Assembly (NCBI GenBank): GCA_937127125.1
Contig: CAKZLO010000011.1
Coordinates: forward strand, 1 to 64,000
DNA length: 64,000 nt
Reading direction: 5' to 3'
From: an uncultured Ardenticatenia bacterium
Lineage (GTDB): Bacteria > Chloroflexota > Anaerolineae > 4572-78 > NAK82
The translations under genes and the position numbers were made by a program. The first letter of the stretch is position 1; the number at the start of each line of letters is the position of its first letter. Under the pieces are notes generated by a model that had not been told where the DNA came from, did not search any database, and saw only the letters and a program-made list of their open reading frames with translations. Shown in pieces: positions 1-64,000 of the stretch.

Positions 1-774
1 ACGCCTGGCTTCGTGGGTGCTGACATCGAGAATCTGGTCAACGAGGCGGCCATTCTGGCGGCGCGTCGTAACAAGAAGACCATTGATATGAGTGAGTTCC
101 AAGAAGCGATCGAAAAGGTCATGCTGGGCCCAGAGCGGAAGAGTCGGGTGCTCACCGAGAGAGAGAAGGAGATCATCGCTTATCACGAGGCTGGTCACGC
201 CCTAGTAGCCCGGATGACACCCGGTGCTGACCCCGTGCAAAAAGTGAGCATCGTCGCACGTGGCATGGCAGAGGGCTACGTTCTCCATCTCCCAGAAGAC
301 GATCGCACGTTGGTAAGCAAGTCACGCCTGTTGGCCGAGATGGCCGTATACCTCGGTGGTCGTGTGGCTGAGGAGGTGGTTTTCGACGACATCACCACGG
401 GCGCCCGTCAAGATTTGGAACACGTGACCCGAATCGCCCGTTCGATGGTGACTCGATACGGAATGAGCGAGAAGCTGGGACCGATCACCTTTGGTGAAAA
501 GGAAGAGCTCGTTTTCCTGGGAAAGGAGATCGGTGAGCAGCGAAATTACAGCGAAGAAGTTGCCTATATCATTGACGAGGAAGTCAGAAATCTGGTCGAT
601 CAAGCGTACCAACATGCGCGCGACATCATTACTCGCTATCGCGACAAACTAACTCTGATCGCCACCCGTTTAGTGCAGGAAGAGACACTGGATGCCGAGC
701 AGTTTGAGAATCTATTTGCAGACGCACCGCCGCAGCCAAAGATTGTGTTGAAGCCTCAACCAGTTACGGTCTGA
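1..774 (+). CDS. ftsH: ATP-dependent zinc metalloprotease FtsH, C-terminal part (5' end outside window)
   Basis: This is the end of a membrane-anchored AAA+ protease that degrades misfolded membrane proteins and short-lived regulators. The reading frame is open from base 1 and enters in the last part of the AAA module (TPGFVGADIENLVNEAA, the region after the second region of homology). The M41 peptidase domain follows, with the zinc motif HEAGH at visible residues 62-66 and the third-ligand region around TTGARQDLE. The usual coiled C-terminus is followed by a short proline-rich tail. The membrane segments and Walker motifs lie upstream of the window. The stop lies 9 bases from the convergent end of the acyl-CoA ligase gene. 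The family assignment is secure. Confidence 0.97.
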   Translation, partial: TPGFVGADIENLVNEAAILAARRNKKTIDMSEFQEAIEKVMLGPERKSRVLTEREKEIIAYHEAGHALVARMTPGADPVQKVSIVARGMAEGYVLHLPEDDRTLVSKSRLLAEMAVYLGGRVAEEVVFDDITTGARQDLEHVTRIARSMVTRYGMSEKLGPITFGEKEELVFLGKEIGEQRNYSEEVAYIIDEEVRNLVDQAYQHARDIITRYRDKLTLIATRLVQEETLDAEQFENLFADAPPQPKIVLKPQPVTV

Positions 775-783
775 GCCAATGTT

Positions 784-2499
784 TCAGGCGGTAAGTCCTT
801 CTTCGGCGGCTAGCTGTCGCCTGAGCACCTTTCCGACAGGTGACTTGGGCAAGCTGGTACGAAATTCAACGTATTTGGGGACTTTGTAGGGAGCAAGCCG
901 TTCTCGACAGAAGGAGCGAATCTGCTCCTCGTCTGCTTGCTCTCCTGGTCGCAGCACAATGAAAGCCTTGACACGCTGATCCGTTCCACCTACTGGCACG
1001 CCTATCACAGCCGCTTCGAGCACGTGAGGATGCTCATAGAGTACATCCTCGACTTCGCGGGGATACACCTTAAGCCCACCTGCTGCAACGATAGTATCTT
1101 TCTTGCGATCCACGATGCGAAAGTAACCATCCTCGCTCATCACTGCAATGTCACCCGTATGAAGCCATAGCTTGCCTGTGTCATCGCACCGCAACACATT
1201 GGCCGTCTCTTCTGCCATCATCCAATAGCCCGCCATCAGCTGGGGACCACTAACACACAAGACACCTGGTTGCTTTGGCTCCAAGGTCTTCGTTTCCGTC
1301 TCACTGTCCACGATCTTGCAGTCAGTGTCTGGCAACGGTAAACCGATGGTTCCAATGCGGCCTCCGCTGTGTAACGGGTTACAGTGGGTGATAGGGGACG
1401 CTTCCGTCAATCCATAGCCTTCCACCAACACGCCGCCTGTGATCTGCTGAAACTCCTGCTGGACTTCGCGGGGCAGCGGTGCGGCACCGCTGATACACGC
1501 CTTGATAGAACCCAGCTGATATTCTCCCGAGCGAACTTTGGGATGCTGATTCACCGCCAGAAACATTGAGGGCACCCCTGGGAACAAAGTTACCTGATGG
1601 GTATCGACCGCTGCCAAAATATCATCCAACTGGCGCGGATTGGCGATCAGGACTTGGGTATAACCTCGGTACACCGACTGGTTCATACACATTGTCAGCG
1701 AATAACTATGTGTCAATGGCAAAGCAGTAAGCACTGTTTCTTCACCGGGTACCAAGTTCGTCAACCAGACGGCGATCTGCACAGCGTTGGTGATCAGATT
1801 CCGGTGCGTCAGCTGGGCCCCCTTGGGCAGTCCTGTTGTACCTCCTGTATACAACAATGCAGCGACATCCTCGGGCGATACCGCGACAGAGACGGCAGGG
1901 AGAGTGCGTGCAGGATCAACGCTTAACAGATCGCGCAAACGGTGCACGCGTATTCCGTTGTAAGTGGCACCTTCACCTTGACCCAAGGATAAAGCACCCG
2001 CACCGGTATCCACAAAAGACACAAATGACCGAGACGCCAACTCGTCCAAGCTGGTCAGCACAATATGCTGCAGGCTGGTGGTAGTGGCGGCATCTTGGAC
2101 TTGCTCCCACTTACTATCTAAACACATTGCGATTGTGGCGCCGGCATTGTTCATCTGGTGTGCAAACTCGCGGGCCACGTAAGCAATGTTGACCGGTACC
2201 GCCACTCCGCCAGCTCGCCAGATGGCAAAATACCCGATTACCATCTGGGGGCAGTTTGGCATATAAAGCGCTACCCGATCCCCTTTGCGCACACCGAGTG
2301 ATTGCAGAGCGGTTGCGACCCGATTCACCAAGGCATCCAGCTCACGATAAGTAATGGTATTCTGGGCGAAGATCAGTGCTACTTTATCAGGATACCGGAC
2401 AGAAGTATCACGCAGCAGATCACTCAACGTGACAGAAGGGTAATCCAAGCTCGTAGGCACCTCAGGCGGGTAATGTTGATGCCAAACCCTAGCTTCCAT
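784..2499 (-). CDS. Long-chain fatty-acid--CoA ligase (AMP-forming)
   Basis: This ANL-superfamily enzyme activates a carboxylic acid with ATP to an acyl-adenylate and then forms the acyl-CoA thioester. The phosphate-binding motif LLYTGGTTGLPKGA lies at about residues 215-228. The adenylate motif GYGLTEASP, the hinge region FRIVDRKKD and the C-terminal catalytic-lysine motif PKSPVGKVLRR follow in the expected order. About 571 residues is normal for FadD-type ligases. I chose the ATG at 2499 because GGAGGT sits 7 bases upstream; a TTG two codons earlier has no such site. A well-formed promoter lies at 2552-2580. Chain-length preference cannot be read from the sequence. Confidence 0.93.
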   Translation of the reverse strand: MEARVWHQHYPPEVPTSLDYPSVTLSDLLRDTSVRYPDKVALIFAQNTITYRELDALVNRVATALQSLGVRKGDRVALYMPNCPQMVIGYFAIWRAGGVAVPVNIAYVAREFAHQMNNAGATIAMCLDSKWEQVQDAATTTSLQHIVLTSLDELASRSFVSFVDTGAGALSLGQGEGATYNGIRVHRLRDLLSVDPARTLPAVSVAVSPEDVAALLYTGGTTGLPKGAQLTHRNLITNAVQIAVWLTNLVPGEETVLTALPLTHSYSLTMCMNQSVYRGYTQVLIANPRQLDDILAAVDTHQVTLFPGVPSMFLAVNQHPKVRSGEYQLGSIKACISGAAPLPREVQQEFQQITGGVLVEGYGLTEASPITHCNPLHSGGRIGTIGLPLPDTDCKIVDSETETKTLEPKQPGVLCVSGPQLMAGYWMMAEETANVLRCDDTGKLWLHTGDIAVMSEDGYFRIVDRKKDTIVAAGGLKVYPREVEDVLYEHPHVLEAAVIGVPVGGTDQRVKAFIVLRPGEQADEEQIRSFCRERLAPYKVPKYVEFRTSLPKSPVGKVLRRQLAAEEGLTA

Positions 2500-2551
2500 A
2501 AACAAGACCTCCGAACCTTCCTAATGAACAGTGGATCCCATCGCGTGTCTG

Positions 2552-2580
2552 AGTATAGAAACTGGGCTTCTTCCAGTCAA
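2552..2580 (-). promoter_or_regulatory. Sigma70-type promoter of the acyl-CoA ligase gene
   Basis: Read on the minus strand: TTGACT (2580-2575), a 17-base spacer and TATACT (2557-2552). Transcription would start near 2545 and give a leader of about 46 bases before the ATG at 2499. This is seen in sequence only. Confidence 0.7.
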
Positions 2581-2609
2581 GCGAGAGTCGCAAACACTTA
2601 ATGAAATTC

Positions 2610-2650
2610 GAGGGCCATGAGCACGGATACTCTAACCGATCATGGCCCTC
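2610..2650 (-). terminator. Inverted repeat, likely terminator of trpB2
   Basis: GAGGGCCATGA and TCATGGCCCTC form a perfect 11-bp inverted repeat with a 19-base loop, 33 bases beyond the trpB2 stop. The thymine tract after it on the minus strand is weak (GAATTTCATT), so a factor-independent terminator is likely but not certain. Confidence 0.55.
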
Positions 2651-2682
2651 ACGTTCCTCACCACTGTTAAAGCCTTGATTGT

Positions 2683-4062
2683 CTATGCAGCTTCCACCTT
2701 CGGAAGATTTGCAAGCGCAGCCTCCAACGCTTCGACGGGGAAGTCAAAATCCTCCAACTTATTATTCAGGTAAGCGTCGTACGCTGCTAGATCAAGCAGT
2801 CCGTGGCCACTCAGATTGAATGCGATAACTCGCGATTTACCTTCTGCCTTGGCTTGCAGTGCCTCGTCCACAGCCACGCGTACTGCGTGTGCCGATTCGG
2901 GAGCAGGCAGGATACCCTCCGTGCGGGCAAACATGACAGCAGCCTCAAAGACAGGATTCTGATAAACCGCCACCGCTTCCATTAGCCCTTGGTTAACCAA
3001 GGCTGCTACAATGGGTGCCATCCCGTGGTAGCGCAGACCACCAGCATGAATACCGGACGGAACAAAAGTGTGTCCCAATGTGTGCATTTTGATCAAAGGG
3101 GTCAGATGGGCTGTGTCGCCGTAGTCGTAAGTGTATTTCCCACGGGTAAGGCTGGGACAAGCACGAGGCTCCACCGCCACGAAGCGCGTGTTCAGCCCCT
3201 TGTGCAGACGTTCACGCAGAAATGGCATAGCAAAACCAGCAAAGTTCGATCCACCGCCTACACACCCGATCAGCACATCAGGATAGTCATCCGCTAGGGC
3301 AAACTGTTGAAGTGCCTCTTCGCCTACTACGGTTTGATGGAGAATCACATGGTTTAGCACACTGCCCAAGCTGTACTTCACTGTGCCGCCACTGGTCGCA
3401 GCTACCTCCACTGCCTCGCTGATGGCAATACCCAGGCTGCCTGGTGATTCAGGATCTTGTTCCAAGATTTTGCGGCCCGCCTCGGTCAATGGCGAGGGGC
3501 TGGGGTGTACCTTCGCGCCATAGACTTCCATCAAATTGCGCCGATAAGGTTTTTGATGGTAGCTCACTTTGACCATGAAGACCTCTACATCGATGCCGAA
3601 GAAGGCACCAGCCATTGATAACGCACTACCCCATTGACCTGCACCAGTCTCAGTCGCGAGCTTCTTGACACCTTCCTGCTTATTGTAAAAAGCTTGAGCA
3701 ATAGCAGTGTTGAGCTTGTGACTGCCAGCAGGGCTTACCCCTTCATACTTATAATAAATACGCGCAGGTGTGTCCAGCAGTTTTTCGAGGCGCCGAGCAC
3801 GGATCAGCGGTGTAGGTCGGTATAGCTTATACGCCTCACGTACTGGCTCGGGTATCTCGATATACCTTTCTGGGCTTACCTCCTGCATAATTAGAGCCAT
3901 CGGAAACAAAGGGGCCAGATCATCTGGACCAACTGGCTGCAAGGTGGCAGGATGCAGCACTGGAGGTAAAGGTTTGGGAAGGTCAGCCAAGACGTTGTAC
4001 CATGCCTTAGGAATGTCGTACTCACCGAGCAGAAACTTGGTTCGATCATTCTTGGTTACCAT
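2683..4062 (-). CDS. trpB: Tryptophan synthase beta chain, TrpB2 type
   Basis: This PLP enzyme condenses indole with serine (or O-phosphoserine in some TrpB2 proteins) to tryptophan. The PLP lysine lies in [11 protein letters not shown], and a glycine-rich phosphate loop [12 protein letters not shown] is present. About 459 residues with the N-terminal extension fits TrpB2 rather than the roughly 400-residue TrpB1. I chose the ATG at 4062 because GGAGGA precedes it; the frame upstream is open but runs through the T-box terminator and is not coding. No trpA or other trp gene is adjacent, so it may act as a stand-alone indole-salvage enzyme or serve a distant TrpA. The T-box upstream shows it is induced when tRNA-Trp is uncharged. 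Confidence 0.95.
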
Positions 4063-4117
4063 TGTCTCTTCCTCCTTGTTTATGTATGCTATTTCTTGAA
4101 AATGTTGTACCAAATAG

Positions 4118-4172
4118 AAAAAACCCTTTCGCCTGCCGTGTCCCGGATATCGGAACCCTGAGGACGAAAGGG
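4118..4172 (-). terminator. Intrinsic terminator of the T-box leader
   Basis: CCCTTTCG (4172-4165) pairs with CGAAAGGG (4131-4124) and is followed by six thymines (4123-4118) on the minus strand. It lies between the T-box motif and the trpB2 start, as expected for transcription attenuation. Confidence 0.9.
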
Positions 4173-4535
4173 CTTTGTCCAACCACTTCCGCGGTGCCAC
4201 CTCACTTAGACTGATGCTGACCTGGTCTGCATTGTGACATCAGTGAAACAAAGAACCCGTGTGAAACGCACACGGGTCCCGGGTGCACCAGTCTCACTCT
4301 ACGGGTACGCTGCAAAGCCCAACGAAACGCTCTGCTTAATACCCAGCTCTCTGATAACGGTAGAGTTTCCGGCGCCGTCTACTCATCAGCATTGCTGATT
4401 TTCGGGACGCAACTCCCGGGCCCATTCCCCACCCGCGCACATACCGACCTTCCACCTTACGTCGGCTCTCTGGATGCCGCTTGGATGGGTACTAGCCCCG
4501 TTCACAGTTGTTGGACTATTATCTTTTTATCATCC
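4118..4535 (-). promoter_or_regulatory. T-box riboswitch, tryptophan specific, controlling trpB2
   Basis: Read on the minus strand, this leader has the hallmarks of a T-box. The stem I motif CAGAGAGCC is at 4472-4464, with its partner loop GGTGG at 4456-4452. The specifier TGG sits at 4424-4422 in the classic GAA-codon-purine context. Stem II-like sequence (AGTAGACGG...CCGTTATC) follows, then a strong hairpin at 4255-4279 and the conserved T-box AGGTGGCACCGCGGAAG at 4202-4186. The bulge TGGC would pair with an acceptor end GCCA, which fits the G discriminator base of bacterial tRNA-Trp. A terminator competes with the antiterminator. Specifier, discriminator and target gene all agree on tryptophan. 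Confidence 0.94.
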
Positions 4536-4541
4536 TGTAAT

Positions 4542-4570
4542 ATTATATTACTTGACACAAGGTTTGTCAA
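4542..4570 (-). promoter_or_regulatory. Consensus sigma70 promoter of the T-box/trpB2 transcript
   Basis: On the minus strand: TTGACA (4570-4565), exactly 17 bases, TATAAT (4547-4542). The start point would be near 4535, at the 5' end of the T-box. The -35 hexamer is also one arm of an inverted repeat TTGACA-N7-TGTCAA (4570-4552), which could be a repressor site or chance. Confidence 0.88.
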
Positions 4571-4844
4571 ATCCCATGCAAGAACCACAACCTTTGCAAA
4601 GTAGCTTGGTGTCTTGCTCCCCCTCTACGAGTTATGCAGGCAAACGCGTCCGCTCGAGGATTCATAGATGTTCGGCCACTCGACCCTGCGAGAGCGAACC
4701 TATGAAGAGCTATATTCCCAATTTACAGGGGCCGCGAGTACGTCCAAAGGGCAAGTGCCGAAAGGACCTTTTCCCACCCGGATTCTCGTAGGAAAACAGG
4801 CTCATAAACCTGGTAATCTGAGTGTTTTTCTGCCAAGACAACTC
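4571..4844. other. Intergenic region between divergent promoters, with an imperfect hairpin
   Basis: No convincing gene is visible. At 4661-4706 there is an extended imperfect hairpin: TTCATAG with CTATGAA (7 bp), GTTCG with CGAAC (5 bp), and an inner CTCG with CGAG (4 bp) around a 6-base loop. A second small fold, GTCC...GGCA...TGCC...GGAC, lies between about 4753 and 4780. A structured small RNA or a binding site for a regulator of the divergent promoters are both possible. I cannot assign a known RNA family. Confidence 0.4.
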
Positions 4845-4872
4845 TTGACAATTAGAACGAATGTGCTATGAT
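4845..4872 (+). promoter_or_regulatory. Sigma70-type promoter of the radical SAM/methyltransferase genes
   Basis: TTGACA (4845-4850), a 16-base spacer and TATGAT (4867-4872). The start point would fall near 4879, at or within the first codons of the downstream gene, so that gene may be translated from a leaderless mRNA. Confidence 0.7.
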
Positions 4873-4878
4873 AGAAGT

Positions 4879-7175
<2,297 letters not shown>

Positions 7176-7187
7176 ATTCAGAGGTCG

Positions 7188-8561
7188 ATGCGCACGACTC
7201 TAGCCAATCTGCTGGCGCGCGGCGCTAACCAGACGACAGCGTTCCTGCCAGTGCCTGATTCAGAAACATTGGCGGAGACACTGATTGCCTTTGCCAATGC
7301 CGAGGGTGGCACAGTGCTGTTAGGCATAGACGAACGAGGCACGATACATACCTCGCTGCTGGCGGAAGAGGTTGAGGTCATCTTGATGCGTGCTCTGAGC
7401 ATGTGCCGTCCACCGGTGGTCACGCAATGGGGACAGGCTGAGCTGGCACATGGCACCATTGTGCACATTACTGTGCCACGCAGCCCCGAGTTACACAGCC
7501 TGGCCGATGGACGTGTTTTAGTGCGCCATGGTGCTCTCAACATGCCACTGGGAGGTGACGCTATTCGCCAACTGGCGGCCACCAAGTCAAGCGGCGACTT
7601 CGAGGCAGAACCGGTGCAAGGTGCCACGCGAGATGATCTAGACGACTCCGTTATTGAAGAGTATCTCAACAAGCGCCGCGACCGTGGTCGAACCCCTATC
7701 AATGGCTCCATTGATGATCACCTGATCGGCATCGGCGCGCTAACCGAAGATAGAATTCCCACTGTCTCTGGTATGCTCCTATTTGGAAAACATCCACAGG
7801 AGTTCCTGCCCCAAAGTGGCATCGTGTTTGTGCGATTCGAAGGCACCGAACCACGTGGCAAGAACGGCCTGGCAGGCTACGGCCGGCGTGCTGAGCTGGA
7901 AGGTCCTCTAGCACGGCTGGTGGAAGCAGCATGGAACATCACCTGGCAAGAGATGCGTGTGGGCGCTGTGGTTGTTGGCCTGAAACGCGAGGAACAGCCA
8001 GAATACCCTAGCTTCGCGGTGCGCGAGGCATTGGTCAACGCCATCGCCCATCGCGATTACCGCCTCACAGGACGCCGGGTGGAAATTCGCATGTTCGAGG
8101 ATCGACTGGAAGTCATCAGCCCGGGCGGGCTACCCGGTTACATCACTGTGGACAATATTGTCGATGAACACTTTTCGCGCAATCCCCGGATTGTGGCCGG
8201 CCTCTTCCAGTGGGGGTACATAGAGGAGCTGGGGCTGGGCATCGACCGCATGATTGAGGAAATGTTACAACATGGTCACCCTGCACCTGAGTTCAAAGCG
8301 ACCCCATACTCCTTCACAGTCACGCTGCGCAATACGCGCGAACGTCCCGCAGCCCGCACATGGGAAAGCAATATGAACGAGCGGCAAATGCGTGCGCTCG
8401 CTTATGTACGCGAATTCGGCCGCATCACCAATCGCGAATACCGGGACCTATGCCCATCGGTGTCGCCGGAGACGTTGCGCCTCGATCTGGCTGACCTGGT
8501 AGACAAGAACCTCCTGCTCAGGGTTGGTGACAAGCGCGGCACCTATTACATCCTGAAATAG
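7188..8561 (+). CDS. AlbA_2/Schlafen-domain protein with ATPase-like region and winged helix (COG2865-like)
   Basis: The N-terminal 120 residues carry the AlbA_2 (Schlafen-like) signature ETLIAFANAEGGTVLLGIDERG. The middle region, about residues 275-370, has VREALVNAIAHRDY and GLGIDRMIEEM, typical of the HATPase_c_4 module in proteins loosely called RecG-like. The last 65 residues look like a winged helix. Such proteins are usually annotated as putative transcriptional regulators or ATP-dependent helicases; the helicase name is not supported because no Walker A/helicase motifs are visible. It starts 12 bases after the methyltransferase stop and is probably co-transcribed with it. A link to reading or responding to DNA modification is a guess. 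Confidence 0.85.
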   Translation: MRTTLANLLARGANQTTAFLPVPDSETLAETLIAFANAEGGTVLLGIDERGTIHTSLLAEEVEVILMRALSMCRPPVVTQWGQAELAHGTIVHITVPRSPELHSLADGRVLVRHGALNMPLGGDAIRQLAATKSSGDFEAEPVQGATRDDLDDSVIEEYLNKRRDRGRTPINGSIDDHLIGIGALTEDRIPTVSGMLLFGKHPQEFLPQSGIVFVRFEGTEPRGKNGLAGYGRRAELEGPLARLVEAAWNITWQEMRVGAVVVGLKREEQPEYPSFAVREALVNAIAHRDYRLTGRRVEIRMFEDRLEVISPGGLPGYITVDNIVDEHFSRNPRIVAGLFQWGYIEELGLGIDRMIEEMLQHGHPAPEFKATPYSFTVTLRNTRERPAARTWESNMNERQMRALAYVREFGRITNREYRDLCPSVSPETLRLDLADLVDKNLLLRVGDKRGTYYILK

Positions 8562-9158
8562 TCAAGCAGGCTGCTCACTCGGAACTGATAGATGGCTCGC
8601 CGTTAATCTTGCTATTGTATCTGTTGTGCTCCGGAGCGAGATCCTCGCTGTGCTAAGTGCTCTGCCGGAACAAGAGACGCTCGTCTCACAATTAACAGAC
8701 TAGGAGGATGGAGGCTGCCAGTGTCCTGTTCACACTTTGGGTTAAGACCGAGCTGCATCCGCAGAGCACCCACCGAACGCTGATCAGCACCTTCAGAGCG
8801 AAACTTAGAATGAATGTCGAAAACTTGTCCTTCCTGCGCGCCACTCCCCAGCGTCTGGACGCAACCCCGTGCCCGGTCTCAGATAGCGCAGCTACATGCC
8901 CAGAGCATTGTCCTTCAGCCCAGCCTCTGCAGAGAAAGGCGAAGAGCATTAATATTATCCTCAAAAAGTGCTTTATCCCAAAGCGATATCCCAAATTATC
9001 CCAAATTATCCCAAACACTCCACTAGTGGGCATATAAAGGCCTTATGTCACGCAGATTTCTGCAGGAGAATAGGTTCACAAGACGGGCAATTGTGATGTT
9101 TCTGAACACTCTCAACTGAGCTTGCTACACCAGAAATAATATGGTTACATGATCTTGC
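8562..9158. other. 597-bp intergenic region, no recognised gene
   Basis: Open frames exist on both strands across 8692-9037, but neither gives a recognisable protein. The plus-strand one begins directly on AGGAGG with no spacing. Small palindromes are present: GCTCCGGAGC at 8628-8637, AGCGAG-atc-CTCGCT at 8635-8649 and GAGAC-gctc-GTCTC at 8674-8687. A short tandem repeat lies at 8988-9017. The region may hold decayed coding sequence or control elements; nothing firmer can be said. Confidence 0.4.
8988..9017. repeat. Tandem repeat of a 10-bp unit (ATCCCAAATT)
   Basis: ATCCCAAATT occurs at 8988-8997 and 8998-9007, and again with two changes at 9008-9017. A further ATCCCAAAG lies at 8975-8983. 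The period is close to one helical turn, so the units face the same side of the DNA, as expected of a cooperative protein-binding array. A function is not shown. Confidence 0.65.
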
Positions 9159-9851
9159 ATGACCCCCTGGAGATTGCCAGCAGTGGCGGATAGCTTTGGC
9201 TTCGCAGAAGCGCGCAAGCGCATGGTTGAGCAGCAGCTGGTGCGACGCGGCATCAAGGATGAACGTGTATTGCAAGCAATGTGCGAGGTTCCCCGCCACC
9301 GCTTCGTACCCCCTAATATGTGGGCTATGGCCTATCAGGATCATCCTTTGCCCATTGGCTTGGGGCAAACCATTTCTCAGCCTTACATTGTGGCCTATAT
9401 GACCGAACAGCTGGAGCTGGAACCGCACGACCGCGTTCTGGAGATCGGCACTGGCTCTGGCTATCAAGCTGCTATTCTCAGCCGGCTGGCGCGGCGTGTT
9501 TACACTATTGAACGCTTGCCAGAGCTTTCTGAACGCGCGCGCCTTGTCCTAGAAGAGCTGGGCTATGACAACATCGAGTTTCGCGTAGGCGATGGCAGCC
9601 AAGGCTGGCCCGAAGAGGCACCTTTCGATGCGATCATTGTAACTGCCGCAGCACCCGAGCCGCCTCCACCACTCATCAAACAACTGGCAGATGGGGCTCA
9701 CCTCGTAATCCCAATCGGCCCCACGGGCTATCAGGATTTAATGCGCATCACGCGACACGGACCACACTTGCGCACCGAATACCTCACTCCAGTGGCTTTC
9801 GTCCCACTCATTGGTCTGCACGGCTACGCCGAGCCGGACGAGAACTCCTAA
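9159..9851 (+). CDS. pcm: Protein-L-isoaspartate O-methyltransferase
   Basis: This enzyme repairs damaged proteins by methylating isoaspartyl residues with SAM so that they can return to aspartate. The sequence shows RHRFVPPNMWAMAY, the family core GQTISQPYIVAYMTE, the SAM-binding motif VLEIGTGSGYQAAIL and the segment FDAIIVTAAAPEPP. About 230 residues is slightly longer than the usual 205-220. No ribosome site precedes the ATG at 9159; a GTG at 9183 with GGAG ten bases upstream is an alternative. The gene ends in a 4-base overlap with the convergent radical SAM gene. Confidence 0.94.
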   Translation: MTPWRLPAVADSFGFAEARKRMVEQQLVRRGIKDERVLQAMCEVPRHRFVPPNMWAMAYQDHPLPIGLGQTISQPYIVAYMTEQLELEPHDRVLEIGTGSGYQAAILSRLARRVYTIERLPELSERARLVLEELGYDNIEFRVGDGSQGWPEEAPFDAIIVTAAAPEPPPPLIKQLADGAHLVIPIGPTGYQDLMRITRHGPHLRTEYLTPVAFVPLIGLHGYAEPDENS

Positions 9852-10933
9852 TAAGCTCTGTGTTGGAAATGTCCCTGCGTCCACCAGCGGCCTGGAATAA
9901 CTGCCTGACATTCTGGACATCGTCCATCGGGGGTCACGCGGTAGGACTCAATCCAATAACCGTAGCGCGCTACCAGTGCAGCGTGACATTGGGGACACCA
10001 AGTCGTTTCCCATTGGGGTAGACGCCCGGCTATGTTACCTACATACACAAAATGTAATCCAGCCTGGGTACCAATCTCGGCAGCGCGCAACAGAGTGCGC
10101 ACCGACGTGCTCTCCACATCGCGCATTTTGTAGTCGCCATGGAAAGCAGTGACATGCCAAGGAATATCCGGCGAGACACCAGCGATAAAGGCTGCTGCCT
10201 CGCGCAGCTCCGCGTCTGAATCATTGAAACCGGGAACAACCAGCGTTACCACCTCTACCCAGAAACCGCGTTGGTGTGCTCCCTCGATGGTTGCCAACAC
10301 GTGGCGTAGCTGCCCCCCCATGCGGCGGTAGTTCTCCTCGCGCATGCTCTTTAAGTCTATCTTGTAGCAATCGGTCACCGGCCGCAGATAATCCAACACC
10401 TCGGGAGTGGCATGACCGTTGGAAACGAACCCTGTTAACAACCCTGCTTGCTTGGCCAGCTTAAAGATAGCAGCTGCCCACTCCGCTGTGATCAGGGGTT
10501 CATTATAGGAGCTGATGACTGCTTGTGATCCGCTTTGCCGCGCCACAGCAATTATTTGTTCAGCAGTAATAGGGCGCGGTGGCACACCAGCTGCCTCATC
10601 GCGCAGTGCCTGCGTGGTCAACCAGTTCTGGCAGAAGGGACAATGGAAGTCGCAACCCAGCATGCCAAACGTCAGCGCAGTAGCACCAGGCAAGACGTGG
10701 TAAAGCGGCTTCTTTTCAATCGGATCAGGGTTCAAACCGACCGTATAGCCGTAGGGAACATACAGCGTGCCTCCCCGGTTGAAACGTACCTGACAAATAC
10801 CACGCTTCCCCTCACCGATCAGGCAACGGTGTGCACATGCGAAGCAACGTACTTTGCTCCCTTCCAGCTTCTCATACAATTCGCCCGGTGCTGTCAGTTG
10901 ATCGATCTGCTCCGCCAGATTTTTCACCCGCAC
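9848..10933 (-). CDS. amrS: AmmeMemoRadiSam system radical SAM enzyme
   Basis: The radical SAM motif CDFHCPFC lies at residues 94-101. Two cysteine pairs come before it (CFAC-x3-C-x9-C), with the family-typical stretch GGTLYVPYGYTVGLNPDPIEKKPLYH. A zinc-ribbon-like tail (CPQC...CPEC) follows at the C-terminus. This combination defines the AmrS group, usually linked to MEMO1- and AMMECR1-like proteins; neither partner is in this window, and the reaction is unknown. It is also close in sequence to pyruvate formate-lyase activating enzymes, an older and probably misleading annotation. A TATAAT box lies upstream. The start is GTG with a distant GGAG. Confidence 0.92.
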   Translation of the reverse strand: MRVKNLAEQIDQLTAPGELYEKLEGSKVRCFACAHRCLIGEGKRGICQVRFNRGGTLYVPYGYTVGLNPDPIEKKPLYHVLPGATALTFGMLGCDFHCPFCQNWLTTQALRDEAAGVPPRPITAEQIIAVARQSGSQAVISSYNEPLITAEWAAAIFKLAKQAGLLTGFVSNGHATPEVLDYLRPVTDCYKIDLKSMREENYRRMGGQLRHVLATIEGAHQRGFWVEVVTLVVPGFNDSDAELREAAAFIAGVSPDIPWHVTAFHGDYKMRDVESTSVRTLLRAAEIGTQAGLHFVYVGNIAGRLPQWETTWCPQCHAALVARYGYWIESYRVTPDGRCPECQAVIPGRWWTQGHFQHRAY

Positions 10934-10987
10934 GACCTAGCTCCGTTTTGGATAACAGTGCCCAATACTCCCTATCGCTCAAGTTTA

Positions 10988-11016
10988 ATTATACTAGGAG
11001 ATTAATGTAAATAAAA
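10988..11016 (-). promoter_or_regulatory. Probable promoter of the AmrS gene
   Basis: A perfect TATAAT lies at 10993-10988 on the minus strand. The -35 at 17 bases is poor (TTTTAT). The leader would be about 50 bases. The -10 box makes it likely. Confidence 0.5.
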
Positions 11017-11158
11017 GCCTCAAACAGGGTGTTAGTTTAAACGATTCCTCTGCCTTCTATGCAGCAGATGCCTTCGCTCCAGTCATCCTGTTGGAGCTTG
11101 GTGCTGGCACTTAATGGACAGGTCCCTTCAGGGATACTGTCTGATCGCGCACACCCGC

Positions 11159-11187
11159 TTGTCATACAGCCCTGTCTAAGATATTAT
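11159..11187 (+). promoter_or_regulatory. Sigma70-type promoter of the binding-lipoprotein gene
   Basis: TTGTCA (11159-11164), 17 bases, TATTAT (11182-11187), with the start point near 11194. Upstream, two hairpins are visible (GCTCCA/TGGAGC at 11076-11097 and GACAG-CCC/GGG-CTGTC at 11117-11141). These may be control sites or remnants. Confidence 0.65.
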
Positions 11188-11219
11188 GAACCCAGCTGAG
11201 CAATAGGGAGAGAATGGCG

Positions 11220-12392
11220 ATGCAACGAGCTTCGTTTATAGATGGCATACGTTACGGCACCGCTGCAGTCCTGCTTCTGGCAGTGTGGCTGATGGTGAGC
11301 TGTGCAGGCGGAACGACCCAGCCGACTAAAGGGGATCTGTACGTCTATGTGGCAGTCCCTCTGAGTGGTTTTCAGGCGAATGCTGGACAAACAGTGTTGG
11401 GGGGCGTGCGCCTTATCGCTGCAGAAGTAAACGCTCGCGGAGGGTTAATGGGCTACCGCGTCGTTGTTGAAGGGATTGACGACGAGAGCGACAGTGAAGT
11501 GGCTGTAGCAGTAGCGCAACGCGTAGCAGATGACGTGGCAGCCGGGAAACCTGTTTTGGGAGTTATTGGTCATTTGAATAGCGGCCAGACATTAGCAGCG
11601 ATGGAGATCTATAAGGACCTCTCGCTCGTGGTCATCACACCCACCGCAAGTGAAGTGAGCTTGACACAAAAGGGCTACCGCAACTTTTTCCGTGTCAATG
11701 CAAATGATGCAGTGCAGGCAAAGATTGACGCAGAATTCCTCACCAAAACCCTGCAAGCAAAGCGCATAGCTGTATTGCACAATGACGATCCCTATGGCAT
11801 CGGGTTAGCTGCAGCGGTTAGCGAAAACCTGAGAGCAGCCGGCAGTGAGGTGGCCACTCAGATCCAGGTGCGGGTGGAACAGCGTGAATACGACACCGAA
11901 GTATCTCAGCTTGTTCAAGCCAAGCCTGACGCCATCTTCTATGCTGGTTATGAGGTCGAGTGCCCCTATCTCCGCCATGCGCTAGTGCGAGCAGGTCTCG
12001 AGGTACCATTCCTCGCTTCGGATGGGTGTTTCCTTGCCACCACGATTGACGAATCCGAAGGCACTGCCGAGGGAATTTACGTCAGCGCCTTTGGGCCGAG
12101 TCCATGGACAGCGGCCAGCCCGGAATGGATCGCGGCTTACCAGGCCGTCGAACATCGCAATCCCGATACCTACAGCTTGAACGGCTATGTAGCGGGACAA
12201 GTGCTGTTGGACGGTGCAGCCAAAGCAGGGACTCTCAAGGGCTCCGATGTGGCACAGGCGATTCGCCAACTGGAGATAGCTTCTTTACTAGGTCCTATTA
12301 GCTACGACACTAATGGCGACTTGCGCGCACCCACCGTGTATATCTTCCAAGTGCGCGACGGTCGTTTTATTCAAGTATTCCCAGAGGCATAA
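11220..12392 (+). CDS. Branched-chain amino acid ABC transporter substrate-binding lipoprotein (LivJ-like)
   Basis: This is a periplasmic-binding-protein-fold receptor (type I), anchored outside the membrane as a lipoprotein. The N-terminus has a hydrophobic signal ending in the lipobox LMVSC. The mature part shows the family pattern: VYVAVPLSGFQANAGQ, a nucleotide-like GVIGHLNSGQTLAAMEIY segment and SLNGYVAGQVLLDGA near the end. About 390 residues fits LivJ/LivK. GGGAGA lies 7 bases before the ATG at 11220; the ATG at 11214 is too close to it. No permease or ATPase genes are adjacent, so it either uses a transporter encoded elsewhere or acts as a sensor. The ligand could also be an amide or another small amino acid. 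Confidence 0.9.
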   Translation: MQRASFIDGIRYGTAAVLLLAVWLMVSCAGGTTQPTKGDLYVYVAVPLSGFQANAGQTVLGGVRLIAAEVNARGGLMGYRVVVEGIDDESDSEVAVAVAQRVADDVAAGKPVLGVIGHLNSGQTLAAMEIYKDLSLVVITPTASEVSLTQKGYRNFFRVNANDAVQAKIDAEFLTKTLQAKRIAVLHNDDPYGIGLAAAVSENLRAAGSEVATQIQVRVEQREYDTEVSQLVQAKPDAIFYAGYEVECPYLRHALVRAGLEVPFLASDGCFLATTIDESEGTAEGIYVSAFGPSPWTAASPEWIAAYQAVEHRNPDTYSLNGYVAGQVLLDGAAKAGTLKGSDVAQAIRQLEIASLLGPISYDTNGDLRAPTVYIFQVRDGRFIQVFPEA

Positions 12393-12437
12393 CGTCGAGG
12401 GAGACCATTCCCAAAGATCTGCAGTAGGAGCAGTCGA

Positions 12438-13250
12438 TTGGCACGTTACACTCTTATGGCAGTGTATGCCCATCCGGATGATGAAGCGTTTGGCAGCGGC
12501 GGGACATTAGCTAAGTACGCCGCCCAAGGGTGCGACGTGTACGTCGTGACCGCCACACGTGGAGAGGCAGGACAAATCGCTGCGCCAGAGATTGCTACGC
12601 CCGCCAACCTTCCTGATGTGCGTGAACGGGAGTTGCGTTGCGCTTGCCAAATCTACGGTGTGCACTCACCCATTTTTATGGGATACCAAGATGGTCAGCT
12701 CACCATTGTCCATCAGGGTCAGGCGGTGGCGCGCTTGGTGCGCATCATCCGTGAGCTGCGTCCCGATGTGATAATCACGTTTGGGCCTGATGGGATTTAT
12801 GGTCACTATGACCACATTGCTGTGCACCGCTGGGCTTCCATCGCTTTTGATCTTGCTGCTGATCCCGACTGTTTTCCCGAGCTGCTGCGAGATACCTGCC
12901 AGCCTCACCAGGTGCGAAAACTCTACTACCGTGCTCTGACACAAGCTCAGATCACTGCAATGGTAAGTAATGGCATGCCGGAGGCGGTGATGATGGATGG
13001 CGTGCCCTTTCCATTCATCCCGTACCGAGGAGACGAAATTACTACTATCATCGATGTGAGCGATTGGCTGGAAGTGAAGCTGGCCGGCATCCGCTGCCAT
13101 GCCACGCAGTTGGGTCATGATAATCCATTCATCACTATGCCGGAAGAGGTGATGCAGCAACCCTGGCTGCGCACCGAATGTTACGTTCTGGCACGCTCCA
13201 CAGTAGGGTGGCCACAGGGCACTGAAATAGATTTGTTAGAGCGACTATAG
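12438..13250 (+). CDS. PIG-L family deacetylase (LmbE-like)
   Basis: This is a zinc-dependent N-acetylglucosamine-type deacetylase of the LmbE/MshB family. The metal motif AHPDDE is near residue 11 and the downstream histidine motif is in GIYGHYDHIAVHR. About 270 residues is normal. The start is TTG at 12438, with TAGGAG 7 bases upstream. Known relatives act on mycothiol or bacillithiol precursors, on mycothiol conjugates or on sugar lipids; which applies here cannot be decided. It follows the binding-protein gene by 45 bases and is probably in the same transcript. A second PIG-L gene lies at 62 kb. Confidence 0.9.
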   Translation: MARYTLMAVYAHPDDEAFGSGGTLAKYAAQGCDVYVVTATRGEAGQIAAPEIATPANLPDVRERELRCACQIYGVHSPIFMGYQDGQLTIVHQGQAVARLVRIIRELRPDVIITFGPDGIYGHYDHIAVHRWASIAFDLAADPDCFPELLRDTCQPHQVRKLYYRALTQAQITAMVSNGMPEAVMMDGVPFPFIPYRGDEITTIIDVSDWLEVKLAGIRCHATQLGHDNPFITMPEEVMQQPWLRTECYVLARSTVGWPQGTEIDLLERL

Positions 13251-13280
13251 TGTCGCGTCAAGGCATCCCACTTCGCTACG

Positions 13281-13637
13281 TTATAGCGTGATCACCTTGT
13301 CAGCGTGCCACTGAGCCGCGATGATGTCCCCCATGCCGCCCACGATACCCACCTGTACACGATCGGACAGGCCAAAGTAGTTCAAGCAAGTACTGCATAG
13401 AATCACGTGCACCCCTTTTGCTTCGAGGGACTTGAGTTGTGCCAACACAGGTGATCCCTCCACCGCTAGCTTAACCCCCTCAGCATAAAGACAGATAGCA
13501 TCCGGCAACATGTTACTTTCATCCAACAAGGTGAGGTACTTCTCGATCAGTTGGTGCTGCAGAGCTGGTTCGGCATGCCCCATGCCCTCGCGCGTGATCA
13601 GGATCGCAAGTGACTCTCTAGAGTATGTCTGCTCCAT
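13281..13637 (-). CDS. DsrE-like protein, similar to the C-terminal half of YedF
   Basis: About 118 residues with the DsrE/DsrF-like fold pattern. AILITREGMGHAEPALQ comes at the start, with a conserved cysteine segment VHVILCSTCLNYFGLSDR about two-thirds along. A glycine-rich GGMGDII region leads into ADKVI at the end. The LCSTC-x-x-YFGL region resembles the C-terminal domain of the YedF selenium-metabolism-associated protein, but the N-terminal TusA-like domain is absent. A role in sulfur or selenium transfer is therefore only possible. The start is uncertain: AAGGAGG lies about 16 bases before the ATG at 13637, and the frame stays open 10 codons further upstream. Confidence 0.75.
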   Translation of the reverse strand: MEQTYSRESLAILITREGMGHAEPALQHQLIEKYLTLLDESNMLPDAICLYAEGVKLAVEGSPVLAQLKSLEAKGVHVILCSTCLNYFGLSDRVQVGIVGGMGDIIAAQWHADKVITL

Positions 13638-13719
13638 TGGCTGATCCGATGTCCCTCCTTGCCTCAAAGGCGTCCGTTTTTATCCAAGCTAGGACGTTGT
13701 ACGTTGTCTTGCACCAGTG

Positions 13720-15081
13720 TCAACGATTGCGCGCCGCCTGACTATCCGGCGGATATAGCACGTAGGGATAGAACTGATTGGCCGAGAAGACACGGTCACC
13801 CAACTCTGTATTAATAACATCGTTGGTAATCAAGTAGTAGTCGATAACCTGGTCACTGTGGTTAAAGATGCGCACGTAGTACGTGTCACCATCCACCACA
13901 TTGCCTGACCATAGCCGCTCACCGGTCAGAGGATCCTTATCACGTTCCACCCACTGTCCTTGCCCCATTGGCACCATAGCCTTCGGCGTACCGCGCAGCC
14001 AGATATGAATCTGGCTAGCTGGATAAATCTGAAAGTTAATGTGGTGTGAGCGATTGCCATCTGCAGGGGTAGCGAACATCGTAAGCGCCATATGCTCGAA
14101 ACGTTGTTTATCGTAGTCCTGACGGATGAAAGCATACCAATGTTCGCCATTGGGGGCCAGACGACCCACGTTTGCACCGTCGTGCAACACCAGTGGCCGG
14201 TTGGGGTACACACTTGGGTACAACTCCGCTGGTGACAGAGTGCGCTCAACAGGTGTTGCTTCAGCGGTCGGCTGTGGCACGGCAGACGACGTGCTTGCCT
14301 CTGTGGCTGGTATAGTGGAGGATCTGTCTGCTGCTGCCGTGTCGAGGTTGCCGGAAAGCAAGCCGGCTTGATCAGCAAGCGCCAGCCATGCAACTGCTTC
14401 TTCAGGCGACATACTCTGCACGGCAGCGACGATCATGCGCCAGCGTGCTTCGTCCGCAGTGGCAGCAGGTTTAAGCACAGAGGCTGGATTTGCTGCGGAT
14501 GGCGCAGCTGTGCCAGCCTCCATGGCGGCAGCTGGTTGTGCATACGTCTGCCCCTCGTGCGCCACAGCAGGCTCTGCCACCAACACCTCCGCAGGTTGGC
14601 TCATAGTCATCAAGTGATATTCCACGGGTGTGGCCGAGTTATTGAACAGACGCACGTAGTAGGTTTCCTCACGCAGCAGACTACCAGTCCACATGCGTTC
14701 CGCGGAATTCGGGTCAAAATCGGCGGTCGTAAAGATCCCGACGCCCAGCGCAACGTTGGAGCTTCCCTGCAACCAGCGCTCCACCTGTTCTTGGGTGAAC
14801 ACTTGGAAGTTGACGTAGGGGGTGACCTCGTGGTTGCCGGGCCGGTATACCAGGCTAAACACCACCAGATGATCCGTGTCGTTCTTTAACGTGGCTGCAT
14901 TGATTTGGTACCACTGTTCGGCGCCAGGCTGCAGCTGCCCAATGCTCAAACCATCACCCAGCGGTTTTGCCGCGAGCATCGCGCGGCGCATATTGGGGCC
15001 CGCATAGCTCGGGGAAGTTACGCAAGCAAGCACAATCGCCACCAACGTAATCAGAGTGGGAAGAACCAGTCTCGCTTTCAT
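13720..15081 (-). CDS. Secreted protein with a duplicated beta-rich domain, function unknown
   Basis: I do not recognise a named family. The N-terminus is a clear signal peptide (positive start, hydrophobic core, SYA before the cut). Two related domains of about 120 residues follow, at roughly 42-160 and 300-425. Both have a glycine-rich start leading to E-x-WY, then NFQ(V/I), W-L-x-G, ER-x-W(T/S)G, (D/E)TYYVR-(L/I)FN and a Y-x-L-(M/I)T end. The linker between them is rich in alanine, proline, serine and threonine. The pattern resembles pre-peptidase or carbohydrate-binding beta sandwiches, but that is a guess. A good promoter lies at 15179-15208. Confidence 0.8.
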   Translation of the reverse strand: MKARLVLPTLITLVAIVLACVTSPSYAGPNMRRAMLAAKPLGDGLSIGQLQPGAEQWYQINAATLKNDTDHLVVFSLVYRPGNHEVTPYVNFQVFTQEQVERWLQGSSNVALGVGIFTTADFDPNSAERMWTGSLLREETYYVRLFNNSATPVEYHLMTMSQPAEVLVAEPAVAHEGQTYAQPAAAMEAGTAAPSAANPASVLKPAATADEARWRMIVAAVQSMSPEEAVAWLALADQAGLLSGNLDTAAADRSSTIPATEASTSSAVPQPTAEATPVERTLSPAELYPSVYPNRPLVLHDGANVGRLAPNGEHWYAFIRQDYDKQRFEHMALTMFATPADGNRSHHINFQIYPASQIHIWLRGTPKAMVPMGQGQWVERDKDPLTGERLWSGNVVDGDTYYVRIFNHSDQVIDYYLITNDVINTELGDRVFSANQFYPYVLYPPDSQAARNR

Positions 15082-15178
15082 CTTCCGGCAATCCTTTCTC
15101 GTGATTGGAATTCCGGAGATGCGAAAGCGTACACTTCGTCCCCCAGCCAGTGAGGAACCACGCGCATCTCCATCGCTT

Positions 15179-15208
15179 ATTATAAACCAACGCGTAACTA
15201 TCTGGCAA
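15179..15208 (-). promoter_or_regulatory. Promoter of the secreted duplicated-domain protein
   Basis: On the minus strand TTGCCA (15208-15203), 18 bases, TATAAT (15184-15179). It is divergent from the aldo/keto reductase promoter just downstream on the plus strand. Confidence 0.7.
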
Positions 15209-15230
15209 TGTCATTTTTGCATCTGTGCGA

Positions 15231-15260
15231 TTGTCGGGAGCAAGGAGCCTGTGCTATACT
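15231..15260 (+). promoter_or_regulatory. Extended -10 promoter of the aldo/keto reductase-zwf genes
   Basis: TTGTCG (15231-15236), 18 bases, TATACT (15255-15260) preceded by TGC, an extended -10 element. The leader would be about 50 bases. Confidence 0.7.
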
Positions 15261-15316
15261 CTCTTTCGGTTTCATAGGGTCAAAGAATGCACATTGGAAG
15301 GGCAACGAGATAAGGT

Positions 15317-16237
15317 ATGCGTTACCGTCGTCTGGGCAAAACAGGATTGCGCGTTTCGGTGATTGGCCTTGGCACTTGGCAATTCGGCGGAGAATGGGGC
15401 AAGCAATTTACCCAGTCTGAAGTAGACCGCTTGATGGGGCGCGCCCAAGAGATGGGCATCAACTTCATTGACACGGCTGAGTGCTACGGTGACCATCTAT
15501 CTGAACAGATGATCGGCCGTGCCATTCGCGGCCAGCGCGACAAGTGGATCATTGCCACCAAGTTCGGCCACCAATTCGTCCGTAACTTCGAACGCGTGGA
15601 CCGTTGGTCGTCGGACGAGGTGTTAGCTCAACTGGAAGATTCACTAAAAGCCTTGGGCACGGAAACCATTGATCTGTACCAATTCCACTCCGGGAATGAT
15701 CAGGCTTTCAATCAAGATGCCTTGTGGACAATGCTTGACAAGCAGAGGCAAGCTGGCAAGATCCGTTTTTTGGGCATCTCGATCAGCAGCAAGAGCGAGA
15801 ACTTGTATCAGGTGCAACAGGCAACTCGTGTTGGTGCCAGTGTGATACAGTTGGTGTACAATCGGCTGGATCGAGGGCCAGAGCAACGCGTGTTGCCAGC
15901 TTGTCAGGCACAGGACCTGGGGGTTCTGGCACGCGTACCATTGGCGAGCGGTCTGCTGAGTGGCAAGTATCGGCCGGGCACGGAGTTCACTCAGACGGAT
16001 GACATGCGCTCCCTCCAAGATCGTGCAGAAGTGCAACGAAGATTGCAGTTGGTACAGGAGATCGCCCAACAGGAGGTGCCACCAGGCGTGCCGATGGCCG
16101 TGTGGGCACTGGCGTGGTGTTTACAGCATCCTGCCGTCACCTGTGTCATACCCGGTTGCAAGACCATTGAACAGGTGGAAATGAACGCTAGTGCAGCCGA
16201 ACTGGTACCACCGGATCATCCACAAGCAGTGGAGTAA
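15317..16237 (+). CDS. Aldo/keto reductase
   Basis: This is an NADPH-dependent TIM-barrel oxidoreductase acting on carbonyls. It shows the family start MRYRRLGKTGLRVSVIGLGTWQFGG and the catalytic aspartate-tyrosine region NFIDTAECYGDHLSE. The lysine region is at WIIATKFG, and the cofactor end is CVIPGCKTIEQVEMN. About 306 residues is typical. It lies 27 bases before zwf with a common promoter upstream, so the two are probably co-transcribed; the reductase could use NADPH made by Zwf. The substrate is not predictable. Confidence 0.92.
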   Translation: MRYRRLGKTGLRVSVIGLGTWQFGGEWGKQFTQSEVDRLMGRAQEMGINFIDTAECYGDHLSEQMIGRAIRGQRDKWIIATKFGHQFVRNFERVDRWSSDEVLAQLEDSLKALGTETIDLYQFHSGNDQAFNQDALWTMLDKQRQAGKIRFLGISISSKSENLYQVQQATRVGASVIQLVYNRLDRGPEQRVLPACQAQDLGVLARVPLASGLLSGKYRPGTEFTQTDDMRSLQDRAEVQRRLQLVQEIAQQEVPPGVPMAVWALAWCLQHPAVTCVIPGCKTIEQVEMNASAAELVPPDHPQAVE

Positions 16238-16264
16238 CATCAAGGGCAGGTAAGGAGGCCTAGG

Positions 16265-17791
16265 GTGCATCCCGGTTCATGTGGTAGAGTTCCCCGCGTG
16301 CGATGGGGCACGCCCAGCGAGCCCATCGAGCCAAAGCCGGCGTTCTCTTCGACAATTGTCATCTTCGGAGCGTCAGGCGATCTGACTCAGCGTAAGCTGG
16401 TGCCATCGCTATACAACCTCTACCGCAAGAAACGATTGCCGGATGGGACGCGCATTGTCGGGTTTGCCCGCCGGCCTTATGACGATCAGATCTTTCGCGA
16501 GATAATGCACTCCGCAGTTATAAGATTTGTAGACGGAACATTGGACGAGACGTTGTGGGCTTCCTTTGCTCAGATGTTACATTATGTTCAAGGTGATCTG
16601 GAGAGCTCCGAGAGCTATCGCCATTTAGAACAAGAACTGCGCCGTCTGGAAGGAGGGCCATCCAATCGACTGTATTATTTGGCCACAGTACCAACCCTGT
16701 ACATCCCGATTGTTACCTATTTAGGCGCAGCGGGAATGGCAGCCCCGCAGGAGGGCTGGCGCAACATTGTGATCGAGAAACCCTTTGGGCACGACCTTGC
16801 TTCTGCGCAGGCGCTCAATCACGCCGTGCACAGCGTGTTTCAGGAAAGCCAGATTTATCGAATTGACCATTATCTGGGCAAGGAAACAGCACAAAACATT
16901 CTCTTCTTCCGCTTTGCAAACACGATTTTCGAACCGGTCTGGAACCGGCAATATATGTGTAATGTCCAGATCACCGTTGCCGAGTGCGTGGATGTAGGAC
17001 ACCGCGCCGCCTTCTACGACGCAACAGGAGTACTGCGCGACATGTTCCAGAATCATCTGTTGCAACTCCTGACACTGGTGACTATGGAACCGCCAGCGTC
17101 ATTCAACGCAGATGCGTTGCGCAATGAGAAGGTGAAGGTGCTGAGTGCAGTGCGTCCTATTGCGTTGCATGACACGGTGCGTGCGCAGTATGAAGGCTAT
17201 CGCAACACACCAGGGGTGGCGCCCGATTCGCAGACGCCTACCTATGCTGCACTGAAGCTCTATATCGACAATTGGCGCTGGCAGGGTGTGCCCTTCTATC
17301 TGCGCTCGGGCAAGGCGTTGGCACAGAAAACCTCTGAAATTGCTATCCAGTTCCAGTGCCCCCCGCATGTGATGTTTGATCTGCCACCCGGCAAAGAGTT
17401 TACTCCGAATATCTTATCTTTGTGCATCCAGCCCAACGAAGGCATCCATCTCAAATTCGAGACAAAAGTGCCCGACTCGGCACAGGAGACCATCTCGCGC
17501 GATTTGGAGTTTCATTACCGGACAGGTTTCGGCGACCAGGCAATCCCGGATGCCTATGAGCGCCTTTTGCTGGACGCGCTGCGAGGTGATGCTTCTCTAT
17601 TTGCTCGTTATGACGAAATTGAAGCTGCTTGGCAGTTGATAGACCCGATTCTGCGCGGCTGGGAATCACCCGAGGCCCCACCGTTGGTGAGCTATCCGGT
17701 GGGCAGTTGGGGACCTCCCGAGGCAGACGATCTGCTGGCACGCGATGGCAACGTGTGGCGACTTAGCTGTGCTGGCGGTTGCGAGGAATAG
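16265..17791 (+). CDS. zwf: Glucose-6-phosphate 1-dehydrogenase
   Basis: It oxidises glucose 6-phosphate to 6-phosphogluconolactone with NADP, the entry to the oxidative pentose phosphate pathway. The nucleotide-binding [16 protein letters not shown] lies near residue 37. IEKPFGHDL and the substrate/catalytic motif RIDHYLGKE are near 195-210, and the C-terminal region [14 protein letters not shown] matches the family. About 508 residues is normal. The start is GTG at 16265 with AAGGAGG 6 bases upstream. The next pentose phosphate genes (pgl, gnd) are not adjacent. An FGGY kinase follows after about 170 bases with no strong promoter visible. Confidence 0.97.
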
Positions 17792-17962
17792 CGGCCACAC
17801 TGTGCTACGATTGACAGCGCGACACGGTCTCGCCCATCGCGGGGACCGTCAGTGTAGGCTTAATTATGTCAAGTATACCTCCAACTTTGAACATCCTGAG
17901 GAGATTTGCGCGATAGCATTTGCCAGAACTCTGATTTCATCTTATCTGACGGAGTAGGCACA

Positions 17963-19474
17963 ATGAGCTTGCTAGGCATTGACGTAGGCACCACAGGTTG
18001 CAAAGCTGGCATTGTCACCGAGAAAGGCAGCATCATAGCACTCGCTTATCGGGAGTATCCCATCCTTCACCCTCAGCCCGGCTGGGCCGAGCTGGATATG
18101 CAGGACGTGTGGAGTAAGGTCAAGGAGGTCATCCGCGAGGTAACCGCGGCAACACAAGGGAATGAGGTAACCGCTCTCTCCATCTCTTCAATGGGCGAGG
18201 CCATGACCCCAGTGCGTCTCGCGGATCGTGCCATCCTGGATCGAGCTGTGTTGGGAATTGATGCACGCGGTGAAGAATATGTGGCTCAAATGGGAGCTCG
18301 ACCCGGCGCATCGCGACTGCATGAAATCAATGGGAACATCCTGGGATTGGCACACTCGGCACCCAAGCTGGCATGGCTACGCGATCACAAGCCCGATCTT
18401 TTTGAGCGCGCTGACAAGTTTTTACTTACCAGTGGCCTTATTGGCTTCCTCCTCGGCGGCGAAGCAGTAACCGACTACTCGCTAGCGAATCGCACGCTTT
18501 TGTTCGACGTGCATGCTGCTGATTGGTCACCTGAGCTATTGGAGGCAACGGGTATCCCACCTGAAAAGCTCCCGCGAGTCGTACCCGCTGGCAGTGTAGT
18601 GGGAGAGGTAGATGGGCAGCTTGCTGAGGATCTCGGGCTTCCGCGCAAAGTCAAAATTATCGCCGGAGGGCACGATCAGTGTTGCAACGCCCTAGGAGCA
18701 GGGGTGGTGCGCCCGGGTCGCGCGGTGTATGGCATGGGCACTTTCATCTGCATCACACCGACATATGACCATTTGCCGCCCAGCCGCCCACTACGCGAAG
18801 CCGGCTTGAACATTGAGCACCATGTATTGCCTGGACAATTCGTGAGCTTCATCTATAACATCGGCGGCTCGATCCTGCGCTGGGCACGCGATACGATGGC
18901 AGCAGCCGAACATCTCGAGGCACAGCAGAGAGGATACGATATCTATGATCGACTGATGGCCGAGCTACCTGCCGAGCCAACGGACTTGATGGTGTTGCCC
19001 CACTTTGCTACCTGCGGCCCCCCAACATTTGACGCCGATTCGTCCGGTGTCATTATGGGTCTGAAGCTGGAGACAACGCGCGGACAGCTGATCAAAGGAT
19101 TACTCGAGGGGCTCACCTATTACTTCGCCGAAGCGCTGGATCTCATTCCCCACAGCGTACTGCAAATCACCGAGTTTCGAGCGACCGGTGGTGGTTCCAA
19201 ATCGGATGTCTGGCTGCAATTGACCGCCGACATTTTAGGTCAACCAATTATGCGCTTACAGGTGAACGAATGTGGGGTGCTGGGCGCCGCATTGCTGGCA
19301 GGTGTGGGAAGCGGAATCTTCGCGTCGGGCGTCGAAGCATCTGAGGCGTTTGTGCACGTCACCCACACCTTCGAACCGAGGCCGGCCATGTTCGCCGCCT
19401 ATCAGGAACGTTTGGCGCGTTACAAGCAGCTCTACCCGCTCATCAAAGACTATCTGCATCAAATGTCAAGGTAA
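17963..19474 (+). CDS. FGGY-family carbohydrate kinase, xylulokinase-like
   Basis: This is an ATP-dependent sugar kinase of the hexokinase/actin fold. The sequence opens with the phosphate-1 motif LLGIDVGTTGCKAGIV. GGHDQCCNALGAG lies in the middle, and the FGGY C-terminal signature appears as FRATGGGSKSDVWLQLTADILGQP. About 503 residues fits xylulokinases. GGAG lies about 8 bases before the ATG at 17963; the frame upstream is open but has no ribosome site. An SDR gene follows after 9 bases, which suggests a polyol or pentulose pathway in which the SDR makes the ketose. The substrate (D-xylulose or another ketose) is inferred. Confidence 0.9.
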   Translation: MSLLGIDVGTTGCKAGIVTEKGSIIALAYREYPILHPQPGWAELDMQDVWSKVKEVIREVTAATQGNEVTALSISSMGEAMTPVRLADRAILDRAVLGIDARGEEYVAQMGARPGASRLHEINGNILGLAHSAPKLAWLRDHKPDLFERADKFLLTSGLIGFLLGGEAVTDYSLANRTLLFDVHAADWSPELLEATGIPPEKLPRVVPAGSVVGEVDGQLAEDLGLPRKVKIIAGGHDQCCNALGAGVVRPGRAVYGMGTFICITPTYDHLPPSRPLREAGLNIEHHVLPGQFVSFIYNIGGSILRWARDTMAAAEHLEAQQRGYDIYDRLMAELPAEPTDLMVLPHFATCGPPTFDADSSGVIMGLKLETTRGQLIKGLLEGLTYYFAEALDLIPHSVLQITEFRATGGGSKSDVWLQLTADILGQPIMRLQVNECGVLGAALLAGVGSGIFASGVEASEAFVHVTHTFEPRPAMFAAYQERLARYKQLYPLIKDYLHQMSR

Positions 19475-19483
19475 AAGGGAAAT

Positions 19484-20305
19484 ATGAATCACTTCAAAGA
19501 CAAGGTTGCTTTGATTACAGGGGCGTCGCGTGGCATTGGCCGTGGTATTGCTCTGCATCTTGCTGCAGAGGGAGCAGATGTGATAGTCAACTACTACTCC
19601 CACCGTGAGGAAGCTCAGGAGGTGGCGGCTGAGATCAGCCGTTTGGGGCGCCAGGCGCTCGTCTACCAAGCGGATGTGGCCGACAGAGAAGCAGTGCAAA
19701 GCATGTTCGACGCCGCAGTAGAGCGTTTCGGCCACATTGACATTGTAGTTGCCAATGCTGTCTTCGAGCGGCATGCCATGCTGATTGACGCTGACTGGGA
19801 GGTACACCGTCGCGTTTTCGAAGTCACACAGTTTGGCGTTTATCACACGTGTCAATGTGCAGCCAGGCAAATGGTGCATCAGAACAACACAGGCCGACCA
19901 GGCGGCAAAATTATCATCATCGGCTCGGTGTGCGCTGAGGTGCCTTTCGCCGGTCAGGCCGCATACAATATGGCCAAAGCGGCCGTGCATATGCTGGGGC
20001 GTTCACTGGCAGCTGAGCTGACCCCTTATCGCATCAACGTTAATGTCATCGAGCCAGGTTGGATTGACACGCCAGGGGAACGAGCCTTGTATGGTGACGC
20101 TGTGGTCAACGCAGGCTGGCAGCGTGTGCCCTGGCGTCGTCTGGGCACACCCGAGGACATCGCCAAGGCCGTCGCCTACTTAGCGAGCGACGATGCCGAT
20201 TTTGTGACCGGCGCGACCTTGTTGGTGGATGGTGGCCAGATGCTGTACTTGGGTTGGCCGGGCACACCACCGCCCGCTGTCTGGGATCAGCGAAGCAGTG
20301 AGTAA
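19484..20305 (+). CDS. Short-chain dehydrogenase/reductase (FabG-like)
   Basis: NAD(P)-dependent oxidoreductase. The glycine motif TGASRGIGRGIAL lies at about residues 13-25, then NAV (for NNAG), a serine in IIGSVCAEVPFAG and the catalytic YNMAK; the end DDADFVTGATLLVDGG is typical. About 273 residues, slightly long for FabG because of a C-terminal tail. Placed directly after the sugar kinase, it is more likely a sugar or polyol dehydrogenase than a fatty-acid reductase, but the sequence alone does not decide this. AAGGG precedes the start. Confidence 0.9.
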   Translation: MNHFKDKVALITGASRGIGRGIALHLAAEGADVIVNYYSHREEAQEVAAEISRLGRQALVYQADVADREAVQSMFDAAVERFGHIDIVVANAVFERHAMLIDADWEVHRRVFEVTQFGVYHTCQCAARQMVHQNNTGRPGGKIIIIGSVCAEVPFAGQAAYNMAKAAVHMLGRSLAAELTPYRINVNVIEPGWIDTPGERALYGDAVVNAGWQRVPWRRLGTPEDIAKAVAYLASDDADFVTGATLLVDGGQMLYLGWPGTPPPAVWDQRSSE

Positions 20306-20354
20306 ATAGTGCACGAATACGTAGAAATCCAAGCGCAAAATAGGACTGGGGCAT

Positions 20355-21485
20355 ATGAAAGGTTTGTTAGCACTTGAGGATGGTCGCCTTTTCCCAGGTG
20401 TAGGGTTCGGCGCACAAGGTGTCCAAACCGGGGAGGTAGTGTTCAATACCTCCATGACCGGGTATCAGGAGATCTTGACGGATCCTTCGTATCATCGCCA
20501 GATTGTCACGATGACAGTAACGCACGTGGGCAACACTGGTGTAAACCGTGAGGATATCGAGTCGCGACGGGTGTGGGTAGCCGGCTTCGTGGTACGAGCG
20601 TTGAGCCCAATTGTGAGCAACTGGCGGGAGCAAGGCGACCTGGATAGCTACCTCAAAGCGTATGGTGTTATTGGCCTGACCGAGGTGGCAACACGAGTAC
20701 TGGTGCGCCATATTCGCAGTCGCGGCGTCATGCGCGCAGCAATTGCCCATGGCCCTGCTGCCGAGGATCCTGCTGCTCTCATTGAGCTCGCACGCAGCAC
20801 TCCCAGCATGGCAGGCGCCAATCTGGTGGACGAGGTAACGTGTTCGGAACCCTACAATTGGACAGAGGGAGGTAGCTCACAATGGTATCGCTATCGGCGT
20901 TGTAAAGAACCCGATACCTCGTCGCCATTGGTGGTGGCATATGACTTTGGTATCAAACACAATATTCTGCGTATGCTTGTAGATCGTGGCCTGCGCGTGA
21001 CTGTTGTGCCAGCCCGTACCCCGCCGCAAGAGGTGCTCGCGATGCGGCCGGCAGGTGTGTTTCTCAGCAATGGCCCGGGTGATCCTGCTGCTGTGACCTA
21101 CGCCATTGATAATGTGCGTTACCTGTTGGGAAAAGTGCCAATTTTTGGCATCTGCCTCGGGCACCAGATCTTGGCCTTGGCATTAGGTGGCCGCACGGAA
21201 AAAATGCGCTTTGGGCATCGAGGAGGTAACCAACCAGTAAAAAACTTGCTCACTGGTGTGGTGGAAATCAGCAGCCACAATCACGGCTTCGTTGTCAGCC
21301 CTGATAGCGACTTGGGAGGAGCTGAGGTTACACACATCAACTTGAACGACAACACAATTGAGGGCATCCGTCATCCCGAGCTGGGTGCCTTTAGTGTGCA
21401 ATTTCACCCCGAAGCATCACCCGGACCACACGACTCACTGTACCTGTTTGATGAGTTTGTCAAGCTGGTCCAAAGCCGGCAGTAA
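20355..21485 (+). CDS. carA: Carbamoyl-phosphate synthase small (glutaminase) subunit
   Basis: It hydrolyses glutamine and channels ammonia to CarB for carbamoyl phosphate, the start of pyrimidine and arginine synthesis. The N-terminal domain shows GEVVFNTSMTGYQEILTDPSY. The class I glutaminase domain has the nucleophile in FGICLGHQILALALGG and the His-Glu pair in VQFHPEASPGP. About 376 residues is normal. The partner carB is not adjacent. It lies 5 bases before a PfkB kinase gene, an unusual neighbour. Confidence 0.97.
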   Translation: MKGLLALEDGRLFPGVGFGAQGVQTGEVVFNTSMTGYQEILTDPSYHRQIVTMTVTHVGNTGVNREDIESRRVWVAGFVVRALSPIVSNWREQGDLDSYLKAYGVIGLTEVATRVLVRHIRSRGVMRAAIAHGPAAEDPAALIELARSTPSMAGANLVDEVTCSEPYNWTEGGSSQWYRYRRCKEPDTSSPLVVAYDFGIKHNILRMLVDRGLRVTVVPARTPPQEVLAMRPAGVFLSNGPGDPAAVTYAIDNVRYLLGKVPIFGICLGHQILALALGGRTEKMRFGHRGGNQPVKNLLTGVVEISSHNHGFVVSPDSDLGGAEVTHINLNDNTIEGIRHPELGAFSVQFHPEASPGPHDSLYLFDEFVKLVQSRQ

Positions 21486-21490
21486 CGGGT

Positions 21491-22426
21491 ATGCCTTCGA
21501 TCACTACTGTCACGCTCAACCCTGTCCTGGACAAAGCTTTCAGTGTGCCACGATTGGAACCGGGTACCGTTCATCGTCTAAGGCTGATCCGTGAAGACTT
21601 GGGGGGTAAGGGGATCAACGTTTCACGCAGTTTGCGCGCGCTGGGTATCCCAAGCCGCATCATTGCATTCTTTGGTGGCCGCATTGGTCAGTATATGCAT
21701 CAGCAGCTGTTGGCAGCTGGTTATGAAGTGGTCTGTATAGAAGTGGAAGGTGAAACGCGCCAGAATATCACCCTGCTGGACGAAGCACATCAGCAGTACA
21801 CCAAGTTCAACGAGCCAGGACCCTTAGTAAGCGAACGTCAGATCACAATGTTGCAAGATCACATCGCACAGCTGGCAAGACCGGGTGATCTGTGGGCGTT
21901 TTGTGGCAGCCTACCGCCCGACGCGCCAGATGATTTATATGCTCGCTGCATCACACTAGTGCAGGTACACGGAGGATACGCTTTCCTGGACACAAGCGGT
22001 GCCGCATTGCGCGCCGGCCTTGCAGCCCATCCCTTCGCAATAAAACCGAACAGTGAGGAAGCATCGGATCTGCTCGGCGTGGCACTCTCCAGCGACGCGG
22101 AGCACGCCGCCGCAGCGCGTCAGCTGCACACAGATGGGATCGTTTTGGTGGCACTCTCGCGTGGAGCTCGAGGAATCGTGTTGGCTACGCGGGGTCAGGT
22201 GTGGATGGCTGTTCCCCCGCCAGTGCGCGCACGCAGTCCAGTAGGCGCTGGCGATGCAGCATTGGCAGGATTGCTCTGGGCCACGCGTGATGCTTGTGAT
22301 CCCGCCGAAACTGCAGCGCGCTCTGTAGCGTGCGGTACCGCGGCTGCTATGCAGGAGGGCACCGGTGTGGGCGACCGTCAGTTGATCGAAACACTGCTAA
22401 GACAGGTTGTCGTCACCAAGCTGTAG
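21491..22426 (+). CDS. PfkB-family hexose kinase (1-phosphofructokinase/tagatose-6-phosphate kinase group)
   Basis: It phosphorylates a sugar phosphate with ATP; the LacC/FruK group uses fructose 1-phosphate or tagatose 6-phosphate. The opening TVTLNPVLDKAF, the glycine pair GGKGINVSRSLRALG and the catalytic C-terminal SPVGAGDAALAG define the group. About 311 residues is normal. It is convergent with the mannitol-1-phosphate dehydrogenase gene. Another member lies at 53.3-54.2 kb; the two are clearly different (roughly one third alike by eye), so they probably differ in substrate. Confidence 0.9.
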   Translation: MPSITTVTLNPVLDKAFSVPRLEPGTVHRLRLIREDLGGKGINVSRSLRALGIPSRIIAFFGGRIGQYMHQQLLAAGYEVVCIEVEGETRQNITLLDEAHQQYTKFNEPGPLVSERQITMLQDHIAQLARPGDLWAFCGSLPPDAPDDLYARCITLVQVHGGYAFLDTSGAALRAGLAAHPFAIKPNSEEASDLLGVALSSDAEHAAAARQLHTDGIVLVALSRGARGIVLATRGQVWMAVPPPVRARSPVGAGDAALAGLLWATRDACDPAETAARSVACGTAAAMQEGTGVGDRQLIETLLRQVVVTKL

Positions 22427-22508
22427 TCTCTGCACGCTGCGACGCTCTGGTTTTCCCTGCCTTCCAATAATCTTTTTCTCAGTCCCTATATTGGTATAAA
22501 TGGCATCA

Positions 22509-23705
22509 TCACCCTTTTTGCCACTCTGGATCGTTCTGCAAGATGCGATAGCGCTCACGCACCAGCTGCGCCAACGGTTCATCCCGATGAATGCCACATA
22601 TCTTCTCCAACGCACCGTCAAATCCTGCGTCACGGACAATGGTTTGCAGCTCGACCGCGTGGGGATCATCCGGATCATCATAAGCGAGCCCGGCAGCAAT
22701 TCCCCATGACAGGCCCAAGGGAGTAATACCATGCTTTTCGGCAAGGCGAGCTGCGCCTACTAGCCGGTCGCCGGGAGCAAGTTTGCGCAGCGGGTCACGT
22801 GCTAGTCGACTGATCGGATCCCCCAGCGCACGGTTAGCGAATCGATCTAGTAAGTACTGTACATTTTCGGCCAGCGCAACGGCATCCAGATGATGCTCTG
22901 CCTGTAGAGCACAGCTCGACTCGGTAAGCGCTTGATTAAGCAGGGCGTTGATGCGCGGATTGCGCAGTGCCTCGTAGCCATAAGTGTACCCGCGTCGATA
23001 GCCCAAGTAGCCCAACATAGCATGACCCGCATTATGGATGTACAGCTTGCGGTCGGTGTAAGCCACAAAGGGTGATACAGCATACATGCCCACTATCTGA
23101 GGTAATGGCCCCACAAAGGCATCGCGGTCCACTGGCAACACTTTATAGGGCTCAGCAACGATAAGTGTGGGGTCTTGGGCGCGCTGTTCAGGTGTTGGTA
23201 CAGGTGACATACGCGCGATAACCGATGCAACGAAACCGACACGCTCACCCAACAACGGTCTGAAAGCTTCTGGCAGCCCTTCGGCTACATGATGGCGTAA
23301 TACATCTGGTGCATCATGAAGATTTTCTGCCAAGATGATATTCTGTGGTGTGCTCTCTCCGCCCGACCAGCGTTGCGCCAAGCCAGCAGCAATGGGTGTG
23401 GCAATTGCAGATAGGGCGCGTGCGCCCACTGCAGTTGCCATGATGACGGCGCCCGCAACCTCCTTGGCCACCTGCTCTACCTGTCGTGCATCCACTGCAC
23501 GCACAGGCCCTATGGTGACATCCTCCACACCGGACACTCCGGCCAGGCGCAAGGTGTAGCTACCCCTTCTATTCAGCGCCTCGACCAGCACAAGGTCTAC
23601 GTCCACGAAGACCACATGGTAACCCGATTCGCTGAACAGCTGACCCAGGAACCCACGACCTACACTGCCTGCACCGAAAATAACAGCGCTCGGTTGTCTG
23701 TCCAT
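22509..23705 (-). CDS. mtlD: Mannitol-1-phosphate 5-dehydrogenase
   Basis: It interconverts mannitol 1-phosphate and fructose 6-phosphate with NAD. The N-terminal Rossmann motif is VIFGAGSVGRGFLG, followed by ENLHDAPDVLRHHV and the active-site region YIHNAGHAMLGYLGYRRGY. The C-terminal domain has the family fold with GDRLVGAARLAEKHG. About 398 residues is slightly longer than the usual 380. No mannitol PTS genes are nearby, so it may serve synthesis of mannitol or growth on it through another transporter. It follows the moaD-moaE gene by 36 bases on the same strand and may be read through from that block. Confidence 0.93.
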   Translation of the reverse strand: MDRQPSAVIFGAGSVGRGFLGQLFSESGYHVVFVDVDLVLVEALNRRGSYTLRLAGVSGVEDVTIGPVRAVDARQVEQVAKEVAGAVIMATAVGARALSAIATPIAAGLAQRWSGGESTPQNIILAENLHDAPDVLRHHVAEGLPEAFRPLLGERVGFVASVIARMSPVPTPEQRAQDPTLIVAEPYKVLPVDRDAFVGPLPQIVGMYAVSPFVAYTDRKLYIHNAGHAMLGYLGYRRGYTYGYEALRNPRINALLNQALTESSCALQAEHHLDAVALAENVQYLLDRFANRALGDPISRLARDPLRKLAPGDRLVGAARLAEKHGITPLGLSWGIAAGLAYDDPDDPHAVELQTIVRDAGFDGALEKICGIHRDEPLAQLVRERYRILQNDPEWQKG

Positions 23706-23741
23706 CCCAGCATCAACTCCTCAGTAGTCTGTCTACTAGGC

Positions 23742-24422
23742 TTATGCACCCCGCGGCAAATAATCCCCTTCCACCCACACCGTGCCATCCGGTCCGACTT
23801 CCTTTTTCCAAATGGGCACGATTTGCTTCAGACGCTCAATGGCATAACGGCAAGCATCGAAACAGCCATCATCGCGATGAGCACTTGAAACGGCAATAAC
23901 CACTGCAACCTCGCCTACCTCAAGGCGACCGATGCGCTGTACCATAGCGACCTCTGCAACTCGTGGCCAGCGAGTATGGATCTCCTCGGCAATCTGATGG
24001 AGCATCCGCAACGCCATCTCATCATACGCCTCGTATTCGAGGTAGAGCACTGCTTTACCACAAGAAACATTGCGCACAACGCCTACAAAAGTTGCCACGG
24101 CGCCAGTGTCTGGCCGAATGGTTCTTCGGATGATCTGCGCAGTGTCCAGCGGCTCGCGTGCGATGGCCACATAATCTGCTCCACCACTCACTGGTGGAAA
24201 AAGTGCTACCTCATCACCATCCTGCAACCGGTGGTCCGGGGTGGCGAGCTGGTGGTTAAGCGCGACAAAAGTGCGCGCCGCGATTTCCTGTAAGGCTGGA
24301 AACTCGGTGTGTAACACCTCGAGTAGATCACCTAACGTAGCACCTTCACTCAGTTCACGCACCAGCTGTGCGGCCCCAACTATCTCGCGCAGGCGGGCAA
24401 ACAACTTTACGGTTACCTGCAT
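23742..24422 (-). CDS. Fused molybdopterin synthase, MoaD-MoaE
   Basis: The first 82 or so residues are a ubiquitin-like MoaD (VTVKLFARLREIVGA ... DEVALFPPVSGG). The rest is MoaE, with VATFVGVVRNVSCGK, LEYEAYDEMALRML, the conserved RIGRLEVGEVAVVIAVSSAHR and the active-site lysines in PIWKKEVGPDGTVWVEG. Together they put two sulfurs on cyclic pyranopterin to make molybdopterin. The MoaD diglycine, which must be free to carry the thiocarboxylate, is internal here and followed by ADYVAI, so the protein probably has to be cut after it, as proposed for fused MoaX proteins of mycobacteria. I chose the ATG at 24422 by homology; a GTG at 24434 abuts the moaC stop. Confidence 0.94.
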   Translation of the reverse strand: MQVTVKLFARLREIVGAAQLVRELSEGATLGDLLEVLHTEFPALQEIAARTFVALNHQLATPDHRLQDGDEVALFPPVSGGADYVAIAREPLDTAQIIRRTIRPDTGAVATFVGVVRNVSCGKAVLYLEYEAYDEMALRMLHQIAEEIHTRWPRVAEVAMVQRIGRLEVGEVAVVIAVSSAHRDDGCFDACRYAIERLKQIVPIWKKEVGPDGTVWVEGDYLPRGA

Positions 24423-24434
24423 CGCTCGTCTCAC

Positions 24435-24959
24435 TCACTTCCCGCTCCAGATGCCACTCTTGCCTCCACTCTTATGTACCAGCCGTACCGCCTCGAGACG
24501 CATCGAACGGTCCACCGCTTTACACATATCGTAGATGGTGAGGCCAGCAATCGCCACAGCTACCAGTGCTTCCATCTCTGCCCCTGTCTTGCCCACCGTA
24601 CGTGCAATCGCACTGATTTCGATCGCGGCAGGCTCTCCCTCTGCCTCAGGTAGGTGAGGTGCAAACGTGATCCCAATGTAAGTCAGTGATAAAGGATGGC
24701 ACATTGGGATCAGCTCGTGCGCACGCTTGGCAGCCATAACGCCAGCCACTTGAGCAACAGCTAGAACATCCCCTTTGGGGGTTCCACCTTCCTGGATGAG
24801 TGTCAATGTAGACGGCTGCATCACCACACGTGCGCGGGCGATCGCCTCGCGTGGCGTGTCAGCTTTTTGGCTAACATCCACCATACGGGCGTGCCCAGCG
24901 TCATCTACATGGCTCAGCCTGCTTGAGGATTCATCAGATGGATGTTCTGCTGATCGCAT
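24435..24959 (-). CDS. moaC: Cyclic pyranopterin monophosphate synthase accessory protein MoaC
   Basis: It acts with MoaA (not in this window) in converting GTP to cyclic pyranopterin monophosphate, the first step of molybdenum cofactor synthesis. It shows RMVDVSQKADTPREAIA, the catalytic region GDVLAVAQVAGVMAAKRAHELIPMCHPL and GAEMEALVAVAIAGLTIYDMCKAVDR. About 174 residues from the ATG at 24959, chosen because CGGAG lies 6 bases upstream. A TTG at 25007 would add 16 residues and touch the hemL stop. It is part of the minus-strand hemL-moaC-moaDE run. Confidence 0.96.
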   Translation of the reverse strand: MRSAEHPSDESSSRLSHVDDAGHARMVDVSQKADTPREAIARARVVMQPSTLTLIQEGGTPKGDVLAVAQVAGVMAAKRAHELIPMCHPLSLTYIGITFAPHLPEAEGEPAAIEISAIARTVGKTGAEMEALVAVAIAGLTIYDMCKAVDRSMRLEAVRLVHKSGGKSGIWSGK

Positions 24960-25007
24960 TGATTGCTCCGCTCTGCAGTGTAAACGTTCTTCGCGTTCAG
25001 TGGACAA

Positions 25008-26294
25008 TCACACCAACTTTTCGAACGCTCTGCGCGCTGCCGTAATGGTGGAATCGATCACGCCATCATCGTGAGCAGTAGATACAAAACCAGCCTCAAA
25101 CTGGGAGGGTGCCAAATAGACACCCTGCTCCAACATCGCCTGGAAAAAGCGTGCGAAACGCTGGGTATCGGACTGTTTGGCACTCGCCCAATCGACGACT
25201 GGACCGGGGGTGAAGAAGGTAGAAAACATGGTACCCACTTGGGTGGCAAAGATGGGCACTCCTACCGCGCTTGCTGCAGCACGGATGCCCTCGCACAGTC
25301 TGCGAGTGCGTGCCACCACTCCTTCAAAGACACCGGGTTGACACAAGACGTTGAGCGTCTCGATGCCAGCCGTCATGGCCAGGGGATTCCCGCTCAGTGT
25401 TCCAGCTTGGTACATCGCCCCGGCAGGTGCGACCAGCTGCATAATCTCCACCCGGCCAGCATAAGCGCCCACCGGCAGCCCACCGCCGATCACCTTGCCC
25501 AAGGTGGTTAGGTCGGGTTCAATGCCATAGAGGGACTGGGCTCCCCCCAGCGCCACCCGGAAGCCGGTCATAACTTCATCGAAGATCAGCACTGCACCAT
25601 GCCGCCGAGTTAGCTCACGCAGGCCAGCGAGGAATCCCTCTGCCGGAGGCACCACACCCATATTCCCAGCCACCGGCTCCACGATGACGGCAGCGATCTG
25701 GCCAGGATGAGCGTTGAAGATAGTGCGCACTGCCTCCAAATCGTTATAGGGTGCTACGAGGGTATCTTGTACGGCACCGCGTGGCACCCCTGGACTGTCA
25801 GGCAGGCCCAGCGTTGCTACACCGCTACCTGCTTGCACCAATAACATATCAGCATGACCGTGATAACACCCTTCGAATTTGATGATTTTGTCCCGTCCGG
25901 TAAAGGCGCGTGCCAGACGCAAAGCGGTCATAGTCGCTTCGGTGCCAGAATTGACAAAGCGTACCATTTCACACGCCGGCATCAGCTCGCGGATTAGCTC
26001 AGCTAGTCGCGTTTCCAGGGCTGTCGGTGCACCATAGCTTGTGCCCCGTTCCACTGCTTTCTTCAAAGCTTCCACCACCTTCGGGTGAGCGTGCCCTAGG
26101 ATCAAAGGTCCCCAACTTAGCACGTAGTCGATATACCGGTTACCGTCTGCGTCATACAGGTAGGGTCCCTGCCCACGCGCAATGAACAGCGGTTGTCCTC
26201 CCACAGCACGAAAAGCACGCACTGGCGAATTGACCCCGCCTGGAATCACCTTCTGAGCAGCAGCGAACAACGTTTGAGATTGAGCAATGCGCAT
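25008..26294 (-). CDS. hemL: Glutamate-1-semialdehyde 2,1-aminomutase
   Basis: This PLP enzyme converts glutamate 1-semialdehyde to 5-aminolevulinate, the second step of the C5 tetrapyrrole route. The start is [19 protein letters not shown]. The middle carries [25 protein letters not shown] and the PLP-lysine region [19 protein letters not shown]. About 428 residues is normal. The ATG at 26294 follows GGAGGAGGAG closely. It works with HemA, encoded 7.6 kb upstream in the same block. Confidence 0.97.
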
Positions 26295-26401
26295 CAGCTC
26301 CTCCTCCGCTCTCACAGCACTTTACTTTTTACAAACCGCGCTGCACCTGAGGGTATCCCCCGCCACACCCAAACGCACGTTTCCCGCCTCACGGCGCACG
26401 T

Positions 26402-27028
26402 TCACGATCCAGTCGGCGGCTCGCGCTCAACCCCTATGGGCAGTTCGGTGCGATATACTAACATCTTCCTGCCATTCAGAATGATCTCTTGGTCTATGCG
26501 TGCGCCAGGCAACGTGGCAATCATCCAGCGCACCGCACGATTGCTCTTCTCAATCGTGGCACTCAATCGCAATGCTCCGCGCCGATAAGTCTCCTCCAAG
26601 AGGTAGTCGAGCATTTTTGGTCCGATCCCTTGACGCATATAGTTGCGCCGCAAACCAAAAAAGAGCACTTCCGCCTCGTCGGGCAGCGGCTTCAGGGTAT
26701 TGGGATAGCGCAGACTCTGGAAGATCTGGCCTATCAATCCTGGGTCGCGTAGGATCTGACGCACTACAGGCCAGATCAGACGATGCCAGTATTGATACTT
26801 GATGGTACGAAACAGCTGCCGCGTATCCATAGCGACAAAACTCACCCCGACGACCATATCATTGTCCATCGCCACAAAACCGAAAGCATAGGGGGATTCG
26901 GCAAACAGCTCGTACAGACGCACCAGGAAATCCTTGCCTAGGCGGGTCAAAAAAGTGCCTGGCTGACCTTCGATATGAATTTCCGCGGCGTCCTGAGCGT
27001 CTGCACGTGTAAACGGTCTGATCTCCAT
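26402..27028 (-). CDS. GNAT-family N-acetyltransferase
   Basis: About 208 residues. The start MEIRPFTRADAQDAAEIH is typical of GNAT proteins. The acetyl-CoA loop is probably RRNYMRQGIGPKMLDYLLEE, followed by the usual strand and RAVRWMIATLPGARIDQE near the end. The substrate is unknown. It lies between the PPO gene and hemL in the heme block, with about 277 bases of non-coding sequence upstream and 107 downstream. I chose the ATG at 27028 because the GNAT fold begins there; no strong ribosome site is visible. Longer forms starting up to 75 codons upstream look non-coding. Confidence 0.83.
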   Translation of the reverse strand: MEIRPFTRADAQDAAEIHIEGQPGTFLTRLGKDFLVRLYELFAESPYAFGFVAMDNDMVVGVSFVAMDTRQLFRTIKYQYWHRLIWPVVRQILRDPGLIGQIFQSLRYPNTLKPLPDEAEVLFFGLRRNYMRQGIGPKMLDYLLEETYRRGALRLSATIEKSNRAVRWMIATLPGARIDQEIILNGRKMLVYRTELPIGVEREPPTGS

Positions 27029-27305
27029 TGCGCCGATAGCGTGACCTCGTTTCGTGATGGATATATGATGGATAAAGGAACGTCCTCTACTAGGATCTCC
27101 GGGCGCGGATAGCTGTCTCCGAGGCGCTAGTACAGTATCTCTGCCCGCTACACAACAAGTCCTTCTGACTCCAGTGACAGCATATCGCGCTTGGAAACTA
27201 TCTAGTGGGACACTCCCTGCTGGCTGGGGCAACCCGGACAGAATGGTTCGCACAACCTAATGACGCGACCTGACGCGAACAAGTGCTGATGTTACTAATG
27301 TATAC

Positions 27306-28859
27306 TTAACGTGCCGTGCACCCCGTTAATGTGGCCAGAATAGATCGCACTGTACTTTCAGCTTGCGCAATACAATCCGGAATACCAACTCCTCGGTAAG
27401 CACTACCAGTGATGTACAGTCCAGGCATCTCACTCGCCAGCTTTTCAATCTCTGTCACACGTTCCAGATGACCAACATCATACTGCGGGTTGGCATCTTG
27501 CCAACGATGCAGTTGAGCCATAACTGGATTGGCATTGATGCCCATGATACATCGTAACTCTTCGCGCACCAATTCCAAGAGGTGATCATCGTCAAGTGCT
27601 ACGGTATCTGCACGGTGCGGTCCACCCAGAAAGACGCGCAAAAGCACATAGCCATCTGGTGCCCGACAGCAAAACTTGGTGGATGTCCAAGTACAAGCCA
27701 TTAATCGACTCGGTTCACGGCGTGGGACTACGAAGCCAAAGCCATCTAAGGGATGTTCAAACCCATCACAACGATACCCCAGCGACACTGTAGCGGTTGA
27801 AACATAACGGATAGTGCGCAGATAATTGGCTAACACAGGGTGAAATGGAGCTACCAGATCTGCAGCGGTGTAAGCAGGCACTGTCAACACGACTGCGTCC
27901 GCATAGATTGCTTGACCATTTTGGAGCCAAACGCGATAACCTGGCACTCGTCTGTTATCACGCAGATCCTCTCCACCCCTGTCCACCACTGTCTCCAGGC
28001 GTACCACCGGACTCTTCAGGCACAGACTGCCCCGCAGCTGAGCACACAATGCCGCCACCAGCTCACCCAGGCCATCGCGCAGTGTCATAAACAATGGCAA
28101 GTGCGGACCAGTGCGCCGCGCGGCCTGCCGTCTCTGTACAACCATGCCCTTGATCAGACTGCGATGGGTACGCTCAAGTTCTATGAAACGTGGAAAGGTG
28201 GCCGCCAAACTCTGTCGTTCTGCATCCGAGACGTAGATGCCTGACATAAGTGGCTCAGCGATCTTGTCAAGCGCTTCGCTGCCGAGACGGCGACGAATAA
28301 AACTGGCCAAGCTTTCATCGCCATCCTGACGGCGTCGCGGGATGACCAGGTCAAGGGCCATGCGCAGCTTACCAGGCAATGAAATCAGCGGTGAGGTCAC
28401 AAAAGGGGCAAATCGCGTTGGGATGACCAACATCACTCCGTCAGGGAGCGGGCGCAAACGACCGCCGATTAGCACGTAGACCTTACGCTGAGCTTCATTA
28501 GTGCCTACTAAACGGTCTTCGAGCCCTAGTTCGCGACAGAGGTTGAGCGCAGCATTCTTCTGGGTCAGGAACGAGTCGGGGCCACCTTCCACGACGAAAC
28601 CAGAGATGTTCTCGGTGATAATCTTGCCGCCCCACTGCGCGTCACTTTCTAGCACGCTGTAGGTAACGTAGGGAGGAGCATACTTTTGCAGATAATATGC
28701 TGTGGCAAGGCCAGTGATACCTCCCCCGATGATCACGACGTGATAGCCAGATGATCCTTCGATACGGGATGATCCCATTCTGTGTCGATCAGGGTACGAA
28801 GATGAGATGTTGACAACAGATGAGTGCGCTGAAAAAGGGAGCGAAGCAGAGGAGTTCAT
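27306..28859 (-). CDS. hemY: Protoporphyrinogen/coproporphyrinogen oxidase (FAD-dependent)
   Basis: It oxidises a porphyrinogen ring by six electrons with FAD. The ADP-binding motif VVIIGGGITGLATAYYL begins near residue 40. VEGGPDSFLTQKN is near 90, and the family end GLYITGSAYRGVGIPDCIAQAE covers the FAD. About 517 residues is longer than the usual 450-480 because of an N-terminal extension of about 38 residues with no signal features. Its start overlaps the hemE stop (ATGA), so the two are translationally coupled. Sequence does not tell whether it uses protoporphyrinogen IX or coproporphyrinogen III (CgoX); the lack of HemN/HemF here leaves both open. Confidence 0.93.
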   Translation of the reverse strand: MNSSASLPFSAHSSVVNISSSYPDRHRMGSSRIEGSSGYHVVIIGGGITGLATAYYLQKYAPPYVTYSVLESDAQWGGKIITENISGFVVEGGPDSFLTQKNAALNLCRELGLEDRLVGTNEAQRKVYVLIGGRLRPLPDGVMLVIPTRFAPFVTSPLISLPGKLRMALDLVIPRRRQDGDESLASFIRRRLGSEALDKIAEPLMSGIYVSDAERQSLAATFPRFIELERTHRSLIKGMVVQRRQAARRTGPHLPLFMTLRDGLGELVAALCAQLRGSLCLKSPVVRLETVVDRGGEDLRDNRRVPGYRVWLQNGQAIYADAVVLTVPAYTAADLVAPFHPVLANYLRTIRYVSTATVSLGYRCDGFEHPLDGFGFVVPRREPSRLMACTWTSTKFCCRAPDGYVLLRVFLGGPHRADTVALDDDHLLELVREELRCIMGINANPVMAQLHRWQDANPQYDVGHLERVTEIEKLASEMPGLYITGSAYRGVGIPDCIAQAESTVRSILATLTGCTAR

Positions 28860-29884
28860 CGCTGACTCTTCTCGTGCACGATCTCCACCAGGCGAGCGAC
28901 TGCCTCGACAGGTGTCTGCGGCAACACTCCGTGACCCAAGTTGAAAATGTGCCCCGGGCGATTTGCTACTTGCTTCAGGATAAGCATAGTCTGTCGTGTT
29001 AGCTCCTCCGGTGGGCCGAGCAGCACCGAGGGGTCAAGATTGCCTTGAACAGCCCGGTCATATCCGATACGTCGCCAAGCATCTTCTAGGTGCACGCGCC
29101 AGTCCACCGCAATGACATCGCCACCTGCCGCCGCAATCCTCTCCACCATCCCACCTGTACCGGTGCTGAAATGGATGACTGGCACGCCGGTTGCCTGCAC
29201 CGTCTGGATCACGTGCTGCGAATAGGGCGCAACATAGCGATCATAATCTGCCGGGCTCAGTGCTCCCACCCAACTATCGAACAGCTGCAATGCCTGCGCA
29301 CCTGCCTCAACCTGTGCCTGCAGGTAAAGCCCCAGAAAACGGGCCAACCGTTGCATCAAAAGATACCAGGTCTCAGGTTCCCGGTACATCACAGTCTTGG
29401 TTCGTATGAGGTGGCGCGAGCTACCGCCCTCGATGGCATAGGTCGCCAGAGTGAAGGGAGCCCCGGCGAATCCAATCAACGGGACACGACCGTCGAGCTC
29501 CAGACGTGCTAAGTGGATAGCCTGCAACACAAAATGCAAGCTCTCGCGCGGATCAGGTTCGCGCAACGCCTTGACATCATCTTGATGGCGTAAGGGATTG
29601 CGAATAACTGGCCCCTCGCTATCCAGAAACTCCACTTCGAGTCCCATTGCCTCAAGAGGTGGCAGAATGTCAGAATAGATGATAGCGGCGTCCAGTTCAA
29701 ACGCACGGATAGGCTGCAAGGTGATCTGAACCGCCAGCTCAGGGGTTTTCACCAGCTGCATAGTGGTATAGCGTTCGCGTAGCTGCCGATAAGCTTCCAT
29801 ATAACGCCCTGCCTGGCGCATGAGCCAAATCGGGGTACAGTCCACTGGTTCGCGTCGGCATGCTCTAAGAAAGCGATCGTTCAT
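28856..29884 (-). CDS. hemE: Uroporphyrinogen decarboxylase
   Basis: It removes four acetate carboxyls from uroporphyrinogen III to give coproporphyrinogen III. The signature PIWLMRQAGRYMEAYR sits near residue 20, GFAGAPFTLATYAIEGG near 135, and HIFNLGHGVLPQTPVE at the end. About 342 residues is normal. Its stop overlaps the start of the oxidase gene. Its presence rules out a purely siroheme-based route to heme in this organism. Confidence 0.97.
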   Translation of the reverse strand: MNDRFLRACRREPVDCTPIWLMRQAGRYMEAYRQLRERYTTMQLVKTPELAVQITLQPIRAFELDAAIIYSDILPPLEAMGLEVEFLDSEGPVIRNPLRHQDDVKALREPDPRESLHFVLQAIHLARLELDGRVPLIGFAGAPFTLATYAIEGGSSRHLIRTKTVMYREPETWYLLMQRLARFLGLYLQAQVEAGAQALQLFDSWVGALSPADYDRYVAPYSQHVIQTVQATGVPVIHFSTGTGGMVERIAAAGGDVIAVDWRVHLEDAWRRIGYDRAVQGNLDPSVLLGPPEELTRQTMLILKQVANRPGHIFNLGHGVLPQTPVEAVARLVEIVHEKSQR

Positions 29885-29926
29885 GGTGATCTACCAGTCA
29901 CCAAAGATAATCTCTGCAGTTTACAA

Positions 29927-30898
29927 CTATGCCAGCCAACGCGCTGCGTCCTTAGCGTGATAAGTAAGGATCAGGTCAGCGCCGGCGCGCTTGATGCTCG
30001 TCAACACCTCTAACACCACAGCACGTTCGTCCAACCAGGCATTGGCTGCTGCTGCTTTGACCATCGCGTACTCTCCGCTCACATTATAAGCCGCTACCGG
30101 CAGGTGAGTTGCCTGACGGACACGATGTACAATGTCCAAGTAGGGTAATGCTGGCTTCACCATCACCATATCAGCACCTTCCTCAATGTCCAATTCCAGC
30201 TCGCGCAACGCCTCGCGCGCGTTCGCTGGGTCCATTTGATGTGTCTTGCGGTCGCCGAATTTCGGCGCTCCCTCAGCGGCCTCGCGGAAGGGACCGTAGA
30301 AGGCGCTAGCGTATTTGATAGCATAGCTCAAGATGCTGACATTCAGGAAATTTGCCTCGTCTAAGGCACGCCGGATAGCAGCCACCATGCCGTCCATCAT
30401 ACCAGAAGGTGCCACAATGTCGGCACCTGCACGCGCGTAGCTAACCGCTGCCCGACCCAGAATCTCTAACGTGGCATCATTGTCAATCTGTCCATCTCGC
30501 ACAACGCCACAATGGCCATGGTCGGTGTACTCGCACATACACAAGTCGGCGATCACAATCATTTGGGGCAAAGCAGCCTTGATGGCACGTACAGATTGAT
30601 GCACGATACCATCATCGGAGAAATTTTCGCTTCCTAATGCATCTTTGTGTGCGGGCACGCCGAACAAAATCACGGCGGGGATACCCAGTGCATGACACTC
30701 AAGGGCTTCGTATACCAGCTGGTCCACCGAGAGCTGATACACGCCAGGCATCGATTGCACAGGACGTCGCACCGCTTCGCCATGCACGGCAAACATAGGA
30801 TAAATAAAATCCTGTGGGGTTAGTTGGGTCTCGCGCACCATCTCGCGCAACGTGGGGGTAGCGCGCAGACGGCGAGGACGGATAACAGGGAAGCTCAT
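29927..30898 (-). CDS. hemB: Delta-aminolevulinic acid dehydratase (porphobilinogen synthase)
   Basis: It joins two 5-aminolevulinate molecules to porphobilinogen. The metal-site cysteines are in [14 protein letters not shown], the zinc-type arrangement. The Schiff-base lysines lie in [17 protein letters not shown] and [10 protein letters not shown]. About 323 residues is normal. The ATG at 30898 has GGAGAGG 7 bases upstream. It lies between the radical SAM gene and hemE in the heme run. Confidence 0.97.
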
Positions 30899-30945
30899 TG
30901 CAACACCTCTCCTAAAGAGCGATGAATGGGTGCTCAGCGACAACG

Positions 30946-32181
30946 CTATGCCTCGTGCTCGTGCTGGTCTGATTGCAACTTCTCGCGCAGCTCTGTCTGA
31001 AAAGGGAAACTATGCGGTTCGTAGGTACAGAAAGGTTCTTCAGCCAAGACATTGCCGGTCATTGCATACGCGCGCGAACGAGAACCTCCACACACGCCTA
31101 CAAACTCGCATAATCCACAACGTCCTTCATAGCGATTCGTGTCACGCAGGCTACGGAAAAGCGATGCATCGCGATAGATATCCACTAATGAACGCTCACG
31201 CACATTACCAGCACGCAATGGCAAGAAGCCGCTAGGGAAGACATCACCTCGGCGCGAAACAAACACAAAACCGTTCCCCGCGTTAATGTGCATAGGTGTA
31301 CGATGGATGCCTCCGATAGCACGCGGTTGCAATCCTGCTGACTGCACAACCTGTTGCAGTCCAGCGCGCAGATCGTAGTAGATCGGGTGAAGCACAAAAT
31401 AGCTCTCAAGAGGCAATCCCTTCTCCTCAAGAATGGCGCGTTGTAGCACGACACGCTTGTAATGATGTCCCTCGACCGTTTTGGCGCTGATGTACTTGGA
31501 TACATCGTACAAGAAATGCATCACCGCCTCATACTCGGCAGGTGAGACCTCATCCTCTTGGCGTCCGCGCCCGGTAGGCACTAGGAAAAACAAGCTCCAC
31601 GTCATAGCGCCGATTTGCTGCACTAATCGGAAGATGTGAGGCAGGTCATGCAAGTTGAAGCGTGTGACGGTGGTGTTAATCTGCGTCTTGAGCCCCATAG
31701 CACGTGCCGCACGCCAACCATTGGCCGTCCATTCGAAGGAGCCGTGCACGCCGCGAAATGCGTCGTGGAAAGCGGCAGTGGAACCATCGATGCTGAGCGA
31801 GATCGCCTTAGCGCCCGCTTCCTTAAGACGGCGCAAGTTTTCTGCTGTTAACAGGGGTGTGCCGGACGGAGACACTGCCACGGGCAAACCGATGTTGCTC
31901 GCATAATACACCAGATCAAAGAGATCACTGCGTTTGAAAGGGTCTCCACCGGTGAAGATGAAAATGGGGCGTGGGCGACCAAAACCCTCAACTTGATGCA
32001 AAAGCTGACGCGCCTCCTCTGTGCTCAGCGCGAGAGGATCATGCTCAGGCTGTGCCTCCGCGCGACAATGACGACACGCCAGATCGCAGGCATAAGTTGT
32101 TTCCCAGATCACCATAAAAGGACGTTCGTTCAGATCATAGACCGGATGCCGAATCAGTTTGATGGGTGATTGTCTTTCCAT
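30946..32181 (-). CDS. AhbD/NirJ-like radical SAM protein with SPASM domain in the heme cluster
   Basis: The radical SAM motif CDLACRHC lies near residue 32, followed by [15 protein letters not shown]. The C-terminal SPASM-type cysteines are in [12 protein letters not shown] and LAEEPFC. This closely resembles AhbC, AhbD and NirJ, enzymes that trim side chains of heme precursors; AhbD decarboxylates coproheme to heme b. A separate uncharacterised radical SAM/SPASM family related to AhbD (TIGR04053-like) is equally likely. In those enzymes the second motif usually reads CGGC; here it is CGGS. The gene overlaps hemD by 28 bases, so it belongs to the operon. A late step in heme synthesis is an inference from family and place. 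Confidence 0.88.
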
Positions 32182-32939
32182 ACTCGCAACGCTCTAAGCA
32201 AACCATCCACAGTATATTCGTCCGCCACCACATCCACGCGCAGCCCCAGCTGTCGAGCAGTTTCAGCTGTGACCGGGCCAATACAGGCAATCAAGGGATC
32301 GCCATAGTCCATACCTTGTGTCAACGCTACAAAATGGCGCACCGTCGAAGAGCTAGTGAAAGTGATAACGTCCACTCCTTGGCGCAACTGTTCGAAGGCA
32401 GCTGGAGGGGGAACAGAGGGCAACGTGCGATACGCAGCAACTTCTTCAACGATGGCACCGCGCGCACGCAGTTCTTTTGCCAACTCTGCGCGCGCAATAT
32501 CTGCCCGCGGCAACAGTATACGCTGGCCACGAACCTCTCCGATAACGTCCAGAATTGCTTCGGCTCGGTATTTGTTCGGCAAAACGTTTACCTCGATGCC
32601 GTACCGCTGCAATGCTTCCGCTGTCTTGGGGCCAATCGCTGCGACCTTGCCAGCAAATCCGGGGACCCCTCGCAATTCTGCATGAGATACCCCCAACACA
32701 TCAACCAAACGCCTTCGGAACTGTTCCACACCGTTGACGCTGGTGAAGACAATCCAATTATACTCATGCAGACGACGAATAGCTTGATCCAACGCACCCC
32801 CTGCCTCAGGAGGTGCAATGGTAATAACTGGAAACAGGATCGGTATCGCACCTGCAAGGCACAACTGCTTAAATAGTGCGTCTGATTGCACTTGTGGACG
32901 TGTAACCACCACCCGCAGACCTGCCAGCCCACGCGTCAT
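32154..32939 (-). CDS. hemD: Uroporphyrinogen-III synthase
   Basis: It closes hydroxymethylbilane to uroporphyrinogen III with inversion of ring D. This family is poorly conserved, but the pattern is clear: LRVVVTRPQVQSDALFKQL at the start, NWIVFTSVNGVEQF near 80, AAIGPKTAEALQRYGIEV near 120, VITFTSSSTVRHF and CIGPVTAETARQLGLRVD in the second half. About 261 residues is normal. It lies between hemC and the radical SAM gene and overlaps the latter. Confidence 0.93.
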   Translation of the reverse strand: MTRGLAGLRVVVTRPQVQSDALFKQLCLAGAIPILFPVITIAPPEAGGALDQAIRRLHEYNWIVFTSVNGVEQFRRRLVDVLGVSHAELRGVPGFAGKVAAIGPKTAEALQRYGIEVNVLPNKYRAEAILDVIGEVRGQRILLPRADIARAELAKELRARGAIVEEVAAYRTLPSVPPPAAFEQLRQGVDVITFTSSSTVRHFVALTQGMDYGDPLIACIGPVTAETARQLGLRVDVVADEYTVDGLLRALRVWKDNHPSN

Positions 32940-32956
32940 TCGTCTTTGTTCCTCGT

Positions 32957-33907
32957 CTATGTACTTCTGACCACTGCCTTTTCACGCACACGCAACAGCG
33001 CTGCTGCGCCACGTGTCAAAGCTTCCTCGGCCAGCCGATAACCCAATTCTTGCGGCCTGGACAGATCGCCCTCACCCGAGACACGCACCATCTGGCAACC
33101 ATCCAAGCTCGCCACCATCCCTTGCAGTTGCAGCACTGAGGCATTTGCGGCGCACGGCTCTGCATAAGCAGCGACTGGTGCAGCGCAGCCACCACCTAAC
33201 CCGCTCAGGAAGGCACGTTCCGCCGTCACCGCTGCCCAAGTGGGCACATGGTGAATAGGACGTAATAGCGCCAAGGCTAATGCATCATCTGCCCGACACT
33301 GCACGGCCAGTGCACCCTGCGCCGGTGCTGGCAACATCTCTTCGTATGAGAACGGATGCGTGATGTGCGTTTCCAGCCCAAGGCGGATGAGCCCTGCCGC
33401 TGCCAACACCACTCCATCGTAGTCTGGCATCGCAGCCTTACGCAGACGCGTATCCAAGTTGCCGCGTAAATTGACAATCTCCGCATCAGGACGCAACACG
33501 CGCAATTGGGCGGCACGACGCGGACTGCTGGTGCCAATACGTGGCGCAGGTGGTAACGCTTTGAGGCCTATCCCGTGACGCGAGACAAACACGTCATACG
33601 CAGGAGCGCGTTCAGGGACAGCGCCAATAATCAAATCACCTTCGGTGGCAATCGGTAGGTCTTTCAAGCTATGCACAGCCAAGTCTATCTCGCCGCAGCG
33701 CAATGCAGCCTCGATCTCGGCGGTGAACAAACCCTTGCCGCCGATCTCGGGCAACGGACGTTGTGCTTCGCGATCGCCACGTGTCGTGTACACTCGCGTT
33801 ATGATAGTGAGCTCTGGCCAACTCAAACGGAGCAATTGTGCCACCAGCTCCGTCTGTCGACGTGCCAACAAGCTTGGGCGGGTACCCAGGATCAGTGTTG
33901 TTCTCAC
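32957..33907 (-). CDS. hemC: Hydroxymethylbilane synthase (porphobilinogen deaminase)
   Basis: It links four porphobilinogens into hydroxymethylbilane using a covalent dipyrromethane cofactor. It shows LILGTRPSLLARRQTE, GGKGLFTAEIEAAL, AVHSLKDLP, RIGTSSPRRAAQL and the cofactor cysteine in LGGGCAAPVAAYA. About 316 residues from the GTG at 33907, which lies 5 bases after the hemA stop; GAGGAGAAG inside the hemA end may serve as its ribosome site at a long spacing. Upstream codons in this frame overlap hemA and are not needed. Confidence 0.96.
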   Translation of the reverse strand: MRTTLILGTRPSLLARRQTELVAQLLRLSWPELTIITRVYTTRGDREAQRPLPEIGGKGLFTAEIEAALRCGEIDLAVHSLKDLPIATEGDLIIGAVPERAPAYDVFVSRHGIGLKALPPAPRIGTSSPRRAAQLRVLRPDAEIVNLRGNLDTRLRKAAMPDYDGVVLAAAGLIRLGLETHITHPFSYEEMLPAPAQGALAVQCRADDALALALLRPIHHVPTWAAVTAERAFLSGLGGGCAAPVAAYAEPCAANASVLQLQGMVASLDGCQMVRVSGEGDLSRPQELGYRLAEEALTRGAAALLRVREKAVVRST

Positions 33908-33912
33908 GGGGT

Positions 33913-35256
33913 CTACGATTGCTTCTCCTCGGGTTGTCTTACGATATCTTGTTCCTCGATCTGATTGATCCCACAATCTCGCAAGCCCAGACCGAACAGC
34001 TCACGGATGGCATTGGCATAGTGATGCCCTTGGCCTTCCAAGGCCTGTTGTTTCAATCGCACAGTCGGCTGGTGCAAGAACTTATTCATCAACCTGTGCG
34101 CCAGCACGCGAACTACCTCGCGTTCTCGCTCATCGAGACGGCCAAGGCGCCGCAGCGCTTTTTCCAGCTCAGCCGCTTTCACCTTTTCGGCCCATTGTCG
34201 AAAGTCGCTGATGGTGGGGACGACCTCCAGCGTCTCAAACCAACACATAAATGCCTCTGTTTCCTGGTTTGCAATGGCCTCCACACGTGGCAGCTCGCGC
34301 AGACGAGCTTCAAGATTTTCATCCGCCACACTTTGCAAATCATCGATGTCAAAGAGGTACACACCATCAATCTCGGCCACTGCTGGCTCGGTGTCACGTG
34401 GCACAGCGATATCCACAATCACTAAAGGACGTTCTGGACGGTGCGCCATTGCTTGTGCTACTTTACTTCGTGTCAGGATGACATGGGGAGCATCTGTAGC
34501 TGTGATCACAATGTCTGCGCGTATCAATGCCTCGACCTGTCGCTCGAATGTCATCGCCTCGCCACCGAGCTCGCGCGCCAACGCTAATGCGCGATCGTAG
34601 GTACGATTGGCCACGATGATGCTGCTGGCACCGCGCGAAATCATCGTGCGCACTGCCAATTCACCCATTTCGCCAGCACCCATAACCAGCACCACCCGTC
34701 CTTGCAGGCTCCCTGCTATTTGTTCGGCTAGCGTTGCTGCAACAGAGGGTACAGTGACCGCGTGACGGCTAATCGCTGTTTCGGAGTGTGCCCGTTTTCC
34801 AGCGCGAATGGCGTGTTGGAAGAGTGCACTGAGCACTGCGCCACAGCTCCGCCCTGCCAGAGCTGCTTGATAAGCTGCTGTCACTTGACCCAGCACTTGG
34901 GGCTCGCCCATTACCATTGAGTCTAATCCGCATGCCACGCGTATCAGATGTCGAGCTGCCTCAGAATCGCGCTTGCGATATAGCGCCGCGGAGAATTCCT
35001 CCGATGCCAGCTGACGATTAAGGCACAGAAACTCAATGAGGGAGAGATAACCGTTTTCCGCCTCATCGCAGGTTGCGTAGACCTCGGTGCGGTTGCACGT
35101 TGACAGAACGACACCTTCATACAACATGACACCACGGCCGTTGGCACGGCGCAGCTGCTCGAGTGCACTATGTAAATTTGCTCCGTTGATTGCTAGCTTC
35201 TCTCGCAGACAAACAGGTGCACTGGTATGATTGAGACCGACCAGCACAATGTGCAT
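33913..35256 (-). CDS. hemA: Glutamyl-tRNA reductase
   Basis: It reduces the glutamate of Glu-tRNA-Glu to glutamate 1-semialdehyde with NADPH, the committed step of the C5 route. It shows GLNHTSAPVCLREKLA at the start, the catalytic cysteine C54 in STCNRTEVY, LIRVACGLDSMVMGEPQVLGQV, the Rossmann motif VLVMGAGEMGELAVRT and the C-terminal helical dimer region. About 447 residues is normal. It is the first gene of the heme run and has an extended -10 promoter 50 bases upstream. Confidence 0.97.
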   Translation of the reverse strand: MHIVLVGLNHTSAPVCLREKLAINGANLHSALEQLRRANGRGVMLYEGVVLSTCNRTEVYATCDEAENGYLSLIEFLCLNRQLASEEFSAALYRKRDSEAARHLIRVACGLDSMVMGEPQVLGQVTAAYQAALAGRSCGAVLSALFQHAIRAGKRAHSETAISRHAVTVPSVAATLAEQIAGSLQGRVVLVMGAGEMGELAVRTMISRGASSIIVANRTYDRALALARELGGEAMTFERQVEALIRADIVITATDAPHVILTRSKVAQAMAHRPERPLVIVDIAVPRDTEPAVAEIDGVYLFDIDDLQSVADENLEARLRELPRVEAIANQETEAFMCWFETLEVVPTISDFRQWAEKVKAAELEKALRRLGRLDEREREVVRVLAHRLMNKFLHQPTVRLKQQALEGQGHHYANAIRELFGLGLRDCGINQIEEQDIVRQPEEKQS

Positions 35257-35306
35257 CGCTATCCGCTCACCACTTACCCGAAGCTTACATTTTGCAGGCG
35301 CACACT

Positions 35307-35315
35307 ATTGTACCA
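35307..35315 (-). promoter_or_regulatory. Extended -10 promoter element of the heme operon
   Basis: TGGTACAAT on the minus strand (35315-35307) is an extended -10 box; no good -35 is visible 17 bases upstream. The start point would be near 35300, about 44 bases before hemA. Confidence 0.55.
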
Positions 35316-35403
35316 CAGCGTTCCAGGACACACATTAAAATCGGATTAGCGATCTAGCTTAATACATAGTTTTTAATACAATCTTTGACGCAAGTTTTCA
35401 ACG

Positions 35404-37128
35404 TCATATGCGGCCGAACTCGCGTGCTAGTTGGGCAGCACTCAAATGAAGCATCGTGGGCCGCCCGTGCGGACACGTGCAAGGTGCTTCGCACTGTTCC
35501 AGACGTCTGACAAGCTCCTGCATCTCACGCAATGAGAGGGACTGTCCCGCTTTGATTGCAGCTCGCTTGCACACGGTGGTCATCACCCGTTCGTCAGCAC
35601 GCCGCGCCAGCAGCGCGCCACTCTCAGCGAGATCAGCCAATATGTCGCGCAGAGCTGTCGCAGGATCGGAAGAGGCCAGCACTTCTGGCACGGCGTGCAG
35701 GCGGTATGTGTCGCTGCCAAAATGCTCAAGTTCAAAACCAAGCTGCGACAGCGTCGTGCGTTCCGCCTCGAGGATAGCGGCTTGTCCAGGCGTCAGCTCC
35801 AGCAATACCGGGAACAACAGCTGTTGCGTGGGAACAGCAGCTGCAGCATACTGGCATTTCATCTCCTCAAACAATACCCTCTCGTGGGCAGCGTGCTGAT
35901 CGATCAAGTAGAGCCCATCTGGCCCCTCCGCGATCACATAGGTTAGCGCCATTTGTCCCAAAACTCGCAGCATCGGTAGTCGGGTATCTGGCGACTCAGT
36001 TTCTTCATCCACACTCAGGGTCCGTTGCACTTCAAACCCAAAATGGGAGAGCTCTCGCCATTCTCTCTCAGCTGCAGGCGAAGTCGGAGTTGAAACATTA
36101 CCCTCTAAATGGGTCGTTATCTGAAATGGGGTGGTCTTTGCCAACAAAGTACTGCGCACCGCCTGTTGTACGACGCGAAACATCTCTTGGGGCTCACGAA
36201 ATTTCACTTCGCTTTTAGCGGGATGCACGTTGACATCTACCTCAGCCGGGTCAACCATCACGTTGATCACCGCGACAGGGTAACGACCTGTTGGCAGCAA
36301 AGTATAATATGCCTGCACAACAGCGGTGGAGAGCAAGCGGTCTTGTACACATCGTCGATTGACAAACAGAATGATATGGTCGCGTTGCGCATGGTGTAGT
36401 GATGGTGCACTCACGTAACCACTTACCTGCGCGGACGAGAAAGAAGAGTTGTCCTCTGGTAGTGCGAGCAGCTGTCGGCAGGTCTCCGCTCCCAATAACT
36501 CGAGCAGCACATCATACAGGGAACCATTGCCACTGGTCTGCAGCACGACACGCTCGTCCAGTTTGAGATTAAAAGAAATCTCTGGAAAAGCCATCGCATA
36601 GTGCATTACCACGCGATGAATGTGGCCTGCCTCGGTTGCAGGCGCCTTGAGAAACTTGAGACGAGCTGGAACATTGTAAAAAAGATGAGCGACTGTCACG
36701 ACAGTGCCAGGTGGCATCCCTACCTCGGAGCGGCGCACCTGCGCGCCGCCTTCAAGGTGAATGAGCGAGCCACTGGAGCTACCAACCTGACAGGTCATCA
36801 TTGTGAGATGTGACACCGCAGCAATTGACGCAAGCGCTTCACCCCGGAAGCCCAAAGTGCGAATATGTTGCAGATCTTCCAGAGTGCGCAGCTTGCTAGT
36901 GGCGTGGCGTGCGAAGGCAAGGGGTAGCTCATCAGGCGGGATACCGACGCCATCGTCGGTGACGCGAATCAGCCGCCGTCCACCCTCGCGCACCTCAATG
37001 CGAATCTGACGGGCGCCGGCATCGATCGCGTTTTCAACCAACTCTTTGACCACTGAGGCAGGACGTTCCACAACCTCGCCAGCAGCGATTTTATCAGCTA
37101 CTTCAGGTGGTAAGAGTTGGATAGGCAT
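35404..37128 (-). CDS. mutL: DNA mismatch repair protein MutL
   Basis: GHKL-type ATPase that couples mismatch recognition by MutS to strand cutting. The N-terminus has IAAGEVVERPASVVKELVENAIDAGA, DDGVGI and TLGFRGEALASIAAV. The C-terminal dimer domain holds the endonuclease signature DQHAAHERVLFEE (DQHA-x2-E-x4-E) and CPHGRP, so it is a nicking MutL of the type found where there is no MutH. About 574 residues is normal. mutS is not adjacent. Confidence 0.97.
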   Translation of the reverse strand: MPIQLLPPEVADKIAAGEVVERPASVVKELVENAIDAGARQIRIEVREGGRRLIRVTDDGVGIPPDELPLAFARHATSKLRTLEDLQHIRTLGFRGEALASIAAVSHLTMMTCQVGSSSGSLIHLEGGAQVRRSEVGMPPGTVVTVAHLFYNVPARLKFLKAPATEAGHIHRVVMHYAMAFPEISFNLKLDERVVLQTSGNGSLYDVLLELLGAETCRQLLALPEDNSSFSSAQVSGYVSAPSLHHAQRDHIILFVNRRCVQDRLLSTAVVQAYYTLLPTGRYPVAVINVMVDPAEVDVNVHPAKSEVKFREPQEMFRVVQQAVRSTLLAKTTPFQITTHLEGNVSTPTSPAAEREWRELSHFGFEVQRTLSVDEETESPDTRLPMLRVLGQMALTYVIAEGPDGLYLIDQHAAHERVLFEEMKCQYAAAAVPTQQLLFPVLLELTPGQAAILEAERTTLSQLGFELEHFGSDTYRLHAVPEVLASSDPATALRDILADLAESGALLARRADERVMTTVCKRAAIKAGQSLSLREMQELVRRLEQCEAPCTCPHGRPTMLHLSAAQLAREFGRI

Positions 37129-37194
37129 TGCGCTACATACCCCTGAGATTCTCTCTGTATTCCCTTGGACTCTATACTCACTCTATCATTTGCT

Positions 37195-37224
37195 ATTGTA
37201 ACCAATTTGACTGCTACAAGACAA
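37195..37224 (-). promoter_or_regulatory. Probable promoter of mutL
   Basis: On the minus strand TTGTCT (37224-37219), 18 bases, TACAAT (37200-37195). The leader is about 60 bases. Confidence 0.6.
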
Positions 37225-37332
37225 AGTAGTGAGGCAAGAAAGTACCGAAAAGGCTTCTAGTTACTCAGATTTCTGTAGAGAAATAAGGAGTGCAAAAGCA
37301 GTGGGCACGCAATACTTGCTCTGAAATGATTC

Positions 37333-37360
37333 GTGCGCACCCCTTGACAGGGGTGCGCAC
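37333..37360 (-). terminator. Strong hairpin after the ABC operon, likely terminator
   Basis: GTGCGCACCCC and GGGGTGCGCAC form a perfect 11-bp stem with a 6-base loop, 38 bases beyond the permease stop. The following minus-strand sequence (GAATCATTTC) is only weakly T-rich. It also separates this operon from mutL. Confidence 0.65.
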
Positions 37361-37397
37361 AAGTGCCAACGATGTATATGGTACACTTTTGGTGCAG

Positions 37398-38387
37398 TTA
37401 TGCACGGATTTCCTGGCGCTGGAACAACACGTATCCGAGTGCGAACAGAAGTATGGTCGCCGCGATCAGCCCAGTGAGTTGTGGCCATACCAACAGCACA
37501 CTCTGACTGAGTGGAAGAGGGGTGCCCAGCACTGCGCCGTGCAGCTGAATAGGCAACACCAGACCGACAGAGCGCACGGTGGGTTGCAACAGGGCTATCA
37601 TCACCTCAGTGTACAATGTGTTGGGCGACAAGCGTGTTAGAGTGAGCTCTGTCTGCGCCTGCGCTATGATTTCCTCCGGGAACCCATAGCGCACTGGCTG
37701 CAAAATAGGCGCCAAGACCCCAGCTAAGATGCCCCAGAAGACGGTGAAAAACAGCCATGCAGCAATAGACGCAAGCGCAGCAGTAGCGGGCTGGCGGAAT
37801 ATGATGGAAAACAACATCGCGACTGCCAGCCAGATGCCCCCGTAGAAGATGGTCGCCAACAAAAACCACAAACTGCGTGCCACTTCCTCACCACTAGGTG
37901 GAACGCCCAAACCGATCATCCCGGCGCCCATAATGAGCAACCAAATGGTTGCCAACACCAGTGCCAACGTAAAGATACCCGCAAGGAATTTACCCAATAG
38001 CAGGGCATCCCGATAGATCGGCTGCGCCAGGACGCGCGACATTGTGCGCCGGCTGAACTCTCCATTGACGCTGTCAAACGCCAGCGCAATGGCAATGAGA
38101 GGCACCAAAAACCCAAGAAAGCCCACAAAAGCAGGCAACGGTTCACGTGCCGTGGTGAAGAGGCGCAACAGGATGAAGGGATCCTGCCCCACCGTCTCCC
38201 GTAGATTCTGCGTCGCTGCGTACACAGTACCTATCGCTGTCAAAACGATTAGGATCTCTAGGATACGCATGCGCATTCCGGTGAGATGGTCAGCCATCTC
38301 TTTGGCTACCACTGCCCAAAGACCAGTCCAAGGCGATCCCTCGCGACCGTGCATCCTCTCTTGCGATTGATCAGACCGCAGCGCCAT
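37398..38387 (-). CDS. ABC-2 type transporter permease
   Basis: Membrane subunit of an ABC exporter, about 329 residues. It shows a hydrophobic segment after the N-terminus, the ABC-2 family region [37 protein letters not shown], and about five further hydrophobic segments ending in [17 protein letters not shown]. The ATG at 38387 has GGAGG 6 bases upstream and overlaps the ATPase gene by 17 bases, so the two are coupled. The substrate is unknown. Confidence 0.92.
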
Positions 38388-39321
38388 GGTGCACCTCCTC
38401 AAAGTACCGTGCATAGATGTCGTCCAAGCTGGGTGTCTCCACCCCCAGGCCTAGCAAGCGTCCGCCAGCCTGCACTACCACACTGGCTGCCTCAGCACGT
38501 AGATCCTCCGAGGCGACCACACGATAACGGTTGTGATCCTCACGCATCACATCCCGGGCACCGGGCAGCTGACGCAGCGCCTCGCGAATCCTCTCTTCTG
38601 GGCCTTCCACCTGTAGCCAGACGTGATAGGCGCCCGCCAGCACCTTCTGCGCCAGCTCAGGCACACTGCCTTCCAACACCATACGTCCACGGTGGAACAA
38701 TCCTACCCGATCACAAATTGCCTGTACCTGATGTAACAGGTGGGAAGAAAGCAGGACAGTGATACCGTCCTGCTTCAAGTTTCGGATGATGTTGAGGAAC
38801 TCGCGGGCACCCTCCGGGTCCAGCCCCTGGGTAGGCTCATCCAGGATAACCAGCTGGGGTCGCTTGAGCAACACTTCAGCCACACCCAAGCGGCGGCGCA
38901 TGCCGCGCGAAAAAGTCCTCACTGGCTGGTCCGCTACATCTTGGAGCCCCATCCGCGCCAGAGCCTCCTCAATGCGCTGATAGGCCTCAGCGCGTGGCAG
39001 GCCGTTGAGCTTGGTGATATAGATCAGGTTGACCCGCGCGCTGAGTTCATCATAGAAGCCCACCTCATCCGGCATATAGCCGACGCGCGCCTTGACACTG
39101 AGAGGTTGGCGAGCCGGGTCGAGTCCGAGCACGCGCACATTGCCAGACGTGGGCTCCGTCAAGCCAAGGAGCATCAGAATGGTGGTTGTTTTGCCCGAGC
39201 CGTTGGGTCCTAATACCCCGAACACCTCGCCCTGACGGACATGCAAGTTCAACCTGTCTACTGCCACCAGATCGCCATATTTCTTCGTCAGATCGTGCGT
39301 CTCGACCACTAGTTCGCCCAT
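38371..39321 (-). CDS. ABC transporter ATP-binding protein
   Basis: ATPase of the same ABC-2 exporter. Walker [17 protein letters not shown] lies near residue 39, the signature [16 protein letters not shown] near 135 and Walker [17 protein letters not shown] just after. The C-terminal 90 residues are the extra regulatory domain common in this family. About 316 residues. AGGAGGG precedes the ATG. It lies between the NEW3 protein and permease genes. Confidence 0.95.
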
Positions 39322-39342
39322 CGTTTGACCCTCCTGGCGGCA

Positions 39343-40536
39343 TCAGCGGCGACCAAAGCGCAACACAGCAACCGCTACCACACCGACCGCCACGGCAATC
39401 AGCACAACACCTACTACACCCCAAAGGGTTGACGTCAACACAGTGATCCGGAAGTCAGCCGACTTGGTAGTGCCATCGGTAGGTTGGGCACGCACAGTCA
39501 CCATATAATCGCCAGCAAGAGCTTTGTCAGAAGGACGGATCTTAGCTGTTACCTCAGCTTGCTGGCCTGCAGGGATCTCATCAATCTCCTTGGGCACGAA
39601 ATCGACTGACCAGCCGGCTGGTTCGCTTGAGCTGAGAGTGATTGCACGCGCTGGCGCGCTGCCATTATTGCGGATGATCACCTTTAGAGGTGTCTCGCTA
39701 CCCGCATAGGCAGTGCCGGAGAGTCGCCCGTCCGGCGCCGTCACAGTGAGATCAGACTCACCAGTGACCTCAGCGGTCAGGTTCAAAGTGGCCGATGCCT
39801 CACCGCCCTCTGCACGCACTGTGATTGGATAGCTGCCGGCGGCCAAGTCTGGATAAGCACGCGCCTCAATACTTAGACTCTTTGACTGATTGGCATCCAA
39901 TGGCACGCTGGTGACCTCCTGACCCGTCATCTTGAAGGTGACAATAAAGCCTGGGGGTGCATCTGCCACCAGATTGACGGCCAGATTCTCATCACCTTCG
40001 TTCTTCAGCGTGGCATTGTAGCGGAATGTCGTGTTTGGCTTGCCGCGCAAGGTGGGCAGATCTACCGTGAGTGTTAGGCTGGGCGGTAGCTTCTCCTGCA
40101 CAGTGATTTCCAACGGCAGGGTCGCTGTTGCCCGGCTGCTCTTGGCCGTCACGAGGAAGCGATATGTGCCTGCCTTGACTGTGTCTGACGGCTCCAGCCT
40201 CAGAGTGATGTTCGTGTCCGTGCCCGGCTCCACATAGGCTGCAGAAATGACTTTAGCGCCGCCGCGGAAAGAAGCTTCCCAGCCTTCGGGGAGATCATTT
40301 ACCGCAAGCTGCACCGTTTGTGGCTCAGTGCTGGTGCGCAACTTAAGGTCAATGCTTACATTTTCACCCATTTCAACGGTCTGATTGGGAAAAGTGGTTG
40401 TGAGCGCCAGCTCGCCTACCTCGAAAGCGGGCTTTTCTTCCTCCGTGCCCGTTTGCGCCAGCGCAAGCTGTGGCACAGCGGCCAGCATTGTCAAAATTAC
40501 TATGATCGCGATTGTGTACTTGGTGATATGTTTCAT
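39343..40536 (-). CDS. NEW3-domain secreted or membrane-anchored protein of the ABC operon
   Basis: A signal peptide (MKHITKYTIAIIVILTMLAA ... ALAQ) is followed by three immunoglobulin-like repeats of about 110 residues. The NEW3 pattern is present: EGWEASF, GFIVTFK and GWSVDFVPKE, each before a statement of the type AGTYRFLVTAKS, AGSYPITVRAEG or AGDYMVTVRAQ. A single C-terminal membrane helix ends in RFGRR. The protein is thus anchored with its body outside. It is the first gene of a three-gene operon with an ABC-2 exporter and may serve as its extracytoplasmic partner; the role is unknown. GGAGG precedes the ATG at 40536. About 397 residues. Confidence 0.87.
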   Translation of the reverse strand: MKHITKYTIAIIVILTMLAAVPQLALAQTGTEEEKPAFEVGELALTTTFPNQTVEMGENVSIDLKLRTSTEPQTVQLAVNDLPEGWEASFRGGAKVISAAYVEPGTDTNITLRLEPSDTVKAGTYRFLVTAKSSRATATLPLEITVQEKLPPSLTLTVDLPTLRGKPNTTFRYNATLKNEGDENLAVNLVADAPPGFIVTFKMTGQEVTSVPLDANQSKSLSIEARAYPDLAAGSYPITVRAEGGEASATLNLTAEVTGESDLTVTAPDGRLSGTAYAGSETPLKVIIRNNGSAPARAITLSSSEPAGWSVDFVPKEIDEIPAGQQAEVTAKIRPSDKALAGDYMVTVRAQPTDGTTKSADFRITVLTSTLWGVVGVVLIAVAVGVVAVAVLRFGRR

Positions 40537-40606
40537 TTTTTCGCCTCCTTTCCACCTGACAGGGTGATGACACATCTACTTTACCGGTTAATAGATTAAA
40601 AGAGGA

Positions 40607-41632
40607 TTAGGTAGCCACTAGAAAATCGTTAGAAATCTCCACCTCTAGAGTGCGCTTGTGCCTCCAATCATAGCTAAGCGGTCTGCCATTTTGCCTCAGC
40701 CAGTCTAGTAGAGCACGCACACTGCCTGTAGCTAATGCGATGCAGGTATCTGCCGCCCCGTAGTACAAGTACAAGGTGTCCTTGTTGTCCGCCAGAGTGT
40801 AGCCACATGGGAAAACCACGTTATCAACATCACCCTCACGCTCATAGGGCGCTTCTGGGCCGAAGATCCAGGTATCCCCGCGCAGCAAGCAGCGTTGCGG
40901 GTTCTCAAGATCTAATAGGGCCAACCCCAGTCGATACAAACAGCCACCTGCTGTCTGGCGCACGCCGTGGTAGATAATCAGCCAGCCTTCATTGGTCTCG
41001 ATCGGAGGTGTACAGAGACCGATCTTGTTAGCATCCCACCAAGCCCCACGTCTTGCTTCGATCAAGAGACGATGATTGCCCCAGTGGCGCAGATCCGGGG
41101 AATAGGAGATCCACATATGAGCTCCCAAAGGGGTAACCGGCCGATGGATCAACGCCCAATAGCTGCCGATGCGACGTGGGAACAGCGCGGCGTCCTTGTC
41201 TTCGGGCGGCATCACCACACCGTAACGCTCGAAAGTCACAAAGTCGCGCGTCAGTGCCAGAGACACTCCGGGCCCGCCCCGTGAATAGGACGTGTACGCA
41301 ATCACGTAGCAATTCATCTCCGGCACATATGTGATGCGCGGATCCTCTATGCCCCAAATCTCCTCGGGATAATGCTCTGGATCTGGCATGAGAGTTAGTT
41401 GCGGATCAATTTTCCACCCGTCCACACCGTTGGGCGAACGCGCAACACAAAAATGCGAATGTCCACGCCGATCCTCGACCCGGCATAGGAGCAGTATGGT
41501 ACCATCCGGCAGGCGTGTCACTCCGGGATTGAAAACGCTGTTAACCGGATATGGCCAGTCTGCCGCGGTCAGTATAGGGTTCCGATGATGTCGATGAAAG
41601 AGGACACTGTAATGACTCGATGCAGAGCTCAT
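40607..41632 (-). CDS. Glycoside hydrolase family 130 protein (mannoside phosphorylase group)
   Basis: Five-bladed beta-propeller enzyme. The sequence shows FNPGVTRLPDGTILLLCRVEDRRG, the proposed catalytic aspartate in IWGIEDPRITY, HRPV and WWDANKIGLCTPPIETNEGWLIIYHGV, as in GH130. Members split beta-1,4- or beta-1,2-mannosides with phosphate to give mannose 1-phosphate, or hydrolyse them. About 341 residues is normal. The gene follows a large GT4 glycosyltransferase by 6 bases, so both probably work on the same mannose-containing glycan. The exact linkage is unknown. Confidence 0.93.
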   Translation of the reverse strand: MSSASSHYSVLFHRHHRNPILTAADWPYPVNSVFNPGVTRLPDGTILLLCRVEDRRGHSHFCVARSPNGVDGWKIDPQLTLMPDPEHYPEEIWGIEDPRITYVPEMNCYVIAYTSYSRGGPGVSLALTRDFVTFERYGVVMPPEDKDAALFPRRIGSYWALIHRPVTPLGAHMWISYSPDLRHWGNHRLLIEARRGAWWDANKIGLCTPPIETNEGWLIIYHGVRQTAGGCLYRLGLALLDLENPQRCLLRGDTWIFGPEAPYEREGDVDNVVFPCGYTLADNKDTLYLYYGAADTCIALATGSVRALLDWLRQNGRPLSYDWRHKRTLEVEISNDFLVAT

Positions 41633-41638
41633 TTCCCG

Positions 41639-43957
41639 TTACCTCCCGTGCCCAACGCGAATAACCCCACCGACGTATGCTGCTTCCGACAATGGCTCCA
41701 GGAGTCGTTTCGCGAGTGACATTTCTATTAAAGCCAGCAAGAACGATAGAGTCGCCTCAGCACCCTGATTCTCATTGACACGATCTGGGTGCAAGCCATC
41801 GCGACACCCTCCGGAACGTGGATCGTACAACGGCAGACGCAGATCATTGCGACCCAGGAACCATTCGAACGCACGCCTTGCCTCAGTGTACCAGCGGTCT
41901 TCACCCGTGATGCGATAAGCTGCCAGACAGGCTGTCACCATTGCGTGCGCTTCGACGGGTTGCTGGTCGAAGCGCGCCCGTTCTCCTCCACGCCGATAGA
42001 ACCCCTGATTGCCAATGGGAACAAAATGGCCCTCAGGAGCACACTGAACACTTGCCAGCCAGCTCAACGATTTGAGCCCCTCCTGGGTTATTTCGCCAGA
42101 ACCGATACGCGCACCCCACAGTATCAGTGCCATAGGCAGGTACGCATTCGCATAGGTTACGACCTCTTCGAACCATGGCCAATCAGAACTGGCGTTGTTT
42201 TGATAAAGCTTCCACAAGCGCTCGCTCAGAGTCTCCAGCACATTCTGGGCAATACGGTCACCGGGCATCTGGCGCAGATAGTCGTGCAGTCCGATAAGAG
42301 TACATGCCCACGCACGCGGACTGGTGAAATCAAGCGCAGCCGGCAATGCCATATGGAACAGTCGGTTGGCAGCTCCACGCAACCCATCATCCGTGGACCG
42401 TCCTAACAAATTCCCCAAAGCCCACAACGCCCGGCCGTGGCTGTCCTCTGAGCCCATTTCTTCCAGCCAGTGACGATTGAATCCAGCGAAGTTGCGAAAA
42501 CGCCCGGCCTCGGGATTAAAGGCGTGCCAGAGGAAAGCAAGATATCGAGCAGCCAGCCGATTCGCCTCTTCGGATGTGCCACCTTCCATCTCTTCCAACA
42601 ACACAGCGACTGACAGAGCGCGTGCATTGTCATCGGTAGTGTAACCCTCGTCATAGTTGGGCACAGTGAACACAGCATGCTGAAGGATGCCCGTGTTGTC
42701 AGTGAGGCGGTATAGATGATCCAACTTTAGTGTCGGCAGCTCGCCCATCTCCTCCCCCATAGTTCGGGCGACGAAGGCAGGGCGAGGATATCGAATGCGA
42801 GCCTGATGCGCACGTTCGAAGCTCTCCATATAGCGATGCGCCACCGTCGACCAGATCATTTCACGGCCGAACTGGTAGGCGCGCTTGCGCATTGTGTGAC
42901 GAAAGACCTCATCATCTAACACCTTGATAACCGTTTCTGCAATCGCCCGAGAGTCCCGGAACGGCACTAACATGCCTCGCCCGTCAGCCAGCAGTTCCTC
43001 AGCATACCAGTAGGGTGTCGAGATGACCGCTTTGCCAGCGCCAAGCGTATATGCCAAGGTACCTGAGACAATTTGCTCGGGGTTAAGGTAAGGTGTCAGA
43101 TAGATATCGGCAGCGCCGATGAATTCCATCAGCTCTTCCAACCGCACGAATCGGTTGTGAAAGATGACGTGGCGTTCGACACCCAGTTCGCGGGCCAGTC
43201 GCTGAAGCTTTAAACGATAGTCCTCGCCTTCACGTCGCTTTACATGGGGATGGGTCGCCCCCAACACAATGTACACCACATCCGGGTGGTGCTCTCGTAT
43301 GACTGGCAGTGCCTCGATAACGTACTCGATGCCCTTGTTCGGTGAGATAAGCCCAAAAGTGAGCAGAACCTTTTTCCCCTCAACACCAAATTGATCCTTA
43401 TAAAAGTTGGGATCAATGAAGGCAAAGTCTGGTATGCCGTGATGGACTACATCGATCTTGCTGGCCGGAACCCCATAGATATCCTGCAAGAACTCCGCCG
43501 CACGCTGGCTCATTACAATCAGCCGATCAGAGAGCTGGGTTAGCTCTTCCATCACGACGCGTTGATGGGGATTTGGCTCTCTCAGAACAGTGTGAAGCGT
43601 AGTGACCACCGGCATGCGCAATTCGCGTAACAGAGCAAGAATGTGGCTGCCTGCCGGGCCGCCAAATATACCATATTCGTGTTGCAAGCAGACCAGGTCC
43701 ACATTGTTGAAGTTCAGAAAGTCTGCTGCCTGGCGGTACGTTGCAATGTCTTGTTCTGCTACCTCAAACCAGACTCGTGCCGGGTAGCGGTATCCGTTCG
43801 CTGTATCATTGACCGCGACTACCAGGCAGGTGATCTGCTCATATTCACGGGCAATCGCCTGACACAAGTCAGTCGTAAAGGTGGCGATGCCACATTGACG
43901 CGGCAGGTGATTGCCAATAAAAGCAATCCGTGCCCGAGACATACGTTGTGGCGACAT
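41639..43957 (-). CDS. Two-domain protein: GT4 glycosyltransferase with C-terminal alpha-toroid region
   Basis: Residues 1 to about 400 form a GT-B glycosyltransferase. GIATFTTDLCQAIA binds near the start, then FGLISPNKGIEYVIEALP and the donor-site segment PEQIVSGTLAYTLGAGKAVISTPYWYAEELL with the spaced glutamates of GT4. Residues from about 420 to 772 are helical, with repeats such as TTDDNARALSVAVLL, EDSHGRALWALGNLL and AHAMVTACLAAY, resembling an (alpha/alpha)6 barrel of glycosidase or epimerase type. The two halves could make and trim a glycan, or the second half may only bind it. It pairs with the GH130 gene. The start is uncertain between ATG 43957 and 43942. Confidence 0.87.
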   Translation of the reverse strand: MSPQRMSRARIAFIGNHLPRQCGIATFTTDLCQAIAREYEQITCLVVAVNDTANGYRYPARVWFEVAEQDIATYRQAADFLNFNNVDLVCLQHEYGIFGGPAGSHILALLRELRMPVVTTLHTVLREPNPHQRVVMEELTQLSDRLIVMSQRAAEFLQDIYGVPASKIDVVHHGIPDFAFIDPNFYKDQFGVEGKKVLLTFGLISPNKGIEYVIEALPVIREHHPDVVYIVLGATHPHVKRREGEDYRLKLQRLARELGVERHVIFHNRFVRLEELMEFIGAADIYLTPYLNPEQIVSGTLAYTLGAGKAVISTPYWYAEELLADGRGMLVPFRDSRAIAETVIKVLDDEVFRHTMRKRAYQFGREMIWSTVAHRYMESFERAHQARIRYPRPAFVARTMGEEMGELPTLKLDHLYRLTDNTGILQHAVFTVPNYDEGYTTDDNARALSVAVLLEEMEGGTSEEANRLAARYLAFLWHAFNPEAGRFRNFAGFNRHWLEEMGSEDSHGRALWALGNLLGRSTDDGLRGAANRLFHMALPAALDFTSPRAWACTLIGLHDYLRQMPGDRIAQNVLETLSERLWKLYQNNASSDWPWFEEVVTYANAYLPMALILWGARIGSGEITQEGLKSLSWLASVQCAPEGHFVPIGNQGFYRRGGERARFDQQPVEAHAMVTACLAAYRITGEDRWYTEARRAFEWFLGRNDLRLPLYDPRSGGCRDGLHPDRVNENQGAEATLSFLLALIEMSLAKRLLEPLSEAAYVGGVIRVGHGR

Positions 43958-44308
43958 CCGTCACGCACCCCCCATCAGATCGTACGAAAGGTTTCTCGAC
44001 TTTGTTATCTACACAGCTCTCGTAACGATACAGTGACCAGATGGAGCATGTCCCAGAAATGGGCACCCTACGCTCGAGTCCACGTATTAGTCAGTCATAG
44101 CTAACAGCATTGTCACCAGATAAGAACAAATATGCTCGCGCTATGCACTCTTACACTGCCCCATGTGCTGTCTAAGAGAGCGAGATACTCTTCTCCAGCA
44201 CGCGAGCACTATTTGCGCTTATCTATCCTAATGGGGGTTATGTTAGAGTAAGATAAGAACAGTGTTAGCAATATGTTAGAGCTAGGGCTACAACCATGGA
44301 ATGCAAGC
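43958..44308. other. 351-bp intergenic region with foldable inverted and direct repeats
   Basis: No gene is visible. TGCTCGCG (44133-44140) and CGCGAGCA (44201-44208) form a perfect 8-bp inverted repeat enclosing two smaller ones, GCAC/GTGC (44145-44168) and AAGAG/CTCTT. This could fold as a 76-base three-way junction. It is not a tRNA, as no T-arm consensus is present. CTTATC/GATAAG (44218-44257) is a further inverted repeat. It lies between degV and the GT4 gene, both on the minus strand, so it could be a leader or a 3' element. Confidence 0.45.
44118..44261. repeat. 11-bp direct repeat AGATAAGAACA flanking the structured element
   Basis: AGATAAGAACA occurs at 44118-44128 and again at 44251-44261. 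The 122 bases between hold the inverted repeats of the three-way junction. A shorter direct repeat ATGTTAGAG lies at 44240-44248 and 44272-44280. No terminal inverted repeats of a transposon kind are seen at the inner ends. Confidence 0.6.
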
Positions 44309-45160
44309 TTACCGCTCAGCCGCAGGACAGACGGCAGCACCGACAACGCCAGGCCCGACGTGAGCTCCCACTACGGCGCCCACCTCTGTGACGAGCACCC
44401 GTGTACAGTCGAAACGTCTCTGCAATCCAATGGCCAATTCGTGCACCTCGTCGTGTGCCCGCGCATGCACTAGGACACACTGCACACTCTGCCCCAGGTT
44501 AAACTGGGCCTCGAAGTGTTCCAGCAGGCGTTGCAACGCCTTGGGCTTGCTGCGCGCCTTATCCAAGGGCTGCACAATCCCATCTTGTATGGCGAGAATT
44601 GGCTTGATCTGAAGGATTGAACCGACAAGTGCAGCTGCCTTGCCAATACGTCCCCCTTTTTGTAAGTATTCAAGGGTATCCACAACAAAATAGAGCCGGA
44701 TGGTTTGGCGGAGTTGCTCGAGACGTGCAAGGATGACTTCCATCGGATATCCGTCCATAGCCATTTCGGCCGCTGCCAATACCATAAGAGCCAGACCACC
44801 TGCTACTGAAAGTGAATCGAACACAGTAATGGGAACATTTGGTATGGCTCGACAAGCTTCTATAGCGCTTTGATACGTGCCACTCAGATGGCTGGAGATT
44901 ACTAAACACAGCACCTGATGTCCAGCCAAGGTTAGCTCGGAGAACACTCGACGGAATTCCTCAGGCGAAGGTTGAGACGTAGTGGGTAGAACAGGAGAGT
45001 CCGCTAGTAGATGGTAGAATTGCGCTGGAGTTAGATCAATCCCCTCACGATAAACACGTTCCTGACCGAAATGCACACTGAGAGGCACAACCTGGATACC
45101 ATACTGACGCACCAGATCCTCAGGGAGATAGGCGGTAGAATCAACCACCACTCTAATCAC
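44309..45160 (-). CDS. DegV family protein (fatty-acid-binding)
   Basis: DegV-type proteins bind a fatty acid and, as FakB, present it to the kinase FakA. The sequence opens IRVVVDSTAYLPEDLVRQYGIQVVPLSVHFG. It has LPTTSQPSPEEF and ISSHLSGTYQSA, and the C-terminal GTRP-like region is replaced by AVVGAHVGPGVVGAAV. About 283 residues from GTG at 45160, which overlaps the stop of the HTH gene by 8 bases and gives the family-typical start; an ATG at 45196 would extend into that gene. No fakA is nearby. The overlap suggests co-regulation with the HTH protein. Confidence 0.9.
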   Translation of the reverse strand: MIRVVVDSTAYLPEDLVRQYGIQVVPLSVHFGQERVYREGIDLTPAQFYHLLADSPVLPTTSQPSPEEFRRVFSELTLAGHQVLCLVISSHLSGTYQSAIEACRAIPNVPITVFDSLSVAGGLALMVLAAAEMAMDGYPMEVILARLEQLRQTIRLYFVVDTLEYLQKGGRIGKAAALVGSILQIKPILAIQDGIVQPLDKARSKPKALQRLLEHFEAQFNLGQSVQCVLVHARAHDEVHELAIGLQRRFDCTRVLVTEVGAVVGAHVGPGVVGAAVCPAAER

Positions 45161-45905
45161 TGGAGAGGTCTTCCTGCTTGTTTGATCCCCATGCACTCTC
45201 TACCGCCTTCAATGCATCCTGCAGGAAACTGCTCAAACGATTAAGGCTATCCTCGCTCAGTTCATTAAGTTGTTCCTGAAACTCCCGCACGTGATGTGCC
45301 AACCGTTCTGCAAAGGAAGGGTCATCGCTCTGGCTAGATACCAGCGATCCCAAGCTCAAACCCGCCAGCGTCCCCAGACCGACTGGTCCGCCAGCTGTCA
45401 AAGGCTGGAGCGTGCGTAAAGAAAGGCGTTGCGGGGCTGTTTGGCCCGCTTGTGCTAAGTTCAGAAGCAGCACACCAATCATCTCAGTACAATAAGCTAG
45501 CGGCGTCTTCACACTGGGAAGCTGATTGAGCAGCTCGCGCATAGTTTTGCCAGAATTGCCCTCCACAGCCTGGCGCAGTCGACGCAAGACGCTCTCCTTG
45601 ATCTGAGGCCATTCGTCGCCGCTGAACATATCCTGGCGCAACTGGGTCAAAAACTTGGCAGCACGGTAAGTCGGGTAGAACAATACCATCGAGCGTCCCG
45701 GCCCGCTCTGATCCTCTTTCAGCGCATACGCTGAAGCGGCTACCCCTTTTTCTTCGAGGGTCTTGAGCATGTCATAAGCGGAGAAGCGGTTGACACCTAG
45801 CCGCTCTGCCACCACCGAATAGTGTACCGGTCGCCCAAACTCGCGATACAAGTCGAACAGTTTGTCCAAAAATGCCTGCTGGCGTCGTGTCAGCTTTATT
45901 TTCAT
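45153..45905 (-). CDS. Winged-helix DNA-binding protein, function unknown
   Basis: The first 65 residues (KIKLTRRQQAFLDKLFDLYREFG, then VHYSVVAERLGVNRFSAYDMLKTLEEKG) look like a LexA- or MarR-like winged helix with the recognition helix at about 35-50. The remaining 185 residues are mostly helical, with a glycine-rich hydrophobic middle (GPVGLGTLAGLSLGSLVSS) and a long C-terminal helix. I know no family for this region. It has a good promoter and a 160-base leader containing an inverted repeat, so it may control itself and degV. If DegV binds fatty acids, a lipid-responsive regulator is conceivable; this is speculation. Confidence 0.8.
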   Translation of the reverse strand: MKIKLTRRQQAFLDKLFDLYREFGRPVHYSVVAERLGVNRFSAYDMLKTLEEKGVAASAYALKEDQSGPGRSMVLFYPTYRAAKFLTQLRQDMFSGDEWPQIKESVLRRLRQAVEGNSGKTMRELLNQLPSVKTPLAYCTEMIGVLLLNLAQAGQTAPQRLSLRTLQPLTAGGPVGLGTLAGLSLGSLVSSQSDDPSFAERLAHHVREFQEQLNELSEDSLNRLSSFLQDALKAVESAWGSNKQEDLSSD

Positions 45906-45962
45906 TTTCGACTAGCACACCGTTAAACTGTTCTGGACCTCGCGTCCCAATATCTTTGACAA

Positions 45963-45990
45963 TGCACTACGGTTAGACTAGACTAGTGCA
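45963..45990. promoter_or_regulatory. Inverted repeat TGCACTA-N14-TAGTGCA, possible operator
   Basis: TGCACTA (45963-45969) and TAGTGCA (45984-45990) are perfect 7-bp arms separated by 14 bases, about two turns centre to centre. They lie in the leader of the HTH-degV transcript, downstream of its promoter. The position suits autoregulation, or a hairpin in the mRNA. Confidence 0.45.
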
Positions 45991-46072
45991 CGTTTTTGAC
46001 GAGCGACCGTCATTAGGTGGTGGAATTTCTGAGTAGCAGCGCTCAGGGCTGTCTCAACGGCACGATAATTAC

Positions 46073-46100
46073 ATTGTACACGATGACACCGTATTGTCAA
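46073..46100 (-). promoter_or_regulatory. Promoter of the HTH-degV genes
   Basis: On the minus strand TTGACA (46100-46095), 16 bases, TACAAT (46078-46073). The -35 lies only 16 bases from the fabF start on the other strand, so the two transcription units share this short region. Confidence 0.7.
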
Positions 46101-46115
46101 TAATCAGAGGACCTT

Positions 46116-47384
46116 ATGGTGGACCAACCATCCCTAAACGGCAGGCGACGTGTAGTTGTGACTGGCGTGGGTGCTATTACGCCGCTTGGCTTGGATGTCC
46201 CTAGCACCTGGCAGGCGCTTATTGAAGGAAAGTCAGGGGTCACACGAATTACTGACTGGGACGTCAGCCAATATCCCACCCAGATGGCAGCATTTGTCAA
46301 GGGGTTTGATGCAGCCCAATACATTCATCCTCGTGAGGCGCGTCGGCTGTCCCCCTTTATCCTGTATGGGCTGGCTGCTGCCAAACAAGCAATTGATCAG
46401 GCTGACATTGACTTTGCCCGAGAGGATACGACACGTATCGGGGTCGAGATCGGCAGCTCGATGGGAGGCTCCAGCATCGTAGAGGAACAGCGTCTGATCC
46501 TGGATGCGAAGGGAGTTCGCCAGATCAACCCTACGCTCATCCCTGCTATTCTGATCAACACAGTTGCGTGCGTGGTGGCCATCGAGTTGGGGATTCGCGG
46601 GCCAGTTAACTCGGTAAGCGGGGCATGTGCTACAGGGCTGATCTCACTAGGAGAGGCAGTGCGCAAGATCAGCTGGGGCGATGCCGACGTGATGATCGCC
46701 GGGGGAGCAGAGGCCGTGCTATCCCCCCTTTCTGTAGCAGGATTTGCCCGTCTGGGGGCTACCTCAGTCAAGAATGACCGCCCAGAAAGGGCATGTGCGC
46801 CGTTCGACCTTAATCGTGATGGCACTGTTGTGGGAGAAGGGGCTGCCGTATTGGTACTGGAAAGCCTTGACCACGCGCAGCAGCGCGGTGCCCCCATCCT
46901 AGCAGAAGTGCTCGGCTACGCACTCACCTGTGACGCCTACCACGTGGTAGCTCCCGATCCGTCCGGGGAGGGAGCAGCTCGAGCAATGCGTCTTGCTTTG
47001 CAGGAAGCGGGGGTGTCTTCCTCTGAGCTCGACTGGATCGTTGCGCACGGCACTGCCACCAAGATGAATGACGCTATTGAGACAAAGGCGATCAAGATGG
47101 CACTAGGCGAGCAGGTCGCTTACAAGGTGCCGGTCAGCTCCAACAAGGGTGCTTTGGGGCACATGATCGGTGCTGCCGGCGCGGTCTCCGCTGTAACTGC
47201 AGTACAGGCGATGCTTACTGATACTATCGCTCCCACGATCAACTATGAGACGCCCGACCCAGAGTGTGATCTGGACTATGTACCCAATGTGGGACGTGCG
47301 GCGACTGTCAGGACAGTGATGGTCAACTGTTTTGGCTTCGGAGGCCAGAACAGCTGCCTAGTCTTACGCAAGTGGGAGGCTTGA
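46116..47384 (+). CDS. fabF: Beta-ketoacyl-ACP synthase II
   Basis: It condenses malonyl-ACP with an acyl chain. The thiolase-fold sequence has the catalytic cysteine C171 in VSGACATGLISLGEA, and histidines in WIVAHGTATKMNDA and SNKGALGHMIGAAGAVSA, the complete Cys-His-His triad. About 422 residues is normal. AGAGG lies 5 bases before the ATG. It is followed by a dehydrogenase and an epimerase/reductase, not by acpP or fabG, so it may serve a special lipid or polyketide-like product instead of bulk fatty-acid synthesis. Confidence 0.95.
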   Translation: MVDQPSLNGRRRVVVTGVGAITPLGLDVPSTWQALIEGKSGVTRITDWDVSQYPTQMAAFVKGFDAAQYIHPREARRLSPFILYGLAAAKQAIDQADIDFAREDTTRIGVEIGSSMGGSSIVEEQRLILDAKGVRQINPTLIPAILINTVACVVAIELGIRGPVNSVSGACATGLISLGEAVRKISWGDADVMIAGGAEAVLSPLSVAGFARLGATSVKNDRPERACAPFDLNRDGTVVGEGAAVLVLESLDHAQQRGAPILAEVLGYALTCDAYHVVAPDPSGEGAARAMRLALQEAGVSSSELDWIVAHGTATKMNDAIETKAIKMALGEQVAYKVPVSSNKGALGHMIGAAGAVSAVTAVQAMLTDTIAPTINYETPDPECDLDYVPNVGRAATVRTVMVNCFGFGGQNSCLVLRKWEA

Positions 47385-47387
47385 TGT

Positions 47388-48599
47388 TTGCGTGCCATTT
47401 ATATTGAGAAAGATATTCCACGAGCTCTGCTCGTCAAAATGTTCAAGTTCATATGGCCAGGCATTGCCTATAGTCCTTTGTCTCATGCCCACTGGGTGGA
47501 AATGCCCGATCCGCAATTGCCCGGCCCGCGTTGGGTGCGTGTGCGCAACCGGCAGTGTGGCATCTGCGGTAGTGATCTGACACTCCTGTTCGCTGAAGCT
47601 GATATTGATGTCGCGCCAGTAGCCTTGCCCTCCACTCAACGCTTTTATCTAGGTCATGAGATCGTTGGACACGTCGTAGAAACAGGTCCAGGGGTGACAC
47701 GCCTTAAGGTGGGCGATCGGGTGATCATGGACTCGCGCTTCACCAACCCCACCTGCCTGAGCCAGGAGATTGATCCACCGTGTGTCCACTGTGCTGCCGG
47801 CAATTATACGCGCTGTGAGAACGCTTCTCTTGGGTTGGGTGTGCAGGGAGTAGGAGGAGGTTGGGGCGACAGCTTTACTGCCCACGAGAGCGAGCTCTAC
47901 GCAGTGCCCGATGACCTTAGTGACGATCAGGCGATGATGATCGAGCCAATCAGTACACCAGTGCGCGCTGTGCTCCGTTATCTGCCCCAGCCTGGCCAGC
48001 AGGTCTTGATTTTGGGTGGCGGTATGATTGGGCTCAGCACGCTCCAGTGCGTGCGTGCTCTGGCGCCTGATTGCTATGTGACCATCGTAACCCGCCATCC
48101 ACATCAAGCTCAAATGGCACGCCAGCTAGGAGCACATGAGGTGGTACGTGGAGAAGATGGTTACCAAATGACTGCACGGATTACACATGCCCGACTTTAT
48201 CGCGGGCTGTTCAACAACCGCATGTTGCTGGGTGGTTTTGATGTGATCTACGATTGTGTTGGCTCTGCCAGCTCGATCCAAGATTGTTTGCGCTGGGCGC
48301 GGGCTGGTGGATGCGTGGTGCTGCTGGGTGTGAAAATGTCACGCTTTCACGTCGATTTGAGCCCCATCTGGCATCAAGAGGTTGAGCTGACAGGTGTCCT
48401 AGCGCACGGAATGGAGAACTGGCGTGGCAAGAGCTGCCATACCTACGAAGTGGTGATTGACTTGCTGCGCCGTGGAAGTCTTCACGTAGAGGAGCTCATT
48501 ACGCACCGCTTCCCCCTGTCCGAGTGGAAACGCGCGGTAGCAACCGCACGCGACAAACGGCAAGGCTCCATTAAAGTTGTCATCACCGTGGACGACTGA
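47388..48599 (+). CDS. Zinc-binding alcohol dehydrogenase (MDR family)
   Basis: Medium-chain dehydrogenase with a catalytic zinc site CGICGSD and GHEIVGHVVETG. A structural zinc cluster of four cysteines lies in PTC-x8-CVHC-x6-C, and the Rossmann motif is ILGGGMIGLSTLQCV. About 403 residues. The start is TTG at 47388, with GGAGG about 8 bases upstream, just after the fabF stop. Relatives include threonine and sorbitol dehydrogenases; the substrate is unknown. The tight packing places it in the fabF operon. Confidence 0.9.
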   Translation: MRAIYIEKDIPRALLVKMFKFIWPGIAYSPLSHAHWVEMPDPQLPGPRWVRVRNRQCGICGSDLTLLFAEADIDVAPVALPSTQRFYLGHEIVGHVVETGPGVTRLKVGDRVIMDSRFTNPTCLSQEIDPPCVHCAAGNYTRCENASLGLGVQGVGGGWGDSFTAHESELYAVPDDLSDDQAMMIEPISTPVRAVLRYLPQPGQQVLILGGGMIGLSTLQCVRALAPDCYVTIVTRHPHQAQMARQLGAHEVVRGEDGYQMTARITHARLYRGLFNNRMLLGGFDVIYDCVGSASSIQDCLRWARAGGCVVLLGVKMSRFHVDLSPIWHQEVELTGVLAHGMENWRGKSCHTYEVVIDLLRRGSLHVEELITHRFPLSEWKRAVATARDKRQGSIKVVITVDD

Positions 48600-49564
48600 T
48601 GCGCGCACTTGTGATCGGGGCAACCGGGTTCATAGGTGGTGCTATTGCGCGTGCCGCAGTGGAACGCGGCTGGCAAGTGCGCGGCACTCGACGCAATGAG
48701 CGCAACACCGGAGCGATCACCGATCTGGTCGCCCACGGGCACGTGAAGTGGTGTTACGCTGATCTAAGCGATCCCGAATCGCTTGCTGAAGCGATGGCAG
48801 GTTGTGAGGTGGTCTTCCATGCCGCTGGCTATTATCCTCGCTCCAGCCGCTATGCCTCAAAACAAATTGAGCTCGCCCGCATCCAGATGGAAAATGTGCT
48901 CAGTGCTTTCCGTCGTTCTCGATGCGAGCTATTGGTTTACACTAGCTCCTTGAGCACAATTGGCCGGCCGGACGAACCAGGACGTCTGGCTAACGAGCAG
49001 GACTACTACTTGCTGAATAGCCTGCCTATCTGCTACTTCAACGTCAAAATCGTTATGGAACAAACTGTCCTGTCCTCAGGTCTACCAGTCGTAGTATTGT
49101 GTCCAACCGCGGTCTTTGGTCCGGGGGACGTGAAACCAACCAGTGGTACATTGCTCCTAATGGTAGCAAAAGGGTTAGTTTTCTTCTACATCGATGGCCT
49201 TCAGGATGTCGTGGACGTCCGCGATGTGGCAGCTTCTCACGTGCGCGCTGTCGAAAAAGGACGAACTGGAGAAAGATATATCCTGGGTGGCGAGACCATA
49301 ACCTATCGTGATATGCTCACTGTGATGGCACGTGTGGCAGGACGACGACCACCTTGGTTGCGTCTACCACCTTCCTTGGTGACAATTATGGGACGCATTG
49401 CCGGGTGGTTGGGCATCTTAGGTGGCGATATGCTGCAAGCAGTACCCTACTGGCAACCTCTGGATACTTCACGCGCGCGCCGCGAGCTGGAGCACACGTC
49501 GCGACCATTCGCCATTACGGTACGAGATGCACTCGAATGGTTCCGCCAAAACAGGTACCTGTGA
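48599..49564 (+). CDS. NAD-dependent epimerase/dihydroflavonol-reductase-like SDR
   Basis: Extended short-chain dehydrogenase. It shows the glycine motif LVIGATGFIGGAIARA at the start, VVFHAAGYY, a serine in YTSSLSTIG and the catalytic YFNVK. VLCPTAVFGPGDVKPT and a DVRDVAASHVRAVEKG segment follow, resembling hopanoid-associated HpnA proteins and dihydroflavonol-4-reductases. About 321 residues. Its ATG overlaps the preceding stop (TGATG), so it is coupled to the dehydrogenase gene. The substrate is unknown; a reductase of a beta-keto or sugar intermediate is possible. Confidence 0.9.
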   Translation: MRALVIGATGFIGGAIARAAVERGWQVRGTRRNERNTGAITDLVAHGHVKWCYADLSDPESLAEAMAGCEVVFHAAGYYPRSSRYASKQIELARIQMENVLSAFRRSRCELLVYTSSLSTIGRPDEPGRLANEQDYYLLNSLPICYFNVKIVMEQTVLSSGLPVVVLCPTAVFGPGDVKPTSGTLLLMVAKGLVFFYIDGLQDVVDVRDVAASHVRAVEKGRTGERYILGGETITYRDMLTVMARVAGRRPPWLRLPPSLVTIMGRIAGWLGILGGDMLQAVPYWQPLDTSRARRELEHTSRPFAITVRDALEWFRQNRYL

Positions 49565-49573
49565 AGGATGTCC

Positions 49574-49957
49574 ATGTCAGAGGAGATTGACCGCGACCAA
49601 ATTGCCTATATCACCATCGTGGAGGGACCACCTCCGCGCTTCAAGCGCGTTAGCCAACCGTGGACTGCCTCGCTTGCGGAGGGGCCTATGCAAACTATCA
49701 TTGCCACGTGCAGTATGCGCACGCTTAACGGACCGGGTCTGGTGGAGCGATGTCGTCGTGCCTGGGCAGCTGGACGACCTGCTCGCCTGGATTATCCGGT
49801 GCGCAGTGCCTCCTACGCACCAGCTAGCGCCCGCGCCGAGATCGAGATCGTAGCGGCACGCTGGCACGAAGTCCGAGAGGGGCAAATTCTTACCCTGTGG
49901 GTACGAACTGAAAACACCGAATTACTTAGTTCAGATGAGGATGACATCGAAGAATGA
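49574..49957 (+). CDS. Small hypothetical protein with an acidic C-terminus
   Basis: About 127 residues; I do not recognise a family. It has no signal or membrane segment. The segment RARRAW-like CRRAWAAGRPARLDYPV and ARAEIEIVAARWHEVREGQILTLW suggest a small alpha/beta fold. The tail SSDEDDIEE is strongly acidic. The ATG at 49574 is preferred because GAAGG lies 6 bases upstream; an ATG at 49568 abuts that site. It overlaps the peptidase start by 4 bases (ATGA), so a role linked to the peptidase or the operon is likely. Confidence 0.75.
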   Translation: MSEEIDRDQIAYITIVEGPPPRFKRVSQPWTASLAEGPMQTIIATCSMRTLNGPGLVERCRRAWAAGRPARLDYPVRSASYAPASARAEIEIVAARWHEVREGQILTLWVRTENTELLSSDEDDIEE

Positions 49958-51600
49958 ACGATCCACCGGCCGCTTTCATAGAGCAGTTTGTCGCTACTGT
50001 CGAAAAAGTGGAGACACAAGCGAACTTGGCGTACTGGTATTTCACCACCACAGGTCGACCTGAACATCAGCAGGAATATGTTCGCTTGCAGATCGCGCTG
50101 CGGCGTCTGTATGCCGACCGAGCCACTTTCCAGCGCTTCAGCAACCTTTGTGAACAGCACCCTCCAACGGATGACCTGCTTGCCCGTCAGGTAACCTTAC
50201 TGCGTTACCAGTTTTTGGGTAACCAAATGGATGAGCAGACCATTCGGGAGATCAGCCAACGTGAAGCTGATATTGAGAACGAGTTCAACACCTTTCGCGC
50301 TGTCCTGCAAGGCAGGGCAGTAAGCGAAAATGAGATCAGAGAGATTTTGCGCGACTCAAACGACAACGCACTGCGACAGCTTGCCTGGGAGGCAAGCAAG
50401 CAAATTGGTGTCCGCGTGGCACCCCGGCTGCTCGAACTGGTCGAGCTGCGCAATCGCATCGCGCACGACATTGGCTTTGACAACTATTACACAATGCGCC
50501 TGACGCTGCAGGAGCTGGACGAAGCAGAACTGTTTGGTCTACTGGACAAGCTGGATCAGCAAGTGCGTCCCATCTATGAAGATTACAAAGATGAGATAGA
50601 TGCACAACTGAGCATTCGCTTCGGGGTAATGCCAGAAGCGCTCCGCCCATGGCACTACAGCGACCCCTTTTTCCAGGAAGCACCCGCCACGGATGAGACG
50701 TTGCGTGAATTCCTGACAAATGTCTACGCTGATCAGGATCTGATTGCACTGGCGAGGCATTTCTATCACGCGTTGGGACTGGAAGTAGATGATGTACTAG
50801 CGCGCAGCGATCTGTACGAACGTGATGGCAAACAACAACACGCATACTGCATCCACATTGACCGCAAGGGGGATGTGCGCATGCTCTGTAACATCCGCCC
50901 CAATCAACATTGGATGTCAACTCTGCTCCATGAGCTCGGCCATGCCGTTTACGACAAGTATGTAGACATGGACTTGCCTTACATGCTGCGCCAGCCCGCA
51001 CATATCCTAATGACTGAAGCGGTTGCCATCTTGATGGGCCGGCTGGCGAGTGATGTCAACTGGATCAGCACCTACATTCCTCCACGAGCCAACGAAGCAA
51101 GCCAGATGGAACATGCAATGTGTCACTACGCGGCAGCCGAATCGCTGATCATGAGCCGTTGGGTACCGGTGATGAGTCACTTTGAGCGCGCGCTGTACCG
51201 TGACCCCGGACAGAATCTTAACCAGCTGTGGTGGGATCTGGTGGAACACTTCCAAGGAGTGACACGACCAGAGGGGCGTAATGAGCCGGACTGGGCAGCC
51301 AAAATACATCTGAGCACTGCACCAGTGTATTACCACAACTACTTGTTAGGTGAGCTCATTGCCTCCCAGATGCGCGCCTCTATTGAGCAGAATGTTCTGG
51401 GTCAGCATGCTAATGCAGGGCAACGCTTCGTGAGTGATCCGATGGTGGGTAACTACCTAAGAGAATTTGTCTTCAAGCCAGGTGCGCGGCGCCATTGGCA
51501 GGATGCCTTGGCTCATGCTACTGGGGAGCGTCTGCAACCGAAATACTTTGTGGAGGAGATAAGCGCAGTGCGGATAGGTTCAAGGTGTGGCACACCCTGA
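49954..51600 (+). CDS. Zinc metallopeptidase of the M2/M3 (ACE/oligopeptidase) type
   Basis: About 548 residues, mostly helical. The zinc motif HELGHAVYDKY lies near residue 328. A glutamate in MTEAVAILMGRLASD, about 27 residues downstream, suits the third ligand of the M2/M3 group. IHIDRKGDVRMLCNIRPN precedes it as the usual strand. No signal peptide is visible, so it would act in the cytoplasm on peptides. The start overlaps the small acidic-protein gene. Family placement between M2 and M3 is not settled by eye. Confidence 0.88.
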   Translation: MNDPPAAFIEQFVATVEKVETQANLAYWYFTTTGRPEHQQEYVRLQIALRRLYADRATFQRFSNLCEQHPPTDDLLARQVTLLRYQFLGNQMDEQTIREISQREADIENEFNTFRAVLQGRAVSENEIREILRDSNDNALRQLAWEASKQIGVRVAPRLLELVELRNRIAHDIGFDNYYTMRLTLQELDEAELFGLLDKLDQQVRPIYEDYKDEIDAQLSIRFGVMPEALRPWHYSDPFFQEAPATDETLREFLTNVYADQDLIALARHFYHALGLEVDDVLARSDLYERDGKQQHAYCIHIDRKGDVRMLCNIRPNQHWMSTLLHELGHAVYDKYVDMDLPYMLRQPAHILMTEAVAILMGRLASDVNWISTYIPPRANEASQMEHAMCHYAAAESLIMSRWVPVMSHFERALYRDPGQNLNQLWWDLVEHFQGVTRPEGRNEPDWAAKIHLSTAPVYYHNYLLGELIASQMRASIEQNVLGQHANAGQRFVSDPMVGNYLREFVFKPGARRHWQDALAHATGERLQPKYFVEEISAVRIGSRCGTP

Positions 51601-51776
51601 ACACCATAGCACCCAAGTCCAAACAGCCTTAGTGCACAAGGTTGTGACGTCACCCATCAAGACACCCCCTTGGTGAGAGTGTCCGAAAACGGCTTTTTGT
51701 GGTATACTATTTGTTGTGAACATCTCGGCAAATTAGTCGCAGGAGGGTGAAGCGATAAAGGAAGGGACAAAACAAG

Positions 51777-53162
51777 ATGATAAAAAGAAGACAGTGGCGT
51801 TGGATACTTGCTTGGCTGGTATTGGGTGGCCTGATATGCAGTAGCACGTACGCGCCAACAATCGCACAGAGCGCAACACCTTCCCCCACTCCTACTGTGA
51901 CGCCCTATCCGACGTACACACCCTACCCGACCTACACGCCGTACCCTACCTATACGCCCTACCCGACATACACCCAGTATCCTACCAACACTCCGTACCC
52001 GACGTATACGCCTTACCCCACCTACACGGTGTACTTCACGCCAACACCTAGTGCGACAGCAACTCCCAGCGCCACTCCTACCGCAACACCTACCGACACG
52101 CCTACGCCTACCCCGGCGCTTCCTTTGGTCACTGCACTGGTTGATGTGAACGTGCGCAGCGGACCGGGCGTCGACTATCCACGCATCGGTGCACTACTGA
52201 AAGGCGAGACCGCCCAAGTGACTGGTCGCAGCCCTGATATGTTGTGGTGGCAGATTGTTTACCCGATCGGGTCTGCTCAAGGGCGAGGCTGGGTTTCTGC
52301 TAGGCCACAATACACCAGCGCGGTGAATGTTGAGAATGTGCCTATGGTGTTGCCGCCTCCTCCACCGCCTACCGCTACACCTACACCTACTCATACCTCA
52401 ACACCTCAGCTGGAACCACCCATCATTTTCAGCTTCTGGGCAGACCGTTACACAATCACCCGTGGCGAGAAAGTGACATTGTATTGGGACCTCGCTAACG
52501 CTGAAGCAGCCTATTTGCGTTACGACGATAAGGAAAGAGGAGTTGTGGCGCCCGGCAGCATCACGTTGTCGCCCAAAGAGACCACCCTGTATACGCTGCG
52601 CGCATACAATGCTGCCGGCGAAACAATCCGTCAGCTGATCGTCACCGTTGTTCCTCCCGCACCCACCGAGGTTGTGCTGGACTTGATCTCAGCAGCCCCC
52701 TTAGCATCCTGGACGAGCAATCTGGGCAGCACAGCGTTGGCGTGGGGCGTGCTGGACGAGATACTCGGCTACGCTATCTGGCGAGACAACCCAGAACTGG
52801 AGGATGGCAGCCGGCCTACCCGCGTCCTCGAGACCAGACCTCGCGCTGCACCGAATGGTGACATTGCCGGGCAATTCTGGCTGCCTCAACCCATTCGTCC
52901 CGGCGACCGCTTTCGAGCACAGGTCGGCTTCCTGGCCGGATCCATTGGCAACGTGCGCTTCGTAGTTGCCACAGGCGATTCACTGGCGACAGCGACGATA
53001 ATGAGCACAGTAGCGGACAACGCCCGTGATGGTATATTGCGCACCATTGACATCGATCTGAGCAGAGTAGCCGACAGCAACTTCATCTGGATCGGGGTGC
53101 TGGCAGATGAACCTGGTGGCGGTAAGGGCGCGGTGTGGATCAACGCACGCATAGAAAGATGA
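51777..53162 (+). CDS. Secreted protein with proline-threonine-tyrosine repeats and an SH3-like domain
   Basis: A signal peptide ([20 protein letters not shown] ... AQS) is followed by seven PYPTYT-type hexapeptides (residues 43-84) and a Thr/Pro/Ser stretch. An SH3b domain, residues about 117-175, has [17 protein letters not shown] and WWQIVYP-x9-GWVSA. A second Pro/Thr linker precedes an immunoglobulin-like region ([21 protein letters not shown]). The last 170 residues ([37 protein letters not shown]) look like a beta domain of unknown type. It probably binds or spans the cell envelope. Similar low-complexity repeats are frequent in Chloroflexota. A weak TATACT box lies near 51703. Confidence 0.85.
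51903..52028 (+). repeat. Seven tandem 18-bp coding repeats (PYPTYT)
   Basis: Seven units of 18 bases encode (P/Q)YPT(Y/N)T. Third-codon positions vary between units (TAT/TAC, CCC/CCG/CCT), so the peptide and not the DNA is conserved. This points to selection on the protein repeat. Confidence 0.9.
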
Positions 53163-53253
53163 CGCGCAACACAACCGAGCTCACGCAATGGGTCAGTGTT
53201 TGGAGGAATCCTGTCGCGTTTGTGATTTCATTACACCTATGGTTGCAGGCACA

Positions 53254-54180
53254 CTAGAGGGGCACAACCGAAATGTGTTCCAGCGTGGCCTCGATTTCTT
53301 GCTCTGAGAGAGCACACGGTACAAACGAGGTAACATTGGCAACTGCCGCTGCCATTCCGTAACGAAAGCTTTGTTCTGGTGGCCAACCGCGCAGCAACGC
53401 GATAATGAGAGCGGCGGTCATGGCGTCTCCTGAGCCCATCGGATTGACCACCTGTACCTGGGGCGGACGTGACAGCCAACGCTTGCCTTCCGCTGCGAAC
53501 AACGCTCCCTCTTGCCCGAGGGTTATAACCGCCCAGCGGGCACCTGCTTCCAAAAGCTTATCCAGCGCCTCAATCTGATCTTTGATTGTGTCCAGCGGAC
53601 GGTTAAGATATTCGGAGATCTCTTTGCGATTGCCTTTGACAACAGTCGGTTGAGCCAGCAATCCCTGTCGCAATGCGTCACCGTAAGTATCCAGAAGGGT
53701 GGGAATACCTCGGTTTGTGGCAGCCTGAAGAAACTCTGGCACCAATGCAGCTGTCTCGGCTCCTGTGGCGCTGCCGCAGATGCACATTGCAGAGGCACCC
53801 TCTAAAGCTTGTGCAAAAGTGGCGCGTACTACGGCAACATCTTCGGGAGTGAGCACAGGCGGAGGCGTGAAGTAGCCACGTTGCTCGTAGTGCTGATCTA
53901 CCACTGTGATAGAAAGTCTTGTCTCTCCGCTGATCCAGGCAATAACAGCTTCTAAACCATCCGCCGCCATCAGCTCTGCATGGTGACGGCCTGTCCATCC
54001 CCCTAACAGCGTGAAAGCGCGCGCGGGCTGCCCCATGCCCTTCAGTGCGCGAGCGACGTTGGTCCCCTTGCCGCCCGCCACATGGGTGACACGTTTGACC
54101 TCAGTGCGATAGATTGGTCTTATCTCATCCACAAAAAAGGAGGTGTCCACCAGCGGATTTAGCGTCACGCACAAGATCAT
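53254..54180 (-). CDS. PfkB-family hexose kinase (1-phosphofructokinase/LacC group), second copy
   Basis: About 308 residues. The start ILCVTLNPLVDTSFFVDE, the sugar-site GGKGTNVARALKGMG and the catalytic loop NPMGSGDAMTAALI place it in the FruK/LacC group. VVKGNRKEISEYL is the usual pre-ATP segment. It stands alone, with its own upstream region, divergent from the lysO pair. Compared with the copy at 21.5 kb, the substrate loops differ, so a different sugar phosphate is likely. Confidence 0.9.
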   Translation of the reverse strand: MILCVTLNPLVDTSFFVDEIRPIYRTEVKRVTHVAGGKGTNVARALKGMGQPARAFTLLGGWTGRHHAELMAADGLEAVIAWISGETRLSITVVDQHYEQRGYFTPPPVLTPEDVAVVRATFAQALEGASAMCICGSATGAETAALVPEFLQAATNRGIPTLLDTYGDALRQGLLAQPTVVKGNRKEISEYLNRPLDTIKDQIEALDKLLEAGARWAVITLGQEGALFAAEGKRWLSRPPQVQVVNPMGSGDAMTAALIIALLRGWPPEQSFRYGMAAAVANVTSFVPCALSEQEIEATLEHISVVPL

Positions 54181-54281
54181 AAGTCAGCCTCTGATGTCAT
54201 CTACAGGGGATTCTTTGCCTCTCCGGATATTGCACTATACAATCTCCACAACCTCACTGCAAGGAGCCTTCTACTACGCTT

Positions 54282-54554
54282 ATGTGGATGATTGTTCTTT
54301 TCTTCGTTGTAGGAATATTATTGGGACGTCTGCTGAGCATCCATCAACTGCTAATTCGTGTAGCCGACCAGTTAGCGATGGCAAGCGTCTTGCTACTCCT
54401 GTTTGTACTAGGGCTTTCGGTGGGCCTCAATCACGAAGTTCTAGCACACTTCGGCACATTGGGGTTGCAAGCTGTCATCTTGACACTCGGTGCCATAGCC
54501 GGTAGCGTGACAGCCGTCCAACTTCTCAACTTGAACCCGACGAAGAAGCAATGA
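54282..54554 (+). CDS. LysO-type lysine exporter, N-terminal part encoded as a separate gene
   Basis: About 90 residues with three hydrophobic segments: VLFFVVGILLGRLL at the start, VLLLLFVLGLSVGLN and VILTLGAIAGSVTAVQLL. This matches the first part of LysO (DUF340), which in E. coli is fused to the larger part. The stop overlaps the start of the next gene (ATGA), so the two halves are made together. AAGGAG lies 15 bases upstream of the ATG, which is far. The role in lysine export comes from the family. Confidence 0.85.
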   Translation: MWMIVLFFVVGILLGRLLSIHQLLIRVADQLAMASVLLLLFVLGLSVGLNHEVLAHFGTLGLQAVILTLGAIAGSVTAVQLLNLNPTKKQ

Positions 54555-55156
54555 GAAACAGCCTCGTCATCTTGGGGTGTTTCTTGGCAGGCATTCTGGC
54601 AGGGCGCCTGCTGCCCTCGTCTGTCTCGTTGACACCAGATCATTACACTCTGTACGTTCTGTGTGCCTTATTGTTGTTTGTCGGCATTGGTGTCGGTGGA
54701 GACGCCCACTTCTGGCAGGCAATGCGCCAACGGGACAACTTGCGACTCGCCCTGTTACCCCTCCTGGTAGTTATTGGTACGCTTGTCGGTAGTGCAATAG
54801 TAGCGCTGTTGTTGCCTCAAATGACGCTACGCGACGCATTAGCTGTCGGTGCTGGCTTCGGTTACTATAGCCTCTCCAGCGTACTGCTCACTCAGACACG
54901 GGGCGAGACGTTAGGCGTGATCGCTTTGCTCGCCAACCTGACGCGCGAAATCGCCACGTTGGTGCTCGCGCCACTCTTGGTGCGCTTCTTCGGCAGATTG
55001 GCGCCCATTGCATGCGGGGGTGCCACTGCTATGGATTCCACCTTGCCAATCATTGTTCGTTTCTCCGGGAAGGAGTATTCCATTGCTGCCTTGTTCAGTG
55101 GCATCGTGCTTACTGCTGCAGTGCCTTTCCTGATCTTCCTCATCCTGAACGCTTGA
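54551..55156 (+). CDS. LysO-type lysine exporter, C-terminal part
   Basis: About 201 residues, hydrophobic throughout, with roughly six membrane segments. It shows FLAGILAGRLLPSS, VGAGFGYYSLSSVLLTQ, LGVIALLANLTREIATLVLAPLL and GGATAMDSTLPIIVRFSG, all conserved in LysO. It would pair with the 90-residue protein before it to form the exporter. The coupling through an ATGA overlap and the lack of any frameshift signature show a genuine two-gene form and not a broken gene. Confidence 0.9.
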   Translation: MRNSLVILGCFLAGILAGRLLPSSVSLTPDHYTLYVLCALLLFVGIGVGGDAHFWQAMRQRDNLRLALLPLLVVIGTLVGSAIVALLLPQMTLRDALAVGAGFGYYSLSSVLLTQTRGETLGVIALLANLTREIATLVLAPLLVRFFGRLAPIACGGATAMDSTLPIIVRFSGKEYSIAALFSGIVLTAAVPFLIFLILNA

Positions 55157-55221
55157 GGAAAGCGAAGTCACCAGCAGACTGATGTAAGATCTACTTTCGT
55201 CAGCTAACCTCTCTCCGCGCT

Positions 55222-56982
55222 TCAGCTTTCCACAGTGAATTCACCTGAAGCGCGCAAGTTTCCCTCAACGTAGATTTCCACGTGGTAGTGCCCAGGCAGC
55301 AGACCGAAGAGCGTGTGCTCTACAGGCTTTTTCACCGCCAGCTGCTCGCAACGACCACTCGCGCCACCACGCCACGTCAGCACCTGATCGTAAAAGGGTC
55401 TTTCTGCACCATTATGATATACCTTAAGCACTACTTGCTCGCCTTCAGCCATACCCTGATAGTCGAACAACACCATAACCTGTCCTGTAAGCGCTGGGAA
55501 GCGGTCGCTGATCTGATAGGTAACCACCTTGCCATCGTGTTCCATTGCGGGCACGCCGAAGGCGAGATTGCTGAGTTGAGCGCGGGTTGTGCCCGGGTAG
55601 GGCTTGCCACGATACCGCAGTGAAACGAACGCTTCCTTGAGCAACAAAGTGCTCTCCTGCAGCCCGGCATGCGGTCGCACCACCTGTAATCGCTCTACAT
55701 TGCGGATCATCTGACGGAAATAGTAGGGGTCTGAGCTGAGCGGGTGTGCTGCGGCATAATCGATTGCTTTACGAATTTCTGCCAGACCTTCTTGGAGCCT
55801 GCCCATACCCATAAGGATTTCACCCAACACGAGACGCGCCCCGAATTCTTTCATAGGAGACAAATTGATGACCTGCTGGATAGCCTCCAGTGCTAGCTCG
55901 TGCTCGCCTAAAAGGTAGAACGACCAGCTCAAATTCCAAAGGACATGGTAGTTGTCTGGATCCATCTCCAGCGCCTTACGATAATTGGCCACTGCCTGGC
56001 GGAAAGAGGCATCGCGCAAAGCTGGATCGCCTTCGCCGAACAGCAACGCCTCTCCTTTAACTGTGTAAGCATCGCCGCGCGTAATGTAGGCAGCAGTGTA
56101 ATCAAGACGCAATGCTATAGCACGATCTAGCTCAGTAATAGCTTGATCCGCTTTCTCAGGCGCCAGATAGTATTGTGATTGTAGTTCCTCTTGAAGTGCA
56201 TATATGGCCTTAACATGACCGGCGACGTATGCCTCTAATGCCTCTGGGACAACGTGAGGAAGGGGTTGCACGAAGGTCAACCCTGTCCACACGATGATAA
56301 AACTCAAATTGGTACTGCCCAGCGCCATAAATCCCCATTTCAGATAACGCTCCACGGTCAATGCCAAGCCGTAGAGAAACAGTGTCACTGCCACCAAAGT
56401 GATGATAGTCTGATACGCATTGCTCTTCTGCCCCCATGCGCGTGCCAACCCCATCTGCACCGCCTGTTGCTCACCAAGTAACAGTCGCGGCGCCACCACC
56501 TGCTCAAACCAATAGCGATTCACATCAGGCCATAACCCTGTCACAGTGTCGAAGTAAGGCGAAACGAACAGATCGCTCTGATCAGCGAGCATCTTAGAGG
56601 CCTCTATCAGCCGCTTAGCCTCTTGAGAGTACCTTGCTGCCTGCGTAGGGTCGAGTTCCATGTTGGCCATCATCCTGGCTGTCAATGCCAAGTGTTGCTG
56701 TTCCCACCATGTGCGGGCGATCTGGAGATCATATCCGACTTCGAACAGGTTGCTTACGTCGAGCTGGAGTGCTTGTAAAGCCTGCGCTTGCGCCTCACGG
56801 TTTGCCTGGCTCGCCCGCATATTCGCGTCGGTCTGCAATGCAGCTACGATTGTCCCAAAGACAGCTGCTCCAGCAATGAGCATAATAATGAGATGATTAG
56901 GATTCCAGGAGGAACGAGTGTCCTTACGTTCTCCGATGGGAGAGCATGGGACTGCTTCATCAGTATATTGCGCGTCCGCCAT
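55222..56982 (-). CDS. Membrane protein with TPR repeats and a C-terminal beta domain
   Basis: About 586 residues; no named family recognised. There is a membrane helix near 30-48, then an outer helical region of about 150 residues. Two more membrane helices follow (TIITLVAVTLFLYGLALTVERYL near 205-227, then the next 20). TPR-like pairs lie at about 270-400 (AITELDRAIALRLDYTAAYITRGDAY; NYRKALEMDPDNYHVLWNLSWSFYLLGEHELALEAIQQVI). The last 130 residues are a beta-rich domain (GQVMVLFDYQGMAEGEQVVLKVYHNG). The three-helix membrane module resembles that of the FHA protein 57 bases upstream on the same strand. The ATG at 56982 is preferred over the TTG at 56988. Confidence 0.82.
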   Translation of the reverse strand: MADAQYTDEAVPCSPIGERKDTRSSWNPNHLIIMLIAGAAVFGTIVAALQTDANMRASQANREAQAQALQALQLDVSNLFEVGYDLQIARTWWEQQHLALTARMMANMELDPTQAARYSQEAKRLIEASKMLADQSDLFVSPYFDTVTGLWPDVNRYWFEQVVAPRLLLGEQQAVQMGLARAWGQKSNAYQTIITLVAVTLFLYGLALTVERYLKWGFMALGSTNLSFIIVWTGLTFVQPLPHVVPEALEAYVAGHVKAIYALQEELQSQYYLAPEKADQAITELDRAIALRLDYTAAYITRGDAYTVKGEALLFGEGDPALRDASFRQAVANYRKALEMDPDNYHVLWNLSWSFYLLGEHELALEAIQQVINLSPMKEFGARLVLGEILMGMGRLQEGLAEIRKAIDYAAAHPLSSDPYYFRQMIRNVERLQVVRPHAGLQESTLLLKEAFVSLRYRGKPYPGTTRAQLSNLAFGVPAMEHDGKVVTYQISDRFPALTGQVMVLFDYQGMAEGEQVVLKVYHNGAERPFYDQVLTWRGGASGRCEQLAVKKPVEHTLFGLLPGHYHVEIYVEGNLRASGEFTVES

Positions 56983-57045
56983 ACTCAAATCGTCCTGCTC
57001 AAATGCTCATAGCGAACCGAGTTCTTGTATGTTTACTGACTATGC

Positions 57046-58017
57046 TCAGATCGCGCCTGCGAAGAGCTCAATCCAAGCTGTTGCCAGAGTGCCCAGGCCG
57101 AACATAACCACACCCATTGCTGCCAGAAGGTACTTTCGTCGCGTCTCCGCCAGGGTAGCTCCAGTGTAGAAAAATATAGAGAGGCTCAATAGCACAGCTA
57201 TGATGGTCAAGCGTTGCGCAACCACTGCCGCGCGGTCCGATTCGCGAAAGTGCGCTTGATAGTCCAAATCCTCCAGTGCGGCCGCTTCTGCCAGATTTGT
57301 ATCCACAAAGCGTACCTGCTCGAAGCTCTGCTCTGCGACGTTCTCTGCGCGATGCAGATAGTCCTGGTCAACCAAGTCCAGAGCTGCCAACGCCATATTC
57401 GCATGTTGAAGGCGTTCGTTCTCCAGAAAATCAACGAGTGTCGTGTCCTCAGTGGTAGCTAATGTTTCGTTTAGCAACTTCACCATAGCCAGATGCCAAC
57501 GGTAAGAAGCAAATGCCCCCAGATTCTGGTACAAGCTCGACGCAATCTCGCTGCGATATCGGCTCAAGTGGATCAGCACGCTGGTGCCACTACTACGGGC
57601 ACTCACTGCGTCGTCCGTAGCCACATTGGCACGCCAGGCCGTCAATGCGCCCACTAATGTGGACAAGGCTATCAGGATGGCAATAATGTTGCGGAAACGC
57701 TGTCCACTTTCCATTTCTTCGTAGGTGAACAATGTGTTGCCCAGTCGAATCCGATCACCTACACGTAAACGGTAACTCGTGGTCAGTAGCGCACCGTTGA
57801 CGTAGGTGCCGTTGGTGGAACCAAGGTCGCGAATGATCCAAGCGTCCGCGCCACCGGTTTCCGAGACACAGGTGATCTCAGCGTGGCGACGGGATACTAG
57901 TGGATCGTTAATGGGAATGGTGCGCGCCTGCTCACGCCCCAGATGAATCACCTCGGCATCCAGCGGATACTCTGTCCGCTCGCCGGTTTGCTTTACCAAC
58001 TTCACTCGCGGTTGCAT
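57046..58017 (-). CDS. FHA-domain membrane protein
   Basis: Residues 20-100 form an FHA domain, which binds phosphothreonine peptides. The key residues are present: GREQARTIPIND, VSRRHAEI and GSTNGTYVNG. A helix near 112-130 enters the membrane. An outer helical region of about 130 residues follows, then two membrane helices (LTIIAVLLSLSIFFYTGATL and LLAAMGVVMFGLGTLATAWI). The FHA domain would face the cytoplasm. No Ser/Thr kinase is encoded in this window. It sits between the RfaE1-like kinase gene and the TPR membrane protein, all on the minus strand. About 323 residues. Confidence 0.88.
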   Translation of the reverse strand: MQPRVKLVKQTGERTEYPLDAEVIHLGREQARTIPINDPLVSRRHAEITCVSETGGADAWIIRDLGSTNGTYVNGALLTTSYRLRVGDRIRLGNTLFTYEEMESGQRFRNIIAILIALSTLVGALTAWRANVATDDAVSARSSGTSVLIHLSRYRSEIASSLYQNLGAFASYRWHLAMVKLLNETLATTEDTTLVDFLENERLQHANMALAALDLVDQDYLHRAENVAEQSFEQVRFVDTNLAEAAALEDLDYQAHFRESDRAAVVAQRLTIIAVLLSLSIFFYTGATLAETRRKYLLAAMGVVMFGLGTLATAWIELFAGAI

Positions 58018-58092
58018 CAGTCCCCCTATTTCTTTGCTGTATACAGCCGCGCCAAGATAGATCTTTGGAGTAGGGTCGTCAGCAGCGCCTAC

Positions 58093-59169
58093 TCAGCGCG
58101 ACAATCCTGGCACATAGGTATCATAGGCAGCTAAGATCTCCTCTGGCGATGCGGTACCAGTAGTGCGCAATTTGCGGACGGTCACCGCGGCAGCTAGTGA
58201 GGCCAGCCAACCAGCTTCCCAGGGAGAAGCACCAGCAGCTAATGCCGTTGCCAGCGCCGCCAAAAAAGTATCACCAGCACCCACTGTATCAATAGGCGGG
58301 GCAACAGGCATTGCCGGGATATGGGCGTATCCCTCTGCTGCACACAGCAGCGCACCCTGCTCACCACAGGTGATATAGACCGGACGGCCTGTGGCCGCCT
58401 GGGCACGCAACCCGGCTTCAACCAATTGCTGCTGGGTTACCTCATCCGGCCGCCGTCCTGGAAACCACATTTGAGTCGCCTCTATTTCATTGGGTTTGAT
58501 CACCATTGCCTGGAACTGGCCAATATTATCGCGCGAATCAGCAGCAAAGATTACACTCGGATACATCTGTGCCATTCGGTTGAGTGCCTCAACCACCCGT
58601 GTTGGTACAACGCCCACAGGCTGGTAATCTGCTACGATTACAGTATCCAATTCCGGCAAATGGGTGGCAACTTGCTCGAGCAATGCGTCGAGCACACTAT
58701 CAGGCAAGGGATGCGTGTTGACAAAATCCACACGAGCATCTTCTTGCTGATTATCGTAGCCCATCAGGATCACCTTACCGTAGAAGGGAGTTACCCAGTC
58801 CGAGGCATGGGTTATCACCGCTTCCAGGCGCAAGCCAGCAGCGCCCAACACTTGGCGCAGCAACAGGCCACGCCAATCATCACCAAGCACAGCAAAAGCC
58901 CATGTCTCGTGTGGCTGCAAGGCGGCCACATTTACGGCAACATTGGCGCAGCCGCCAGCAGAGTAGGTTTCGCGCACCACGGGGCGGTTGTACAGAGGTG
59001 CCTCGCGCGAGAGCTGTGCGCGCATCATGTCCACGTACCAGTAACCATCCAAGGTGAAATCGCCCACGATGCCGACGCGCACCCTGCGAATCGCTTCCAG
59101 AAGCGCTTGTAGACGTGTGCGGCTCAGCATTGGGAATGTGTCATCGCTCGTTCGATCTTTGTGATGCAC
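58093..59169 (-). CDS. PfkB-family carbohydrate kinase, RfaE1-like
   Basis: About 358 residues, similar to the kinase half of RfaE/HldE, which phosphorylates D-glycero-D-manno-heptose 7-phosphate. It shows RVGIVGDFTLDGYWYVD, SREAPLYNRPVVRETYSAGGCANVAVNVAAL, a phosphate-site IKPNEIEATQMWFPG and the catalytic PPIDTVGAGDTFLAALATAL. A cell without an ordinary LPS would more likely use another sugar, so the substrate is open. The start is GTG at 59169, with AGGAGG 10 bases upstream. It is probably the first gene of a run with the FHA and TPR proteins. Confidence 0.88.
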   Translation of the reverse strand: MHHKDRTSDDTFPMLSRTRLQALLEAIRRVRVGIVGDFTLDGYWYVDMMRAQLSREAPLYNRPVVRETYSAGGCANVAVNVAALQPHETWAFAVLGDDWRGLLLRQVLGAAGLRLEAVITHASDWVTPFYGKVILMGYDNQQEDARVDFVNTHPLPDSVLDALLEQVATHLPELDTVIVADYQPVGVVPTRVVEALNRMAQMYPSVIFAADSRDNIGQFQAMVIKPNEIEATQMWFPGRRPDEVTQQQLVEAGLRAQAATGRPVYITCGEQGALLCAAEGYAHIPAMPVAPPIDTVGAGDTFLAALATALAAGASPWEAGWLASLAAAVTVRKLRTTGTASPEEILAAYDTYVPGLSR

Positions 59170-59292
59170 CGTGCTCTAGCCTCCTCTCTGTGGCAAAAGG
59201 TCAATGTGGCATAGGGGATGGCATCTCGTATTACAAGATACCACCAAACCAGAGCGTTTGCCAAGGAAGCTGGTCAGCGTACACCGTGAACT

Positions 59293-59320
59293 TTGAGCTG
59301 ACGACAAGGCGTGATACTAT
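59293..59320 (+). promoter_or_regulatory. Possible promoter of the molybdenum hydroxylase gene
   Basis: TTGAGC (59293-59298), 16 bases, TACTAT (59315-59320). Start near 59327, which excludes the upstream TTG at 59324 as a start codon and supports the ATG at 59375. Confidence 0.45.
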
Positions 59321-59374
59321 ATTTTGATACATCGCACCGAGACAAACGGTGCGCCAATCAGAGCGTTGTACAAG

Positions 59375-62155
59375 ATGACTGAACGCGAGATTCGTGTGTG
59401 CATAAACGGCCTATGGCACACCTTTCACGTAGGATCACAGACGACATTGCTGGAGCTGTTGCGTGATCGTCTGCATCTTACTGGCACCAAGAATGGCTGT
59501 AATCAAGGACACTGTGGTGCCTGTACTGTCCTTGTAGATGGTCGTGCCGAACGTGCCTGTATCTACCGGGCGGAACGCGCCGATGGTCGACACGTGAACA
59601 CCATCGAAGGATTGGCGCAGGGAGATCAGTTGCATCCGTTGCAGCGCGCTTTTGTCGAATATGGAGCTGTGCAGTGTGGTTTCTGCACACCCGGGCTAAT
59701 TATGGCTGCTAAGGCATTGCTCGATCGCAACCCTGAGCCCACCGAGGACCATATTAAGGAAGTGTTGCGGCACAACCTTTGTCGTTGCACCGGTTACGTC
59801 AAAGTTATTGCGGCAGTGCAGGCAGCAGCACGTATGCTGCGTGGTGACACCTCGGCTGAGACACCTGTTGTGCCGTCAGGTAGCCTCATTGGCAGCCGCA
59901 GTGTGCGTCAGGATGCTTGGGACAAGGTGACAGGGCGCACTCTTTTCACTGCTGACTTACGCGTAGAGGGCATGTTGTATGCTGCTGCATTGCGTAGCGC
60001 CTTTCCTCACGCCATTTTACGACGCGTGGATGTCGGTCGCGCACGACGCATCCCGGGCGTGGCCGCAGTGCTTACCGCCGCGGACATACCGGGTGAAAAG
60101 TGCCATGGCCTCGTGCAGAAGGACTGGCCTGTGTTGGCATGGGACAAAGTGCGTTACGTGGGCGATGCTATTGCCATCGTGGCTGCCGAAACTCCAGAAC
60201 AGGCGCAAGCTGCACTCAAAGCGATCGAGGTTGAGTACGATCCCCTGCCGGTGGTCAGTTCCGCCGAGCAGGCGTTACAGCCTGATACCCCACGCATCCA
60301 TGCTGATGGCAATATTCTGGCCCATATCCAGGTCAACAAAGGCGATGTGGATGCTGCTTTTGCCCAAAGCGATCTAATTATCGAACACACGTACCACACT
60401 CCGGCAAGTGAACACGCTTTTTTGGAACCGGAAGCTTCACTGGCAGTGCCTCATCCTGAAAGCGGCAGCTTGACCGTGTATGTGGGTTCACAAATTCCGT
60501 TCGCCGACCGAGCGCAGATCGCAGCGAGTTTAGCGATCGCAGAAGAGAAAGTTCGGGTTGTGCATATGCCCACCGGCGGAGCGTTCGGGGGCAAAGAGGA
60601 GATCTGCACTCAGATTCACACGGCATTGCTGGCATGGGCAACTGGACGGCCAGTAATGATGGTGCTCAGCCGCTCCGAATCTATGCAGGTACATCCCAAG
60701 CGACACCCCACTACCATCACAATGAAATCAGGAGTGATGCGCGACGGTCGCATTGTAGCGCACCGGATTCGCATCCTCGGTGACACTGGCGCCTATGCCT
60801 CATTGGGGGAGCCTGTGATGACGCGCGCCGCTACCCACGCAGCTGGCCCTTACGACATTCCCAACGTGTATGTTGACTGTTACGCCGTGTATACCAACAA
60901 CCCACCCGCGGGCGCGTTTCGTGGCTTTGGTGTCACCCAGGTACATTTCGCCGCCGAGTCGCAGATGGATATTATCGCAGAGGCGGTAGGAATTTCACCG
61001 GTAGAACTGCGCCGACGCCACGCATTGCGTGTGGGCGCCAACACCATCACAGGGCAATGCCTGCACGAGAGCGTGGGACTACTGGAGTGCCTGGACAAGG
61101 TTGAGGCAACACTCCAAGCACTGGAAGCAGAGGAATCCACAGAATCTCGTGAGAAACGAGCACCGGCCCGCTACAAACGCGCTTGGGGAATCGCGTTGGC
61201 ATACAAAAACGTAGGTCTGGGCAATGGGCTGGAGGACGCGGCCGGCGCCACGGTGGAAGCGCGCCCAGATGGCAGCTTGGGAGTGCGTGTAGGAGCTGCT
61301 GAGATTGGTCAAGGCATGGTGGCAGTGTTGAGCCAAATCGTAGCGGAAGAATTTGGCATCGCGCCAGGGCGCGTCGCAGTGATCTCTGGTGACACCGCTC
61401 AGTGTCTCGATGGGGGTGCTACAACAGCATCGCGACAGACATTTGTCACCGGCAATGCGGTGCGTTGCGCGGCACAACGTCTCAAGGAAATACTGGCACT
61501 CACTGCCGCAGAGCTTCTAGGTTCCCCACCGCGAGAAGTGGTCTTTCGCGGCGGCATGGTATGCACCAACACAGGTGAAAACACCATACCGCTAAGTCAG
61601 GTGGTGCAATTGGCACGGCGTGAAGGACGCGCCACGCACGCTGATTATGTTTATGTTGCGCCTCCCACTGTGCCGTTGGGTCAAACGGGTGATAGTCACT
61701 TTGCTTTCGGCTATGGCGCCCAGGCGGTAGAGGTGGAGGTGGACACGTACACTGGACAGGTGAGGGTGCGGCGTGTCATCGCAGCGCATGACGTTGGGCG
61801 CGCACTCAACCTGACCACTCTAGAGGGCCAGATAGAGGGTGGTATTATGATGGGGATCGGTTACGCGTTGACAGAACGGTTCGTCGTCGAGGATGGTTAC
61901 GTGCGCAGCGACACGCTAAAGCGTTACCGCATCCCTGACATATCCTGGACGCCACAGATACACAGCATCATTGTCGAACACCCTGCCAGCGCCGGGCCAT
62001 ATGGGGCAAAGGGTGCTGGTGAGCTGCCATGTATTCCGACTGCCCCGGCCATAGCCAACGCGGTTTACCGTGCCGTGGGTGTACGTGCTTTCCGCCTGCC
62101 TATTGATGCACACACCTTGCGTGAGGCACTTGCTGCCGGTCGCCGTGAGATGTGA
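59375..62155 (+). CDS. Molybdenum hydroxylase with fused [2Fe-2S] and Mo-binding parts (xanthine dehydrogenase/aldehyde oxidoreductase family)
   Basis: About 926 residues. Residues 1-160 hold two [2Fe-2S] clusters: GCNQGHCGACTVLVDG with a later cysteine, then CGFCTPG and CRCTGY. The rest is the molybdopterin part: RSAFPHAILRRVDVGRA, the Mo-site PTGGAFGGKEEICTQ, GAFRGFGVTQVHFAAE, GAAEIGQGM, and the catalytic glutamate in GAKGAGELPCIP. There is no FAD domain or neighbouring FAD subunit gene, the layout of Desulfovibrio-type aldehyde oxidoreductase and some XdhA-like proteins. Substrate, aldehyde or purine-like, is undecided. The molybdenum cofactor genes moaC and moaDE lie 35 kb away. No strong ribosome site precedes the ATG. 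Confidence 0.92.
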   Translation: MTEREIRVCINGLWHTFHVGSQTTLLELLRDRLHLTGTKNGCNQGHCGACTVLVDGRAERACIYRAERADGRHVNTIEGLAQGDQLHPLQRAFVEYGAVQCGFCTPGLIMAAKALLDRNPEPTEDHIKEVLRHNLCRCTGYVKVIAAVQAAARMLRGDTSAETPVVPSGSLIGSRSVRQDAWDKVTGRTLFTADLRVEGMLYAAALRSAFPHAILRRVDVGRARRIPGVAAVLTAADIPGEKCHGLVQKDWPVLAWDKVRYVGDAIAIVAAETPEQAQAALKAIEVEYDPLPVVSSAEQALQPDTPRIHADGNILAHIQVNKGDVDAAFAQSDLIIEHTYHTPASEHAFLEPEASLAVPHPESGSLTVYVGSQIPFADRAQIAASLAIAEEKVRVVHMPTGGAFGGKEEICTQIHTALLAWATGRPVMMVLSRSESMQVHPKRHPTTITMKSGVMRDGRIVAHRIRILGDTGAYASLGEPVMTRAATHAAGPYDIPNVYVDCYAVYTNNPPAGAFRGFGVTQVHFAAESQMDIIAEAVGISPVELRRRHALRVGANTITGQCLHESVGLLECLDKVEATLQALEAEESTESREKRAPARYKRAWGIALAYKNVGLGNGLEDAAGATVEARPDGSLGVRVGAAEIGQGMVAVLSQIVAEEFGIAPGRVAVISGDTAQCLDGGATTASRQTFVTGNAVRCAAQRLKEILALTAAELLGSPPREVVFRGGMVCTNTGENTIPLSQVVQLARREGRATHADYVYVAPPTVPLGQTGDSHFAFGYGAQAVEVEVDTYTGQVRVRRVIAAHDVGRALNLTTLEGQIEGGIMMGIGYALTERFVVEDGYVRSDTLKRYRIPDISWTPQIHSIIVEHPASAGPYGAKGAGELPCIPTAPAIANAVYRAVGVRAFRLPIDAHTLREALAAGRREM

Positions 62156-62176
62156 GGCAAATCATACTGCAATTGT

Positions 62177-63073
62177 ATGGGACGGTCCGCATCTAAGATG
62201 ATCCCTGCTGCTGGTCGCCGCTTGCTTGGTATTTTTGCTCACCCTGACGACGAATCGTTCGGAACAGGTGGCACGCTGGCAAAATATGCCCGCGGCGGTG
62301 TCGAGGTGCATGTGTGTACCGTCACTGACGGCGCCAGCGGCACCTATGATCCCCTCGAGCTCCAAGCAAGCGGTGCGCGCACACTCGCCGACCTGCGTCG
62401 TCAAGAGCTCGAGTGCGCTTGCCACGTACTCGGAGCACATCTTTGGACGCTCAATTATCGCGATAGTGGTATGCCTGGCAGTCCAGACAACCTACATCCT
62501 GAAAGCTTGCTTCAATCTCCAATGGACAAAGTAGTGGTTGATTTGGTACGCGTGATCCGCCTGGTGCGGCCACACGTTATCATCACCCACGAGGTCTCCG
62601 GCGGTTACAACCATCCGGATCACGTTAAGACCAGCCAAGCTGTGCAACAAGCTTTCTATGCGGCGGGCGACGAAACTTCTCTTCCAACCTCGTCAGCCCA
62701 AAGCCTGACAGCTTGGCAACCGATGCGCCTTTATCATCTGGTGGTACCGCGTTCAAGCATCCGCTGGTTTATTTTCCTTTTATGGCTGCGTGGTAAGGAT
62801 GCACGCCACTTTGGCAACAATCGCGATATTGACCTGACTCGTGTCGGAGTACCAGACCACCAGATTCACGTGCGCCTGCATTTGCAGGCATATTTGAAGG
62901 TCAAAGAGCAGGCCAGCGCGTGTCATCGCAGTCAAGGTGGCCACGGCACCATCATGCACTGGCCTGCGTTTCTGGGCCGACGCGCAATGGCATACGAGCA
63001 CTTTATCCAAGTGTTACCGCCTGGAGCGCGTCGGCATCGCGATCTCTTCGAAGGGTTGGAGGAGATATTATGA
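62177..63073 (+). CDS. PIG-L family deacetylase, second copy
   Basis: About 298 residues with the LmbE/MshB pattern: LLGIFAHPDDESFGTGGTLAKYARGG at the start (AHPDDE metal motif), DLRRQELECACHVLG, RPHVIITHEVSGGYNHPDHVKTS, and a C-terminal HHALACVSG-like zinc region appearing as ASACHRSQGG. The substrate is an N-acetylated sugar of unknown kind. It overlaps the macrodomain gene by 4 bases (ATGA) and follows the hydroxylase by 21 bases, so all three are probably in one transcript. Confidence 0.9.
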   Translation: MGRSASKMIPAAGRRLLGIFAHPDDESFGTGGTLAKYARGGVEVHVCTVTDGASGTYDPLELQASGARTLADLRRQELECACHVLGAHLWTLNYRDSGMPGSPDNLHPESLLQSPMDKVVVDLVRVIRLVRPHVIITHEVSGGYNHPDHVKTSQAVQQAFYAAGDETSLPTSSAQSLTAWQPMRLYHLVVPRSSIRWFIFLLWLRGKDARHFGNNRDIDLTRVGVPDHQIHVRLHLQAYLKVKEQASACHRSQGGHGTIMHWPAFLGRRAMAYEHFIQVLPPGARRHRDLFEGLEEIL

Positions 63074-63660
63074 AGCGCGAAGTCCTGTTTGAACAGCGTG
63101 TGGGAGAAGACCGGGTGATTCGAATCGTGCAGGGTGACCTAACTGAAGAACAGGTGGATGCCATCGTCAATGCTGCTAACGAGCATTTGCAGCATGGCGG
63201 AGGTGTGGCTGGAGCTATCGTGCGTAAAGGCGGTCGTGTGATCCAGGAGGAAAGCGATCGCTGGGTACGCGAACACGGCCTCGTGCGTACGGGCACCGCT
63301 GCCATCACCAGCGCTGGGATGTTACCATGTCGCTATGTAATACACACTGTCGGGCCAGTCTGGCGCGGAGGTGGACAGGGTGAGGATGCTCTTCTAGCCA
63401 GTGCTGTGCGCAGCGCGCTTGACATGGCAGTGCGCCATCAGTTGCGCAGCGTGTCATTGCCTGCCATTTCTTCTGGGATCTTTGGGTTCCCTAAGCCCCG
63501 ATGTGCTGCCATCATTCTTAAAGAAGTGTTTGAGCACCTCACCGGGCATCCTGACAGCACCTTGCGCGAGGTCAACCTGTGCAACATCGACAGCGAGACC
63601 AGCCAAATCTTCTTGGAGGAGGCACGACAGCGATTCGGCCACAAGAAGGATGTGAGCTAG
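63070..63660 (+). CDS. Macrodomain protein (ADP-ribose/O-acetyl-ADP-ribose binding or hydrolase)
   Basis: About 196 residues. IRIVQGDLTEEQVDAIVNAANEHLQHGGGVAGAIVRKGG is the ADP-ribose-binding start with the asparagines of hydrolytic members. VIHTVGPVWRGGGQGEDALLASAVRSAL and LPAISSGIFGFPKPRCAAIILKEVF follow. It resembles YmdB-like deacetylases of O-acetyl-ADP-ribose and removers of ADP-ribose from proteins. The partner may be the overlapping PIG-L gene. No ADP-ribosyltransferase is visible nearby. Confidence 0.92.
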   Translation: MKREVLFEQRVGEDRVIRIVQGDLTEEQVDAIVNAANEHLQHGGGVAGAIVRKGGRVIQEESDRWVREHGLVRTGTAAITSAGMLPCRYVIHTVGPVWRGGGQGEDALLASAVRSALDMAVRHQLRSVSLPAISSGIFGFPKPRCAAIILKEVFEHLTGHPDSTLREVNLCNIDSETSQIFLEEARQRFGHKKDVS

Positions 63661-63675
63661 AAGACAATCCTCGGG

Positions 63676-64000
63676 CTAACTTGGGCTGCTGGGGCTCTCA
63701 TCTCCAGAAGTTGAGTGGCTGGCAGCTGCAGGAGGTAATAACACCACACCAAGAGGATTGATGGCCAAGGTGATGGGCTCACCCGGTTGCGCCTGAAGTG
63801 CCTCTACCGCACTCAGGTGAAATGTGAGCGGTGGCCCTTGTTCTGGTTGCAATTTAATACGATAGTGTTCACCGCGAAACAGGCGGGAGACCAGCTGACC
63901 CCGAATAATGGCATGGTCTGGCGGAATATAGCTGTTGTCCGCAGGGTACCCGATTAGCACAGCTGCTTCCGGGCGGATCAGCACTGTCACCGGGCCGTTG
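63676..64000 (-). CDS. ABC transporter ATP-binding protein, C-terminal TOBE part (continues beyond window)
   Basis: The reading frame runs from the right edge to 63676, about 107 codons. The sequence VTVLIRPEAAVLIG, then RGQLVSRLFRGEHYRIKLQP and PGEPITLAINPLGVVLLP, is a TOBE_2 domain as found at the end of PotA/FbpC-type importer ATPases for polyamines, iron or sugars. The catalytic part lies outside. A serine-rich tail ends it. The stop is 15 bases from the convergent end of the macrodomain gene. Confidence 0.85.
   Translation of the reverse strand, partial: NGPVTVLIRPEAAVLIGYPADNSYIPPDHAIIRGQLVSRLFRGEHYRIKLQPEQGPPLTFHLSAVEALQAQPGEPITLAINPLGVVLLPPAAASHSTSGDESPSSPS

Follow-up and report, generated by a model that had tools for sequence, protein, structure and literature searches.

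Two adjacent genes of an uncultured Ardenticatenia bacterium encode membrane proteins that look alike within the membrane and differ elsewhere, one carrying an FHA domain and the other TPRs. This raises the question of whether the two membrane parts have a common origin, on which side of the membrane the other domains lie and what such a pair could do. Both genes belong to the window, i.e., the whole stretch of 64,000 nucleotides that was analysed, located on contig C11 of a Chloroflexota genome of 3.7 Mb in 85 contigs. Ardenticatenia bacterium isolate Nak82, the nearest named relative, belongs to the same genus as this genome. The gene of the FHA protein (323 aa) is hereafter called m1 and that of the TPR protein (588 aa) m2, and the same names are used for their products and relatives. 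The features are the following:

57046..58017, minus strand: m1, protein of 323 aa with FHA domain and three-helix membrane module (open reading frame; FHA E 4.2e-20; relatives in 13/199 genomes of the class)
57706..58017, minus strand: FHA domain of m1, residues 1-104, predicted cytoplasmic (Pfam FHA at residues 25-93; aligns to solved FHA domains)
57634..57690, minus strand: TM1 of m1, residues 110-128 (hydropathy; AlphaFold helix starting at module residue 2)
57169..57225, minus strand: TM2 of m1, residues 265-283 (hydropathy, AlphaFold)
57070..57126, minus strand: TM3 of m1, residues 298-316 (hydropathy, AlphaFold)
55222..56988, minus strand: m2, protein of 588 aa with three-helix membrane module, TPR and beta-sandwich (open reading frame; TPR families above cut-off; relatives always adjoin m1)
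56836..56892, minus strand: TM1 of m2, residues 33-51 (hydropathy; AlphaFold helix 30-109)
56353..56409, minus strand: TM2 of m2, residues 194-212 (hydropathy; AlphaFold helix 156-211)
56275..56331, minus strand: TM3 of m2, about residues 220-238 (AlphaFold helix 215-240)
55609..56247, minus strand: TPR-type helical region of m2, residues 248-460, predicted extracytoplasmic (Pfam TPR in 319-378 and around; AlphaFold helices; Foldseek matches to consensus TPR)
55231..55563, minus strand: C-terminal beta-sandwich-like domain of m2, residues 476-586, predicted extracytoplasmic (AlphaFold strands 476-586; no Pfam family)
58093..59169, minus strand: PfkB/RfaE1-like sugar kinase, upstream of the pair (PfkB E 1.3e-26; TIGR02198 148.7 bits, below the cut-off of 345)

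As listed, m2 starts with TTG, and its third codon is ATG. Hydropathy misses its TM3 in the window copy, where the value falls short of the threshold, and detects it in the sister species.

It should be emphasized that the two sequences by themselves prove no homology, since direct BLASTP of m1 against m2 gives E 0.55 and aligns only the TII-x5-FFY/FLYG patch. The comparison of profiles, built from the own relatives of each module (alignment A1 for m1, 16 rows; A2 for m2, 17 rows), leads to a match over 195 columns (Prob 98.6, E 9.6e-16). The controls fail to reproduce it: E is 0.021 when either profile is reversed, 0.0027-0.16 in ten block-shuffles and 0.11 against a DUF4337 profile, which shares the topology. 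Furthermore, the m1 profile matches many m2 proteins outside its alignment (down to about 5e-15), the m2 profile matches m1 proteins outside its own (down to about 5e-14) and, at 22 further loci, each of the two profiles mostly finds the proteins of the other member. These profile matches indicate that residues 105-323 of m1 and residues 25-264 of m2 are homologous. The relation between the two membrane regions, which an earlier sequence-only reading of the window had proposed from a similar helix pattern, is thereby borne out. The description of the module given by that reading also holds, each module being made of one helix, a helical loop of about 133 residues (mean, m1 and m2 alike) and two closing helices. 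The helix order is identical in the AlphaFold models of the two modules (m1 module: mean pLDDT 91, helices 2-84, 88-110, 130-144, 149-185 and 190-218; m2: pLDDT 84, helices 30-109, 114-130, 156-211 and 215-240, then TPR helices and C-terminal strands).

No family of Pfam or NCBIfam covers the three-helix module, and Pfam has no family on m1 after the FHA domain, nor on the membrane or beta parts of m2. DUF4337 (PF14235) resembles the module in having one helix, a long helical loop and two closing helices. Ranked by the number of members matched, it comes first among Pfam families for the m2 module (6 of 17 members, best E 3e-4) and second for the m1 module (3 of 16 members, best E 0.0064), with no member above the gathering score among those listed and no match of the window proteins at E<=10. 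As a parent family, DUF4337 was rejected, hhalign giving Prob 2.5-3 and E 0.015-0.018 over 20-25 columns, with a shallow alignment (7 Chloroflexota rows) that makes a remote relation possible. A literature search on DUF4337 yielded only two incidental mentions. SLATT_1 (NF033634), weakly matched by 4 of 22 m1 modules (best E 0.0012), was also rejected (window m1: E 0.065, 13.2 bits versus a cut-off of 41). None of the PADLOC defence models matches the window pair, and only generic TPR models match a second pair of the same genome (see below). Matches of the m1 module to solved structures were set aside as generic long helices (Foldseek best E 0.05, low TM-scores), and its sequence matches to a pterin enzyme (E 2e-4, 80 helical columns) are apparently compositional chance matches.

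The FHA scaffold proteins FhaB/FipA and GarA/OdhI share with m1 an FHA domain with intact motifs, whereas the membrane module of m1 is unrelated to them and its partner gene is different. The best NCBIfam match of m1 is FhaB_Rv0019c, which concerns the FHA domain only (66.9 bits, well under the equivalog cut-off of 125). In the PknG-GlnX/OdhI system, TPR and FHA parts belong to one signalling route, as they could in m1-m2, but the TPR is there carried by a cytoplasmic kinase, whereas m1 and m2 bear these parts on paired membrane proteins, in a unit without kinase (PMC8546545). No paper describing such a pair was found in the open-access literature, a search outside which most subscription papers fall. 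The paired module represents a family without earlier description; the domains and the general layout (a membrane-held TPR, an FHA reader) are of already known kinds.

The two genes are neighbours well beyond the window, as the earlier reading had supposed. At all the loci where both can be read (42/42, overlaps between the two genome collections counted in), m1 directly precedes m2 and has the same orientation. Three other loci fall outside this count, two of them at a contig edge (L059, L100) and one where m2 around the module does not form one readable frame (L118). The genes mostly overlap or are separated by no more than about 30 bp, an arrangement to be expected if the translation of partner proteins is coupled; the gap is wider, 57-66 bp, where m1 bears an FHA domain.

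Searches of the class genomes with the FHA domain included mostly returned other FHA proteins and were repeated with the modules alone. Among 199 genomes of the class, relatives of m1 were found in 13 and matches of m2 in 15, including a false one in G052; this match and that of G369 correspond to flippase-like and RodA/FtsW-like proteins. The pair itself occurs in 14 of the 199 genomes, two of which harbour a second pair, and this patchy distribution implies a dispensable function. It was not found in other genera of the window's family. Profile searches identified pairs in genomes from other classes of Chloroflexota (G247, G314, G327 and G362). Two peptide patterns, run against 84,980 species genomes and able to detect close relatives only, found full-length relatives solely in Chloroflexota; their matches beyond this phylum span the TPR part alone. 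The three-helix module, although without a named Pfam or NCBIfam family, thus belongs to a pair that spans several Chloroflexota classes and is never separated.

In a tree of 78 modules, every m1 is separated from every m2 by a branch supported 100/100. According to this tree, m1 and m2 are the products of a single ancient duplication and have been inherited as a unit. The duplication claimed by the sequence-only reading is therefore right as to the fact and wrong as to its date and place, the split running across the phylum instead of arising locally. The window genome itself holds a second, FHA-free pair (L044, contig C20, 105587-106946), about 70% different from the window pair in both members. 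Downstream of it lies a gene for a secreted-looking protein of 598 aa without Pfam match, also present in the sister genome (L046, L092).

Whereas the modules are constant, the domains attached to them are not. The FHA domain is found on m1 in 3/3 species of the window's genus and on no other m1 examined, those outside the genus being bare modules of about 220 residues. The FHA domain is a genus-level addition, and the idea that it belongs to the plan of the system does not hold. In the window it scores 72.4 bits (cut-off 20.7), and its phosphothreonine-site motifs are intact: GRE (27), SRRHA (42) and GSTNGTYVNG (66). On the other side of the pair, the window m2 reaches 38.6 bits with TPR_11 (cut-off 26.8) and also matches other TPR families, and Foldseek aligns its TPR region with consensus TPR structures (target TM 0.83-0.87). 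The m2 of G027, G011:C18 and G404 is a bare module without TPR, while those of G166, G011:C51, G004, G247 and G314 have a longer C-terminus. The persistence of both members without any extra domain marks the module pair as the core, onto which TPR, FHA and other domains were added. This provides a clear case of a regulatory domain acquired, within a single genus, by one partner of a long-standing heteromer-like pair, and close relatives with and without FHA allow testing the effect of phospho-signalling added to an existing membrane complex.

The topology can be predicted from charges. Across 43 m1 and 44 m2 proteins, the loop between TM2 and TM3 contains 0.23 (m1) and 0.26 (m2) Lys+Arg per residue, versus about 0.04-0.08 after TM3. 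The module would thus most likely have its N-terminus inside, the large helical loop outside and its C-terminus outside, and for m1 this prediction agrees with an FHA domain inside the cell. The three helices and the positive-inside counts together place the TPR and beta domains of m2 outside, opposite the FHA domain. Independent support comes from G166, where m2 has a C-terminal extension related to a domain that occurs in a window-genome protein, in the order FHA, one membrane helix, that domain; since this type of domain lies there across the membrane from an FHA domain, the m2 extension is expected to be outside as well. Against an outer TPR, it has to be counted that the positive-inside signal around TM1 of m2 is weak, its flanks failing to discriminate (2.5 Lys+Arg before, 2.4 after). 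TPR proteins are also often cytoplasmic. On balance, the large protein-binding part of m2 is probably outside the cell.

Taken together, these data lead us to favour, with slightly better than even confidence, a reading in which m1 and m2 are the subunits of an undescribed Chloroflexota membrane complex with an outer TPR platform, to which a link to threonine phosphorylation was added in the window's genus. In each module, TM1 would run into a long outer helix, followed by a helical cap and a long return helix leading into TM2, then by a short positive loop inside the cell and TM3. The m1 module would pair with the m2 module as a heteromer. The small residues of TM1 conserved in alignment A1 (A13 and A20 invariant, A9 and G40 nearly so) fit helix packing, and the strict gene coupling fits a heteromer. 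The parallel distances within m1 and within m2 (r 0.96) also speak for the complex, with the caveat that shared species history contributes to such mirroring and can produce it too. The wider gap in front of m2 where m1 bears an FHA domain and the patchy distribution of the pair count against the complex. The TPR-plus-beta platform of m2, as its TPRs suggest, may bind another protein or a peptide outside. In the window's genus, the cytoplasmic FHA domain gained by m1 would bind a threonine-phosphorylated protein, coupling the outer platform to Ser/Thr-kinase signalling, and any direction given to this signalling is putative. Considering the intact FHA motifs and the seven Ser/Thr kinase domains of the window genome, we propose that the complex would hold on to, or let go of, a phosphothreonine protein inside the cell. 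No Ser/Thr kinase domain is encoded around the pair, the nearest one on the window contig being about 27 kb away.

Other explanations give the pair a different role. The sequence-only reading saw a duplicated sensor, a common outer part of which would feed two different inner readers, FHA and TPR. The homology of the modules is in line with such a sensor, and both TPR and FHA domains frequently mediate interactions inside cells. However, three helices put the N- and C-termini across the membrane from each other, the positive-inside counts place the TPR outside and leave only the FHA inside, and the extension of m2 is of a domain type found opposite an FHA domain in the window genome. Furthermore, two readers can hardly be the plan of a system in which FHA is absent beyond one genus and TPR is absent from three pairs. 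We therefore hold this sensor to be quite improbable. We give as little credence to a role of m1 and m2 as cell-envelope chaperones or assembly helpers working like YfgM-PpiD of E. coli, where secreted proteins receive help at the Sec translocon from a TPR protein in the periplasm together with its partner in the membrane (PMC9643414). The general layout is indeed the same, with an outer TPR domain held by one of two membrane partners (PMC9643414), and several pairs adjoin genes of secreted or surface proteins. Nevertheless, these neighbours change from locus to locus; each of YfgM and PpiD has just one N-terminal helix, the outer domain of PpiD differs, and no three-helix module is common to the two pairs.

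An accessory role for an ion channel, which the pair would modulate or cluster from outside before being re-used in other lineages, appears unlikely. At three loci (L094, L095 and L096) from three families, namely those of Roseiflexaceae ES-bin-105, Anaerolineales UBA6668 and a Thermoflexales genome, the gene immediately upstream of m1 encodes a CASTOR/POLLUX-type channel (Castor_Poll_mid E 1.2e-31); it is separated from m1 by 23 and 34 bp at the UBA6668 and Thermoflexales loci, respectively. The channel is found in 8 of the 14 pair genomes of the class versus 23 of the other 185 (Fisher p 2e-4; by genus p 9e-4), statistics in which relatedness and genome size are only partly corrected, and also in 4 of 6 further pair genomes. 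On the other hand, neither the window genome nor its sister has the channel, and the three channel-adjacent pairs fall in one subclade of the tree. The association is a lead only on the core function; if it is true, the pair would be a candidate partner for bacterial CASTOR/POLLUX-type channels. A bolder version of the two-subunit complex appears distinctly unlikely: it would connect, phylum-wide, an outer platform of TPRs with the control of ion channels in many lineages; the FHA domain added in one genus would make it a phosphorylation-dependent inside-out/outside-in switch. The membrane complex with an outer platform and a genus-level phosphorylation link remains the reading that we prefer.

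Apart from m1 and m2 themselves, clustering revealed no neighbour common to the loci of the class. The RfaE1-like kinase had been thought to form one run with the pair. Among the loci compared, a close relative of it adjoins the pair solely in the sister genome, and its end is seen in the third species; it was therefore rejected as part of a conserved unit, as it adjoins the pair only in the window's genus. The sole other shared neighbourhood is that of one Anaerolineales group (L101-L111), in which the pair lies in a conserved block with genes judged by eye from their sequences to be CoA-transferase-like, hydrolase, HAD-like, EamA-like transporter and STAS-like.

Some other genes deserve mention. 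The window genome encodes another membrane-spanning FHA protein (L161, contig C35), with FHA, a single helix, an outer domain and TolB-like repeats. On the plus strand of the window, positions 51777-53162 encode a secreted-looking protein with a long repeat stretch followed by an SH3_3 domain. Between this gene and m2, a lysine exporter of the LysO family is encoded by two overlapping plus-strand genes (54282-54554 and 54551-55156; 90 and 201 aa, both PF03956), a split that is also kept in the sister genome (L045).
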